Source of the DNA: a virus
IMG/VR virus record: IMGVR_UViG_3300025769_000192
Location: 1-49,725 of that record
Strand: one strand, 5' to 3'
DNA: 49,725 nucleotides
The position numbers and the translations under genes are program-made. How positions within the stretch are numbered: the stretch's first letter is position 1; each line of letters starts with the position of its first letter. Under the pieces are notes generated by a model, which saw only the letters and a program-made list of their open reading frames with translations, ran no database searches and had not been told where the DNA came from. Positions 1-49,725 of the stretch are shown here, in pieces.

Positions 1-109
1 TGAGAAAAAACCAAAGGGAACTTCAATTGGTAGTGGTCATTTTAAACGAGCTTCATTAAACAAAAAGAAAAAAGCATCTTTCAAAAAATATAGAGGACAA
101 GGAAGATAA
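1..109 (+). CDS. C-terminal end of a small basic protein (5' truncated)
   Basis: An open frame entering from the left edge (codons in phase with base 2) ends at TAA 107-109. The visible 35 residues are rich in Lys and Arg and end in RGQGR, which suggests a nucleic-acid-binding or structural basic tail. The stop codon overlaps the next start as TAATG, so it belongs to the same operon as the protease gene that follows. The function cannot be told from this fragment. Confidence 0.55.
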   Translation, partial: EKKPKGTSIGSGHFKRASLNKKKKASFKKYRGQGR

Positions 110-525
110 TGGACAAGAACCAAGCAGTAGAAAAAGTGAACAGTCTCTTCGAATATGAGTATGACAAAGATCAATACAACGCAGCGGATTACTGGAGAGT
201 TTTAGACGTTAGTCTTGATAAAGATCAGGGAGATTGCGAAGACTATGCACTTACTGTTGCTTGGTTGCTTGCTGGTCAAAGTAGGCTAAAGTTTTTGTGG
301 ATGTTACTGACAAGAAAGTTTAGAGTTTGTTTTGTAACAGTAAATGGTGGTGGTCACGCCATTCTTTATCATGATGGTATGTATGTGGATAATTGGAAAC
401 GTGAGTGGACACTTAAGTCTGGTTATGAAAAAGATTATGCCAAATACGATTGGACATTTAAGTATTATTATAATCCCTTCACGGTTATTGTAAAATTAAC
501 ACAAGGAAAGTTTTGGAAAAAATAA
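109..525 (+). CDS. Transglutaminase-like cysteine protease (BTLCP type)
   Basis: This 138-aa protein carries the signature of bacterial transglutaminase-like cysteine peptidases. GDCEDYA contains the probable nucleophile Cys43, GGHAILYHDG contains His83, and YVDNW supplies Asp94, giving a Cys-His-Asp triad in canonical order. There is no obvious signal peptide, so it probably acts in the infected cell or is packaged. The substrate is unknown. It starts on a TAATG overlap with the upstream gene and ends in a TAATG overlap with the next. Proteases of this fold are found in some T4-like phages, but their role is not established. The family assignment is from motifs; the role is open. Confidence 0.72.
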   Translation: MDKNQAVEKVNSLFEYEYDKDQYNAADYWRVLDVSLDKDQGDCEDYALTVAWLLAGQSRLKFLWMLLTRKFRVCFVTVNGGGHAILYHDGMYVDNWKREWTLKSGYEKDYAKYDWTFKYYYNPFTVIVKLTQGKFWKK

Positions 526-680
526 TGGCCAAGTATTCTAGATTTGATCCTAAGAATAAGAAAAAAAGAAACGATAAGTACAGATCTGAAAAGAAAAAGA
601 ACAATAAAAATGATTCGGCATCTAAAAACGATTGGAATGATGAAACCGAACGTTTATTGAAAAAATACAATTATCGTTAA
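525..680 (+). CDS. Small very basic, charged protein (51 aa)
   Basis: The gene starts at ATG 525 within a TAATG overlap and stops at TAA 678-680. The 51 residues are dominated by Lys, Asn, Arg and Asp, with the run KNKKKRNDKYRSEKKKNN in the middle and a short ERLLKKYNYR tail. It has the look of a nucleic-acid-binding or disordered accessory peptide. Support comes from its exact fit between two genes with translational-coupling overlap; no homologue is recognised. Confidence 0.55.
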   Translation: MAKYSRFDPKNKKKRNDKYRSEKKKNNKNDSASKNDWNDETERLLKKYNYR

Positions 681-695
681 AAACTAAAGTTCGTT

Positions 696-1445
696 ATGAA
701 AAATTTGATATTCCAGTACTACATTCCCTATGAGGCGAATGACACCCACCTAGGCGGTGTTGAAATGCCTGAATGGGCTAAGACGGGTTCTAGGTGTGCA
801 CAAAAATATGCAGAACTTTGTGGTGCTGATTACATGTTGCTTCACGACAGGTTCTTTCCGGACCTAGACCCCAGACTAGATTCTAGTAGGATTCACTACG
901 ACTCACAATTCTCCAAGTACGATAAGATTTTGGTTCTTGACCTTGATATGCTTATCACCACCCGAGAAAATATTTTTGATATACCAATCGAAGACGTTGC
1001 GATGGTACATGAAGTTGGTATTCATCAAAAGATGGGTGGGTGGTTATCAAAAGTGATGTACGTACCACTTGACCAAAGAGGTATTATCGCTTATGGTAAA
1101 AAACTTTTTGGTGACGATTGGACGTTTCCTAAATCTTCATTATACCCAAAAGAAAAGTGGAGATATATGAACGGTGGTTTACAACTCTGGTCAAAACAAG
1201 GAAGAGAAAAGGCCCGAGAACATTTTACATCACTAGACGATTATGTTATACACACAAGATATACCGAACAAATGTATGTCAATCTTCAGTTGTCGCAACC
1301 AGTTTTTAAAGTAACAGAATTAGATAATAAGTGGAACCGTTTGCCTTATCAATGGGTGGGCCAACCTGATGGATATATTAATCACTTTTTGGCACGTCAT
1401 AAATTTAGTATGCCTGAATTAGAAAAAAGAGGAATGTGTATATGA
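696..1445 (+). CDS. Glycosyltransferase, GT-A / GT8-like
   Basis: The 249-aa product begins MKNLIFQYY and has the layout shared by several genes of this cluster: an N-terminal strand, a YAELCGADY motif, then YDKILVLDLDML with the DxD metal-binding motif of GT-A glycosyltransferases. A later YMNGGLQLWS segment matches the acceptor-side glycine-rich part of GT8-like enzymes. It probably transfers a sugar from a nucleotide donor. Acceptor and sugar are unknown. It is the first of a paralogous set (also at 5328, 6822, 7626 and, more distantly, 8966). Its TGA overlaps the next start. Confidence 0.7.
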   Translation: MKNLIFQYYIPYEANDTHLGGVEMPEWAKTGSRCAQKYAELCGADYMLLHDRFFPDLDPRLDSSRIHYDSQFSKYDKILVLDLDMLITTRENIFDIPIEDVAMVHEVGIHQKMGGWLSKVMYVPLDQRGIIAYGKKLFGDDWTFPKSSLYPKEKWRYMNGGLQLWSKQGREKAREHFTSLDDYVIHTRYTEQMYVNLQLSQPVFKVTELDNKWNRLPYQWVGQPDGYINHFLARHKFSMPELEKRGMCI

Positions 1446-2053
1446 TGTTCTTGGAATTGGCCGCGAATCGTAAACGTGGTTTGAATTGGGATGCAGTAAA
1501 TGTTAGTAGTAATTATGGTGACAAAGCAGTAAAACTTCATGACCTAACTAACTTACCCATTAAGGGAATTCCTGATAATTTTTATGATGGTGTGTATTCA
1601 GAACATTTTATTGAACACATGTACAAGTATCAAGGTGTAAATGTCTTTAAAGAAATTATGCGAGTGTTGAAACCAGGCGGTGTTGTTCGAACAGTCTGGC
1701 CTTCATACGATGTTGTTGAGTGGTTAGTCGGTGAAGAGGATTTGTCAAATCACCCGTTTGTCAAACATTACTATCAAAGATACATTGTGCAAGAAAGATT
1801 CTGCGCTGCAGGACATCAAAACAAAAGAATTCAAGAACAAGTTGCACTAGGTCTTCTTTATCAGAAGGGTGAACATTTATACCTTTGGGGTAAACAAGAA
1901 ATGATTGACACCTTAACTTCTCTTGGTTTTCAGAATGCAAAAGAGTACGAATATGGTAAAAGTTCCTTGGCGGATTTTAATAACATCGATACGCCTGGCC
2001 AGATTCGTGCGATGCATTCTACCGTAGTTGAGGCTAAAAAATCATGGAAGTAA
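1442..2053 (+). CDS. SAM-dependent methyltransferase-like protein (class I)
   Basis: The ATG at 1442 overlaps the upstream TGA as ATGA and is preferred to the GTG at 1436, giving 203 aa. YSEHFIEHM followed by FKEIMRVLKPGGVVRTVWPS is the typical post-motif region of type-11 class I methyltransferases found next to glycan genes. The usual glycine-rich motif I is poorly kept, so the N-terminus may be shortened or divergent. It probably methylates a sugar or glycan intermediate made by the cluster; this role is inferred from context. Confidence 0.6.
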   Translation: MMFLELAANRKRGLNWDAVNVSSNYGDKAVKLHDLTNLPIKGIPDNFYDGVYSEHFIEHMYKYQGVNVFKEIMRVLKPGGVVRTVWPSYDVVEWLVGEEDLSNHPFVKHYYQRYIVQERFCAAGHQNKRIQEQVALGLLYQKGEHLYLWGKQEMIDTLTSLGFQNAKEYEYGKSSLADFNNIDTPGQIRAMHSTVVEAKKSWK

Positions 2054-2448
2054 CCATAATAGTTACGGGTGATAACACTTTAAAACCTTTATGGCATCCA
2101 TTGTATTTTAAATACAAAGATGACCCCAAGTACCAAATCGTTTTTGCAAAGAATGTGATGAACGGAATTAATCACGCAAGATTCGCCAATGTGTTTGTAA
2201 CGAATTATAACGCTATTCCAACCTACAGAATGATGACTGAACTTCTGGAATTGAAAAAAGGTCAGATGATATGTCCCTCATGGCACAAGTATATGACTAA
2301 TAATTTTGAAGGTGCTGAGTGTGAAGAATCTTTCTCTGTTAATCGCGACCTATATAAAGGCGAAACGAAAAACGAATATATTAAAAAAAGAAACCCTGAA
2401 GTGATTAAAAAGGGAAAGATGTATTTTTTGATGAGGAATGATGAATGA
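2044..2448 (+). CDS. Hypothetical protein in glycan cluster
   Basis: A 134-aa protein overlapping the end of the upstream methyltransferase gene and overlapping the downstream epimerase start (ATGA at 2445). It starts MEVTIIVTGDNTLKP, which hints at a Rossmann-like first strand, but no conserved catalytic motif is visible. It is rich in aromatic and basic residues and ends in a Lys-rich stretch. The family is not recognised. Its position inside the overlapping operon suggests a role in the same glycan pathway. Confidence 0.55.
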   Translation: MEVTIIVTGDNTLKPLWHPLYFKYKDDPKYQIVFAKNVMNGINHARFANVFVTNYNAIPTYRMMTELLELKKGQMICPSWHKYMTNNFEGAECEESFSVNRDLYKGETKNEYIKKRNPEVIKKGKMYFLMRNDE

Positions 2449-3380
2449 AAATTTTAATTACAGGTGCAGCTGGTTTTATAGGTTTCCATGCAGCGAAACA
2501 CTTCACTAGATTAGGACATGAAGTTTGGGGAGTAGATAATTTCAATTCTTATTACGACCCAGATTTAAAACACAAACGCGCTCAAATATTAAGAGACGAA
2601 TACAATGTAAAAATTGAAAAGATAGACTTAAAAAGTTCTGAAGAAACCACCTTTATCGTCGATAACATTAAACCCGACTTTTGTATTCATCTTGCCGCAA
2701 TGGCCGGTGTTCGTTATTCAATGGAACACGCTGATGAATATATCACAAATAATTGTATGGGCACTCTTAATCTTATCAATGCACTAGAGAAAAACGATTG
2801 TCAAAATGTTGTCTATGCTTCGACATCGTGTGTGTTACACGGCAATCCCTTACCTTGGGGAGAAAGTGAACATATCTATCCGCAAATTAATCCTTACGGA
2901 TACACCAAATTTATCAACGAATCGCAGTTTCATATCTCGAATATACCGAATGCTGTTGGACTAAGGTTCTTTACTGTATATGGTCCTTATGGTCGCCCAG
3001 ATATGGCCCTGTTCGATTTCACTAAAAACATTCTTGATGGTAATCCTATAACCTTGTATAATTATGGCGAAATGAAAAGAGATTTTACTTATGTCGATGA
3101 TATCGTTCATGGCATTGAATGTGTTTTCAACAACATGACTCCACGTGATATGTACAACATTGGCAGAGGTGAACAGGTTGAATTGTCGCGTTTTGTACAA
3201 GCGATTCAAGACTCTCTTGGAATAGTAGCAGAAATTAAGTATGGCCCAAAACATCCCGCTGACGCTTTAGAGACATGGAGTGACACACGTAAACTTCAAG
3301 CGATAGGATACAACCCCCAAACATCTATCGAAGAAGGGGTAAACAACTTTGTTAAATGGTATAGGTCTTATCATAATTAG
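2445..3380 (+). CDS. NAD-dependent epimerase/dehydratase (UDP-glucuronate 4-epimerase-like SDR)
   Basis: This 311-aa extended SDR has the NAD-binding GAAGFIG at residues 7-13, an acidic strand-2 end (VDNFNSYYD), a DFCIHLAAMAGVRYS segment and the catalytic Tyr151-x3-Lys155 in NPYGYTKF. VDNFNSYYDP together with AAMAGVRYS is characteristic of UDP-glucuronate 4-epimerases, although a related nucleotide-sugar epimerase is possible. It would supply a nucleotide sugar for the neighbouring transferases. The length is close to the family norm. The start is coupled to the upstream gene by ATGA. Confidence 0.82.
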   Translation: MKILITGAAGFIGFHAAKHFTRLGHEVWGVDNFNSYYDPDLKHKRAQILRDEYNVKIEKIDLKSSEETTFIVDNIKPDFCIHLAAMAGVRYSMEHADEYITNNCMGTLNLINALEKNDCQNVVYASTSCVLHGNPLPWGESEHIYPQINPYGYTKFINESQFHISNIPNAVGLRFFTVYGPYGRPDMALFDFTKNILDGNPITLYNYGEMKRDFTYVDDIVHGIECVFNNMTPRDMYNIGRGEQVELSRFVQAIQDSLGIVAEIKYGPKHPADALETWSDTRKLQAIGYNPQTSIEEGVNNFVKWYRSYHN

Positions 3381-3388
3381 GAATAAAA

Positions 3389-3988
3389 ATGAAAAATATT
3401 ATTTTAGAAATTGGTGTTAATACGGGCCAAGATGTAGATCGTTTATTGCAGTATCGAGGCAATTATCATGGTTTCGAACCAGTACCAGAACTCTATAATA
3501 AACTGACTCAAAGATATCGAAATAACGAACGAGTAAAATTTTATCCTCATGCTGTTGATATTGAAGAAGGTTCAGCGACTTTTAATATTTCAAAACCAAC
3601 AGGTATTGCTTATGCTTACGGTTGTTCTAGTCTTCATGATTTTTCCACTAATCTAGATGAAGTATGGCCTGGTCGAGAAGATTTTGAAGTCGTAGAAAAA
3701 ATTACCGTAGAGAAAGTTCGACTGGATAATTTTCTAGACAAAATCGAATATGACAAAATAAGTTATTTGTGGTGTGATGCACAAGGTAATGATTTAAACG
3801 TACTTAAAAGTATGGGTGACCATGTTAAAAATATTCAAGAGGGCCGAATAGAGGTTGCCTACAGAGTTGAATTATATTCAAATACAGGTAATACCCACGG
3901 CAACGCTATTCAGTTTTTAGAAGAACACGGATTTAAATATCGTATACATAAACCTAATCATGAGTGTGATATTATATTTTGGCGATGA
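3389..3988 (+). CDS. FkbM-family methyltransferase
   Basis: The 199-aa product has LEIGVNTGQDV as motif I, YHGFEPVPELYNKL as motif II with the acidic ribose-binding residue, and VRLDNFLDKIEYDKISYLWCDAQGND, the region typical of FkbM-type O-methyltransferases. These enzymes often methylate sugars or lipopolysaccharide components. A Rossmann MTase fold is clear; the acceptor is not. Its TGA overlaps the start of the HAD/nucleotidyltransferase gene. Confidence 0.75.
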   Translation: MKNIILEIGVNTGQDVDRLLQYRGNYHGFEPVPELYNKLTQRYRNNERVKFYPHAVDIEEGSATFNISKPTGIAYAYGCSSLHDFSTNLDEVWPGREDFEVVEKITVEKVRLDNFLDKIEYDKISYLWCDAQGNDLNVLKSMGDHVKNIQEGRIEVAYRVELYSNTGNTHGNAIQFLEEHGFKYRIHKPNHECDIIFWR

Positions 3989-5331
3989 TAAAATTAGTTC
4001 TTTTTGATTTGGATGGTGTTTTAGTAGACGCTAAAAATATTCACTATGTGTCTTTGAACAAAGCACTTCCGGAAGAATATATTATCACTCCCGAAGAACA
4101 TCGTAATGTTTATGATGGTAGAAAGACCAAAGAAAAACTCCAGATGTTAACGGAGTCTAAAGGTCTTCCAGTAGAACTCCACGAATCGATTTTCAATCGT
4201 AAACAAAAAGAGACGGTTGAGATGATGCACGACCTACCTATCAACACTCATGCCTTAGACCTTTTCAAAGAGTTGGAAAATCTAGGATATATTATTGGTG
4301 TGTGTTCTAATTCTATTCGTAGAACTGTCTTGACAGCACTTGCAAAATCTGGTTTAATAGAATATTGTTCTGTGATTTTATCGAATGAGGATGTGAAGAA
4401 CTCTAAACCACATCCAGAAATATATTGGAAAGCAATGTCAATGATGGGTTGTCTTCCCGAAGAAACTGTAATTGTTGAAGATTCTCCGCCTGGTCTTCTC
4501 GCAGCAGCACGCTCAAGAGCCACATACATAAGAGTAGAAAGTACTAAAGATGTTACTAAAGAAAAAATCATGTCTAAATTGGAAACTAACGAAGTGAAAA
4601 ACGTTTGGAAAGAAGAAAAGTTAAATGTCTTAATTCCTATGGCTGGTGCAGGTTCTAGATTTGCACAAGCTGGATACACATTCCCCAAACCCTTGATTGA
4701 TATTAAAGGTAAACCGATGATTCAGGTTGTGGTCGAAAATCTTGGGTTAGAAGCGAATTATATTTTTGTGTGTCAAAAAGAACATAACGAAAAATACAAT
4801 TTGAAGAACATGTTGTCTCTCATTGCACCCAACTGTAAAGTTGTTGAAGTCGACAGAATCACTGAAGGTGCAGCTTGTACTGCTCTTTTAGCGAAAGATT
4901 ACATCAATTCAGAAGACCCATTGTTTTTCGCTAACAGTGATCAATGGGTAAACTGGGACCCTGTTCAGTTTATGTATAATATGCAGGAGAGTCATGCTGA
5001 TGGTGGAATTGTTACGTTTAAGGCCACACACCCCAAGTGGTCTTTTGCAGAAGTTGATGAACACGGTATAGTTAGAAAGGTTGCTGAAAAAGACCCTATT
5101 TCCGATAACGCTACAGTAGGTTTTTATTACTGGAAAAAAGGTTCTGACTTTGTAAAATATGCCGAACAAATGATAGAAAGAGATATTCGTGTCAATAACG
5201 AATTCTATGTTTGTCCAGTGTTCAACCAAGCTATTGAAGATAATAAAATAATTAGAACGTATCAAGCGAATGAGATGTGGGGATTGGGTACTCCCGAAGA
5301 TTTATCATATTATTTGGAGAACAAGTCTTGA
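3985..5331 (+). CDS. Bifunctional HAD phosphatase / sugar nucleotidyltransferase fusion
   Basis: The start at ATG 3985 overlaps the upstream stop (ATGA), giving 448 aa. Residues 1 to about 200 form a HAD hydrolase: FDLDGVLVDA with Asp8 and Asp10, a VCSNS motif II, KPHPEIY with the Lys, and VEDSPPG with the motif IV acids. Residues 213 onward form a nucleotidyltransferase of the RmlA/GlmU-N fold: LIPMAGAGSRF, FPKPL and NSDQ with Asp319. A phosphatase joined to a nucleotidyltransferase would dephosphorylate and activate sugar phosphates in one chain, as separate enzymes do in GDP-heptose synthesis. The specific sugar is unknown. Confidence 0.78.
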   Translation: MIKLVLFDLDGVLVDAKNIHYVSLNKALPEEYIITPEEHRNVYDGRKTKEKLQMLTESKGLPVELHESIFNRKQKETVEMMHDLPINTHALDLFKELENLGYIIGVCSNSIRRTVLTALAKSGLIEYCSVILSNEDVKNSKPHPEIYWKAMSMMGCLPEETVIVEDSPPGLLAAARSRATYIRVESTKDVTKEKIMSKLETNEVKNVWKEEKLNVLIPMAGAGSRFAQAGYTFPKPLIDIKGKPMIQVVVENLGLEANYIFVCQKEHNEKYNLKNMLSLIAPNCKVVEVDRITEGAACTALLAKDYINSEDPLFFANSDQWVNWDPVQFMYNMQESHADGGIVTFKATHPKWSFAEVDEHGIVRKVAEKDPISDNATVGFYYWKKGSDFVKYAEQMIERDIRVNNEFYVCPVFNQAIEDNKIIRTYQANEMWGLGTPEDLSYYLENKS

Positions 5332-6080
5332 ATCTGATATTACAACATTTTGAAGGCACCATGCCTGAATGGGCGTATTACTGTGAGAAGACGGTGAAAC
5401 GTTATGCAGAGATGACAGGGGCAGATTATCAACTGATTCGTGGTTTTCCTATGGGTAAAGAACTTGGGTTTACTCCACAGAAATTGTGTCTCCTATTAGA
5501 AAAGTATGACGAGTATGACCAAGTGTGTATGATTGATATGGACACGATTGCGACTAAAAGATACCAGAGTTTCTGGAATAGACCTGAAATTGGTGTGTTG
5601 CATGATAGAGCGATTGCTGGACCTAAAGCGTTGAATGCTGTTACGAGAAAACCTCATCCTAGCAAAACACCTGAGGCTGCACCTAATCTATACAAACAAG
5701 GGTCGTGGTGTTTCTTTGGTAATTGGATAAAACTTAATAGAGAACAAAGGCAAGAACTCAGAAAACATTGGAATCAAAAACTATTTGAAGAATCTCTGGT
5801 GGATAAACACCCAGGCGATGAAGTTATCTTACATTATCTTTTTCATCAATCTAAAATCCTAGACGGTAAACATCCCCGTGATGTTTGTATGAGAACGGAT
5901 TATCGAGACGGCGAAGATTTATGTAATCTAAAATTTAGAGAGGATTCTCGGTGGGACAAGAAATTCTGCAATCAACCAGAGGATTCTGACCCTGATGCAT
6001 CATTGATACATTTTTGTGCTGGGAGAAAAAGACAGATTGTCAGTGCTGTCAAATCGATTTACGGTAATATGATTATATGA
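5328..6080 (+). CDS. Glycosyltransferase, GT-A-like (TTG start)
   Basis: Alignment with its paralogues (MKNLIFQYY, MKCLIYQYW, MKGIILQHF) puts the start at TTG 5328, which overlaps the upstream TGA and has GGAGA 5316-5320 in front; the N-terminus is then (M)NLILQHFEG. The 250-aa protein has YAEMTGADYQ and YDQVCMIDMDT (DxD), then a KHPGDEVILHYLF segment. It is a probable nucleotide-sugar transferase of the same paralogous group as the genes at 696, 6822 and 7626. The next gene overlaps its stop by ATGA. Confidence 0.66.
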   Translation: MNLILQHFEGTMPEWAYYCEKTVKRYAEMTGADYQLIRGFPMGKELGFTPQKLCLLLEKYDEYDQVCMIDMDTIATKRYQSFWNRPEIGVLHDRAIAGPKALNAVTRKPHPSKTPEAAPNLYKQGSWCFFGNWIKLNREQRQELRKHWNQKLFEESLVDKHPGDEVILHYLFHQSKILDGKHPRDVCMRTDYRDGEDLCNLKFREDSRWDKKFCNQPEDSDPDASLIHFCAGRKRQIVSAVKSIYGNMII

Positions 6081-6817
6081 AGACAGCAATCTGTTTTTCC
6101 GGCATTCCTAGAGGTGATGTTGCCTCATGTGTGGAAAAATATAAAAAAGTTTTTCCTGATGCTGACCCGTTTTATTTTACATGGACCGAATATAAAACGG
6201 AGATGGAATCCATACTAAACTCTTCAGTCGATCACGCTGAAGAACCAGAAATAGATTACTGTGCGTTTTTAGAGTCACCCACATTTCCAAATAAAGATGG
6301 TTCTGAATCCACTGTCGGTCCTAACGTAATCACTAACAATCCCAACCGAATGAAAAGATTTCGGGACAACTGGGAATATGCACATTTTAAGGCCCTTCGT
6401 ACCAAACAGTTAATCGGTCACGCTTTACATCTTGAAAAAATTCCGTTAGAATATGATATGATAATTCGTGCTCGTTACGACATTGAAATATCTTTAAAGT
6501 GTGACTTCGACCGATACGTTGAAAATTCATACGAGAAAAAACGAGCTATCGGATTTTCGTTTGGTGTTAATGGTATTAGTGGTAACTGGGAAACAATTAA
6601 ACATCTAGATGGCAACTATCAAGATGAGGGTAGAAAATATCTAGAAGATTTTATGATATTTCATCCTAGAGAAATGTATGATTCCGAATGGGTTAAGAAG
6701 TTATATAAATCTAAACAACTGTATCCATCTGAAATCGGTTGGTATCAGGTATTGAGTTACCCATTCGGTACCAATCATTTATGTTGCGGTGGTGGTGTTA
6801 GATTAGCATATAGGTAA
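6077..6817 (+). CDS. Putative glycosyltransferase-like protein
   Basis: A 246-aa protein starting MKTAICFSGIPRG, an N-terminal signature seen in a family of uncharacterised phage and bacterial proteins placed among glycan genes. A central YDMIIRARYDIEIS segment gives an R-x-R-x-D arrangement. The C-terminus ends in CCGGGVRLAYR. It sits between two clear glycosyltransferases, overlapping the first by ATGA. A sugar-transfer or sugar-modifying role is plausible from context only. Confidence 0.5.
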   Translation: MKTAICFSGIPRGDVASCVEKYKKVFPDADPFYFTWTEYKTEMESILNSSVDHAEEPEIDYCAFLESPTFPNKDGSESTVGPNVITNNPNRMKRFRDNWEYAHFKALRTKQLIGHALHLEKIPLEYDMIIRARYDIEISLKCDFDRYVENSYEKKRAIGFSFGVNGISGNWETIKHLDGNYQDEGRKYLEDFMIFHPREMYDSEWVKKLYKSKQLYPSEIGWYQVLSYPFGTNHLCCGGGVRLAYR

Positions 6818-6821
6818 AAAT

Positions 6822-7622
6822 ATGAAATGTTTGATATATCAGTACTGGGATGGTACACCATCTAGTGAATGTTTGGCGAGTACTTCGGCTATGAAAGAAT
6901 ATGCCAATCGAATTGGTGCCGACCATTTGTTCGAACGCGACCCTAAGTATGTAACGGGTTTAGGAAAATACTCTCCACACTACGGTCAATTCAAAGTGGT
7001 GTTCGATAAATCCTTTGACCAGTATGATAAAATTCTTTTCACTGATACAGATGTCTTTCCTACAGAAAATCTCGAAGAAAATATCTTTGATGAAATAGAA
7101 GATAAAGACATTGCTATTGTGGAAGAATGGCAACAGATAGAGGTTAGGAAAAAACATACCGTTGCGGGAATTAATCACGCTAATGATAAAATATGGGCCA
7201 GAGTTGTAGAATCAAAATGGGATGTTACGTTACCCAAAGCTGAGTGTGGTTCAGTTAAAGCCTATAATTCTGGTGTGGTATTGTGGTCTAGAAAAGGTAT
7301 AAACAAAGCTCGAACAAGGTTTGTTCCTTTTCAAAGTTATGTTTCAATGATAAACTTTTCTGGACTACCTGTATTCTATACATGTGACCAACCATACATA
7401 CACGCAATGTTAGAAGTAGCTGGATTAAATTGGAAAGAGTTGGACTACAAATGGAATAGTTCAGTACACTATGTGCCTGGTACAAAGGAACCAAGACCCG
7501 TTAACGATTTAAGAGAGGGTCGTGCTAATTTTGTACATGTTCAATTAGCTGGTGCTAATCGTTACAATGCTGAGAAACTTTCACGCATTGTAAATCTCCC
7601 TGTCGAACAATGGAACTTATAA
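6822..7622 (+). CDS. Glycosyltransferase, GT-A / GT8-like
   Basis: The 266-aa product starts MKCLIYQYWDG and has YANRIGADH, then YDKILFTDTDVFPTENLEENIFD, where TDTDVF is the DxD metal site. YNSGVVLWSRKG corresponds to the NGGLQLWS region of the paralogue at 696, and both end near LDYKWN or LDNKWN. It is a probable retaining GT8-like transferase; sugar and acceptor are unknown. Confidence 0.7.
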   Translation: MKCLIYQYWDGTPSSECLASTSAMKEYANRIGADHLFERDPKYVTGLGKYSPHYGQFKVVFDKSFDQYDKILFTDTDVFPTENLEENIFDEIEDKDIAIVEEWQQIEVRKKHTVAGINHANDKIWARVVESKWDVTLPKAECGSVKAYNSGVVLWSRKGINKARTRFVPFQSYVSMINFSGLPVFYTCDQPYIHAMLEVAGLNWKELDYKWNSSVHYVPGTKEPRPVNDLREGRANFVHVQLAGANRYNAEKLSRIVNLPVEQWNL

Positions 7623-7625
7623 GTT

Positions 7626-8333
7626 ATGAAAGGTATTATTCTACAACACTTCGAACCACAAGCAGTTAATCGAGACCCTGAACTTGGTTCTGAAACTCCC
7701 CGCCCTTGGATTGTGAATAAAAGTATCGCAAACATTAAAAATTATGCTGAAAAGATTGGCGCAGAATATCGTTTATTGTCAGGTGAACCTTTTCGGCCTG
7801 GATTGAGAGCCCAATGTCAGAAGTGTGCGATGATTAATGAAGAGTATGATGAATATGATGTAGTGGTCATGTTAGATACTGATAAGTTCATGGTGAAAGG
7901 TTGTCAAGAAAACATCCTCGAAGCAAAAGGAATTGCACCCTTTGACAAAATTCATAGTGATATGATTCTACCAAAGTTTTATAGACAATTCCCTCATTGG
8001 GCCAGTATGAATACACCAATCTGGTCGGGCGCTTGTTATGTGATGCCTAGAGATTTTCGTATCTTAATGAGAAATCAAATTAATCCTGAAATGGAAAGAA
8101 TGTTTAAACAGGTTAGTCCATTGCCCTTTGTAGATGAAGGTATTTTTCATTGTCTCTCAGTAAAAGCTGGTATTACTATTGGTCCTAAGTATAATCTAGA
8201 TTCACGATGGGATCAGAGCAGTTATCTACCCAATCCTGAGAAAGCATTTATGTTACATATGAGACATAAACCAAAACCAAGAGATGAGAATCTGAAAGAC
8301 TTTATCGCAAAAGGAATAATCGAAGACCTTTAA
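7626..8333 (+). CDS. Glycosyltransferase-like protein (paralogue)
   Basis: This 235-aa protein starts MKGIILQHFEP, has YAEKIGAEYR, and YDVVVMLDTDKF containing the DxD motif. PIWSGACYVMPR replaces the NGG segment of its paralogues. It ends in a basic tail. It is clearly related by layout to the genes at 696, 5328 and 6822, and points to local duplication with divergence of the acceptor half. Confidence 0.62.
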   Translation: MKGIILQHFEPQAVNRDPELGSETPRPWIVNKSIANIKNYAEKIGAEYRLLSGEPFRPGLRAQCQKCAMINEEYDEYDVVVMLDTDKFMVKGCQENILEAKGIAPFDKIHSDMILPKFYRQFPHWASMNTPIWSGACYVMPRDFRILMRNQINPEMERMFKQVSPLPFVDEGIFHCLSVKAGITIGPKYNLDSRWDQSSYLPNPEKAFMLHMRHKPKPRDENLKDFIAKGIIEDL

Positions 8334-8334
8334 T

Positions 8335-8982
8335 ATGAAATCATTTGTTATAACAATTCAATCAAACCCCAAGTCCGTAGAGGCCGCGTCTCGTTGTATA
8401 AAGTCGATGCCCGAACACAACGTACAGATGTTCGATGCGATTACACCAAACGACAATCCCGAAAAATTGTTCGAAGAAAAGGGTATCAACCCCGAAGGCT
8501 TCATTGAAAAATATTCTTATCTTGAGTCGTGTATGTCTGCCTTTCTTTCTCACCATACTTTATGGGAGAAGTGCGTAGAAGATAATCAAGAATACCAAAT
8601 CTTCGAACATGATGCGGTAGCGGTAAATAATATCCCCTTGTTCATTAACTATGATAAAGTAATCTCTTTGGGTCAACCTAGTTATGGAAAGTATAACACA
8701 CCAATGCACATCGGTGCTGGACCACTTGTTTCTAAAAGATATTTTCCAGGCGCCCATGCATACAGACTAAAACCTGCTGGTGCGAAGATTCTCATTGAAA
8801 CTGCAAAGACCAAAGGTGGACCAACAGACGTTTATCTTAACCTGATACATTTTCCTTGGTTAGAAGAGTACTACCCCTGGCCTGTAGCAGCAAAGGATTA
8901 TTTCACAACCATCCAAAAAACCGAAGGTTGTTTAGCGAAACATAACTGGAAAGGTGGTCAGAATTATGAAATCGTTCGATAA
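8335..8982 (+). CDS. Glycosyltransferase family 25-like protein
   Basis: The 215-aa product begins MKSFVITIQSNPKSVEAASRCIKS and has MSAFLSHHTLWEKCVED followed by YQIFEHDAVAVN. This follows the GT25 (LPS galactosyltransferase) layout, where a cLSHxxLW helix precedes an acidic ExD site. A PGAHAYRLKPAGAKILIE segment also matches that family. It would add a sugar to a glycan acceptor. Its end overlaps the next gene by 17 bases. Confidence 0.62.
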   Translation: MKSFVITIQSNPKSVEAASRCIKSMPEHNVQMFDAITPNDNPEKLFEEKGINPEGFIEKYSYLESCMSAFLSHHTLWEKCVEDNQEYQIFEHDAVAVNNIPLFINYDKVISLGQPSYGKYNTPMHIGAGPLVSKRYFPGAHAYRLKPAGAKILIETAKTKGGPTDVYLNLIHFPWLEEYYPWPVAAKDYFTTIQKTEGCLAKHNWKGGQNYEIVR

Positions 8983-9631
8983 GTGTTTCGTTACTGGATG
9001 TGACCAAAACACTGAATGGATGCTTCCGTGGTTCATGAAGAACTACCTGAAACACAATACGACTCCTATAGTGTTTGCTGACTTTGGTGTCAGCGATGCG
9101 ACTCGTTCTTGGGCATATCAGATTGGTGGTTTTGCTGAAATGTTCCAAGTTGATAAACAGAGAACTGGTGGATGGTTCTATAAACCTCAAGCATTGAGAA
9201 AAACAGACGGAAAGTATGTTTGTTGGTTAGATACTGATATTCATATTCTTGGTGATATGTCTGGAATCTTCGATCATTTCGAACCTAACAAATTAGCTAT
9301 GGTGGAAGATGTTGGTTGGACAAAACGAAGAGGAGAAACATGGCATAACTCTGGTGTTGTAGGAATAATTAATAAACCAAACATCTTGACAAAGTGGGAA
9401 CAACAGTGTAAAATAAACCCTTCAGTTGGAGATCAAGAAGTTCTTCATGAAATGGTTAGAGCTAGTCCTTTAACGAGAATGACAAACATCACTTCTTTAC
9501 CTAATATATACAATTGGATGCGTCTCCAAATATTAGATGGGAATGACAACCCAAATAAGTTGGCTATGCATTGGACGGGATTTAAAGGAAAAGAACAGAT
9601 TAGGAAAATAATGTACCATGAAAAAAAATGA
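8966..9631 (+). CDS. Probable glycosyltransferase
   Basis: The ATG at 8966 is preferred to the GTG at 8954 because AAGGTGG precedes it at a workable distance, giving 221 aa. The start MKSFDKCFVTGCDQNTEW is followed by GGWFYKPQALRKTDGKYVCWLDTDIHILGD, a clear DxD site after a Lys-Pro-containing helix, then an HNSGVVGIINKPN segment. This is the GT-A layout of the cluster but more diverged. The acceptor is unknown. Confidence 0.6.
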   Translation: MKSFDKCFVTGCDQNTEWMLPWFMKNYLKHNTTPIVFADFGVSDATRSWAYQIGGFAEMFQVDKQRTGGWFYKPQALRKTDGKYVCWLDTDIHILGDMSGIFDHFEPNKLAMVEDVGWTKRRGETWHNSGVVGIINKPNILTKWEQQCKINPSVGDQEVLHEMVRASPLTRMTNITSLPNIYNWMRLQILDGNDNPNKLAMHWTGFKGKEQIRKIMYHEKK

Positions 9632-10409
9632 TGTTGTTCATCTTATAGGGAATGGTGATAAGTCGGTTTTTTGGCATGATATGAATGAACCAGAAGGTGT
9701 TCGTTTAGTGTGTAATATGCCTCCGTTTCACGTCGAAGATGTATATGCAACCATAATGGTGGATTTTAAAATGATGATGGCCTTGACAGAAGGTCATGTT
9801 AATTTGGATATGTACCGTTGGGTCTTGGGTAATCGACCTAAAATATGGATGAACGATCCTAGTCAATCTTCTTTTTATTTAAAGTATGCACAAAACATTG
9901 TGGGGTTTTATTTACACGTTCCTGAATACTGCGGCCCAGTAGGCGATCCACAATCTGCTACTAACTTTAACTGCGGTCACATGGCGACTCATTTTGCAGC
10001 GACTAAGTTTAAGCCGAAAGAAATTCATATGTACGGTTTTGATACTATTATGGATTTCAATATGCGTTCGATAACAGATGTGTATCTGATGAGTGACCGT
10101 TCAAATGCAAATAATTATAGGTTGTTGAATAATTGGCGTCCAATATGGTATCATCTGTTCAAAGAGTTTGAAGGTCAAACTAAATTTATTATTCACCATG
10201 ACCATGACGAGATTAAAATTCCTCAAGGAAAAAATGTACAAATCGCAATTCATGAATCTAAAAAACAATCTAAACAGAATAAAAAAGAAGCGATAGAGGC
10301 AATGGATTCTTCACGAATTCTAACCGAAGAACAACTATCAAAACTTAATCGAAAACAAAGAAGAGTGTACGAAGCTAGACTACGAAAAGGCAAACTTAAG
10401 GCAGGTTAA
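9618..10409 (+). CDS. Putative GT42/DUF115-like protein
   Basis: A 263-aa protein starting MKKNDVVHLIGNGDKSVFW, an LIGNGxS motif as found in sialyltransferase-like (GT42) and DUF115-like proteins. FNCGHMATHFAATKFKPKEIHMYGFD is reminiscent of the CMP-binding half of such proteins. The last 50 residues are a Lys/Gln/Arg-rich tail that looks like an added extension. It is the last gene of the glycan cluster. The assignment rests on short motifs, so it is tentative. Confidence 0.45.
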   Translation: MKKNDVVHLIGNGDKSVFWHDMNEPEGVRLVCNMPPFHVEDVYATIMVDFKMMMALTEGHVNLDMYRWVLGNRPKIWMNDPSQSSFYLKYAQNIVGFYLHVPEYCGPVGDPQSATNFNCGHMATHFAATKFKPKEIHMYGFDTIMDFNMRSITDVYLMSDRSNANNYRLLNNWRPIWYHLFKEFEGQTKFIIHHDHDEIKIPQGKNVQIAIHESKKQSKQNKKEAIEAMDSSRILTEEQLSKLNRKQRRVYEARLRKGKLKAG

Positions 10410-10415
10410 TATATT

Positions 10416-11078
10416 ATGTTTAAACACGTAAAAATTGGTTTGGGATATGATGACCTCGAATCTGTTACAGAAGAATCTGGTCGCAGATACGCTACACCGA
10501 CTGGAACAAAATATCCGTCGATAACTACGGTTCTTAGTATTCTGTCTAAGGATTCAATCGCTCGATGGAGAAAAAGAATTGGTGAAGAGAAAGCCAATCA
10601 AATCACTTTTCGTGCATCGCAACGTGGAACAAGTGTTCACGAATTAATCGAAAAATACATAAATAACGATTCGAAATATTTGTCTGGTTATATGCCAAAC
10701 ATTGTCGCTAACTTCTTATCCGTTAAGGATATCTTAGATGAACGAATCGGAAAAGTATACGGCCAGGAACTTCCTCTTTATAGCGACCATTTACGTCTTG
10801 CTGGGCGTGTCGATTGTGTTGCTGAATTTGACGGAAAGATATCGATCATTGACTTTAAAACTTCCCGAAAACTCAAGCGCCGAGAGTACATCGAAAACTA
10901 CTTCTGTCAAGAGGCTGGATACGCTGTCATGTGGGAAGAACGAACTGGCATGCCAATTGAACAACTCGTTACTATAATCGCTGTAGACGACGAAAACCCG
11001 CAAGTATTCATAGAATCTAGAGATAAGTGGATAGGAAAACTAATCGAAACCACTGATCTATATTACCAAACGTTATAA
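10416..11078 (+). CDS. PD-(D/E)XK exonuclease (MGME1/Cas4/RecB-like)
   Basis: The 220-aa product has YPSITTVLS near the N-terminus, RGTSVHELIEKY with His75, LAGRVDCVAEFDGKISIIDFKTS containing Asp133, Asp146 and Lys148, and QEAGYAVMW (Q-x3-Y, residues 165-169). These are the motifs of RecB-family PD-(D/E)XK exonucleases. T4-like marine phages commonly carry this enzyme, which may process recombination or replication ends or degrade host DNA. A terminator-like hairpin follows within 25 bases. Confidence 0.85.
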   Translation: MFKHVKIGLGYDDLESVTEESGRRYATPTGTKYPSITTVLSILSKDSIARWRKRIGEEKANQITFRASQRGTSVHELIEKYINNDSKYLSGYMPNIVANFLSVKDILDERIGKVYGQELPLYSDHLRLAGRVDCVAEFDGKISIIDFKTSRKLKRREYIENYFCQEAGYAVMWEERTGMPIEQLVTIIAVDDENPQVFIESRDKWIGKLIETTDLYYQTL

Positions 11079-11098
11079 TCTTATAACAAAACAGTCTA

Positions 11099-11127
11099 AA
11101 AAAGGTGTTGACAAAACACCCTTTTCT
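11099..11127 (+). terminator. Probable rho-independent terminator after the exonuclease gene
   Basis: The stem GGTGTT/AACACC (11104-11109 / 11115-11120) encloses a 5-nt loop, is preceded by A6 and followed by CTTTTCTT. The stem is short but the flanking A and T tracts are typical. The same bases contain TTGACA, so a promoter and the terminator may overlap. Confidence 0.5.
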
Positions 11128-11136
11128 TGAGATCAT
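11108..11136 (+). promoter_or_regulatory. sigma70-like promoter candidate for the restriction-like nuclease
   Basis: TTGACA (11108-11113), a 17-bp spacer, then GATCAT (11131-11136). The -35 is consensus and the -10 matches 4 of 6. The 13-mer GGTGTTGACAAAA is shared with the perfect promoter near 15099. The ATG of the next gene lies about 28 bases downstream. Confidence 0.45.
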
Positions 11137-11163
11137 TACCTTGTAATTAAGGAGATGTGATTG

Positions 11164-11667
11164 ATGAGTTTTCAAATTAAAGACAACGTTTTGAATGGTG
11201 TTAAAAGTGACCTGAAAAAGCTGCTTTCTTTCTATGATGAGGTTGGACTGAGAAAGAGTAATAAACAGTTATCCGAGGATATTTCTGGATTGTTTGAAAA
11301 CAACATCGAGAAGTTGGTTGAGGGTGCAGTTGCCCCGAAGTTGGATAGTGAACCGGACATTCGATTTCATGGTGAACCAATCGAGATAAAAACGACTAAT
11401 GGTCATAACTGGAGAGGCGGTACCTTTTCAAAAAGACCAGGATATTATGTTTTTGTGAGTTGGGAAATTGTCGATGGTGAACCTAAATTTTTCGTGGCTG
11501 GCACACCATTATTAGAATCTGACTGGAAAGGTGGCGGCGAAAATTACTATGCTACCCATTATGGTAAAAAAGAACTTGTTGATAATCAAAGAGTTACATA
11601 CTTTAGTGGTGACCTGATTGTCAATCAGGGCAAGAAAAGACGGACCATTAAAGTCGAATATTCGTGA
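11164..11667 (+). CDS. Restriction-endonuclease-like PD-(D/E)XK nuclease
   Basis: ATG 11164 is chosen because AAGGAG (11149-11154) lies 9 nt upstream; the product is 167 aa. EPDIRFHGEPIEIKTT gives Pro64-Asp65 ... Glu74-Ile-Lys76, a textbook PD-(D/E)XK active site with an extra upstream basic helix. The rest (THNWRGG-like loop, PGYYVFVSW strand) resembles small type II restriction enzymes. No methyltransferase with DNA-modification motifs lies beside it, so it may attack host DNA, or the phage DNA may be protected in another way. It is a single-gene unit with its own promoter. Confidence 0.62.
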   Translation: MSFQIKDNVLNGVKSDLKKLLSFYDEVGLRKSNKQLSEDISGLFENNIEKLVEGAVAPKLDSEPDIRFHGEPIEIKTTNGHNWRGGTFSKRPGYYVFVSWEIVDGEPKFFVAGTPLLESDWKGGGENYYATHYGKKELVDNQRVTYFSGDLIVNQGKKRRTIKVEYS

Positions 11668-11673
11668 AAAAGC

Positions 11674-11690
11674 GGAATATAACGTATTCC
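11674..11690. promoter_or_regulatory. 17-bp palindrome, copy 1 (possible operator)
   Basis: GGAATATAACGTATTCC has perfect GGAATA/TATTCC arms and is followed by AAAATTTC. It lies just after the nuclease stop codon and 20 bp upstream of the -35 of the promoter at 11711. A near-identical copy sits at 12534-12550, 10 bp upstream of the -35 of the other promoter. Confidence 0.5.
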
Positions 11691-11710
11691 AAAATTTCAT
11701 CAAAAAACGC

Positions 11711-11739
11711 TTGCAATTTACCGCAATAACTGAGATAAT
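11711..11739 (+). promoter_or_regulatory. sigma70-like promoter
   Basis: TTGCAA (11711-11716), a 17-bp spacer and GATAAT (11734-11739). The sequence from the -10 onward, ATAATATG-n-TTTTAA-n-CAATGAGA, is repeated almost exactly at the promoter near 12584. Transcription should begin near 11746, giving a leader of about 20 nt for the gene at 11768. Confidence 0.65.
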
Positions 11740-11767
11740 ATGTTTTTAATCAATGAGAGGTCGAACT

Positions 11768-12145
11768 ATGTCTTACTTAATCCACCAGTTTCATCTGTCA
11801 GAAGACGCTAGAGACCACTTGAATAAAGTTGGTTGGGGCGGTGATTTCGGTGATTTTCCCGAGATCGCAATCCAGCGTGATGTCAAGTTCTCGGGTGGTT
11901 CAGAGAACTATGAACCTTGGATGGAAGAGCACTTCGAATCGGTTGCTCGTGTAACTGGTGTTGATACCCTCGAAGATGTGTTTCATGTTGGTAATGGATA
12001 TGGTCCTGAAGGGTCTTGCATTCAGAAGTTCACCCGAATGCATTCGGTTTCTGTGGGTGATATCATTGTCAACGAGAAGTGTGGTACTGCATGGATGGTT
12101 GATGGCCAGGGTTGGTCTAACGTTGATTTTGGGAGGATGTTCTAA
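11768..12145 (+). CDS. Hypothetical acidic protein (125 aa)
   Basis: The start at ATG 11768 is preferred to ATG 11753 because GAGAGG stands 8 nt before it. The protein starts MSYLIHQFHLSEDARDHLNKVGW, is acidic with many Gly and aromatic residues, and contains MHSVSVGDIIVNEKCGTAWMVDGQGW near the C-terminus. A 'MHSVSVGDIV' phrase recurs in small phage accessory proteins, but no function is known. It is the first gene of a three-gene operon and ends in a TAATG overlap. Confidence 0.6.
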   Translation: MSYLIHQFHLSEDARDHLNKVGWGGDFGDFPEIAIQRDVKFSGGSENYEPWMEEHFESVARVTGVDTLEDVFHVGNGYGPEGSCIQKFTRMHSVSVGDIIVNEKCGTAWMVDGQGWSNVDFGRMF

Positions 12146-12330
12146 TGGAAAGAAATAAATTAAATCATGAGGTAGGTTCTGTGTATATTCCTGAAGATAG
12201 ACGCCGTAAGGATAACATTCGTTTTGAAGGTAACGACTTTGATGAGTCCTTTATGGAAGGTGTTATAGGTTCTTGTCTTGGTTCTATGGTTATCTTTGGC
12301 GTGTTACTTGCAATTGTGGTGATGTTATGA
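12145..12330 (+). CDS. Small membrane protein (61 aa)
   Basis: It starts in a TAATG overlap with the upstream gene. The first 38 residues are charged and soluble (YIPEDRRRKDN). The last 22, running GSCLGSMVIFGVLLAIVVML, form one clear C-terminal membrane segment. It looks like a tail-anchored inner-membrane protein with the N-terminus in the cytoplasm. It may act in host-membrane takeover or exclusion, but this is not shown. Its TGA overlaps the next start. Confidence 0.6.
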   Translation: MERNKLNHEVGSVYIPEDRRRKDNIRFEGNDFDESFMEGVIGSCLGSMVIFGVLLAIVVML

Positions 12331-12542
12331 GAGTGCGCCAGGAAGTCACTGTGTGGGATAAGACGGACTATCGAGTACCCGCACACATATACCTCACTTC
12401 AGGAACAACTCTCCTTGGCTACGTGCCAGAAGGTTCCTCAGAGGCGATTATCTTTGCACACCCTAAGAAACAATGGTCTGTGGCGAGACGTAAATTTCGA
12501 GACCTCACCAAGGCAGAAATTAAAGGAATATCTGGAATATAA
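12327..12542 (+). CDS. Hypothetical basic protein (71 aa)
   Basis: The ATG at 12327 overlaps the upstream stop as ATGA; longer in-frame starts would run through the membrane-protein gene. The 71-aa product starts MRVRQEVTVWDKTDYRVPAH and is basic at its C-terminal half (KKQWSVARRKFRDLTKAEIK). Its stop lies inside the second copy of the 17-bp palindrome. No family is recognised. Confidence 0.5.
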   Translation: MRVRQEVTVWDKTDYRVPAHIYLTSGTTLLGYVPEGSSEAIIFAHPKKQWSVARRKFRDLTKAEIKGISGI

Positions 12543-12550
12543 TGTATTCC
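12534..12550. promoter_or_regulatory. 17-bp palindrome, copy 2 (possible operator)
   Basis: GGAATATAATGTATTCC differs from copy 1 (11674) in a single loop base and is also followed by AAAATTTC. It lies 10 bp upstream of TTGTAT, against 20 bp in copy 1, so the two differ by one helical turn. It overlaps the stop codon of the gene at 12327. Confidence 0.5.
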
Positions 12551-12560
12551 AAAATTTCTC

Positions 12561-12589
12561 TTGTATTTTTTCAAAAAGTATGCAATAAT
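12561..12589 (+). promoter_or_regulatory. sigma70-like promoter, extended -10
   Basis: TTGTAT (12561-12566), a 17-bp spacer and AATAAT (12584-12589) preceded by TGC, an extended -10. The initial transcribed region copies the promoter at 11711 (TTTTAA-n-CAATGAGA). No good gene follows closely; the transcript would enter the structured stretch 12597-12959 and then tRNA-Thr. Confidence 0.62.
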
Positions 12590-12596
12590 ATGATTT

Positions 12597-12740
12597 TAAA
12601 CAATGAGAAAACGGAGAGATTAGATACCAACTGAATCGAGATAGAAACCAACTGAATGCTACTGGAGTCTACGGACTAGAAAATAACTGAAAGCAACTGG
12701 AACTCGAACTGGAATCTCTCCGCCCCACGTTAAAAGGAAT
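12597..12740 (+). ncRNA. Candidate structured non-coding RNA with ACTGRA repeats
   Basis: Just after the predicted start site, CGGAGAGATT (12612-12621) and AATCTCTCCG (12713-12722) form a perfect 10-bp stem. It closes a 91-nt interior holding six copies of ACTGAA or ACTGGA (12630, 12651, 12661, 12686, 12696, 12708). The interior has no useful reading frame: the first ATG at 12603 gives only a six-residue peptide. A long-range closed loop with repeated hexamers suggests an RNA that binds a protein, or a leader element for the tRNA transcript. The 3' end is a guess. Confidence 0.35.
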
Positions 12741-12742
12741 CA

Positions 12743-12859
12743 ATGTGTTTAGAGTGTCATAAAAATATTTCTTTGGGGGTGGTTCCCCTTTGCGGGGAGG
12801 GTAATGCCTCCCCCATATACATTTTGTGGAAAGACGGTTATATGTTTCTATCTTACTAA
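12743..12859 (+). CDS. Possible 38-aa cysteine-containing peptide
   Basis: ATG 12743 follows AAAGGAATCA and an open frame runs to TAA 12857-12859. The peptide has CLEC at residues 2-5 and a third Cys at 17, and ends WKDGYMFLSY. It spans a GC-rich hairpin region that might instead be purely structural RNA. Coding is uncertain; the ribosome-binding spacing is short. Confidence 0.25.
   Translation: MCLECHKNISLGVVPLCGEGNASPIYILWKDGYMFLSY
12775..12813 (+). other. GC-rich competing hairpins (attenuator-like)
   Basis: GGGGAGG (12794-12800) and CCTCCCC (12807-12813) form a 7-bp stem. TCCCC (12784-12788) could instead pair with GGGGA (12794-12798), and GGGG (12775-12779) with CCCC (12785-12788). These are mutually exclusive folds in an otherwise AT-rich genome. 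No U-tract follows, so this is not a plain terminator. Confidence 0.4.
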
Positions 12860-12869
12860 TGAATCGTCA

Positions 12870-12913
12870 AATATAGTGCGGGGCGGTAGAGGATACTGAG
12901 GGGCAACTATATT
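12870..12913 (+). other. Stem-loop upstream of tRNA-Thr
   Basis: AATATAGT (12870-12877) pairs perfectly with ACTATATT (12906-12913), and GC/GC extends the stem past one bulged A. The loop is G-rich (GGGGCGG ... GAGGGG). It lies about 45 nt before tRNA-Thr on the same predicted transcript. No named RNA family is recognised. Confidence 0.4.
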
Positions 12914-12959
12914 ACTTTTAATTTCGGAATAGATATACATGAAAAAAATTAACAATTTA

Positions 12960-13034
12960 GCCGCCAAAGCATAAGTGGCGATGCAGGGGTCTTGTAAACC
13001 TCAGAACCAAGTTCGACTCTTGGTGGCGGCACCA
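12960..13034 (+). tRNA. tRNA-Thr (anticodon UGU)
   Basis: The acceptor GCCGCCA pairs with TGGCGGC (13024-13030), followed by A and an encoded CCA (13032-13034). The D-stem is GCAT/ATGC and the anticodon stem GGGGT/ACCTC (one G-U) around CTTGTAA gives anticodon TGT. The T-arm is CCAAG-TTCGACT-CTTGG. All arms are intact, so it should be functional. It is preceded by a structured leader and directly followed by a GTTATT/AATAAC hairpin. Confidence 0.93.
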
Positions 13035-13050
13035 GTTATTCCCTAATAAC
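13035..13050 (+). other. Hairpin directly after tRNA-Thr
   Basis: GTTATT-CCCT-AATAAC is a perfect 6-bp stem with a 4-nt loop beginning at the base after the encoded CCA. There is no U-tract, so it may guide 3' processing rather than end transcription. Confidence 0.4.
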
Positions 13051-13064
13051 AAGAGAACGAGAAA

Positions 13065-13229
13065 ATGTTGATTCCAAAAGAGATTAATGGTCAGTGGTTT
13101 CTGGGTGATCAACCAATAGGTGAACCACAAATTGTTAGTGATGAAGAAAAAGAACAATATATTCAATCTCAACTTGGAAGGGTGGGTTCGAATCCAGCCA
13201 CTTCCACCAATGACTTACCAAGGATGTAA
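13065..13229 (+). CDS. Possible 54-aa ORF whose 3' end runs through a tRNA remnant
   Basis: An open frame from ATG 13065 to TAA 13227-13229. The first 37 residues (MLIPKEINGQWFLGDQP..., then acidic DEEKEQYIQSQ) look like a real small protein. The next residues, GRVGSNPATST, are simply the translation of the tRNA-like fragment at 13176-13209. The natural C-terminus may therefore have been replaced. Function is unknown. Confidence 0.4.
   Translation: MLIPKEINGQWFLGDQPIGEPQIVSDEEKEQYIQSQLGRVGSNPATSTNDLPRM
13176..13209 (+). pseudogene. Collapsed tRNA-Ser-like gene (acceptor-T-arm minihelix with CCA)
   Basis: GGAAG is followed directly by a T-arm (loop TTCGAAT, 13187-13193) and then CACTTCC-A-CCA. 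The 3' half matches the end of proteobacterial tRNA-Ser types that start GGAAGTG. The D-arm, anticodon arm and variable arm are missing, leaving 34 nt that still fold as an acceptor/T-stem minihelix with one mismatch and one bulge. It reads as an internal-deletion remnant, although a retained minihelix function cannot be excluded. Confidence 0.6.
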
Positions 13230-13234
13230 AAAAA

Positions 13235-13480
13235 ATGTTTAATAGAATTTACAAAATTGAAGAGTATTTTGAAGGACAAATCTATGACTCCGCTGTACAA
13301 ATGGTTGAAGAACTATTTGAGTGTGATGTTCCAGATTTGACCAGAGAACAGATTGATATGTTGGAAGAATGGGTTGCGAATAACGAGTACAGTGTAATGT
13401 GTTCGGGTTTTAATCAGGTGATTCATTGGTGGGAAGATGCCAACATGACTGATGATTTATGGGATGATGAGGAAGAATAA
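13235..13480 (+). CDS. Small acidic protein (81 aa)
   Basis: The product starts MFNRIYKIEEYFEGQIYDSAVQMVEELF and ends in WEDANMTDDLWDDEEE, strongly acidic throughout. Such acidic peptides in T4-like phages are sometimes DNA mimics or regulators of host enzymes, but nothing here proves that. It lies between the tRNA remnant and tRNA-Pro, starting 5 nt after the preceding small ORF. Confidence 0.6.
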   Translation: MFNRIYKIEEYFEGQIYDSAVQMVEELFECDVPDLTREQIDMLEEWVANNEYSVMCSGFNQVIHWWEDANMTDDLWDDEEE

Positions 13481-13481
13481 T

Positions 13482-13558
13482 CGGGGTATAGCGCAGTCTG
13501 GTAGCGCGCCTGCTTTGGGAGCAGGATGTCGGGAGTTCGAATCTCTCTACCCCGACCA
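13482..13558 (+). tRNA. tRNA-Pro (anticodon UGG)
   Basis: The acceptor CGGGGTA pairs with TACCCCG, then A and encoded CCA (13556-13558). The D-arm is GCGC ... GCGC, and the anticodon stem CCTGC/GCAGG around TTTGGGA gives anticodon TGG (13516-13518). The T-arm loop is TTCGAAT with a GGGAG/CTCTC stem (one G-U). The leading C1-G72 pair is typical of bacterial tRNA-Pro. It should be functional. Confidence 0.95.
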
Positions 13559-13579
13559 ACATTCATAATGAACTTTGAT

Positions 13580-13608
13580 TTGACATTACTAGATGCATTT
13601 GGTATACT
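13580..13608 (+). promoter_or_regulatory. Strong sigma70-like promoter upstream of the thyX operon
   Basis: TTGACA (13580-13585), a 17-bp spacer and TATACT (13603-13608), 11 of 12 consensus positions. It follows tRNA-Pro and should drive the small membrane protein, the 65-aa protein, thyX and the genes after it. Confidence 0.72.
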
Positions 13609-13655
13609 ATATCTAATGTTTTTAATTTACTTAATTTCACGGAGTACCGAACGAG

Positions 13656-13787
13656 ATGATTGAAGAATACTTAGAAATTTTCGGCGCAATATTCTTTCTG
13701 ATGGTTGCATTTTGTGGATGTATATATCCTTTTTTAATTGAGAAAGACACTTTTAATGATGGAGAATTTGATGATAACCCGAAGTGA
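13656..13787 (+). CDS. Small membrane protein (43 aa)
   Basis: ATG 13656 to TGA 13785-13787, with GGAG at 13641 and CGAG just upstream. The N-terminal part IFGAIFFLMVAFCGCIYPFLI is a single membrane segment after a short acidic start, followed by a charged acidic tail (EKDTFNDGEFDDN). It is the first gene after the strong promoter and overlaps the next gene in another frame. Confidence 0.5.
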   Translation: MIEEYLEIFGAIFFLMVAFCGCIYPFLIEKDTFNDGEFDDNPK

Positions 13788-13968
13788 TTTTAATGAGGAT
13801 GCGTTTGATACATTGTTTCGTGATGCGTTGATCGAGCAACTTGAGGATTTTAAGTCAACTATGGACGAAGATAGTATTGCTGATTCTAAAATAGTCGAAG
13901 CATTGAGGCGTGTAATTGCGTATAACAGTGTGCCAGGAACTTATGAGGATGGAAAATATGACCTGTGA
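13771..13968 (+). CDS. Hypothetical acidic protein (65 aa)
   Basis: ATG 13771 is chosen over earlier in-frame starts because GGAGA lies 5 nt before it. The product starts MITRSDFNEDAFDTLFRDALIEQLEDF and is mostly helical and acidic, with EALRRVIAYNS near the end. It overlaps thyX by 11 bases. No family is recognised. Confidence 0.5.
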   Translation: MITRSDFNEDAFDTLFRDALIEQLEDFKSTMDEDSIADSKIVEALRRVIAYNSVPGTYEDGKYDL

Positions 13969-14641
13969 AGTGAGTCTTGTCGGTATGACACAACCCAGTG
14001 CAATTACTGGTTGTCATACTGCTAATGAATTGATTGCCTATGCAGCACGTGTAAGCAATCCAGGAAATCAAAACAATGAGAAGACTGCCCCAAAGTTATT
14101 GCGGTATCTTATTAAAGAAGGTCACTGGTCTCCTTTCGAGATGGTCAGTGTTACGATGGAAATCAAAACGACACGAGATATCAGTCGTCAGATAATTCGA
14201 CACCGCTCATTTGCCTTTCAGGAGTTTTCTCAACGGTATGCAGTGAGTGAGGGGTTTAACACTCACCGAGAGGCACGTAAACAACATCCTACAAACCGGC
14301 AACTATCGATGGTAGATGAAGATCCCATTCGTCAGAAGAAGGCGCAAGAGGTCTTTAATGAGATGCAGGCAGAGGTTGCTAAAGTCGCTAAAGACTATTA
14401 TGAAATGGCGTTGAATACGGGCATTGCGAAAGAACAGGCTCGTGCTCTTCTTCCTGAAGGTCTCACAGAAACAACATTGTATATGTCAGGTACCTTACGT
14501 TCATGGATTCATTATTGCGAACTGAGGCGAGGACACGGAACGCAGTCGGAGCATATCAAAGTTGCAGACAAGTGTTGGGATGTTCTTGGAACACATTTTT
14601 CAGATGTAGTGAAAGCCGTGGAGAGTCTAAATGAAATTTGA
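13958..14641 (+). CDS. thyX: Flavin-dependent thymidylate synthase
   Basis: ThyX makes dTMP from dUMP using FAD, NADPH and methylene-tetrahydrofolate, supporting phage DNA synthesis. The motif RHRSFAFQEFSQRY (residues 81-94) is the ThyX signature. HWSPFEMVSVTMEI before it and ARALLPEGLTETTLYMSGTLRSWIHYCELR near the end are also typical. ATG 13958 gives 227 aa, close to the family length, and is preferred to the earlier ATGs at 13943 and 13949. Transcription probably starts at 13580. Its end overlaps the next gene by 11 bases. Confidence 0.93.
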   Translation: MTCEVSLVGMTQPSAITGCHTANELIAYAARVSNPGNQNNEKTAPKLLRYLIKEGHWSPFEMVSVTMEIKTTRDISRQIIRHRSFAFQEFSQRYAVSEGFNTHREARKQHPTNRQLSMVDEDPIRQKKAQEVFNEMQAEVAKVAKDYYEMALNTGIAKEQARALLPEGLTETTLYMSGTLRSWIHYCELRRGHGTQSEHIKVADKCWDVLGTHFSDVVKAVESLNEI

Positions 14642-15053
14642 AATTGGTAAACAATATGTTATTGGTAACAAGTATAAGAAGTCTGTCGAAGAGTTTTCGT
14701 TTCTTCGTAAAGAAGAAGATTGTAGTTTCGTAATTGAAACACTATGGCGTTCTGGAGAGTGGTTGATTATTCCGCAAAACGAAGACGAGTGTAAAATTCT
14801 TCAGGATGCTTACGACAACGAAGAGGATATGGAAGTATGTTTTGAGGATATGGAATTTCTGTATACCGACGATGGAATTTATGAAGAATTCAAATGGTAT
14901 GGCAATCTTGAAAATGATGAGAAAGAACAAGAACGAATTCAAGAAGGGTTTTATGACGAAGGTTATATGTTCTTAGAGAGTAATGGTTTCACAGAACAAG
15001 ATCCAGAAGTGTATATCATTGGAGGTATTCGGGCTGAGGAGAAAACTGTATGA
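14631..15053 (+). CDS. Hypothetical acidic protein (140 aa)
   Basis: The product starts MKFEIGKQYVIGNKYKKSVEEFSFL and becomes strongly acidic (NEDECKILQDAYDNEEDMEVCFEDMEF). GGAGAG sits a few bases before the ATG, inside the end of thyX. The N-terminal half resembles a small beta-rich domain but no family is recognised. It ends in an ATGA overlap. Confidence 0.55.
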   Translation: MKFEIGKQYVIGNKYKKSVEEFSFLRKEEDCSFVIETLWRSGEWLIIPQNEDECKILQDAYDNEEDMEVCFEDMEFLYTDDGIYEEFKWYGNLENDEKEQERIQEGFYDEGYMFLESNGFTEQDPEVYIIGGIRAEEKTV

Positions 15054-15226
15054 ACGGAAAGAAATCGAAACTTTTAAGAAAGAACATTGATGGAGGTGTT
15101 GACAAAAAAGTTAAAAAAATGTATAATCAACTTTCACACCAAGATAAAAACGTGTTAACTCAGGTTTTTGATTTCGCCAAATCTATCGAAAAAGAAGAGG
15201 ACAATGAACGTATTCGTACTGAATAA
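15050..15226 (+). CDS. Hypothetical small basic protein (58 aa)
   Basis: ATG 15050 overlaps the upstream stop (ATGA) and the frame ends at TAA 15224-15226, overlapping the next gene by 23 bases. It starts MNGKKSKLLRKNIDGGVDKKVKKMYNQ, basic, then is mixed helical (VLTQVFDFAKSIEKEE). A perfect consensus promoter is embedded in its codons. Function is unknown. Confidence 0.5.
   Translation: MNGKKSKLLRKNIDGGVDKKVKKMYNQLSHQDKNVLTQVFDFAKSIEKEEDNERIRTE
15099..15127 (+). promoter_or_regulatory. Perfect consensus sigma70 promoter inside a coding region
   Basis: TTGACA (15099-15104), a 17-bp spacer and TATAAT (15122-15127) lie inside the 58-aa gene. Transcription from near 15134 would give a leader of about 70 nt for the gene at 15204. 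GGTGTTGACAAAA is shared with the promoter at 11108. Confidence 0.7.
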
Positions 15227-15821
15227 AGACCCAGTACAGTGTGCTAAGGAACACATCGACAAACATGTTGTAAAAATGTGTACCGAGTACGCACAGCTTC
15301 TAAGTACCTGCCATCGAACTGTCGATGGTACGTACTGGAAAGGAACAACTCAAAATGGTCGTTCTGTTGCAAGATATTATCTTGACAATTCCAATATGAA
15401 TATTGCCCTGTATAAGGCCTGTCATATCAACCACCCCTGTAATATTTGGTTACGAGAATCATCCGAAAATTATAAGTGGTTATATAAACTATGGGTTCAC
15501 CTTGGTAAAGAGTATACATATCGGTACGGCAAAATTCATAAGTCTCTATTTGACCTACGTAAGGTTCTAATAGAACCACCCGAAAATTTAGAGTCTAGAG
15601 GTTTTACAGAACCGCCTCCTGCGATGAGTGGGTTTCCTCAGTGCATCGTTGAAAATAATATTGTCGCTTCTTATCGTAATTACTACTGGGAAGCTAAACG
15701 AAGTTTTTCTGCATGGACTCGAAGAAACCCTCCAACGTGGTGGAAAGAATTTGAAAAGAGAGAAAAAGAAGGCACCCTTGGAATGTTAAATGATAATAAC
15801 AATGGTTTAATTTTGGAGTAA
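15204..15821 (+). CDS. Conserved T4-like phage hypothetical protein
   Basis: ATG 15204 follows AGAGGACA and is preferred to the start at 15168; the product is 205 aa. It begins MNVFVLNKDPVQCAKEHIDKHVVKMCTEYAQLLSTCHR, a layout (short strand, DP, then a DKHVVKM helix and a QLLS helix) that recurs in T4-like phages of marine bacteria. A Trp- and Pro-rich C-terminus (RRNPPTWWKEF) follows. A nuclease or DNA-repair role has been suggested for similar proteins, but no catalytic set is certain here. Confidence 0.55.
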   Translation: MNVFVLNKDPVQCAKEHIDKHVVKMCTEYAQLLSTCHRTVDGTYWKGTTQNGRSVARYYLDNSNMNIALYKACHINHPCNIWLRESSENYKWLYKLWVHLGKEYTYRYGKIHKSLFDLRKVLIEPPENLESRGFTEPPPAMSGFPQCIVENNIVASYRNYYWEAKRSFSAWTRRNPPTWWKEFEKREKEGTLGMLNDNNNGLILE

Positions 15822-15824
15822 AAA

Positions 15825-16133
15825 ATGTCTGGTAAAGGTTCAAGACGCAGGCCAACATTAGTCGAACAAGAACTAGTTGACCATAATTGGGATATAATTT
15901 TTGGTGGAAAAAATATGAAACACGAACACAAACGCGAAGGTATCTCTGAAGAAATTTCAAAACATATGTCTGAAAACGGTAAAAAAGAAGCTCTCGTAAT
16001 CAAAACTGAAAAAGGTTATGTGGTTGAGTTATATGAAAAAAGTCGTTACCTTCGCACCGTCGATGTTTCGAACCATAGTTTATCTTACGCAGAAGATACT
16101 GCCGAAAACTATATACTAGGTGTGCTGGAATAA
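15825..16133 (+). CDS. Small phage protein with possible two-part fusion
   Basis: The 102-aa product starts MSGKGSRRRPTLVEQ and continues NWDIIFGGKN, a short sequence that in many T4-like phages is a complete small protein. It is followed by a second segment from an internal ATG at 15915 (MKHEHKREGISEEISK ... YILGVLE) that looks like a separate small domain. Either two genes have fused or a second start is used (GGTGG 10 nt upstream). The gene ends 25 bases inside the convergent gene on the minus strand. Confidence 0.5.
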   Translation: MSGKGSRRRPTLVEQELVDHNWDIIFGGKNMKHEHKREGISEEISKHMSENGKKEALVIKTEKGYVVELYEKSRYLRTVDVSNHSLSYAEDTAENYILGVLE

Positions 16134-16387
16134 ATTTCTTGAATATAATCTTCGAATTGTTCAACCTTCTGTAATCTGTTAGGCCAATAAATATAGTCTT
16201 TCTCAGGATTCTTTTTGAGATTTGATAACAACGGTTGAATTGCATTATACAATTTATCCAGTTTTTGTTGAGTAGTACTCACATCAGCAGAAACAGACTG
16301 TATGGTTTGGTTTGCTTGTTGAACCGCATCCAATTCATCCTCTGTAACCGCTGTAAAACCAAAATCGAAAATATCACCACTTGACAT
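16109..16387 (-). CDS. Conserved small T4-like protein (coiled-coil)
   Basis: Reading from CAT 16385-16387, this 92-aa protein starts MSSGDIFDFGFTAVTEDELD and has a heptad-like central helix (VQQANQTIQSVSADVSTTQQKLDKLYNAI). It ends PEKDYIYWPNRLQKVEQFEDYI. The NPEKDYIYWPNR phrase is a strongly kept marker of T4-like phages; its function is not known. Longer in-frame starts would read back through the promoter region and are rejected. It overlaps the upstream plus-strand gene tail to tail. Confidence 0.72.
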   Translation of the reverse strand: MSSGDIFDFGFTAVTEDELDAVQQANQTIQSVSADVSTTQQKLDKLYNAIQPLLSNLKKNPEKDYIYWPNRLQKVEQFEDYIQEIYSSTPSI

Positions 16388-16445
16388 TTGAAAACCTTTA
16401 TGGTAAGCTTGTGTAGTATTTAGGGTTAATAAGGAATTCACTTTT

Positions 16446-16961
16446 ATGAACAAATGGGAAGAACCCGAAAAAGAGATTAAACGCAAAAAGATTCGTCGTA
16501 AAAGAAAACCTATGACGGATGAACAAAAGAAGGCCGCAGCAGAAAGACTTGCACTCGCTCGTGCTGCAAAAGGTCCGATCAAGAATCTCTCACTTCCTGA
16601 GAACCTTCGTGACTTAACTGATGATCATTACCTTTCACCTAAGAAAGTTAAACAATGGATAAAGGTGTGGAAATCAAAACTAACTGGAATCAAATACTGG
16701 AAAGATTCTAAAGATCGAAAAGAAAGACTAGAGTACCAGATTGCCGAAGCATATGTAAAAAATATGCAAAATTATCTTACCACAGGTATCTGGTCAGACT
16801 TTCGTTATGGAGAGAATAGAGAACACAAGATAGTCTGGAAAGTTGTTGCCCCTGCTTTTGATTCCAACGGAGAAATAAAAAGATCGCAGGGATACTTCTA
16901 TGACGATATTGGTTTTTATGGTAACGAAGAGGAGGAAAACGATAATGTCAATGGGGTTTGA
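16446..16961 (+). CDS. Conserved basic T4-like protein
   Basis: The 171-aa product is strongly basic at the start (MNKWEEPEKEIKRKKIRRKRKPMTDEQKKAAAERLALARAAK) and then has WKSKLTGIKYWKDSKDRKERLEYQIAEAYVKNMQNYL. The basic N-terminus suggests DNA or RNA binding. It sits immediately upstream of, and overlaps, the gp33-like gene, a neighbourhood seen in T4-like phages of marine bacteria. Function is not known. Confidence 0.6.
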   Translation: MNKWEEPEKEIKRKKIRRKRKPMTDEQKKAAAERLALARAAKGPIKNLSLPENLRDLTDDHYLSPKKVKQWIKVWKSKLTGIKYWKDSKDRKERLEYQIAEAYVKNMQNYLTTGIWSDFRYGENREHKIVWKVVAPAFDSNGEIKRSQGYFYDDIGFYGNEEEENDNVNGV

Positions 16962-17193
16962 TGGTCTGATGTTAACGAAAAATAAATTTTCAAAGATGGT
17001 TGAGAATGTTGTTAAAACTAGTAATAGTTCCTATATGGATGCTATCATTCACTTGTGTGAAAAGAACAACATTGAGATTGATGATATTAAAAAGTATGTT
17101 TCACCAACCATCAAAAACAAACTTGAGGTTGAGGCTCAAAACCTGAACTTCATGGTAGAACCTAAAGGCAACACCTTGCCATTGGGGGAATAA
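16945..17193 (+). CDS. gp33: gp33-like late transcription co-activator
   Basis: ATG 16945 follows GAGGAGGA and gives 82 aa. Proteins of this type in T4-like phages (LTKNKFSKMVENVV ... SYMDAIIHLCEKNNIEIDDIKKYVS, then LEVEAQNLNF) are annotated as gp33, which links the sliding clamp to RNA polymerase on late promoters. The small size, the position just before gp32 and the presence of T4-type late promoters in this window all fit. No cognate gp55 or gp45 lies within the window. Confidence 0.65.
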   Translation: MSMGFDGLMLTKNKFSKMVENVVKTSNSSYMDAIIHLCEKNNIEIDDIKKYVSPTIKNKLEVEAQNLNFMVEPKGNTLPLGE

Positions 17194-17201
17194 TGTGGTA
17201 T

Positions 17202-17209
17202 TATAAATA
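17202..17209 (+). promoter_or_regulatory. T4-type late promoter (TATAAATA) upstream of gp32
   Basis: An exact match to the T4 late -10 octamer, with transcription expected near 17215 and gp32 starting at 17280. An upstream -35 is not required by gp55-type sigma factors. Confidence 0.6.
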
Positions 17210-17279
17210 CTTCATATATTATGAATAAAGTGGATAAAACAAAATATAAAAACATACATTGAACATACGAGGAAAACAT

Positions 17280-18179
17280 ATGTCTTTTGCAAATCTAAAG
17301 CGCAATCGCGCCAACTCTATCGCTAAACTTGTTGCCGCAGCCGGTGATAGTGGCGAACAACAAAAATCAACAAAATCCTACATTGATGAACGTCAATGGA
17401 AACCTACTGTCGATAAGGCAGGTAATGGTTACGCCGTTCTTCGATTCCTTCCCGCTACGGAAGATAACGACCTACCTTGGGTTCGTTATTGGGATCACGG
17501 GTTCAAAGGTCCAACTGGGCAATGGTATATCGAGAAGTCTCTGACATCCGTTGGTCAACAAGACCCTGTTTCAGAAATGAACAGCAAGTTGTGGAACTCC
17601 GGTGTTGAGTCTGACAAGGATTTGGCTAGAGAACGCAAGCGTCGATTGCACTATGTTGCAAACGTTCTTGTTGAACAAGACGCAAGCAACCCCCAAAACG
17701 AAGGTAAGGTTATGCTCTTTACTTTCGGTAAGAAAATCTTTGATAAAATTATGGATGTAATGCAACCTCAGTTTGCTGATGAACAACCGATGAATCCCTT
17801 TGATTTCTGGGACGGTGCTTCGTTCAAATTGAAGATTCGTAATGTTGAAGGTTATCGTAACTATGATAAATCTGAGTTCGCTTCTCCATCTCCACTATCT
17901 GAGAATGAAGCTGAATTGGAAGAGATTTATGACCAACTTTACGACCTGAGCGAATTCACTGACCCCGAGAAATACAAGTCGTATGACGAGTTATATGCAC
18001 GTCTGATGTTGGTTTTGGGTGAGGCAAACAACAAAGGGTTCCGTCCTGAACTTGCAGAGATTGAAGAACCTGCTCCACGAAAGTCATCTCCTGCACCAGA
18101 AATTGTTTCTGCGAGTGATAATGACGACGATGATGATGACACTATGTCATACTTCGCCAAGTTGGCTGCTGAAGATTAA
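17280..18179 (+). CDS. gp32: gp32-like single-stranded DNA-binding protein
   Basis: gp32 coats single-stranded DNA in replication and recombination. ATG 17280 follows CGAGGAAAACAT and gives 299 aa, near T4 gp32 length. The N-terminal basic LAST-like segment (MSFANLKRNRANSIAKL), the core RFLPA ... WVRYWDHGFKGPTGQWYIEKS, and the acidic C-terminus (ASDNDDDDDDTMSYFAKL) that recruits partners are all present. The protein has no cysteine at all, so the zinc site of T4 gp32 (His64, Cys77, Cys87, Cys90) is absent. A late promoter precedes it and a terminator follows. Confidence 0.9.
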   Translation: MSFANLKRNRANSIAKLVAAAGDSGEQQKSTKSYIDERQWKPTVDKAGNGYAVLRFLPATEDNDLPWVRYWDHGFKGPTGQWYIEKSLTSVGQQDPVSEMNSKLWNSGVESDKDLARERKRRLHYVANVLVEQDASNPQNEGKVMLFTFGKKIFDKIMDVMQPQFADEQPMNPFDFWDGASFKLKIRNVEGYRNYDKSEFASPSPLSENEAELEEIYDQLYDLSEFTDPEKYKSYDELYARLMLVLGEANNKGFRPELAEIEEPAPRKSSPAPEIVSASDNDDDDDDTMSYFAKLAAED

Positions 18180-18257
18180 ACGCGAGGGTTGATTGCCTTG
18201 GGTATCCTGCAGCGACTTTACCTAAGTCACTAATAAGACAGGAGTGTTGTATCGCGT
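18180..18257 (+). other. Paired 3' untranslated segment of gp32
   Basis: ACGCGA (18180-18185) directly after the gp32 stop pairs with TCGCGT (18252-18257), closing about 66 nt of sequence without a coding frame. It may be a structured 3' UTR or a small RNA. Confidence 0.25.
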
Positions 18258-18292
18258 TGAGATAAACACTTAAAATCACCAAAACAATTACT

Positions 18293-18316
18293 AGGGGACT
18301 TTACGGTCCCCTTTTT
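18293..18316 (+). terminator. Rho-independent terminator of gp32
   Basis: AGGGGAC (18293-18299) and GTCCCCT (18306-18312) form a 7-bp stem with a 6-nt loop, followed by T5 (18312-18316). On the other strand no T-run follows, so it acts for the plus strand, separating gp32 from the convergent tape-measure gene. Confidence 0.85.
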
Positions 18317-18323
18317 ATTTGTG

Positions 18324-20246
18324 TTAGTAACTCATTGAAAGACCATCGACAGCAGATGGTGTATCGAAGTATGCAGAAGATTGACTGATATTACTTACGT
18401 TAGATGTTGGTGCATTCACTACGTTGACAGCTTGTTGACTTTGTTGTTCTGCTCGTGCTTCTTCTCTTGCTATCGTTTGTGTACCTAATTCTTGTGCAAT
18501 ATCGGTTCTCTTCGTCTCGGCTGGTCCAACTTGAATAGGAGCGGTTTCGGCTGGAGATGAGAAGAAGTCTCCAATCTTATCAAAGATAGATTTCTGTTTA
18601 TTTTCTAAAAACATTCTAACTTCATCTGGTGACGCACCATCATCAACCAATCTTCTCACTTGACCAAAGGTAACACCAGTAACCTTATATTCTTGCATAA
18701 TGTTGTTAAGTTCATTATCAGCATCTCTAGTTTGATATACAATGGTGCCTTCACCTGTTTCTGTGTCGAACCCACCACTCACCTTTTTCTGTCTTATTTT
18801 TGTTATTTCTTCACCAGAAGTTGCGTCAATAGACTCTTTTGTTACGAATGATGATTGGGCACCACGTGCATATTTCCCAGTCATTGCACCCTCAACAACG
18901 GTAATCCCCTCTTGACTTGTTCTTTCACGAGTATCAATACTACCATCACTTGATTGGGTCGATACGGTTTCAAAACTATCACTAGATTCGACGTTCGCAA
19001 CATTCGTATCAGGCATAAAGGGGTAGAAGGGTCCAAATCCAACTTTGCCGATAACAGGCACATCAAACTCTATACGGGGTACACCAATCTCAGCGAACAT
19101 ATTAGTGAGCATAGACTTTATCTTACTGAAATCAAATAATTCACTGAAGAATGTTGATATTTCATCACCGATACCTGATATTTTTTCTGAAACCTGATTC
19201 CACGCTTCGGTGAGTGGTGAGAAGAAATCACCGATACTTGTTAACGTTTCATCGAACCATGTTGATATAGCGTCGATGGTTTCATTAAACCACGCTGTGA
19301 TTCTATCTGGAATACCTGTAATCCAAGTTTCGAAGGTATCCATCAACTCAGCAAATCCTTCTTGGAAACTGAACGAATCTAGAAAACTTTCTATTTCAGT
19401 GAAACCAAGTGCTCCTGCAAGCCATGATACCATGTCTTTAATCAAATCTGCTGGCCACATGACGATTGCACTAATAACTTGTTCTATACCTCTAGAGATA
19501 CCTCTAAGAAATTTTTCGGCTAAATTATCATCTTCGTTTGCAGTGAAACCTTCTACAAATCCCATCACACCGTTGTAAATAGCATAAAGTGGTAAAAGTA
19601 TTCTTCCAAATACACGTAACAGGTTTTTACCTATTTTAATAATTGCTGGAAGCAACGTCTTTGTTACAAAAGTACCAATCCCTTTAAAAACTGCAATCAT
19701 TAAAGGAACGATACGTGCTACAGTTGTCATAACACCACTAATCACACCACCTACGCCCATTAAATCAGCAACATATTTTAAAAATCCTTTTTCTTCTAAT
19801 TCTTTTTGTGCATCTCCAACATCTTTAAGAAAATTTGAAGTGAACCCCTTGGAACCTTCTCTTTTCGCTTCAGCACCTTGAAGATTTTCTTTTTTCTTCT
19901 TTTGTTCTTCGTTTTCCGCCTGTTCACGGTTTAAAAGAAGTTGTTCCTCTTCGTTTTCTAAAGATTCTTGTTGTATAGTAATTGATTGAATATGATTCTG
20001 ATTGATTGAATCAAACATTTTAGAAATGTTTTTTGTGAAGTCTTTAATATCGTTAGAAATACGAGTTAACGTTTTATCCATTGACATGAAGATTGAACGA
20101 ATTTCGACTGTAGGGTCATCAGAAGAACCACCTCCACCCATCATCATTGCAGCATTTTGTGCTTGTAAGGAACGTGTAACTTCTACTAGGTTAGCAGTAG
20201 CTGGTAAAAGTTCGCCCGAGATTGTTTGTATGTCGTTATCCGCCAT
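18324..20246 (-). CDS. Tail tape-measure protein (gp29 functional equivalent)
   Basis: The 640-aa product has the features of a tape measure: a helical N-terminus with Met/Gly-rich AAMMMGGGG, a coiled-coil rich in Glu/Gln/Lys at about 95-150, a long hydrophobic stretch at about 155-240 (GVISGVMTTVARIVPLMIAVF and onward), then amphipathic helices with repeated WF motifs and a Ser/Thr/Gln-rich end. It would set tail length and pass into the host membrane. T4 gp29 is 590 aa. Directly upstream lie gp26 and its frameshift extension, which fits the chaperone/tape-measure order of other phages. Sequence identity to gp29 cannot be judged by eye. Confidence 0.7.
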   Translation of the reverse strand: MADNDIQTISGELLPATANLVEVTRSLQAQNAAMMMGGGGSSDDPTVEIRSIFMSMDKTLTRISNDIKDFTKNISKMFDSINQNHIQSITIQQESLENEEEQLLLNREQAENEEQKKKKENLQGAEAKREGSKGFTSNFLKDVGDAQKELEEKGFLKYVADLMGVGGVISGVMTTVARIVPLMIAVFKGIGTFVTKTLLPAIIKIGKNLLRVFGRILLPLYAIYNGVMGFVEGFTANEDDNLAEKFLRGISRGIEQVISAIVMWPADLIKDMVSWLAGALGFTEIESFLDSFSFQEGFAELMDTFETWITGIPDRITAWFNETIDAISTWFDETLTSIGDFFSPLTEAWNQVSEKISGIGDEISTFFSELFDFSKIKSMLTNMFAEIGVPRIEFDVPVIGKVGFGPFYPFMPDTNVANVESSDSFETVSTQSSDGSIDTRERTSQEGITVVEGAMTGKYARGAQSSFVTKESIDATSGEEITKIRQKKVSGGFDTETGEGTIVYQTRDADNELNNIMQEYKVTGVTFGQVRRLVDDGASPDEVRMFLENKQKSIFDKIGDFFSSPAETAPIQVGPAETKRTDIAQELGTQTIAREEARAEQQSQQAVNVVNAPTSNVSNISQSSAYFDTPSAVDGLSMSY

Positions 20247-20367
20247 TTCTTTGCCTGATTCGTTCGTTCTCTTCTTTAACGTGTTGAATTAACATCATGA
20301 CATAAATTTCCCTCTCCCAAGGCAACATCTCATTCAATTCTGTCAAAGAGTATTTATGATGTTGCAT
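20236..20367 (-). CDS. Small ORF before the tape measure (T-like chaperone segment)
   Basis: ATG 20367 would give 43 aa, ending at TAA 20236-20238. The segment TELNEMLPWEREIYVMMLIQHVKEENERI has the 'LPWERE.Y' and amphipathic helix that occur in the second half of tail chaperones. No Shine-Dalgarno sequence precedes the ATG, and a perfect hairpin (20368-20385) lies directly upstream of it. Free initiation therefore looks poor, and frameshift expression from gp26 is favoured. It overlaps the tape-measure ATG by 11 bases. Confidence 0.6.
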   Translation of the reverse strand: MQHHKYSLTELNEMLPWEREIYVMMLIQHVKEENERIRQRNGG

Positions 20368-21128
20368 CAACTGAAAATTCAGTTGGTAATGATTAACTAA
20401 GTTATCATGAGAGAGGCATATTAAAAAAAATTCTGCATACCCTCAATAATTCTATCGTTTTCCTCTTTACAGTCTATACATGTGAATTGTAAATGATATG
20501 TTGTTTTTGGCATGTCCTGTAAGAAAGCTGCAACCTTTGCAAATTGACCTGATGTCATTGACTCCAAAAACTCATCAACCGCCTCTTGTGGTTCATCGTC
20601 TAATGCGACCCGTTCTTCTGCTGTGCGAATGGCTTCCATACATTTTGAAATTAAGATGAATGCATTCTTGGACGAATCGTCAAGTTCCACCTGTCCTTCT
20701 GATAGATGTTTGTATGAAGGGTAACGCATCTCGACACTAATATCGTCATTCAGTTTAATAATATTATCAATCTTTTCAGGCATACTAACCTTCACCTGTT
20801 CAAGGTCAATTTCAACATCGTTTTGAATATCACAGTGCGAACATTTAACAGCCACCTTTGTTTTTTCACCAACAGATTTCGCACGAATTTGAGTAAACAT
20901 ATACTCAACATCGAATGTAGTAAGTTTATTGCGGTTGATAGAATCCTCGACACAAGACTCAATTGTGTCTAGTACCGCTCTTAGAGTTGATTTTTCATCT
21001 CCTGATTCGAATGCCATTAGAAGAATTTTTTCTTCCTTTACAAGATAGGGTCTAAATCTTACCGTCTTTTGAGTTGACGGAATTGTCAACTCATATTTTG
21101 GTGAGGAATTAAGTTTAGGTAATGCCAT
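20236..21128 (-). CDS. Predicted gp26 -1 frameshift product (tail-assembly chaperone, G/GT-like)
   Basis: The zero frame of gp26 ends AAT TTT TTT TAA (20421-20432). A -1 slip on T TTT TTT (20424-20430) enters a frame that stays open for 62 codons, starting TTA ATA TGC, through the small ORF at 20236-20367 to TAA 20236-20238, inside the start of the tape-measure gene. The product would be about 297 aa. Lambda G/GT and P2 E/E' use the same arrangement, with the extension binding the tape measure. Two hairpins follow the slip site (20389-20408 and 20368-20385). This is a prediction from reading the frames; it has not been observed. Confidence 0.68.
20351..20358 (-). promoter_or_regulatory. Weak late-promoter-like octamer for the tape measure
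   Basis: On the minus strand CATAAATA differs from the T4 late consensus by one base. It stands about 100 nt upstream of the tape-measure ATG. It also lies in the frameshift-extension codons, so coincidence is possible. Confidence 0.25.
20421..21128 (-). CDS. gp26: gp26-like baseplate hub / tail chaperone protein
   Basis: The 235-aa product starts MALPKLNSSPKYELTIPST and has YLVKEEKILLMAFESGDEK, then two zinc-like pairs, C96-SHC99 and C217-IDC220, features of the T4 gp26 family. gp26 is needed for baseplate hub assembly. The last codons AAT TTT TTT precede TAA and form the slip site. GGAG stands just upstream of the ATG. The next gene on this strand, the tape measure, fits a chaperone role. 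Confidence 0.75.
   Translation of the reverse strand: MALPKLNSSPKYELTIPSTQKTVRFRPYLVKEEKILLMAFESGDEKSTLRAVLDTIESCVEDSINRNKLTTFDVEYMFTQIRAKSVGEKTKVAVKCSHCDIQNDVEIDLEQVKVSMPEKIDNIIKLNDDISVEMRYPSYKHLSEGQVELDDSSKNAFILISKCMEAIRTAEERVALDDEPQEAVDEFLESMTSGQFAKVAAFLQDMPKTTYHLQFTCIDCKEENDRIIEGMQNFF
20424..20430 (-). promoter_or_regulatory. Programmed -1 frameshift slippery heptamer T TTT TTT
   Basis: On the minus strand eight T residues occupy 20423-20430 and the reading frame places the heptamer as T TTT TTT one codon before the TAA stop. Both codons can re-pair after a -1 slip. P2 uses a T-rich slippery heptamer of the same kind for E/E'. Confidence 0.7.
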
Positions 21129-21165
21129 TTCATCGTTCTCCGTTTAATATAGACATAAAATATAT

Positions 21166-21840
21166 TTAAGCACCGCCAGGAATCTGCGGCGGTTTACTGT
21201 TTTGCAACAATTCCTTCTGATGATTTCTTTCTAAAAAAGAAGATTCTCTATTTGACTTCCAGTTTTTATATACAAAGTCAACAGATATTTCTACTAACTG
21301 ATCCGGTTGATCATTATATGATGGACCAGTCATCGTTACTGGATATGCATCTTCCAGCAGACAAGCATAAACCACGTCGTAAGGTATATCGAAGTCTCGT
21401 GTACTACCAGATGACGTTGATGTTGGGTCAGTCGGTGAAGTTATGTTTGCTTGTAATTTGTCTATGGTTGTGGTTGGTTTTAATTGTTGAATATTAATAT
21501 TCCTAGTATAGTCATTGAAATAACCAATTTGGTATGTGGTATTATTAACAATTAAATTCATCCATTCTTCGAAAAAATATCTAACGTAAGGGTCGTTCAA
21601 AACCAAAAACGTCATAGTAACATTTGGTTTTTCATAACCGTATGCGACCGTTTGTTTGGAGATACCAATCAACCTTTCGTTCGTAAGAATCTGTCTACCA
21701 GGCATGTTTGTTGAACGACAGAGAAGGTCTATGTTTTTTGACTGTTCCTGAGCAGGTAAAATCACACGAAATAGATTTCCTGAAGCGACACCGCCACCCG
21801 AACCTACTACATTTTTTAACTCTTCTATACTATAGGCCAC
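21166..21840 (-). CDS. Tail-tube-fold baseplate initiator (gp54-like)
   Basis: The 224-aa product begins MAYSIEELKNVVGSGGGVASGNLFRVILPA, then CRSTNMPGRQ and GYEKPNVTMTFLVLNDPYVRYFFEEWM, the layout of phage tail-tube proteins (gp19, gp54 and gp48 share this fold). Its small size and place beside hub genes suggest the tube initiator gp54. T4 gp54 is longer (320 aa), so the symbol is left blank. Confidence 0.6.
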   Translation of the reverse strand: MAYSIEELKNVVGSGGGVASGNLFRVILPAQEQSKNIDLLCRSTNMPGRQILTNERLIGISKQTVAYGYEKPNVTMTFLVLNDPYVRYFFEEWMNLIVNNTTYQIGYFNDYTRNINIQQLKPTTTIDKLQANITSPTDPTSTSSGSTRDFDIPYDVVYACLLEDAYPVTMTGPSYNDQPDQLVEISVDFVYKNWKSNRESSFLERNHQKELLQNSKPPQIPGGA

Positions 21841-22438
21841 TTATAACTTCCCTTGTGTTCTTGTATGCAGTAGATTGTCCCGCGCCTCTCCACTGTGCCG
21901 TTGGTAAGAAGGTCGCAATCTCCCACTCTGGTGCGGGCACAAATGCCAACTTATCTTCTACCTGTCTGGTTAGGTAGTGTTTAAAACAGGGTTGAAACAT
22001 TTTCAACCTTGATGTGTTTTTTAACATTCTGTAAGTAATACCTAACCTAGTATCTTCATCATAGTTATTATCAGTCGTATAGTTCATCAACGAATCAAGA
22101 AACTTAGCTCTCAATGCGATTGGTAGATAATGTAAGTTCAGCCCATAAAATCCTTTGGGCGCTGGCCCAGCAACAATCACGAGAGGAAATGCATCCCAAT
22201 ACGGTAATGTGTCCCTATGTTTTGCATCATAGAAGAACATCGCCATCTTACCAATCACCGCTTTATTTCTTCCAGTACTTACAGACTGTCTATCGATCGG
22301 GTCTTCTTTCATTAATGCTCGTCGATTGACCTGCATATTCTGAACCTTTTTTCTAAACCACTCTCGTGATTCACGAGAACGTGGAGTGATACCAGCTCTA
22401 AATGCCTGTTGTTCTACTTTCTGGAAAAGATTACTCAT
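21830..22438 (-). CDS. Conserved T4-like morphogenesis protein (not firmly identified)
   Basis: A 202-aa protein beginning MSNLFQKVEQQAFRAGITPRSRESREWFRKKVQN, basic and helical, then KMAMFFYDAKHRDTLPYWDAFPLVIV and GFYGLNLHYLP. It lies next to gp4 on the same strand and overlaps the tube-like gene by 11 bases. In T4 the DNA end protector gp2 neighbours gp4, so gp2 is one candidate, but the sequence alone does not prove it. Confidence 0.5.
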   Translation of the reverse strand: MSNLFQKVEQQAFRAGITPRSRESREWFRKKVQNMQVNRRALMKEDPIDRQSVSTGRNKAVIGKMAMFFYDAKHRDTLPYWDAFPLVIVAGPAPKGFYGLNLHYLPIALRAKFLDSLMNYTTDNNYDEDTRLGITYRMLKNTSRLKMFQPCFKHYLTRQVEDKLAFVPAPEWEIATFLPTAQWRGAGQSTAYKNTREVISGL

Positions 22439-22443
22439 GCAAA

Positions 22444-22932
22444 CTATTTAGTCTTTTTTCTAGAATATTTTGGAAGGGGTTTTAGTTTTTTGAGAGGCTT
22501 TGGCATAATTCCCATCAATCTTAACTCAATTTCGGTCCATATCTCAAACTTCCATTCTCGGTCTTGTGCGTATTCGTTTGCTGCTTCCCACTTATTTCTG
22601 TTCTTAATATAAGTGTACGCTTCTGTGATATATCGTTTAGTTCGCTTGTTACCTTTGGGTGGTTCTGTTTCCTTGTGAGGTTTAACTTCAATTAATGATG
22701 TAGTACCACTTTTCCAAGTAACCGTGAAGTCTGGATAGTAACGATGGTATCGCTTGTCAGCTTCATAGTAATATGGTATAATAATCTCTTCACTCGACCA
22801 AGAGACAACTTCTTTAGAATTGTCAAAGTACATCATGCAGTATTTTTCCCACATGCTTCTATAAAAAACCCGTGTTGGATCACCTTTATACTTCTTGAGA
22901 TTTTTAACTTTGTAATTACCTGAATATGTCAT
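22444..22932 (-). CDS. gp4: gp4-like head completion protein
   Basis: The 162-aa product starts MTYSGNYKVKNLKKYKGDPTRVFYRSMWEKYCMMYFD and has IIIPYYYEADKRYHRYYPDFTV then TSLIEVKPHKE. These give a TnsA-like nuclease core with Asp in YPDF and Glu-x-Lys in IEVKP. T4 gp4 (150 aa) finishes heads after packaging, and related phage gp4 proteins carry this fold. It starts at 22932, just across from gp48, with a probable late promoter at 22954-22961. Confidence 0.78.
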   Translation of the reverse strand: MTYSGNYKVKNLKKYKGDPTRVFYRSMWEKYCMMYFDNSKEVVSWSSEEIIIPYYYEADKRYHRYYPDFTVTWKSGTTSLIEVKPHKETEPPKGNKRTKRYITEAYTYIKNRNKWEAANEYAQDREWKFEIWTEIELRLMGIMPKPLKKLKPLPKYSRKKTK

Positions 22933-22941
22933 TAAATCACT

Positions 22942-22949
22942 TATAAATA
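22942..22949 (+). promoter_or_regulatory. T4-type late promoter for the gp48 operon
   Basis: An exact TATAAATA 26 nt before gp48's ATG (22975), so transcription should begin near 22955. It lies back to back with a minus-strand variant at 22954-22961. Confidence 0.7.
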
Positions 22950-22953
22950 AAAT

Positions 22954-22961
22954 TATTTATT
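22954..22961 (-). promoter_or_regulatory. Late-promoter variant for gp4 (minus strand)
   Basis: AATAAATA on the minus strand, one base from the T4 late consensus, about 22 nt upstream of the gp4 start at 22932. It would start the minus-strand tail cluster. Confidence 0.4.
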
Positions 22962-22974
22962 AGAGTTTCAAATA

Positions 22975-24048
22975 ATGGCTGAAACACAATTAGAACCAAC
23001 CTCAACCACTCTAGTCGCAGGAAAAGTTATTGCAGATACCACTTTTTCTGAAGACGAGAAAGACAATCTTATATTTCCGATATCCTATAGACAAGACTAT
23101 TTGGGAAAAGTTGTTTTCTCTGTTGTCGAAGAAGAGGAAACAAATATAGAAGAAATAAAACAGGCAATGAAAACTAAACAGGAATCATTGTCAGAAAATA
23201 GTAATGCATTCGATGAACGTGGGGAAAGACTGAAAAAAAATGCACAGGAAAACGCTGAAGAAATAAAAAGACGGTCTGAAGCTAAAACCCAGTCATATCG
23301 CAAAAATACAGTTAATAAATCAGTTTTACAGAATGAACCATCACCTTCACAGAAAAGTGCAACATTGTTCTTACCTCAAGGGATAACGTTTGCAGATGGT
23401 GTACAGTATGAAAATGTTGACTTAGGCACTTTAGGTGGTTTAGCGGAACAGGCCGCTGGAGGTGCAATTGCGGGAGATGGTTTCTTAGGTTCCGTTGGTG
23501 GTGGTGTTACGTCTTTAATCGATTCGTTCAAAGGACCCACTGGTGAAGGTGCTGGACGTTTAGCTGCAAACGCAGCCTCTAACGTTTTTGGAAGCGGTGT
23601 TTCTGCTGGTGTTCGAGCTCAAACAAAAGTGACATTAAACCCTAACACACGATCGTTGTTCAAATCGGTTAATTTACGTTCTTTCAGTTTCACCTTTAAA
23701 ATGATCCCACTATCAATCAACGAAAGTGAAACTATTAAGAAAATTGTTAAATTTTTCAGAACTGAATTATACCCTGAACATATTCTTCTGGGAGAAGAAC
23801 AAGACCAAGCTGGTCAGGTCCCATTAGGATATAGATTTCCCAACAAATTTTTAATTCAAATGTATTATAATGAAAAACAAGTAGCAACAAAAATTTTACC
23901 TTGTTATCTTCAAAGTATGCAAACGGTCTATAATGGCACTTCGATGGGTATGCACGAAGACGGTAGTTTCCAAGAAGTTGATATTACACTTAACTTTACA
24001 GAATCTAGAACACTCAACAGGAAAGATGTTCTTAACAACGGATATTAA
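22975..24048 (+). CDS. gp48: gp48-like baseplate tail-tube cap protein
   Basis: The 357-aa product is close to T4 gp48 in length (364 aa). It starts MAETQLEPTSTTLVAG, includes a Glu/Lys-rich coiled segment and a Gly/Ala-rich low-complexity segment, and ends with VNLRSFSFTFKMIPLSINESETIKKIVKFFRTELYPEHIL, the tail-tube-like core. gp48 caps the baseplate hub and seeds the tail tube. It is first in the late operon behind TATAAATA. Confidence 0.75.
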   Translation: MAETQLEPTSTTLVAGKVIADTTFSEDEKDNLIFPISYRQDYLGKVVFSVVEEEETNIEEIKQAMKTKQESLSENSNAFDERGERLKKNAQENAEEIKRRSEAKTQSYRKNTVNKSVLQNEPSPSQKSATLFLPQGITFADGVQYENVDLGTLGGLAEQAAGGAIAGDGFLGSVGGGVTSLIDSFKGPTGEGAGRLAANAASNVFGSGVSAGVRAQTKVTLNPNTRSLFKSVNLRSFSFTFKMIPLSINESETIKKIVKFFRTELYPEHILLGEEQDQAGQVPLGYRFPNKFLIQMYYNEKQVATKILPCYLQSMQTVYNGTSMGMHEDGSFQEVDITLNFTESRTLNRKDVLNNGY

Positions 24049-24050
24049 AA

Positions 24051-24869
24051 ATGACACAATACTATTTTAGAAACTTTCCTTTTATAAAATATTCTTTTGG
24101 TGATAACGAACCTGAAGTATATTTTCAGAAAATGTCATCTGCTATCGATTTGTTCGATAATATAAAACAAGATGTATCATTTACAACTAAGAGAGAAATT
24201 CTTGATTTTGAGAGACCTGATACACTTTCCTATAAACTTTATAAAACAACAGATTATTATTGGACTTTCTTTTTGATGAACGATAATTTAAGAGAATCCG
24301 GTTGGCCTCTCGATGTAGACCGAGAGTTTACTGTGATAACGGAAAGATATCCCTACTGGTCTTTCATCACAGCCGATTTTTTCGCAGGACTCTTACAGGT
24401 AGGACAAGAACTTATTCTCACGGGGATTGGTGCTGGTGGATTCTTTGGTAAAGTCGTTAAAGCTGACCCTTCATTTGGTCAAATCATTTTTGAACCCACG
24501 TTCAAAAGACAGAATACACAAGACGTGGATGGACCTCCAATTGATGCAAGTGTCTCAGATGTTGAAAATTCTTTTCCTTCAATTCAGGGAATGCAGTTTG
24601 AAACCAATAATGTGATTTACAACTTGGCTGGTGCTTTCGGAAATGGGTCAACCACTAAAGAATATCTTGGCGTACATCACTGGGAAAACGCAGATGGTGA
24701 GTATCAAGATGTTAATCCCTTGACACAAGATATAACTGGTGTAAAAAGAGTAACTTTCAAAGATAATTTTCAAACTAAGAACCAATCTTTGAGAGAAATT
24801 TCTGTACTAAGACCCGGTATCGCCAGTCAGATAGTAGGTGAATTCCAAAAACTATTAGCATCATCATGA
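24051..24869 (+). CDS. gp53: gp53-like baseplate wedge protein
   Basis: The 272-aa product starts MTQYYFRNFPFIKYSFGDNEPEVYFQKM and has LSYKLYKTTDYYWTFFLMNDNLRE, the core of the gp53 family, with a longer C-terminus than T4 gp53 (196 aa). gp53 joins wedges into the baseplate dome. Its TGA overlaps the next ATG (ATGA). Confidence 0.75.
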   Translation: MTQYYFRNFPFIKYSFGDNEPEVYFQKMSSAIDLFDNIKQDVSFTTKREILDFERPDTLSYKLYKTTDYYWTFFLMNDNLRESGWPLDVDREFTVITERYPYWSFITADFFAGLLQVGQELILTGIGAGGFFGKVVKADPSFGQIIFEPTFKRQNTQDVDGPPIDASVSDVENSFPSIQGMQFETNNVIYNLAGAFGNGSTTKEYLGVHHWENADGEYQDVNPLTQDITGVKRVTFKDNFQTKNQSLREISVLRPGIASQIVGEFQKLLASS

Positions 24870-26245
24870 CACAAAATCGTTCACAACAGTATAAAATACT
24901 AAAGGCAGAAATATCTGCTGAGAAACTAGGGGAACAAACAGTAGACGTTCGTTCACTAATACCCGAATTAGTGTTCTATGAAAATTTGGAATATCCTTAC
25001 ATCACAGGCAAGATGTTATTGATCGATGATAATTCAATTTTCGAATCTATAAATTTTAGAGGCACAGAAAAAATAACCTTTGAGATTGCAGGTGTCGGTG
25101 ATGATTCTGAACCTATCATCGGTGGTTCGGCCGACAAAGAAAAAAGTTTTATTATGACTAAGGTAGAAAAATCCGTTCGAACCAATGACCGAACAGATGT
25201 TTTATTAATATCTCTGGTTGAAGAACATTTCCTATTGAGCAAATTAACAACGGTTAGTAAAACTTTCACTACTAACCTAGAAAGTATGATAACAGAAATT
25301 ATTGTAGGTTATCTGAAAAAGAATGTGGATCAGTCTTATCTAACAAAGTCGGCGCAAGGTGTTAGGAAAGTTAATGTGCCATATATGCATCCATTAGACG
25401 CCATTGATTGGTTACGTGATAGAATGACCACTGAAATAGGCGCACCTTACTTTGTTCATTCATCACTATACGATAATAATATTCGTATTTCGAGTCTTGA
25501 AGGATTTTTAATACAAACACCTTTCAATAAAAAAGTGCCCTTTGTTTATTCTTCGAGTTTTTCTGGAAATGCAGAAGCTATCTCTGAAGATAAAAAATAT
25601 TTTATGATAGAGGGATATAAGAAAGAAGCTTCTGAAGATTCTTTGATGATGATAAGTAAAGGGGCACTAGGGGCGGCTTACAATAATACAGATACCGGAA
25701 ACGGTATAACCACACGTGACAGTTTTAAAATTAGAGACGTTCTGTTAGATATGAAAAGTAAAGAACTTTTGCCCGATACTTCAACTCAAAGTGTTTTTGA
25801 CGAAAGTAAAGTTATAGGAAACGATTTTATTGATAATTACCAGTCTAAAATTTATCATCAGGTAAGTTCCTTTGGCACTTACGATACTTTTTTGGGTTAC
25901 CATGATGTTGTTGATTCTCTTGACAATACCTTGAAACTTAAAAATTCTTCGTTGAGAAATTCTTTGTATCGAAATATGATTAATCTAAGTGTACCTGGCG
26001 TACCCTTTATGTACTCTAAAGCTAGTGTCGGAGACATAATGAAATGTACATTTAATTCTAGTTCGGCTGACCCAAAAAATTTAAGTTCAGATGATATAAT
26101 AGATAAACAAAAATCGGGTAATTACTTGATATACGCTATTCGTCACACTTTTAAAGAATCACGCCACAGTGTATCTGTTAATGCTACCAAGATAACCAGA
26201 GAATTTCCTGAACGAGCGAATACTGGAGAAAGTGGTTTTGTTTAG
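24866..26245 (+). CDS. gp27: gp27-like baseplate hub protein
   Basis: The 459-aa product starts MTQNRSQQYKILKAEIS and includes LPELVFYENLEYPYITGKMLLIDD-type strands and WLRDRMTTEIGAPYFVHSSLYDNNIRISSLEGF, the tube-like domain pattern of gp27 and VgrG N-domains. gp27 trimers hold the spike. It sits between gp53 and the OB-fold spike gene, as expected for the hub. It is longer than T4 gp27 (391 aa). Confidence 0.68.
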   Translation: MTQNRSQQYKILKAEISAEKLGEQTVDVRSLIPELVFYENLEYPYITGKMLLIDDNSIFESINFRGTEKITFEIAGVGDDSEPIIGGSADKEKSFIMTKVEKSVRTNDRTDVLLISLVEEHFLLSKLTTVSKTFTTNLESMITEIIVGYLKKNVDQSYLTKSAQGVRKVNVPYMHPLDAIDWLRDRMTTEIGAPYFVHSSLYDNNIRISSLEGFLIQTPFNKKVPFVYSSSFSGNAEAISEDKKYFMIEGYKKEASEDSLMMISKGALGAAYNNTDTGNGITTRDSFKIRDVLLDMKSKELLPDTSTQSVFDESKVIGNDFIDNYQSKIYHQVSSFGTYDTFLGYHDVVDSLDNTLKLKNSSLRNSLYRNMINLSVPGVPFMYSKASVGDIMKCTFNSSSADPKNLSSDDIIDKQKSGNYLIYAIRHTFKESRHSVSVNATKITREFPERANTGESGFV

Positions 26246-27170
26246 ATCTATACAAACAGAATATTATGGTGACCAACTTAGATGGTTTGTCGCTACTGTT
26301 ATTAACTCTTCCCCACCCGCTGGGTTAGAAGGTAGAGTTCGTATTCGTATTCATGGAATTCATGACCCGTACACTGGAAATGTTTTAGAATCTGATTTAC
26401 CTTGGGCTACAACTGTAATACCATTAACCGAAGGAGGGAGTTCTGGTTTTGGAAAAGTGCCTCAGGTTCTTCCAGGCGCACTGGTATATGGTTTTTTCAT
26501 GGATGGTAAATCGTCACAAACCCCACTCATATTAGGTTCGTTAAATAAAACTGAGTTTCCAACTGATGTTCAGGCTAGGTCTTCTAAAGACAAGACATTA
26601 AGTCGTTTTAAGAATGAATATGACCCAGATAGAAAAATTGATATTGCTTCACAAGAAATTTTAGATGATAGCATACCAGATGCTAATGTTGCAACTAGAA
26701 GAAGTCAAGCGATGCGTTTTTTCATTGATAATGGATATACACCTAGACAAGCCGCTGGAATCACCGGATGTATTGAAACGATTTCTAGATTTGTAACCTT
26801 TAACCCAGATGATCCTAATTTACAATTTTTCGGTATCGCACAATGGGATAAGAACGGAACACGATATAAAAACTTGATTAGGTTTGCAACTCAAATCGAA
26901 AAACGTTCGTTCATCAATTTATTCTCGATTCAGTTACAGTATGTTTTATCAGAACTTAGAACAAGATTCGCCAACGTCAATGCAAAACTTTTAAAAACAG
27001 AATTGATTGACGGAACAGGCGGGTCAGTCGATATTATTAGTCGTTTATACTTAAAGGACCGATTTATTGCTGGAGGTAATACAACATCATTTGATATGAG
27101 AAATAATAGAAAAGTTAACTTAGCGATATCGAACGCAACGAAAGCCTATAATGAAGTTACGGTGAGATAA
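26232..27170 (+). CDS. Spike protein part A: gp5-type OB fold with tail-lysozyme-like domain
   Basis: The 312-aa product starts at GTG 26232 (TTG 26238, further from GGAGA, is the alternative). Residues about 10-110 form a gp5/VgrG OB fold (LRWFVATVINSSPPAGLEGRVRIRIHGIHDP ... LPWATTVIPLTEGG). Residues about 155-300 resemble a phage tail lysozyme (MRFFIDNGYTPRQAAGITGCIETIS ... FGIAQWDKNGTRYKNL), with Glu in CIET as a candidate catalytic acid. The C-terminal beta-helix of T4 gp5 is absent and is encoded separately at 28910. Confidence 0.68.
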   Translation: MVLFRSIQTEYYGDQLRWFVATVINSSPPAGLEGRVRIRIHGIHDPYTGNVLESDLPWATTVIPLTEGGSSGFGKVPQVLPGALVYGFFMDGKSSQTPLILGSLNKTEFPTDVQARSSKDKTLSRFKNEYDPDRKIDIASQEILDDSIPDANVATRRSQAMRFFIDNGYTPRQAAGITGCIETISRFVTFNPDDPNLQFFGIAQWDKNGTRYKNLIRFATQIEKRSFINLFSIQLQYVLSELRTRFANVNAKLLKTELIDGTGGSVDIISRLYLKDRFIAGGNTTSFDMRNNRKVNLAISNATKAYNEVTVR

Positions 27171-28913
27171 ATGTCAATAACAAAAGAACAATTAGACAAA
27201 TCATTAAATTCGACTAAAACCACCTTATCTTATGGTGGTGTAGACGAAGCGTCAACCAATGTTAAAGAAACCTTCGATACTGTCAAAGTAACTGAAGTGG
27301 GTAAAGAAACAAATCAAGTTATAGGTGGTGTTAAATCTGTTACAAGTAAGACTGATATCATTGGTGCAGAAAATTTCACTCCAACTGAAGGGGTTTTAAC
27401 GTCAGAAGCTTTGAATGGTTCAATTAATCCAGCACTTAATACAGATATTAGTAGTCTGTCTTCTGAGATTGGGGTGGGTGTTTCAATAACATATAATGAT
27501 AGTGGACGTAACACTGGAATAAACTATGCTAAAAAAGAAAGTGGTTCCTTATCTTCAATCTTGAGTGGAATAACCGGCCTGGGAGTTGCGCCAGGTTATC
27601 TACAAAACATGATTTCTAATGCTAATTCAAAGGGACTGAACACATCAATTAATTCTGTCGCTGGAAATGTTGGGGCTTTTTCTAGTATTGGTGCAGTAAA
27701 CAATCTATCATCAAGGACTCAAAGTATTATTAACGATGTCGTAACTAATGCAGTTACGGATGGTAAAACAGGTTCTACCACTAGGTTAACCGCTTTTCAA
27801 ACTGAGGGAAATGACGCTATTACTGATGTTGCAAATACTGTGGTTACTGCAATATCTCCTAATGTTGGTAATGTATTGGGTGCGATAACTGGAAGAAAAG
27901 GTCAGGACGTTGTATCTTCAGTTAGGGAATATAAAAATACTAGAGCAGGTGTTGTGAATGAGAGAAACAAATTCATATCATCATTAGAAAGATCCTTTCC
28001 TATCGGTCAGCTAGGTTTTGTTCAAAACTTGGTTAGGAAACTAGACACCAAAAGTTTAGATACTGTGTTTATAGCTAACGGTATACGATTAGAAGAAAAG
28101 GACCGAAGTGAAATTATTCGTTTGTCTCAGGGAACAGAGGTTCAAAAGGCAGAGGCTAGAAGAATTTTACAAGATAAACATGGAAAGTCGCCCAAGGAAG
28201 TGACTGACCTGTTAGCTGAACTAGATTCGACTATTGCTGGTTCTGTTGTTGTTGATACGTCTAATAGTGTATTTGATGACCCCTTTAATGTTGGTGATGC
28301 TCAACGTTGGAACAATGGTGTTGGTGCTGAAGATTTCACATTTACTTTCATCTCTTCAGTGGAAGAACTAGATGCAGAATTTCGGTCAATCACTAGAGAC
28401 GTAACCGAAATTGTGGTTCACTGGACCGAATCGTATTCTAATGCTAATATCGGAAGTGAGGAAATAAATAAAACTCAAATTAGATTGGGTTTAAATAGTA
28501 TTGGTTATCACTATGTAATTCGTAGGGATGGTTCTGTACAAAGAGGAAGGCCTGTAAATATTCAAGGAGACCATGCAAACATTAATGGTCACAACGAGAG
28601 AAGTATAGGAGTAGTTTTCGTTGGCGGTATTAATGCGCCCACTGGAACACCGGACCCATTAGAATATAAATCTGTTACTTCTTTAACACGAAGTCAGTTT
28701 ACATCATTTCAGGAGATTTGTAAAGCGTTTTATAGAACTTTTCCAGGCGGACAGATATTGGGGCACAATGACCTAGACCCTCTAGAAGATGATCCCGGCT
28801 TTGACGTTAGAGATTTTTGTGAAGATGTGTTTGGTAAAAAAACATTGTTTACCGACCCATCAACCCAACCTCCTTTCACTGGCCAACAGATAAACGAAAG
28901 TAAGATATTATGA
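27171..28913 (+). CDS. Spike-associated N-acetylmuramoyl-L-alanine amidase
   Basis: The 580-aa product has a long Ser/Thr/Asn-rich, repetitive N-terminal 350 residues, then an Amidase_2 domain (about 400-560). EIVVHWTES gives zinc ligand His417, GYHYVIRRDGSVQRGRP is the catalytic Tyr region, and RSIGVVFVGG follows. GHNDLDPLEDDPGFD supplies His532 and Asp541, the last being Asp as in AmpD rather than the Cys of T7 lysozyme. It would cut stem peptides from glycan during entry. It lies in the hub block, and its TGA overlaps the next start. Confidence 0.8.
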   Translation: MSITKEQLDKSLNSTKTTLSYGGVDEASTNVKETFDTVKVTEVGKETNQVIGGVKSVTSKTDIIGAENFTPTEGVLTSEALNGSINPALNTDISSLSSEIGVGVSITYNDSGRNTGINYAKKESGSLSSILSGITGLGVAPGYLQNMISNANSKGLNTSINSVAGNVGAFSSIGAVNNLSSRTQSIINDVVTNAVTDGKTGSTTRLTAFQTEGNDAITDVANTVVTAISPNVGNVLGAITGRKGQDVVSSVREYKNTRAGVVNERNKFISSLERSFPIGQLGFVQNLVRKLDTKSLDTVFIANGIRLEEKDRSEIIRLSQGTEVQKAEARRILQDKHGKSPKEVTDLLAELDSTIAGSVVVDTSNSVFDDPFNVGDAQRWNNGVGAEDFTFTFISSVEELDAEFRSITRDVTEIVVHWTESYSNANIGSEEINKTQIRLGLNSIGYHYVIRRDGSVQRGRPVNIQGDHANINGHNERSIGVVFVGGINAPTGTPDPLEYKSVTSLTRSQFTSFQEICKAFYRTFPGGQILGHNDLDPLEDDPGFDVRDFCEDVFGKKTLFTDPSTQPPFTGQQINESKIL

Positions 28914-30361
28914 CAACAATTTTAGACAATTTTCGAAACCGAATAAAAGAACTGGGTACTGGTCAGGAAAACACTGAGGGCGTTCCCAGAGAAGGTTTTA
29001 ATGAAGCCTCGGGCGAATTTCCTAGACGAGATTATTTTTTTGGTTCGTCTATAAACAAGTCGGCTCGAGGAGAAACCATAGAATCCTTGTTTGCTGGTGG
29101 CGGTGATTATGGAGTCTCTGTAGAATTCTCTGACCAAAAACCCTCTGTATTTCCATATAATCAGACACAAGAAACTACCTCTGGTCATGCTATTCATGTG
29201 GATGACACACCAGGCGGTGAAAGAATTTTAATCAAACATCGAACGGGTGCTGGACTAGAATTAAGAGCTGATGGAAGTGTTTTATTTTCGTCCGTCAATA
29301 AAAAAGTTTCTGTAACAGGTGGTGATGACGTTGTGATTGTGGAAGGTCAAGCCGACCTCGTATACAAAGGCAACGTCAATGTTAAAATTGCTGGAGATTA
29401 TAATTTAGAAGTCGAAGGTAATATTAACGTTACTACTGCTGGTAATAAAACTGAAAAGATACATCGCAATCACACTAAGACCGTAGACGAAAATCAAAAC
29501 CATGTGGTAAAAGGTTCTAGGTCTCTTCGAGTGGTTGATGTTAATACTGAAACTATGTTATCAGATAGAAACGTATTTGTCAAGGGAGAACAAAACAATT
29601 TTGTTGAAGGTAACGTTGAATTCACCAGTGGTGATAAACTGATTACCACAGCCGTCAATGAATGGGTTGCTTCCTCTCAAATTGCAAACATATCGGCCGA
29701 CACCGTTTCCGTCATTGGTGTGACAGGAACAATTGGTGGACAGTTAATTGACCACTATGGTAAAGTCTTCTCAGGACCACCAGGCGGTTCTGGTTTGGGT
29801 GCTACAACACATTATGGAACATTTATAGGTAAAGCCACAGAAGCAATCACCTCAGACTTTGCGAACAAGGCGGGGGAAGCTTCTTTCGCACAATCAGCAC
29901 CTGCTGAGGCGGGAACAGCAACAGGTGCATCGAAGGTAAGGAATGCTAAAACATATCCTACGGAAATGCCATATGTTCAGATTGAACCTACAGCGGATAT
30001 GCCAACAACCGCAATTATAACACCTTTATTGTCATCTGGCAACTACGGTATAAGAAATGTAAATGTTGACCCAGGCGATGAATTGAAGTTAGAAATTCTA
30101 AAAACTGACGATTACGATGGTTTATTTAACAGAGAACCCAGTATTTATGAAATACGTTCTAAATTAAGAGACCCTGCAAATCTTCGAAACGCAACGTTGA
30201 TTGGTGCATTGATTGGAGAAGGTAGACTTTCAAGTAAGTATGCAGATGTAAGACCGCCTTTTATTGGTCGAGCATACAATAAAAAACCAAGTTTACAATT
30301 TGGTCGAACACTATTGGGTAACAACCCAGCTGAAAATAGAAGTAAGAGGTTCACTCCGTAA
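28910..30361 (+). CDS. Spike protein part C: gp5-type C-terminal beta-helix
   Basis: The 483-aa product has HAIHVDDTPGGERILIKHRTGAGLELRADGSVLFSS followed by repeated short strands (VKIAGDYNLEVEGNINVTTAGNKTEKIHRNHTKTV), a needle-like triple beta-helix pattern as in the C-terminus of T4 gp5 and VgrG. A C-terminal cap of about 130 residues follows. It starts on an ATGA overlap with the amidase gene and ends in TAATG. It should complete the membrane-piercing spike. Confidence 0.65.
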   Translation: MTTILDNFRNRIKELGTGQENTEGVPREGFNEASGEFPRRDYFFGSSINKSARGETIESLFAGGGDYGVSVEFSDQKPSVFPYNQTQETTSGHAIHVDDTPGGERILIKHRTGAGLELRADGSVLFSSVNKKVSVTGGDDVVIVEGQADLVYKGNVNVKIAGDYNLEVEGNINVTTAGNKTEKIHRNHTKTVDENQNHVVKGSRSLRVVDVNTETMLSDRNVFVKGEQNNFVEGNVEFTSGDKLITTAVNEWVASSQIANISADTVSVIGVTGTIGGQLIDHYGKVFSGPPGGSGLGATTHYGTFIGKATEAITSDFANKAGEASFAQSAPAEAGTATGASKVRNAKTYPTEMPYVQIEPTADMPTTAIITPLLSSGNYGIRNVNVDPGDELKLEILKTDDYDGLFNREPSIYEIRSKLRDPANLRNATLIGALIGEGRLSSKYADVRPPFIGRAYNKKPSLQFGRTLLGNNPAENRSKRFTP

Positions 30362-30951
30362 TGATATATCTTGTTGACCCCGTATACAACCCAAACTTTC
30401 AATCGGACATCACTTCCGCAACTCCTCTTGCGCCTGGAATTACGATTGCTAAATTTCTAGGTTCCAAGGGTTCTCGTTTACAGTTTGAACAATTGAGTGG
30501 AGATAAAAGACTTATCGCACGTCAACTTTATCTTCAAGCCGAATCGATGCGAACTGTTGTTACAAACAAAACTTTTGAAAAGAACCGATTAATTGTGTCA
30601 GAAGGTTTATATAAACCATCGCCTGGCGAAACCTCCACCAAAGATTCTATCAATGATTACAAACAAACTGGACGTGCAATTGTTTATCAGTTGTTGGGTG
30701 AGAATGGCAAGATTGATTTTGAAAACACTTTTGAGTTGGCCGTCTACTGGAAAGATTTTTTGAAGTATCAAGAGTTGATTCTCGATTATGATACATACGA
30801 CCCTTCTGGTGAACTTAGTTGCCAGATAGTGCTCGTAATGCCTGTTGCGAATGAAAATTTTGACCTTAATTTTAGTAAAAGTCTTAAAACAACTTTTAAT
30901 GGTAGTACTTTATCTTTAAATGAAGTAGTTGAAGTGTTCGTTCCCATATAA
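30361..30951 (+). CDS. Hub-region protein with distant peptidase-M15-like layout
   Basis: The 196-aa product starts in a TAATG overlap. It has APGITIAKFLGSKGSR, RQLYLQAESMRTVV and then SEGLYKPSPGETSTKDSINDYKQTGRAI, which imitates the S-G-Y-R-P ... S-x3-H-x2-G-x-A layout of M15 peptidases. The metal-binding His and Asp are replaced (by Tyr or Lys, and Val). It is probably a structural derivative. The match is weak and done by eye. Confidence 0.45.
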   Translation: MIYLVDPVYNPNFQSDITSATPLAPGITIAKFLGSKGSRLQFEQLSGDKRLIARQLYLQAESMRTVVTNKTFEKNRLIVSEGLYKPSPGETSTKDSINDYKQTGRAIVYQLLGENGKIDFENTFELAVYWKDFLKYQELILDYDTYDPSGELSCQIVLVMPVANENFDLNFSKSLKTTFNGSTLSLNEVVEVFVPI

Positions 30952-30954
30952 ATA
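30947..30954 (+). promoter_or_regulatory. T4-type late promoter upstream of gp25
   Basis: An exact TATAAATA overlapping the stop codon of the upstream gene; gp25 begins 24 nt later at 30979. Confidence 0.6.
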
Positions 30955-30978
30955 AAAATAATGTTTTGAGTACTAAAA

Positions 30979-31422
30979 ATGGCCACCAAAATTTTTTCAC
31001 AAGAAGATGCTGATATCTCTAAAATCAGCATAACCAGTACAAGGTCGAGACCGTATCTGGATCTCGACTTGACTTTTTTGGCGAGCAATACTGGAAATGT
31101 TTTTAAAAAATCTGAAGGTGCGGCTGTTAAACAATCTGTTAAAACTCTACTCAACAGTAATAAGTTCGATAAACCCTTTGACCCCAATTTCGGTATCGAC
31201 CTTCAGAGGTTTTTCTTTGAATTGGCAGATGACCAAACTGGGAATAGAATTGTAGAAAGAATTAAAAGTATTATAGAAGCTTATGAACCCAGAGCGTCAG
31301 TAAGGTCTGTAAAAGTTGGTGTGCAGGAAGATATCAATGCAATTAATATACTTTTAACTTTTTCAGTTAGAAATACGGACCAAACTATAACATTAGAAAC
31401 CACAATTTCGAGGTTAAGATAA
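30979..31422 (+). CDS. gp25: gp25-like baseplate wedge protein
   Basis: The 147-aa product has the GPW/gp25 layout. LDLDLTFLASNTGNVFKKSEGAAVKQSVKTLLNSNKFDKPFDPNFGIDLQRFFFELAD contains the start of the wedge fold. YEPRASVRSVKV is the EPR-containing strand that joins the sheath, and LTFSVRNTDQTITLETT ends it. gp25 starts sheath polymerisation. It is slightly longer than T4 gp25 (132 aa). gp6 follows on the next base. Confidence 0.88.
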   Translation: MATKIFSQEDADISKISITSTRSRPYLDLDLTFLASNTGNVFKKSEGAAVKQSVKTLLNSNKFDKPFDPNFGIDLQRFFFELADDQTGNRIVERIKSIIEAYEPRASVRSVKVGVQEDINAINILLTFSVRNTDQTITLETTISRLR

Positions 31423-33291
31423 ATGTCAACCACAGTTAAGTCAACTGCTTTAGATTTCGATGCGATAAAAAATAATCTGAAGACTTTCTTTGAAGCTCAG
31501 AGTGAGTTTACGGATTATGATTTTGAGGCCTCCGGTTTATCAAATTTGCTTGATGTACTCGCATACAATACTCACTACAATGCTTTAATTGCAAACTACG
31601 CTCTTAATGAATCTTTTTTGGGAACCGCTCAACTTCGAAGTTCTATCGTATCCCTATCTGAATCTATTGGATATGTTCCTGGTTCTAGAGTAACTTCGAA
31701 AGCCAAGGTTCAACTTACGACTTCTATTGGTACAGGCAACGAACCTCCCACTGTTACAATCCCGAGGGGGTTTAAATTCAATTCGACAATTAATGATGTG
31801 TCTTATTCCTTTATTACTACTGAGTCGGTTACCGCTACTAATAATCAGGGAAATTATTCTTTTGAATTACCTTCAGGTGATAATCCAGACCAAATTATAA
31901 TTTCCGAAGGGATTTTAAAAACCAAAACCTTTATTGTAGGTTCAACAGACGCTGACGAATTATATGTGATACCAGACAAAAACCTTGACAGGTCTACAGT
32001 GACGATTCGTGTTTTTGATACACCTTCTGCTACTGATTTTCAAATTTACACTGCATTACCAGAAGCAACATTCATTAACGAAAGTTCTTTAATATATGTT
32101 CTTAAAGAATCGCCTAATGGATTCTTTGAACTCAGCTTTGGGAACGGAAACACTTTAGGTCCAACTCCCGAGGCTGGTAATAAAATAACCGTTGAGTATA
32201 TTAGTTGCAGTGGAAGTATTGCTAACGGTGGTAAAGTTTTCACTGCTGCAGAACAGTTACCAGTGACTTTAACAAATAACGACATTGTAAATGTTGATAT
32301 TATTGCTTCAACGTTTTCTAACTCTATCGGAGGCGCGGAAAAAGAAAATAATAATTCAATTAAAAGAAACGCTCCTTTTCAATATACCACTCAAAATAGA
32401 ATGGTTGTTGCAAACGATTATTCGACACTTGTGCTTGCAAGGTTCAGAGAATATATTGAGGAAATTAACGCTTGGGGTGGTGAAGATAACGATCCGCCGG
32501 AATATGGCGCAGTTTATCTTAGTATAAGATGGAACGCTGGATTGACTGACAGCCAAAAAGCCGATTTAAAAATCGAAATCGAAACTTATGTTAATCAATT
32601 GTCCATCGTATCTTGGAAACTTAGATTCTTAGACCCAATCACAACTTTTGTTGAATCCTTAGTTTATTATCAGTATAATCCACGATTCACAACTTTGGGT
32701 TTGAACACAATTAAAACACTTGTTGGAAATGCTGTAAACAATTATTTTACAAACACTATTGGTCAATTTGGACAATCATTTCGTAGATCGAATCTACTTA
32801 CAGAGATAGATGCAGTAGACCCTTCGATTCTTTCTAGTAGAGCTGATATAAAAATGCAACAGAGATTGGTGCCAACGGGTCTTAACGGCGCTGGTCAAAG
32901 TATAAGTTTACTTGGAATAAGTTCTAACTATAATTTTTATTTTCCTCAAAGTATCTCTCAACCTAATAATACTGATTATATTTTAACCTCTACATTTTTT
33001 AGACTTAACGGTAAAACATGTTTCTTAAGGAACAGACTAAATAGTCGAAATATACAGGTCATTGAACAGGGTTCGGGTAACGCCATTGTTGATAATATAG
33101 GAGAATACTTTTTAGATGGTAGGGTCAGAATAATAGGTTTTGCACCAGAATCCATTTTAGGCGGAAACAATTTTATAAAAATTTCAGTGACGCCAGGTAA
33201 TCAAAGCGCAATTTCTCCAACTAGAAACAACATCTTATTGTTCGATGATGATGTTTCTTTCGAAACTCCAATAGAAGTGTCAAGTACTTAA
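31423..33291 (+). CDS. gp6: gp6-like baseplate wedge protein
   Basis: The 622-aa product starts MSTTVKSTALDFDAIKNNLKTFFEAQSEFTDYDFEASGLSNLLDVLAYNTHYNALIANYALNESFL, the helical bundle found at the start of gp6 proteins, and has FNSTINDVSYSFITTESVTA strands typical of the J-like wedge fold. gp6 dimers form the iris of the baseplate. T4 gp6 is 660 aa. It follows gp25 without a gap. Confidence 0.85.
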   Translation: MSTTVKSTALDFDAIKNNLKTFFEAQSEFTDYDFEASGLSNLLDVLAYNTHYNALIANYALNESFLGTAQLRSSIVSLSESIGYVPGSRVTSKAKVQLTTSIGTGNEPPTVTIPRGFKFNSTINDVSYSFITTESVTATNNQGNYSFELPSGDNPDQIIISEGILKTKTFIVGSTDADELYVIPDKNLDRSTVTIRVFDTPSATDFQIYTALPEATFINESSLIYVLKESPNGFFELSFGNGNTLGPTPEAGNKITVEYISCSGSIANGGKVFTAAEQLPVTLTNNDIVNVDIIASTFSNSIGGAEKENNNSIKRNAPFQYTTQNRMVVANDYSTLVLARFREYIEEINAWGGEDNDPPEYGAVYLSIRWNAGLTDSQKADLKIEIETYVNQLSIVSWKLRFLDPITTFVESLVYYQYNPRFTTLGLNTIKTLVGNAVNNYFTNTIGQFGQSFRRSNLLTEIDAVDPSILSSRADIKMQQRLVPTGLNGAGQSISLLGISSNYNFYFPQSISQPNNTDYILTSTFFRLNGKTCFLRNRLNSRNIQVIEQGSGNAIVDNIGEYFLDGRVRIIGFAPESILGGNNFIKISVTPGNQSAISPTRNNILLFDDDVSFETPIEVSST

Positions 33292-33292
33292 C

Positions 33293-34396
33293 ATGCATCA
33301 AGGAAACACGGAAAGAAATAGACGAGAACTTGTTCTATATGACAGGAAAATTGAAGAAGTACTTCCTGATCATTTTAAACAAGATTATCCTCAGTTTATC
33401 ACTTTTCTAGAAAAATATTACGAATGGAACACGAGTGAAGAGTCTCCAGCTGAGCTAGTCAATCATCTCTTTGAAACCAAAGATATTGTAGAGACGGACG
33501 AAGACCTTTTGTCTTTTTTAGAAGATGAATTACTCTTGGGTGAAAGTTATTTTCAGGGGTTCTCCGATAAGAGAGGTGCTGCACAGATAGCTGGGAATTT
33601 GTATAAAACAAAAGGTTCCGAACTATCTATTCAACAGTTCTTTCGTTCATTCTTTGGAGAGGACCCAGATGTTGAATATACTAGTGAAAAGATTTTTAAA
33701 TTAAATAATTCCGAGATCGGCCCACTTAGTAATAGATTTTTAACGGACGATAAACTATATCAAACCTTTGCGATATTGATTAAGATAGGTATTCCTATTA
33801 CTTTATGGCGAGAAGTATACAAACTGTTTGTACACCCAGCGGGATTTTATCTCGCTGGACAAATCCAAGCAGTTGGTGAAGCTGGATTTGGAGGTATACC
33901 GTTTGATGGTTATGATATTATGGATAGTGCTGGTCGAAAGGCGGCGCCTTTAGTACTTATTATCGATTCTGCTTCAGTTTCACCTCTGATTGCAAATCAA
34001 GGAGAACTCAGTCATTACGCAGTTTACGATTCAGAAAATACGGGTGGTCTTGGTAAGGTCAAAGTTTCGTTGGATAGATATCATATAGAACAATTTGAAG
34101 ACTATACCATCAATCCACTGGCAACGTTCTCACCAACCACATTGAAGATGTTGGGTGGATTTGTAGTTCCAGGCGAAAGAGACGCATATGCTGGTGTTGA
34201 TGGAAATAATGCTCTTGTTGGAACGATTGGTGTTGATTATGACTCTTCATATGTAACACCGAAACTTTCATCTTTCGATATGGATAGTAGTGCGGATGCT
34301 GATCAAATCCTTGGTAGTACAATTGACTTCTCAATGGATTCAGACCCATCACTTACAACCTTTATGGGCACTTTCTCAACATTCGATAGAAAATAA
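33293..34396 (+). CDS. Baseplate wedge-like protein (gp7 position)
   Basis: The 367-aa product starts MHQGNTERNRRELVLYDRKIEEVLPDHFKQDYPQFITFLEKYYEW and has IAGNLYKTKGSELSIQQFFRSFFGED, a segment kept in tail proteins of marine T4-like phages. C-terminally it is rich in Asp, Ser and Gly (DMDSSADADQILG). It lies where T4 has gp7, which is much longer, so the assignment to the wedge is by position. Confidence 0.55.
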   Translation: MHQGNTERNRRELVLYDRKIEEVLPDHFKQDYPQFITFLEKYYEWNTSEESPAELVNHLFETKDIVETDEDLLSFLEDELLLGESYFQGFSDKRGAAQIAGNLYKTKGSELSIQQFFRSFFGEDPDVEYTSEKIFKLNNSEIGPLSNRFLTDDKLYQTFAILIKIGIPITLWREVYKLFVHPAGFYLAGQIQAVGEAGFGGIPFDGYDIMDSAGRKAAPLVLIIDSASVSPLIANQGELSHYAVYDSENTGGLGKVKVSLDRYHIEQFEDYTINPLATFSPTTLKMLGGFVVPGERDAYAGVDGNNALVGTIGVDYDSSYVTPKLSSFDMDSSADADQILGSTIDFSMDSDPSLTTFMGTFSTFDRK

Positions 34397-34398
34397 CA

Positions 34399-34406
34399 TA
34401 TAAATA
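34399..34406 (+). promoter_or_regulatory. T4-type late promoter upstream of a fibre-like gene
   Basis: An exact TATAAATA just after the stop of the preceding gene, 26 nt before ATG 34433. Confidence 0.6.
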
Positions 34407-34432
34407 AAAACTAAGGCAAACTGGATTAAAAA

Positions 34433-35464
34433 ATGACAAGGCAAATTGTTTTTACTGGCACAACAGCGAACGATGGAACAGGAGATACTCTCCGTGACGG
34501 CGCTGCTAAAATAAATGCCAATTTCCAAGAAATTTATGAGACTTTTGGGCCTGATGGATTAATCATTGGAACACAGGTCAATTTTGATAGTGCGACCATT
34601 AATTTTCTTGATACCACGTTAACGTTTAAAACAAATATTGGTGCGGTTGGTCCTACGGCAGACAGAACAATTAGGTTCCCTGATTATTCTGCTTTTGTTG
34701 TTCTTGATTCAGCATCACAAACTTTAACGAACAAAACTTTAGATTCTTGTTCTTACGGCGCATTATTAATCAATGACATTAGTGCTGACCATCAGTACAA
34801 AGTTTTACCATCCGAACTTGCAGCTAACACAACAATTACTTTGCCTGCATTATCGGCTAATGATACATTTGTCTTCACTGATGCGTCTCAGTCCTTGAAG
34901 AACAAATCGTTAGACTCGGATACCATAAGCAATGCCATTATTACTGATACTGTTTGGGTAGATACAAATGGTAATGGTATATTAGAATTTTCGAAAGTGG
35001 GTGGTTCACCAGTTAACTATTTACAGTTAAGAAACTCTTTAACAAACAGTCCAGTAGATATTACGGCGGATGGTACCGATACTGATATTAGTATACGTCT
35101 TTTACCAAAAGGTGCGGGGGCTGTAGAACTTGATGGAAGAGTTATGTTCGGTGATGGACAGTCGGCGAATCTAACCACAGATGGTGGGACTTTGCCTAAT
35201 GACCAACCCGCTATATTTTTAAACACCACAACTGGGACTCCTCCCCATACTTGGACACTGAGTGACGGAGATGAGAAAGGTGAAGTAAGATATATAACAA
35301 ATATCTCTGGAGCTAACAATGCCGTTATACAACCAACCAATTTCGGTCAGGGAACTTCTTTTACGTTAACTGGAGGAGCAGGTTCAGGTCCGACAGTTGT
35401 TCACCTGATTTGGGATGGTGGTAACTGGTACGTAATCAACAAAAGTGATGTAACAATAACATAA
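34433..35464 (+). CDS. Fibre-like structural protein (baseplate-attached)
   Basis: The 343-aa product starts MTRQIVFTGTTANDGTGDTLRDGAAKINANFQEIYETFG, an N-terminal segment that recurs in phage fibres, then has two LTNKTLDS / LKNKSLDS repeats typical of trimeric beta fibres. It ends in NNAVIQPTNFGQGTSFTLTG followed by VVHLIWDGGNWYVINKSD, another fibre-tip marker. It may be a short fibre or a gp9/gp10-type link. Confidence 0.6.
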   Translation: MTRQIVFTGTTANDGTGDTLRDGAAKINANFQEIYETFGPDGLIIGTQVNFDSATINFLDTTLTFKTNIGAVGPTADRTIRFPDYSAFVVLDSASQTLTNKTLDSCSYGALLINDISADHQYKVLPSELAANTTITLPALSANDTFVFTDASQSLKNKSLDSDTISNAIITDTVWVDTNGNGILEFSKVGGSPVNYLQLRNSLTNSPVDITADGTDTDISIRLLPKGAGAVELDGRVMFGDGQSANLTTDGGTLPNDQPAIFLNTTTGTPPHTWTLSDGDEKGEVRYITNISGANNAVIQPTNFGQGTSFTLTGGAGSGPTVVHLIWDGGNWYVINKSDVTIT

Positions 35465-35477
35465 AGGTTAAATAGAA

Positions 35478-36917
35478 ATGACAGCAACAATAACTGATCA
35501 ATTCAAACGAGAACTAACGCAAGAACTCCGACGAGATTACGATTCTGGTGATAACTACTATATTGTTATTGGTAGGACAGAACAATGGAATTCAACTGAC
35601 ACGGTTCCTGATGCTTCTCAAGTTGATTATCTACAGTCACCTTCTTGGTCCAAACTAACTAGAAACGCTTTCCAAGCTTCAAAACTAGTTACCAACTTGA
35701 GTTATGTTATTCCCAGATACAACTGGTCTTCAGGAACAATATATCAGGCTTATAACGATAACCACACTGACCACGATGATGATTCAAGAAGATATTATGT
35801 TTTGAATGACCAGAATCAGGTTTATATGTGTTTAAGGGCAGGTGTTGCTGGTGGTGTTTTCGTTGATCCCAGTACAGGAAATACATTACCTAATCCTGCA
35901 ATTTCAACGGTTCAACCTACGGGTGGATTAAACGGTGTTCCTTTTCAAACTGCTGATGGATATTTCTGGAAGTTTATGTATACCATTAGTGTTGCGGATA
36001 CTGATAATTTCGTAACCTCAAAATTCATTCCTGTTAAATTTGTTGACTCAGCTGGCGTAGATGATCCTGCTACTGACATTCAACAAAAAGCGGTTCAAGA
36101 CCTTGCGTTACCAAAATCTATCGTAGGTTTTCAAGTTTTGAATGCTGGTGGTGGTACTTACACTGCACCACCTACGGTTCAGATTATAGGCAATGGTACT
36201 GGTGCAGCAGGTCGATCCCAAATAGATAACAACGGTTATCTGATTAGTGTACAAATTGATAGTAATGGTGTTGGTACGGGTTGGCAATTTGGCACAGGTT
36301 ATGACTATGCTAACGTTTTGATTGATGGTGAAAAAAACGTTGCTCGTCCAATTTTTTCTCCCAAAAACGGTATTTCAGCTGACCCAACTATTGACTTACG
36401 TGCTACACAGTTATTGTTTAATGTTCAGTTGGATGGTAATGAAAATAATACAATTGCACCATTTAGGGTTGGACTATCCACAAAATTTAGGCAGATTTCT
36501 TTATTAAAAAATCCTACAACTACGGTTAATGATAGTGATTATTTCACCGACCTAACAGGTAACAATCTTAGAGGGTTTACTGTAAGCAGTCCGGGTGGCG
36601 CCTTTACACCCGAAGATTTTATTACTGGTGGAACGAGTGGAGCTTCCGCAATTGTTGACCACTACTATGATAGTAGTGATGGTATCACTACCACAGGATA
36701 TCTTTATTATCACCAAAACGATTCTACTGGGTATGGCGCATTTCAAATAACTGATAACATTACAAGAACTCAGGGTGGTGCTACTGGTACCATTGCCACC
36801 TTTATTACACCAGACATAGATAATTACTCTGGTGAACTTTTGTATGTTGATAATCGTGGAGAAATCCCGAGAGACGATGAATCGCGTCAAGATTTAAAGA
36901 TAGTAATAACGTTTTAA
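35478..36917 (+). CDS. gp8: gp8-like baseplate wedge protein
   Basis: The 479-aa product starts MTATITDQFKRELTQELRRDYDSGDNYYIVIGRTEQW, has VIPRYNWSSGTIYQAYND, YYVLNDQNQVYMCLRAG and DGYFWKFMYTIS, the core of gp8 as found in marine T4-like phages. It is longer than T4 gp8 (334 aa) because of a beta-rich insert in the second half (GGTYTAPPTVQIIGNGTGAAG). Confidence 0.72.
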   Translation: MTATITDQFKRELTQELRRDYDSGDNYYIVIGRTEQWNSTDTVPDASQVDYLQSPSWSKLTRNAFQASKLVTNLSYVIPRYNWSSGTIYQAYNDNHTDHDDDSRRYYVLNDQNQVYMCLRAGVAGGVFVDPSTGNTLPNPAISTVQPTGGLNGVPFQTADGYFWKFMYTISVADTDNFVTSKFIPVKFVDSAGVDDPATDIQQKAVQDLALPKSIVGFQVLNAGGGTYTAPPTVQIIGNGTGAAGRSQIDNNGYLISVQIDSNGVGTGWQFGTGYDYANVLIDGEKNVARPIFSPKNGISADPTIDLRATQLLFNVQLDGNENNTIAPFRVGLSTKFRQISLLKNPTTTVNDSDYFTDLTGNNLRGFTVSSPGGAFTPEDFITGGTSGASAIVDHYYDSSDGITTTGYLYYHQNDSTGYGAFQITDNITRTQGGATGTIATFITPDIDNYSGELLYVDNRGEIPRDDESRQDLKIVITF

Positions 36918-36929
36918 GGATTATTAAAA

Positions 36930-39900
36930 ATGCCAACTACTTATAATAGTAACATTGAGTATACCACATATAGAGACGATTATGACCCCAAACGTGGTTA
37001 CCACAAGGTGTTGTTTAATTCCGGTAGAGCGTTACAGGCTAGAGAATTAAACGAATTACAGACAATAATCCAAAAAGAAATATCTAGACTGGGTGGACAT
37101 CTTTTCAAAGCCGGCGCAGCAGTTAAGCCTGGTGGTATTACGGTTAATAATAATTACGAATATGTTCGATTAGTTTCATCTGCAAATACAACTAGTTCAA
37201 ATCTAGTCGGTAAAACAATAACAGGTTCCACTTCACAAATCACTGCTCAGGTTCTTCAGTTCGTTCCAGGCACAGATGATGTTGGTGATACAACTAACGT
37301 ACCTACTATTTTTGTAAGATATAAAGACACTAACCCTACAACTGAAACATCCATTGATGCGGTAGATAACTCAGGTAATTCTGCACCAAGATTCACTCCT
37401 GGCGAACCACTTGTTGTTACGGGTGGCGATGATGTCATCGTTGAATCATCTAACACCAATCCTCTTATTTGGCCAGTAGGTTCAGGTAGCAAAGTTGGTG
37501 TTGGTAGTGGTCATTACTTTGTTTTGGGACATTTTGTAGAAGTTCCCAAACAAGCCTTAATTTTATCCAAGTATTTTACCGGATATACGGGTGAAATTGG
37601 TTTTGTTGTTTATCAAGATATTCTTACCTCATCCGACAGTAATCTTCTATACGATAATCAGGGTTCTACACCCAATTTAACATCACCGGGCGCTGACAGA
37701 TATCGCATACGACTAAAATTGGCGAAAAGAGAAGATACTTTACCTACAGAAAATTACATATTTTTAGCCCGTATAGCAAACGGTGCTGTTGCAAATCAGG
37801 TTTCTGGTCTAAACGAATATAATAAAATTAACGATGTTCTTGCACAAAGAACTTATGAAGAATCTGGCAATTACATTGCTGAACCTTACAAGATTCGTTT
37901 TGTCGAAATTGATTCCGCAGCAGCTGAAGATAGATTGTATTTGGAAGTTTCTAAGGGCGTTGCGTATATTAATGGTTACAGGTCAGAAAACCCTGCACTG
38001 AAAAAATTAGTAATTCCTAAACCAACCGTCTCAGAATTAGTAGAAGGTGAAAATGTACCTGTAATTTATGATCGATACTTAAACGGTAATTCTACGGACA
38101 ATACAACTCACAGAGGTACGCTGACCCTTAATTCTACGGTAAATCTCTATGACGGCACTAATGGTACAGGTACCGTTGTAGGTAAAGTAAAAGTACGTTC
38201 AATTGAAAGGACTACGGGTTCTATCGGAAGTGTTAACTCAGTTACTAGAATTTATATTTCTAGTTCAGGTGATATTTCAGAGAGTGTTAGAAACGCTAGA
38301 AGTATTGGTACCGGGCCGACTAATTATTTTCAATTAGTTCTGGAAGGTAATCCAGCACGTGCCCTAATTAAAGGTAATCAAAAAAATAAAGACCTTCTTT
38401 TTTCTTTGCCTAGGTCAAGGCCATCTAACGTTGACCCACTAGACTATGATTATATTTTCCAACAAACTTTTACATCTGATGCTAGTGGAACAACCGTTGT
38501 ATCTACCTCAGACAACGATTACACTGATACATCTAGTTGGATTATTGCAAGCGGTGATTCAGGTTCAGTATCTTTTAATGCTACGTTAAACGTTAATGCT
38601 GACCAAGTAACAATCACGGGTTTGAATCTGGGTGGTGCGTCATATACTATTACTGGTTATAAATCTATAACTAACGCCAATCCAAAAGAGAAAAAACCTG
38701 TTGAAACAACGACCACTGGAACAGTAGTTTCTGGCACACCTTTTAATCTGGGACAGTATGATATTAAAACAATTTCAGAGATTAAAGATAGTGCTAACGG
38801 TAATAGTATCTTTTCATACTTCACTTTAGATAATGGTCAGAGAGACAATCATTATGTTAAAGGAAGACTCTTACAGTCCTTCCCGTACTCAGGTCCAATT
38901 TACGTAAAGTATGAATATTGGAAGAGAGGTAGTACAGGTAACTATTACTCAAAGAATTCTTACGTAGATAATACAACCATAGCACCATTTATCAATATCA
39001 CTTATAATAGTATTCCATCGTATAAGCCTAACTATGATGCGACCACTCGTCTATACAACGTCTTAGATTTCAGGCCAGACTTTGATAGTGCTTCTGGTAT
39101 TTTAGAAAATGGTACAGAGAATTTTTACTTACCTAAGCGTTCAACTCAAATCACTGGTGATATTAGTTACTATTTGCCTAGAGCAGATAAGTTGGTGATG
39201 TCACAAGAAGGCAAGTTGATGTACATTCGTGGTGTCCCTGATAAAAACCCACAGTACAAGAAAACGCCTGATAAATCGGTGGAATTGTATAAGATTCTAA
39301 TGAATGCAAATACTTTGACGCCTGAAGATTTGTCAATTACCAAAATCGAATCCAGAAGATATACGATGAAAGATATTGGTAAGTTAGAAAAGAAACTTGA
39401 TAGACTTGAAGAAATGACAACGTTAAGTTTGTTAGAACTTGATACCAAAAATCTAAATCTTTTGGATGCTGATGGAAATCTTAGAACTAAGTCTGGTTTC
39501 TTCGTAGAAAATTTTAAAGACCAAACTCTTTCAGCCACTAAGTCTCAAGAATATCGTGCTGCTCTAGATTTCCAGAGTAATACCGTTCGACCTACTTTCT
39601 CTTCTGATAATATTCGTTTGATTTGGGATAGTGTTTCGTCTAGCGGTATTGTCAAAAAAGGCGATATGTTATATTTGGACTACGCTGAAGTTAATTGGAA
39701 GTCTGTTGAAATTGCTTCACGTAATGAACCTGTTAATCCATTCATTATTCAAATATTCAATGGGCAAATGACTCTTTCTCCAGGTTCAGATGAATGGAAA
39801 GATACGAAGTATAAAGCTCCAAAAATTATTCCTAATGGTACTCGAATCGAGAACACGGATGTTGGGTTTATCTGGAACGAACACGAAACGAATTGGCAAG

Positions 39901-42900
39901 GGCAGAATCCTGATGAACTAGAAGTTGGCCAGGTTACTGGTGTAACATCTTCAGTCGCAGGTTCAGAGTCTAATGTTAACACTACTTCCACGACAACAAC
40001 AGGTGATGGACTATTCATTGAAAATGTTACCACGGACGTAACAACCACAACTACTACTACAACTAATAAACACACAGTGACTAAAATTGTTGCTGAAGAA
40101 ACAGTAGAAGAAGTAATTGGTGAGAGGATTGTACAAGTTTTCAGTATTCCTTGGATGCGTTCTAGAAAGATTTATTTCAAAGCTGAAGGTATGCGTCCTA
40201 AGATTAGAGTATATCCTTTCTTTAATAGTAAGAACGTTTCTAAATGGTGTCGCCAAGAATCTTTTGTTCGTTTTTCAGAAAGGACAGAAGATGATGGTAA
40301 CTTAAATACTCAATACACACAGCATCCTGATGGTCCAACTAGTTTGGTCACGAACGAATTTGGTGAAGTTTCGGGTTCTTTCCTGATTCCAAGAAGAATT
40401 AATCCAGACTTGTACTACAAAACCATTCTAGGGTTGGAAGAATATGATCCACAACAAGATGTAGATCGTTTTCCTTGTGGTGCATTAGAGTTTAAATTGC
40501 TTGACATATCACAGTCGTTAGATGCTGCAGCTACTACTAAAGCGTTTGCACTTTATGTTGCACAGGGAACTTTGAATCAAAAACAGAAAGATGTTTTAAG
40601 TACAAGGGTGTTGTATGAAGCAACCTCCGATTTCTTTAGTGAAAATACTCATGTTACTACAACTTCCGCTACATCGTTGCAACAGAACGAAACTACAGCT
40701 GCCCAGTTCACAGAACTACTGTCAAGTGTAGAGGAAATGCAAACAGAAATTGCTGACCTTGAAGACCAAGTTGATATTATTCAAGAAGAGTTGGACAGTT
40801 TAGAACTTGTTCAAATTAACAACACATATGTCACGAATAATATTACAGAAAACATTACTAATTCTGTTACGAATAATTACATTATTGACGAGTCTCCAGT
40901 AATAACTGAAAACAGTGGTGTTGGTCAAGATACTGGTAATCAAAACGATGATGGTATTGGTGCTATTGTTTCTGGTACCACTACGGTACAAGATGTTGTA
41001 GTGGCTTCTCCTATACCCGCAGGAACATTTCAGATTGCCTCTGCAAGTCAATCTGGTAGTGTTGCGGTTGTTACATTTAATGTCAATAATGGTGGTGAAG
41101 CTGTCGTTGGTACAGCAAACTCTATCGACATTAATTATGAAGGTTCAGGAGAAAATGAAGTTGCAACCGTCATTCAAACTGATGGCACGTACAATGCAAA
41201 TACAAGCACTGTAAGCGAACCGGCCGGTAGTTCTGCAGCAGGTACAGATTATGAAGATGTGAAAGCACCAGCAGCTGCACCTGCATCAACAGTAGCGGGA
41301 AATCTTGCACCATCTACTAACGCAACTACATCATATAACGTCGATGAAGTTAGTAACACTAAAATTGCGTCAATACAAAACACAAGGTTCGCAGATAAGG
41401 TTGTCAAGATGGGCGGTTATGTCGACCCTATTGCACAAACCTTTATGGTTGATAACGAATTCGGTGTCTTTATTACTAAGGTAGGCATTTTCTTTACAAC
41501 TAAGGACCCAGAAATTCCGGTACAGGTTCAGATTAGACCTACAGTTAATGGTGCTCCATCATCTAGTAAAATCATTGCTAGTAAGTTTGTAGCCGCATCG
41601 CAGGTTCAGGTACCAGCGAGAGCAGACCAAAGAAATTTCTCAGTGGTTAAAACTAAAGAAACTGTATTTGAATTTGATGAACCAGTTTTCTTAAGTCCTT
41701 TCACTGAATATGCAATTTGTGTTATTGCTCCTAATACCCCTTATTATACTGTATATGTGTCTGAAATGGAACAGTTTGTTCTTGGTTCGACCGAAGAAAG
41801 AATTTTGACTCAACCTTCTTTAGGTTCATTCTTTAGGTCACAAAATTCACAGATTTGGGAACCAGACCAACAGGTAGACATGATGTATAAACTATATCGT
41901 GCTCAATTCCGTTATGGTGGTAAGGCAGTGTTCAGAAATGCTGATGTACCTAAAGAACTTCTAGACCCAGACCCCATCAATACAACGGCTGGTTCTACTG
42001 AAGTTTATATTTCTCATTATGACCATGGTTTACGAGTTGGTGATAAGGCGGAAATTTTAGGTCTTGATTCTGCCACACGTTATGGTGGTGGAGTAGGTAT
42101 AAAAGGTTCATCAATGATGACCATTAATGGTACTAGAAGAACAATTACCAAAGCTGATGCGTTTGGTTATGCCTTTGATGCCGACAGTGCGGCAACGACA
42201 ACGAGTACTTTTGGTGGAACCGGAATTACTTCGGACCGAAACATTCAGTTTAACGTAGCCAACCTAATAATTGAAACAGCAAATCCAGATGTTACTTCTG
42301 TATCAGCCGGATACAAATTCACAACAGGTAGTTCCATTGCTGGTGCCCAAGACATTGACTATGTTAAAGATACTAACTGGCAAAGAATTTCGCCTAAGAT
42401 TAATACTTCTTTTGATGCACCTAGAGTTATTGCTAATCGTTATAACGAAAATGCTCAGTTGTCTGGATTGCGTTCTTGTGAAATTAAAGTTGACATGAAG
42501 AGCAGTCATGAGTTTGTATCACCAATGCTCGACTTACAAAGAAGTTCATTGACATTGATTGAAAACATTATTGACTTTCAAGATTCCGCTGACGCTTCTG
42601 GAAATAAAAACATTCCTATCAGATATACTTCTGAGACAGATGCATACAGTGGTTCACACCCAGCGAAACATATCACTAAACCAGTTACATTGGTTGAAGA
42701 TGCTGTTGGACTCAAGGTTCTATATGCAGCAAATATTCCTGCAAATTCTGAAGTTGATTTGTACTACAGAGTAGCAGTTGAAGGTGAAAATATTGTTGAG
42801 AAAAATTGGGTTTATGATGCTCCGGAAAATACTTTACCCACAGACGAAAATCCAGCCATCTTTAGAGAATACACTAATTTGATCGGTGGTGATGATGGTA

Positions 42901-43007
42901 TATTAGATGCGTTTACTGAATTCCAATTAAAGTTGGTATTCCGTTCTAAAAATTCGTCTAAAGTTCCTGTGGTGAGAGATTTAAGAGCAATAGCTTTGGT
43001 AGATTAA
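36930..43007 (+). CDS. Giant DUF4815-type structural protein (2025 aa)
   Basis: The N-terminal segment YDPKRGYHKVLFNSGRALQARELNELQTIIQKEISRLGGHLFKAGAAVKPGG matches the DUF4815 family, found in tails of marine T4-like phages. A predicted coiled coil at about 1258-1295 (VEEMQTEIADLEDQVDIIQEELDSL) is followed by Asn/Thr repeats (YVTNNITENITNSVTNNY) and an Ala-rich linker. The C-terminal third resumes a beta-rich fold ending in a conserved VPVVRDLRAIALVD. It probably joins the baseplate to the long fibre, standing in for T4 gp7/gp10. Direct homology to those is not claimed. Confidence 0.65.
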   Translation: MPTTYNSNIEYTTYRDDYDPKRGYHKVLFNSGRALQARELNELQTIIQKEISRLGGHLFKAGAAVKPGGITVNNNYEYVRLVSSANTTSSNLVGKTITGSTSQITAQVLQFVPGTDDVGDTTNVPTIFVRYKDTNPTTETSIDAVDNSGNSAPRFTPGEPLVVTGGDDVIVESSNTNPLIWPVGSGSKVGVGSGHYFVLGHFVEVPKQALILSKYFTGYTGEIGFVVYQDILTSSDSNLLYDNQGSTPNLTSPGADRYRIRLKLAKREDTLPTENYIFLARIANGAVANQVSGLNEYNKINDVLAQRTYEESGNYIAEPYKIRFVEIDSAAAEDRLYLEVSKGVAYINGYRSENPALKKLVIPKPTVSELVEGENVPVIYDRYLNGNSTDNTTHRGTLTLNSTVNLYDGTNGTGTVVGKVKVRSIERTTGSIGSVNSVTRIYISSSGDISESVRNARSIGTGPTNYFQLVLEGNPARALIKGNQKNKDLLFSLPRSRPSNVDPLDYDYIFQQTFTSDASGTTVVSTSDNDYTDTSSWIIASGDSGSVSFNATLNVNADQVTITGLNLGGASYTITGYKSITNANPKEKKPVETTTTGTVVSGTPFNLGQYDIKTISEIKDSANGNSIFSYFTLDNGQRDNHYVKGRLLQSFPYSGPIYVKYEYWKRGSTGNYYSKNSYVDNTTIAPFINITYNSIPSYKPNYDATTRLYNVLDFRPDFDSASGILENGTENFYLPKRSTQITGDISYYLPRADKLVMSQEGKLMYIRGVPDKNPQYKKTPDKSVELYKILMNANTLTPEDLSITKIESRRYTMKDIGKLEKKLDRLEEMTTLSLLELDTKNLNLLDADGNLRTKSGFFVENFKDQTLSATKSQEYRAALDFQSNTVRPTFSSDNIRLIWDSVSSSGIVKKGDMLYLDYAEVNWKSVEIASRNEPVNPFIIQIFNGQMTLSPGSDEWKDTKYKAPKIIPNGTRIENTDVGFIWNEHETNWQGQNPDELEVGQVTGVTSSVAGSESNVNTTSTTTTGDGLFIENVTTDVTTTTTTTTNKHTVTKIVAEETVEEVIGERIVQVFSIPWMRSRKIYFKAEGMRPKIRVYPFFNSKNVSKWCRQESFVRFSERTEDDGNLNTQYTQHPDGPTSLVTNEFGEVSGSFLIPRRINPDLYYKTILGLEEYDPQQDVDRFPCGALEFKLLDISQSLDAAATTKAFALYVAQGTLNQKQKDVLSTRVLYEATSDFFSENTHVTTTSATSLQQNETTAAQFTELLSSVEEMQTEIADLEDQVDIIQEELDSLELVQINNTYVTNNITENITNSVTNNYIIDESPVITENSGVGQDTGNQNDDGIGAIVSGTTTVQDVVVASPIPAGTFQIASASQSGSVAVVTFNVNNGGEAVVGTANSIDINYEGSGENEVATVIQTDGTYNANTSTVSEPAGSSAAGTDYEDVKAPAAAPASTVAGNLAPSTNATTSYNVDEVSNTKIASIQNTRFADKVVKMGGYVDPIAQTFMVDNEFGVFITKVGIFFTTKDPEIPVQVQIRPTVNGAPSSSKIIASKFVAASQVQVPARADQRNFSVVKTKETVFEFDEPVFLSPFTEYAICVIAPNTPYYTVYVSEMEQFVLGSTEERILTQPSLGSFFRSQNSQIWEPDQQVDMMYKLYRAQFRYGGKAVFRNADVPKELLDPDPINTTAGSTEVYISHYDHGLRVGDKAEILGLDSATRYGGGVGIKGSSMMTINGTRRTITKADAFGYAFDADSAATTTSTFGGTGITSDRNIQFNVANLIIETANPDVTSVSAGYKFTTGSSIAGAQDIDYVKDTNWQRISPKINTSFDAPRVIANRYNENAQLSGLRSCEIKVDMKSSHEFVSPMLDLQRSSLTLIENIIDFQDSADASGNKNIPIRYTSETDAYSGSHPAKHITKPVTLVEDAVGLKVLYAANIPANSEVDLYYRVAVEGENIVEKNWVYDAPENTLPTDENPAIFREYTNLIGGDDGILDAFTEFQLKLVFRSKNSSKVPVVRDLRAIALVD

Positions 43008-43008
43008 C

Positions 43009-43233
43009 ATGAAATTAGTAAAAGTAGATGGACACGCGGGTCTCGGTAGAGACTCGAAAACAGGTGCAATCATTAATATAAATAAAAGAGAAGTTGAGAC
43101 GGCTCGTGAAAGAAAGAGACGACGCAAAGAGGCTCAAGAAGAGAAATTACAACTTGAGTCTAAGATAGTCAATCTAGAGGATGATGTTGCCGATATCAAA
43201 GACATGTTAACCAAGATATTAGAGAAACTATAA
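43009..43233 (+). CDS. Small basic coiled-coil protein
   Basis: The 74-aa product starts MKLVKVDGHAGLGRDSKTGAIININK, a phrase kept in a small gene of T4-like phages (vdghxxLxRDxxtgAIxN), then a helix EVETARERKRRRKEAQEEK and a C-terminal heptad coiled coil (LESKIVNLEDDVADIKDML). It may link or chaperone structural proteins. It starts two bases after the previous stop and ends in TAATG with the fibre gene. Confidence 0.65.
   Translation: MKLVKVDGHAGLGRDSKTGAIININKREVETARERKRRRKEAQEEKLQLESKIVNLEDDVADIKDMLTKILEKL
43077..43084 (+). promoter_or_regulatory. T4-type late promoter inside the small coiled-coil gene
   Basis: An exact TATAAATA within the codons of the 74-aa gene, 149 nt before the fibre ATG (43233). 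It could raise fibre expression separately, but coincidence in AT-rich sequence is possible. Confidence 0.4.
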
Positions 43234-46200
43234 TGGCAGACCCTTACGGATACGATCGTCCCACCCTAGTTGACCTTACAGACAATGTAAACACTTTTCG
43301 TCGAAAAGTCAATCAGATTAGTGATGATCTTGGTGACAAGAGGCGTTTACTAACAGATGCTGGAACTTCTCTTGCGTCCGATAGTGATATTGTCGGTAAC
43401 TTAATTGAACTTGATTACCGATTAAACCAAACCAATGATGACCTCTATCTTCGTGCAGACGGCGGTAGTCTCTATATTCAAAATGGCACGACTTCTACCA
43501 TCGCTGCTGAATTCTTATATGATAGTGCAGCCGGTAACTTAAGTCTTATTACCCCGATGTCTGGTGATTTCACTATCGACACGGTTGGAGATATTATTCT
43601 TGACGCTGATGGTAATGATATTCGATTTAAGAATGGTGGCGGTGGTGATGAAGTAGTTCACACATTAGCTAATGACGCTAATTATACAATCACCGCACCA
43701 AACGATTATATCGTAGATGCTGTTGGTGATATTGACCTCGATGCTGGTGATTTAATTATTCGTTTCAAAGAGAACGGTACAACACACTTAACCCATACAT
43801 TAGGTCCAACAAACTTTATCAACTCTGCACAGAGTTTAGTGCGTAATGTTGATGGTGCGTTAACTGATTCTGCTGACACATCAATTTTAAGAGTCTCTGG
43901 TACCACCACTACTGATACAGTAGGAACTGATTATGTTTTAACAGCAGGTGGAAACTATACGGTTGACGTTGATGGTTCTATTGCTGACTCGGCTGGAACT
44001 ACAATTTCCAGAACCGCTGGTACAAATATTACAGATACAGCTACAACTGGTTCATATTCTTTAACAACTGGCACAACCATTACTCAAACATCAGGTGGCA
44101 ATTTCACTACGAATGTTACGGGCGATATTGATATTGATGCTAGTGGTAATTACACTTTAGATATTGTCGGTTCGATTGCGGATTCTGCAGCCACTATCTC
44201 ACGTGTTGCTACGACAACGATTAACGATACTTCCGGAACCACCACCACTCAAACAGTGGGCACAAACTACGCCTTGACTGCGGGTGGAAATTATACTGTC
44301 GATGTAGATGGTTCTATTACTGATTCTGCTGGAACTTCTATTTTTAGAACTTCTGGTACGACCACTACTGACACGGTTGGTAGTGATTATGCCTTGACGG
44401 CTGGTGGAAATTATACTGTCGATGTAGATGGTTCTATTACTGATTCTGCTGGAACTTCTATCACACATATTTCTGGGACAAGCACTACACACACCGTAGG
44501 AACAGACTATACACTAACAGTTGGTGGTACTTCTAGTATTTCTTCTGTCGGTGATTATACCCTTGACGTTGAAGGCGACATTATCTTTGATGCTGCTGAT
44601 AGTGACATCTTCTTCCAGAGAGCTGGTACAACGTTTGGTCAATTCCAGATGGGTGCTCAAGGAAATGTTAATACTCTTGAAATGGATGTTCCCCAAGGTG
44701 ATCTTTATTTTGATGTTACGGGTGACATCATCCTTGATGCCGATGGTACTAATGTAACAATAAAAGATGCTGGTACCACTCAATTCAACTTTATCTCTGG
44801 TACCGACAAAGAGATTGATGTTCCATCTGGCAACTTAACGGTAGATGTTGCTGGAGATCTTAATCTCGATGCAGCTGGTCAACAAATTAATTTCTTGGAT
44901 GCTACCAATACAAGGATGGTATTCAATCTTGATGCGACCCCACAACTTGATGTAACAGGTAATTATACTGTCACAGGTTCGGGTTCAATTCTTCAGTCTT
45001 CTACCACTACACAAGAATTGACGGGTACAGATATTACCCTTGATGCGTCAAATAACATTTACCTTGAGGCAGATGGTGATCAGATTCATCTTCGTGCTAT
45101 TACCGCTGATAAATTTATTTTTGGTGTAGGAACCAGTCCAACATTAGGTATTACTGGAAACTATACTGAAACAGGTTCAGGTTTCCTTTACACTAAAGCT
45201 GGAAGCTATCTCAAAGATTCAGCAGCAACAACCTCTACCTTAACTGCAAATAGTGCTATTACACGAACTTCTGTAAACAGTTCAATTACAGATGTTGCTA
45301 AAACAAACATCTCACAGACGGCAACTACAGGTTCTTATTCACAATCTTCTGGTACAACGTTTACGCAAACATCTGGTACAACATTTACTCAAACGTCAGG
45401 TGGAAACTTTACTACGGATGTTACGGGTAATATTGACATCGATGCCAGTGGTAACTATACATTAGACGTTGTTGGTTCTATTAGAGATTCTGCGGCAACT
45501 TACACAACTATTTCCGGAGGGGCCACTTCTAGAACTTCAGGTACTACAACAACGGATACGGTAGGAACAGAGTATACATTAACAGCGGGTAATAAAGTAT
45601 CTATTACAGGTGATTCTGTAGATATTGTTTCGGGGAGTGCTTTCACATTAACTTCGGTTGGTAATTTTACAACCAACGTTACGGGCGAATATCTTGTAGA
45701 CGCTTCTGGTGACATTACGTTAGATGCTGATGGTAATGATATTATCTTTAAGAATGGTGCTGGCGCTGATACAGTAACTCATACATTAACAGAAGATGGC
45801 GATTACACGATTACTCAAAGTGGGTCAGGTGACTACACCGTTGATGTTGGTGGAGATATTATTCTTGACGCTGACGATGGTGACATTTTCTTTAAAGATG
45901 CTGGTACAGAAGCATATAAGTTCACGTCTGATGGAACTATATCAAGAACAGGTGATATATTAGTTGATGTAACTGGTGATATTACACTTGATGCCGCTGG
46001 TGATAACATCATCTTCGCTGATGCTGGAAGTACACGTATAACTTATACATTAGGTGCAACAACTGACATTGGATTGGCAGGTAGTTTAACAACTACGGTT
46101 GGTGGGTCAACCACAGAAAATGTAACCAACTCTATAGAAAGAAATGCTGGTTCTACTATTCTTGATTCTGCTGGTTCGTCACACACAATTGTCGCTAAAA

Positions 46201-49200
46201 CCAATCTTGTACAAACTGCAACCGATGGTTCATACACTTTAACAACTGGTACTACCATTGCACAAACATCAGGTACCACAATAACTCGTACTGGTGGTTT
46301 AGGTATCTCTGATGTTGTGAGTTCAGGCAATTATTCATTGGATGCTCAGGCAGCTATCAAAGATTCTGCTGGAACAACTCACACAATTGTTGCTGGAACT
46401 GCAATCAATCAAACGGCAAAAACGGGTTTTATTCAGACTGTCACGGGTGGTAACTTTACAACCAACGTTGCGGGGAATTACTTAGTAGACGCTTCTGGTG
46501 ACATTACGTTAGACGCTGATGGTAATGATATCGTCTTTAAGAATGGCGCTGGTAGTGATGTTGTCACTCACACATTAGCTGATGACGCTAATTATACTAT
46601 TACTGTTCCTGGTGATTATACTGTAGATGCTGTTGGTGATATTACTTTAGATGCTGACGGTAATAATATTCGTTTTGATGATGGCGCTACTACTAGAGTT
46701 CGATATGACTTAGGTGCTACCAACGTAGAGAATTGGACTGGTAATCTTACTCGCAATGTATCTGGTTCAATTCTTGATTCTGCTGGAACAACATTAACAC
46801 ATGTTGCAGGAACCAATATTGTCCAAACTGCAAGTACAGGTTCTTATGCTTTAACAACTGGTACTACCATTGCACAAACATCAGGTACGACATTTACCCA
46901 AACATCAGTTACAACCTTCACTCAAACATCAGGAGGTAATTTCACTACTAATGTTACAGGTGAATATCTCGTAGATGCTTCTGGTGATATCACTCTTGAT
47001 GCAGATGGCAACGACATTATCTTTAAGAATGGGGCTGGCGCTGATACAGTCACCCACACATTAACAGATGCTGGTGCTTACACGATTACTCAAAGCGGAA
47101 CAGGTGACTATAAAATTGACGTTGGTGGAGACATTATTTTAGACGCTAATGGTGGTGACATTCGTTTATTTGACGATACAGTCGAGTTTGGCGCTTTCTC
47201 AAACAGTCTTACAAATTTGGTTATAAGTTCAACGGTAAACAACAGCGACATTGTTTTTAAAGGCTATGATAATTCTGTACTCATTACTGCTCTTACCTTG
47301 GATATGTCAGACAGTGGTTCAGCCATCTTTAGTCACGACATCTACTTACCTGATAACGGCAAGGCCATCTTCGGCGCTGGCTCTGACCTACAGATTTATC
47401 ATGATGAGACTAATAGTTATGTTAGTGATGTTGGGACAGGCAGTTTAATCCTAAGAGGCACAAACTTATTTTTACAAAATGGAGATGGCAGTCAAGATTA
47501 TATAACCTGTTCAAATGGTAGTGCTGTCAATATAAAACACGCAGGTTCAACTAAGCTGACCACCACCGCCACCGGCGTCGACGTAACGGGCACTGTGACG
47601 GCTGATGGGCTTCAAGTCACAAATATTGCTACGACGGGAACTAATCAAGAGGTAGCGTCATTCAGGACTGCTTCTGGTGGCGGTCTAGTAATCAGAAGCT
47701 CCGACCTTTCAGCGGCTAACCCTGACAGCATTATTGAACCTTTCTTTGACGAACGTTTAAAAGTAAAAACAAACGGTAATGATAGGCTCTTAATTTCAAA
47801 CAACGGAGATATCAGCTTCTACGAAGACACGGGCACGGATGCGAAGCTCTTCTGGGACGCTTCGGCAGAGTCGCTGGGGATTGGTACGAGTACAGTTCAT
47901 GCTGATCTTCATCTTGGTGCTGCAAGTCCACACATAGACATTGGCCCCTCAGCGGGAAACCGTGGCAAGGTCGGTTTTGATAGCAACAATGTCTATATCG
48001 GCTCTACGTCTAGCACTGGTGAAATACACTTCAGAAACAACATAGGCTCAACCGACGCTCCGCATACTTCTGGTGATACCAAGATGGTTATTACCGATTC
48101 TGGCGTCGGGATAAACACAACACCTAAAGCATGGACTGCGTTTGCTCCAGTTTTACAAATTAAAAATGCATCAACAGGCGGTGGTGGCGCTTTAGCAGGA
48201 ACAAGCGCAGACAACTTCCGCATGTTCGCCAATACTTACTATGACGGTTCTTATAAAAGATTAGCAACTGGATTCGCTACGCAATACGCCCAAGAGTCAG
48301 GCGCTCACGTCTGGTCTTATGCTGCATCAGGCGCTACTGATTCTATATTTACTTGGTCAGAAGCCATGCGCATAGATCCAAACGGCAACTTGCTTGTGGG
48401 TACTACTGATATTAATCCTTCACAAAATGCTGTGGAAGGTATTGCTCTTTCGGCTGGTACCTACGGTGGATATTTTAGTGCTGCAAGAAGCGGTGGTGTT
48501 GTTGCACAGCTTGCTCGTCTAACAAATGATGGGGACATATTAAACTTCAGAGACTCCGCGGATTCAATCGGTAGTATTGGTACTAATGGTGGTCTTTTAT
48601 ACTTAACTGGAACATCTAGCGGTTTAAAAATATCAAGTGGAAATATAAGACCTGTAAACGGTAGCGGAGCCAACCTTGATAACAGCGTTGACTTAGGTAA
48701 ATCTGATACCCGCTTCAAAGACCTCTACCTGTCAGGTACCGCATATCTACCTTCAGTAGACATCGATGGTGGTAGTATTGTTGGATGTACTGAAGTCGGT
48801 AGTGCCGCATCACCAATCTCTTCTGGTGAGTTTAACACATTAACAGTAAACACTAACCTATCTGTTCCAGGCACCATTTCTCCAAATGGAATTATATTTA
48901 ATGATGCTTCCGCATTGGGTAATGGTCGTTACGACCAGTCAATGACATGGGGTAATGACTCTGACTTGGCAATCTATCACGATGGGTCAAATTCTTACAT
49001 CTCAGACAAGGGAACTGGTGATTTAAGACTTACTACGAATGTGTTCAGAGTAAGAAATGCTGCTAATACACAGACCCAGATTCTTGCTGTGGAAGGTGGA
49101 GCTGTTACACTTTTTCATAGTGATGCATCCAAACTCGTAACTACATCTACTGGTGTAACAGTCACAGGCCTCTTAACTGCTGATACCAAGTCGTTTACGA

Positions 49201-49511
49201 TTGACCATCCTACTAAGGAAGGAATGAAGTTACGATATGGTTCACTTGAAGGACCAGAACACGGTGTATATGTTCGTGGTAGATTGAATGGTGAGAACAC
49301 TATTGAATTACCAGAAGTGTGGCTGGGTCTTGTAGACGCAGATACCATCACCGTAAACTTGACACCGATTGGTAAGGGTGAGTGTTGGGTTGAGGATATT
49401 CAGAACAACACAGTCACCGTTGGCGGTCACCTGAACTGTTTCTATATGGTTCTTGCAGAACGTAAGGATGTCGAGAAACTGAAAGTGGAGTTTCCCGCCG
49501 ATGGGAGTTAG
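43233..49511 (+). CDS. Repeat-rich long tail fibre (2092 aa)
   Basis: The N-terminus (MADPYGYDRPTLVDLTDNVNTFRRKVNQISDDLGDKR) is helical and probably attaches to the tail. Residues about 110-1320 are beta-solenoid-like repeats such as GDITLDADGNDIIFKNGAG and GGNYTVDVDGSI-DSAGT. Two IYHD-type modules, at about 1385-1460 and 1910-1985, flank a segment with different codon use. The C-terminal 110 residues (FTIDHPTKEGMKLRYGSLEGPEHGVYVRG) form a conserved fibre-end domain of marine phages, possibly a folding chaperone or tip. It would bind the host surface. It overlaps the next gene. Confidence 0.8.
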   Translation: MADPYGYDRPTLVDLTDNVNTFRRKVNQISDDLGDKRRLLTDAGTSLASDSDIVGNLIELDYRLNQTNDDLYLRADGGSLYIQNGTTSTIAAEFLYDSAAGNLSLITPMSGDFTIDTVGDIILDADGNDIRFKNGGGGDEVVHTLANDANYTITAPNDYIVDAVGDIDLDAGDLIIRFKENGTTHLTHTLGPTNFINSAQSLVRNVDGALTDSADTSILRVSGTTTTDTVGTDYVLTAGGNYTVDVDGSIADSAGTTISRTAGTNITDTATTGSYSLTTGTTITQTSGGNFTTNVTGDIDIDASGNYTLDIVGSIADSAATISRVATTTINDTSGTTTTQTVGTNYALTAGGNYTVDVDGSITDSAGTSIFRTSGTTTTDTVGSDYALTAGGNYTVDVDGSITDSAGTSITHISGTSTTHTVGTDYTLTVGGTSSISSVGDYTLDVEGDIIFDAADSDIFFQRAGTTFGQFQMGAQGNVNTLEMDVPQGDLYFDVTGDIILDADGTNVTIKDAGTTQFNFISGTDKEIDVPSGNLTVDVAGDLNLDAAGQQINFLDATNTRMVFNLDATPQLDVTGNYTVTGSGSILQSSTTTQELTGTDITLDASNNIYLEADGDQIHLRAITADKFIFGVGTSPTLGITGNYTETGSGFLYTKAGSYLKDSAATTSTLTANSAITRTSVNSSITDVAKTNISQTATTGSYSQSSGTTFTQTSGTTFTQTSGGNFTTDVTGNIDIDASGNYTLDVVGSIRDSAATYTTISGGATSRTSGTTTTDTVGTEYTLTAGNKVSITGDSVDIVSGSAFTLTSVGNFTTNVTGEYLVDASGDITLDADGNDIIFKNGAGADTVTHTLTEDGDYTITQSGSGDYTVDVGGDIILDADDGDIFFKDAGTEAYKFTSDGTISRTGDILVDVTGDITLDAAGDNIIFADAGSTRITYTLGATTDIGLAGSLTTTVGGSTTENVTNSIERNAGSTILDSAGSSHTIVAKTNLVQTATDGSYTLTTGTTIAQTSGTTITRTGGLGISDVVSSGNYSLDAQAAIKDSAGTTHTIVAGTAINQTAKTGFIQTVTGGNFTTNVAGNYLVDASGDITLDADGNDIVFKNGAGSDVVTHTLADDANYTITVPGDYTVDAVGDITLDADGNNIRFDDGATTRVRYDLGATNVENWTGNLTRNVSGSILDSAGTTLTHVAGTNIVQTASTGSYALTTGTTIAQTSGTTFTQTSVTTFTQTSGGNFTTNVTGEYLVDASGDITLDADGNDIIFKNGAGADTVTHTLTDAGAYTITQSGTGDYKIDVGGDIILDANGGDIRLFDDTVEFGAFSNSLTNLVISSTVNNSDIVFKGYDNSVLITALTLDMSDSGSAIFSHDIYLPDNGKAIFGAGSDLQIYHDETNSYVSDVGTGSLILRGTNLFLQNGDGSQDYITCSNGSAVNIKHAGSTKLTTTATGVDVTGTVTADGLQVTNIATTGTNQEVASFRTASGGGLVIRSSDLSAANPDSIIEPFFDERLKVKTNGNDRLLISNNGDISFYEDTGTDAKLFWDASAESLGIGTSTVHADLHLGAASPHIDIGPSAGNRGKVGFDSNNVYIGSTSSTGEIHFRNNIGSTDAPHTSGDTKMVITDSGVGINTTPKAWTAFAPVLQIKNASTGGGGALAGTSADNFRMFANTYYDGSYKRLATGFATQYAQESGAHVWSYAASGATDSIFTWSEAMRIDPNGNLLVGTTDINPSQNAVEGIALSAGTYGGYFSAARSGGVVAQLARLTNDGDILNFRDSADSIGSIGTNGGLLYLTGTSSGLKISSGNIRPVNGSGANLDNSVDLGKSDTRFKDLYLSGTAYLPSVDIDGGSIVGCTEVGSAASPISSGEFNTLTVNTNLSVPGTISPNGIIFNDASALGNGRYDQSMTWGNDSDLAIYHDGSNSYISDKGTGDLRLTTNVFRVRNAANTQTQILAVEGGAVTLFHSDASKLVTTSTGVTVTGLLTADTKSFTIDHPTKEGMKLRYGSLEGPEHGVYVRGRLNGENTIELPEVWLGLVDADTITVNLTPIGKGECWVEDIQNNTVTVGGHLNCFYMVLAERKDVEKLKVEFPADGS
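44283..44461 (+). repeat. 59-bp exact direct repeat within the fibre gene
   Basis: The sequence at 44283-44341 recurs without change at 44403-44461, a period of 120 bp (40 codons), so the reading frame is kept. It encodes GGNYTVDVDGSITDSAGTS twice. Slippage or recombination here would change fibre length in frame. Confidence 0.85.
45709..47060 (+). repeat. Imperfect long repeats of the fibre solenoid
   Basis: A block encoding SGDITLDADGNDI(I/V)FKNGAG then VTHTL and a gap recurs near 45709, 46495 and 46972, with a related copy near 43588 and a partial one near 46633. Nucleotide identity is high between the copies, with mostly synonymous changes, so they are old or under selection rather than fresh duplications. 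Confidence 0.65.
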
Positions 49512-49725
49512 TTACGGGCCTAGTATTACGACCGATGGTTTGATAATGCGAATTGACCCAGCCAGTCGCAGGTCTTATCCTGGGACTGGTTCTAGTATTA
49601 CTGATGTCGCAAGTGGAAGAGTTGGAACAATCTCTGGCGTTACTATCAGCGACGGCACATTTGATTTTGACGGTGTTAATGACCTGATTGATATGAACAA
49701 TTCGTATATCGATCAAACTTCAAAT
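49501..49725 (+). CDS. LamG/concanavalin-like adhesin or fibre tip (3' truncated)
   Basis: ATG 49501 lies 11 bases inside the end of the fibre gene, in another frame. The visible 75 residues read GLIMRIDPASRRSYPGTGSS, then VASGRVGTISGVTISDGTF and FDGVNDLIDM. This is the usual entry of a LamG-like jelly-roll domain ('G-L-x-x-x-x-D ... FDGxNDxI'), common in phage adhesins. It likely forms the receptor-binding partner of the fibre. The rest is outside the window. Confidence 0.65.
   Translation, partial: MGVSYGPSITTDGLIMRIDPASRRSYPGTGSSITDVASGRVGTISGVTISDGTFDFDGVNDLIDMNNSYIDQTSN

Follow-up and report, generated by a model that had tools for sequence, protein, structure and literature searches.

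A universal slip site and a covarying long-range RNA stem point to programmed −1 frameshifting in the tail assembly chaperone gene of a marine T4-like phage

Within the tail gene cluster of a viral genome from the IMG/VR collection (record IMGVR_UViG_3300025769_000192; the whole 49,725-nucleotide stretch is referred to here as the window), the minus-strand gene gp26 appears to encode TAC-N, the short form of the tail assembly chaperone, in a marine T4-like phage. At the heptamer T_TTT_TTT near the end of this gene, a minority of ribosomes would slip and so produce a 297-aa long form, a reading to which we give a probability of about 0.93 on comparative sequence evidence. The proposed mechanism is that these ribosomes move back one base, bypass the TAA stop and continue in the −1 frame, giving a long product (TAC-NC) that would end in a conserved LSHDSL...PWEREIY domain. 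Two elements probably promote the slip, a Shine-Dalgarno-like sequence lying about 9 nt upstream and a 9-bp stem that starts 7 nt downstream. The comparative evidence for programmed −1 frameshifting at this locus is very strong. What is observed is the site, the open and selected −1 frame and the covarying stem; the slippage, its efficiency, the stimulator function of both elements and the chaperone roles are inferred.

The gene for gp26 (20421..21128, minus strand; 235 aa) has its own Shine-Dalgarno sequence, matches PF12322 (E 2.3e-57; 194.6 bits against a cut-off of 24.5) and covers positions 5-232 of the phrog_150 profile. Upstream of it lies the tail tube gene (21166..21840, minus strand; phrog_45, E 4.3e-25), and the tape-measure gene (18324..20246, minus strand; 640 aa) was recognized by its matches to phrog_1272 (E 4.9e-7) and phrog_305 (E 8.4e-7; tail length tape measure). 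The −1 frame that follows the slip site comprises 62 codons and a stop (20236..20424, minus strand). Its product, TAC-C, called gp51 in other annotations, matches phrog_634 (E 1.8e-27), a profile labelled 'baseplate hub assembly catalyst' (gp51), and also positions 229-281 of phrog_150. The order of genes is thus tail tube, chaperone, extension and tape measure, with the tape-measure ATG (20246-20244) falling within the end of the −1 frame; a short gene with an overlapping extension directly upstream of the tape-measure gene is the arrangement of G/GT-type frameshifted chaperones. The earlier note on this DNA had described this junction correctly. The gene gp26 ends AAT TTT TTT TAA with a run of eight T (20430-20423), the in-phase heptamer (20430-20424) stands before the stop codon (20423-20421, directly 3'), and the −1 frame takes in a 43-codon ORF, stops at 20238-20236 and yields a fusion of 297 aa. 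In several relatives (L005, L165, L167, L168, L169 and L174) a further small ORF of about 80-150 codons, functionally unannotated, separates the extension from the likely tape measure; the window is without it.

Conservation of the slip site was assessed in 133 distinct related loci, drawn from two scans of viral contigs (one with the window protein as query, the other with its alignment) and four phage records. Every one of them carries exactly one in-frame T_TTT_TTN within the last 20 codons of gp26. The same motif occurs elsewhere in these genes only 13 times in 30,863 codons, and therefore its presence in 133/133 loci is not due to chance. Other Phe-Phe pairs in the same genes take the T_TTT_TTN form in only 4 of 36 cases. 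The last base of the heptamer is T in 79, C in 40, A in 10 and G in 5 (134 loci, counted before one merge), and the 0-frame stop follows directly in 89 loci and one codon later in 41. Furthermore, a third scan provided a second sample in which loci were picked by the C-terminal extension alone; it partly overlaps the first, with 41 loci new at 90% identity, and the slip site was found in all 80. No relative keeping both ORFs without a slippery site, which the earlier note had named as a counter-case, was found among the 133 and 80 partly overlapping marine loci, nor among eight further phages of other groups inspected one by one; two Ackermannviridae-type loci carry a shorter TTTTC variant.

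Some individual loci show how the site varies. The gp26 genes of Salmonella phage allotria (L171, about 1990-2004) and Vibrio phage K445 (L173, about 1955-1968) end ATT TTC ATT TAA and CTT TTC AAG TAA, respectively, and in both the −1 frame is open and holds a divergent extension with MPWH; their shorter TTTTC site may act by single-tRNA slippage. In Pelagibacter phage Mosig (L002, 2990-3034) the 0-frame runs nine codons beyond the heptamer before it stops, so that the short form would have a different C-terminal tail, and in another six or seven loci the 0-frame is longer by 3-9 codons.

Runs of T are also places where RNA polymerase could add a U, so that some mRNAs would be read into the extension with no ribosomal shift. 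Eight T are present in the window and in 61 of 124 relatives, as such transcriptional slippage would favour. It is nevertheless judged very unlikely, because 49 of the 124 have only six T, which is short for slippage by RNA polymerase. The T6 tract also persists, with C or G as the next base, in high-GC phages, among them those of Stenotrophomonas, Agrobacterium, Sinorhizobium and Rhizobium. The heptamer always stands in the phase of tandem codons, and the presence of an RNA stem 7 nt beyond it agrees with slippage by the ribosome. Programmed −1 frameshifting on U_UUU_UUN would involve tandem re-pairing of tRNA while the ribosome faces this stem. A point against the frameshift reading is that U_UUU_UUU shifts only moderately in E. 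coli (PMC5009743).

The −1 frame is open in 125 of 125 complete loci, and the extension encoded in it is a conserved, selected protein domain (dN/dS 0.25 and 0.22; phrog_634 match). The part that bears most directly on how it is expressed lies between the slip site and the ATG at 20367-20365 (minus strand), where the 43-codon ORF begins and where gp51 annotations place the start. Over this stretch the −1 frame has a dN/dS of 0.25, compared with 1.35 and 1.58 for the other two, so that by this measure the frame is under purifying selection before the annotated ATG is reached. The small ORF could in principle be a free-standing gp51 made from this ATG by re-initiation or internal initiation; most relatives have the Met of the LMQHH motif, and the majority of records list gp51 as a gene of its own with a start close to that Met. 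However, such a protein would not account for the selection upstream of its own start, and it leaves both the universal heptamer and the fusion gene of T4, described below, unexplained. A Shine-Dalgarno sequence precedes the extension ATG in 1 of 125 loci, as against 119 of 131 for the gp26 start, and in 15 of 125 there is no ATG at all ahead of the conserved motif. In 51 of 125, the −1 frame is devoid of ATG, GTG and TTG between the stop codon upstream of it and the 18th codon past the slip site. The window conforms to this pattern, with no Shine-Dalgarno sequence at the ATG and a 7-bp hairpin (20385-20368) directly before it, both as the earlier note had reported, and its expectation of poor free initiation is borne out by the protein-level conservation upstream of the ATG together with these counts. 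On selection, Shine-Dalgarno and start-codon counts, free initiation of gp51 was rejected as the main route and is left with a very small probability, though a minor free product alongside the fusion is possible.

Taken with the heptamer in 133/133 loci and the −1 frame open in 125/125, these comparisons support the frameshift that the earlier note predicted and indicate that ribosomes enter the extension at the slip site and not at the ATG, which is probably an internal Met codon. A tblastn search of phage genomes returned 806 records, and among the matches listed the similarity begins no more than a few residues from the slip site. This has consequences for annotation, as hundreds of cyanophage and pelagiphage genomes list the extension as a gene in its own right, 'gp51 baseplate hub assembly catalyst', often beginning at an internal Met codon. 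It was noted by Sullivan et al. (2010) that cyanophage gp51 is about 200 residues shorter than in other T4-like phages (PMC3037559); if cyanophage gp51 is read as part of a frameshifted gene, its missing part is gp26.

Phage T4 itself provides an informative comparison. T4 gp26 (208 aa) covers positions 14-235 of phrog_150 and T4 gp51 (249 aa) covers 13-280, and since the two cover the profile at matching positions, the short and long forms in T4 appear to be separate genes. The profile of the window family matches T4 gp26 over nearly its full length and ends at a shared FF (E 8.4e-15), while the extension profile matches the C-terminus of T4 gp51 only (E 1.4e-5, compared with 0.73 for gp26). 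By these profile comparisons T4 gp51 is a natural fusion of gp26 and the extension, and T4 gp26 is the short form. Genes 26 and 51 are separate and divergently oriented in T4 and use no frameshift, whereas the window phage has one gene and a slip. In work dated 2022, Vladimirov, Gautam and Davidson reportedly assigned the short and long chaperone forms of T4 to genes 26 and 51. The relation reproduced here by profile comparison agrees with that study as it is presented in papers that cite it (PMC12846349, PMC10885494).

The most informative RNA feature of the locus, which the earlier note had missed, is a long-range stem. It first appeared when 135 nt of the window sequence were folded by themselves (z −2.7), and it was then tested on relatives. 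Its 5' arm, CCUCUCUCA (20408..20416, minus strand), consists of the codons of Leu-Ser-His and begins 7 nt after the heptamer; its 3' arm, UGGGAGAGG (20311..20319, minus strand), consists of the codons of Trp-Glu-Arg. Nine base pairs form between 20416-20408 and 20319-20311 and close a loop of 88 nt. When the first T of the heptamer is numbered 0, positions 14-22 pair with 111-119. The 7-nt spacer lies inside the range of 5-9 nt for downstream stimulatory structures, and the stem is further supported by covariation. Pair 14-119 is CG in 55 loci and TA in 33, and pair 17-116 is CG in 52 and TA in 30. Both pairs join third codon positions on the two sides. Ordered by corrected mutual information, they take the top two places out of all position pairs, each with a value of 0.22 (standard deviation across pairs 0.017).

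Since the arms are the codons of the conserved LSH and WER motifs, the same bases would be selected as protein and as RNA. One explanation that needs to be weighed is that there is no RNA element at all and that the pairing follows from the protein motifs LSH and PWER together with codon bias. The protein code does fix several of the paired positions, and control stems slid along the alignment reach up to 67.0% paired cells, compared with 85.9% in the stem itself and 81.7 when shuffled. Against this, all nine pairs form in 46% of loci but in only 2.1% under a synonymous-codon null, and the duplex energy is −11.5 as opposed to −4.3 in synonymous draws. Codon choice is also displaced in the arms relative to elsewhere (CTC, for Leu, 48% vs 5%; AGG, for Arg, 48% vs 10%; GAG 53% vs 27%), a shift that accords with paired third positions. 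Double changes number 59, compared with 30.9 after shuffling, and none of 500 shuffles was as high. On the gp26 tree, each of the two wobble-wobble pairs switches between CG and TA at least 14 times. A by-product of the protein code is thus improbable, although somewhat less so than the alternatives to ribosomal slippage considered above. For each pair, independent contrasts on supported branches favoured the expected direction by about 4.5 to 0, a result that is consistent but not significant alone (median p 0.06 and 0.13). The stem was replicated in the second sample, where 8 or 9 pairs form in 35 of the 41 new loci.

Consensus-structure prediction gave mixed results. RNAalifold with RIBOSUM scoring returned the long-range stem and nothing else substantial, and a second prediction at default settings on an alignment of 100 sequences gave no structure and did not recover the stem, a result that counts against it. 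An inner stem of the window fold (GCAACAUC/GAUGUUGC) was not recovered in the family consensus. Local hairpins just 3' of the slip site were rejected as stimulators, since they scored no better than shuffled sequences (z 0.2 to −1.7) and were absent from that consensus, and no known Rfam element was found at the locus. Upstream of the slip site, the Shine-Dalgarno-like GAGGG (20440..20444, minus strand) has an anti-SD energy of −6.1 in the window; the family mean is −6.3, compared with −5.2 (sd 0.1) in synonymous draws, and the sequence probably helps to promote the slip.

Divergent relatives such as P-SSM2 lack the stem or have only a weak form of it, which marks it as a feature of a lineage, and since other T4-like groups have the same slip site without the stem, it would be a lineage-specific device. 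In the cyanophages P-SSM2 (L003) and S-PM2 (L172), T_TTT_TTC is retained, but the LSH codons and a strong long-range stem are not. On the evidence of pairing and covariation, this lineage probably uses the 9-bp stem as its frameshift stimulator. No published report of it was found in a search that did not take in the text of Vladimirov et al. (2022), and PMC12846349 and PMC10885494, which cite that study, do not mention it. Subject to checking against the content of Vladimirov et al. (2022), the covarying stem is a new element. We consider it reasonably likely, at a lower level of confidence than the frameshift itself, that marine T4-like phages carry a previously unreported, lineage-specific stimulator of this form, a covarying 9-bp stem with LSH and WER codons as its arms and an 88-nt loop. 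It offers a precise, testable model for how abundant ocean phages could set the proportion of the short and long forms, for which T4, with two genes in place of the slip, is a natural comparison.

The general frameshift scheme for T4-like phages is already published. Vladimirov, Gautam and Davidson (2022; Virology 566:9-15) identified the tail assembly chaperones of T4-like phages, as cited in PMC12846349 and PMC10885494. In several T4-like groups, the study reportedly found that −1 frameshifting joins a gp26-type TAC-N to a C-terminal part of gp51 type. The genes are the same here, and the window phage is a further marine member. The suggestion in the earlier note that the lambda G/GT scheme extends to T4-like phages thus holds for this locus but is not new. 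The chaperone of Pseudomonas phage Adele and of the Vandenendeviridae and Andersonviridae likewise combines a conserved poly-T slip motif with a −1 frame that is open yet appears in annotations as a gene of its own or not at all, but the motif is GTTTTT and the phage families are others, unlike the window phage (PMC12846349). In lambda, gpG forms a coat on the tape measure and gpGT recruits the tube subunits (PMC5009743); by analogy, gp26 may coat the tape-measure protein and the 297-aa form may bring in tail-tube subunits. The slip sequences of lambda gpG/gpGT and P2 E/E' differ from the T_TTT_TTT of the window phage. That of lambda is GGGAAAG.

An AlphaFold model of gp26 has a pLDDT of 87, and its Foldseek match to the HK97 chaperone gp13 (2ob9) is weak (probability 0.57, E 1.7); a sequence search for solved structures found none. 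Two nearly invariant CxxC pairs, at gp26 residues 96/99 and 217/220, suggest a metal-binding ribbon.
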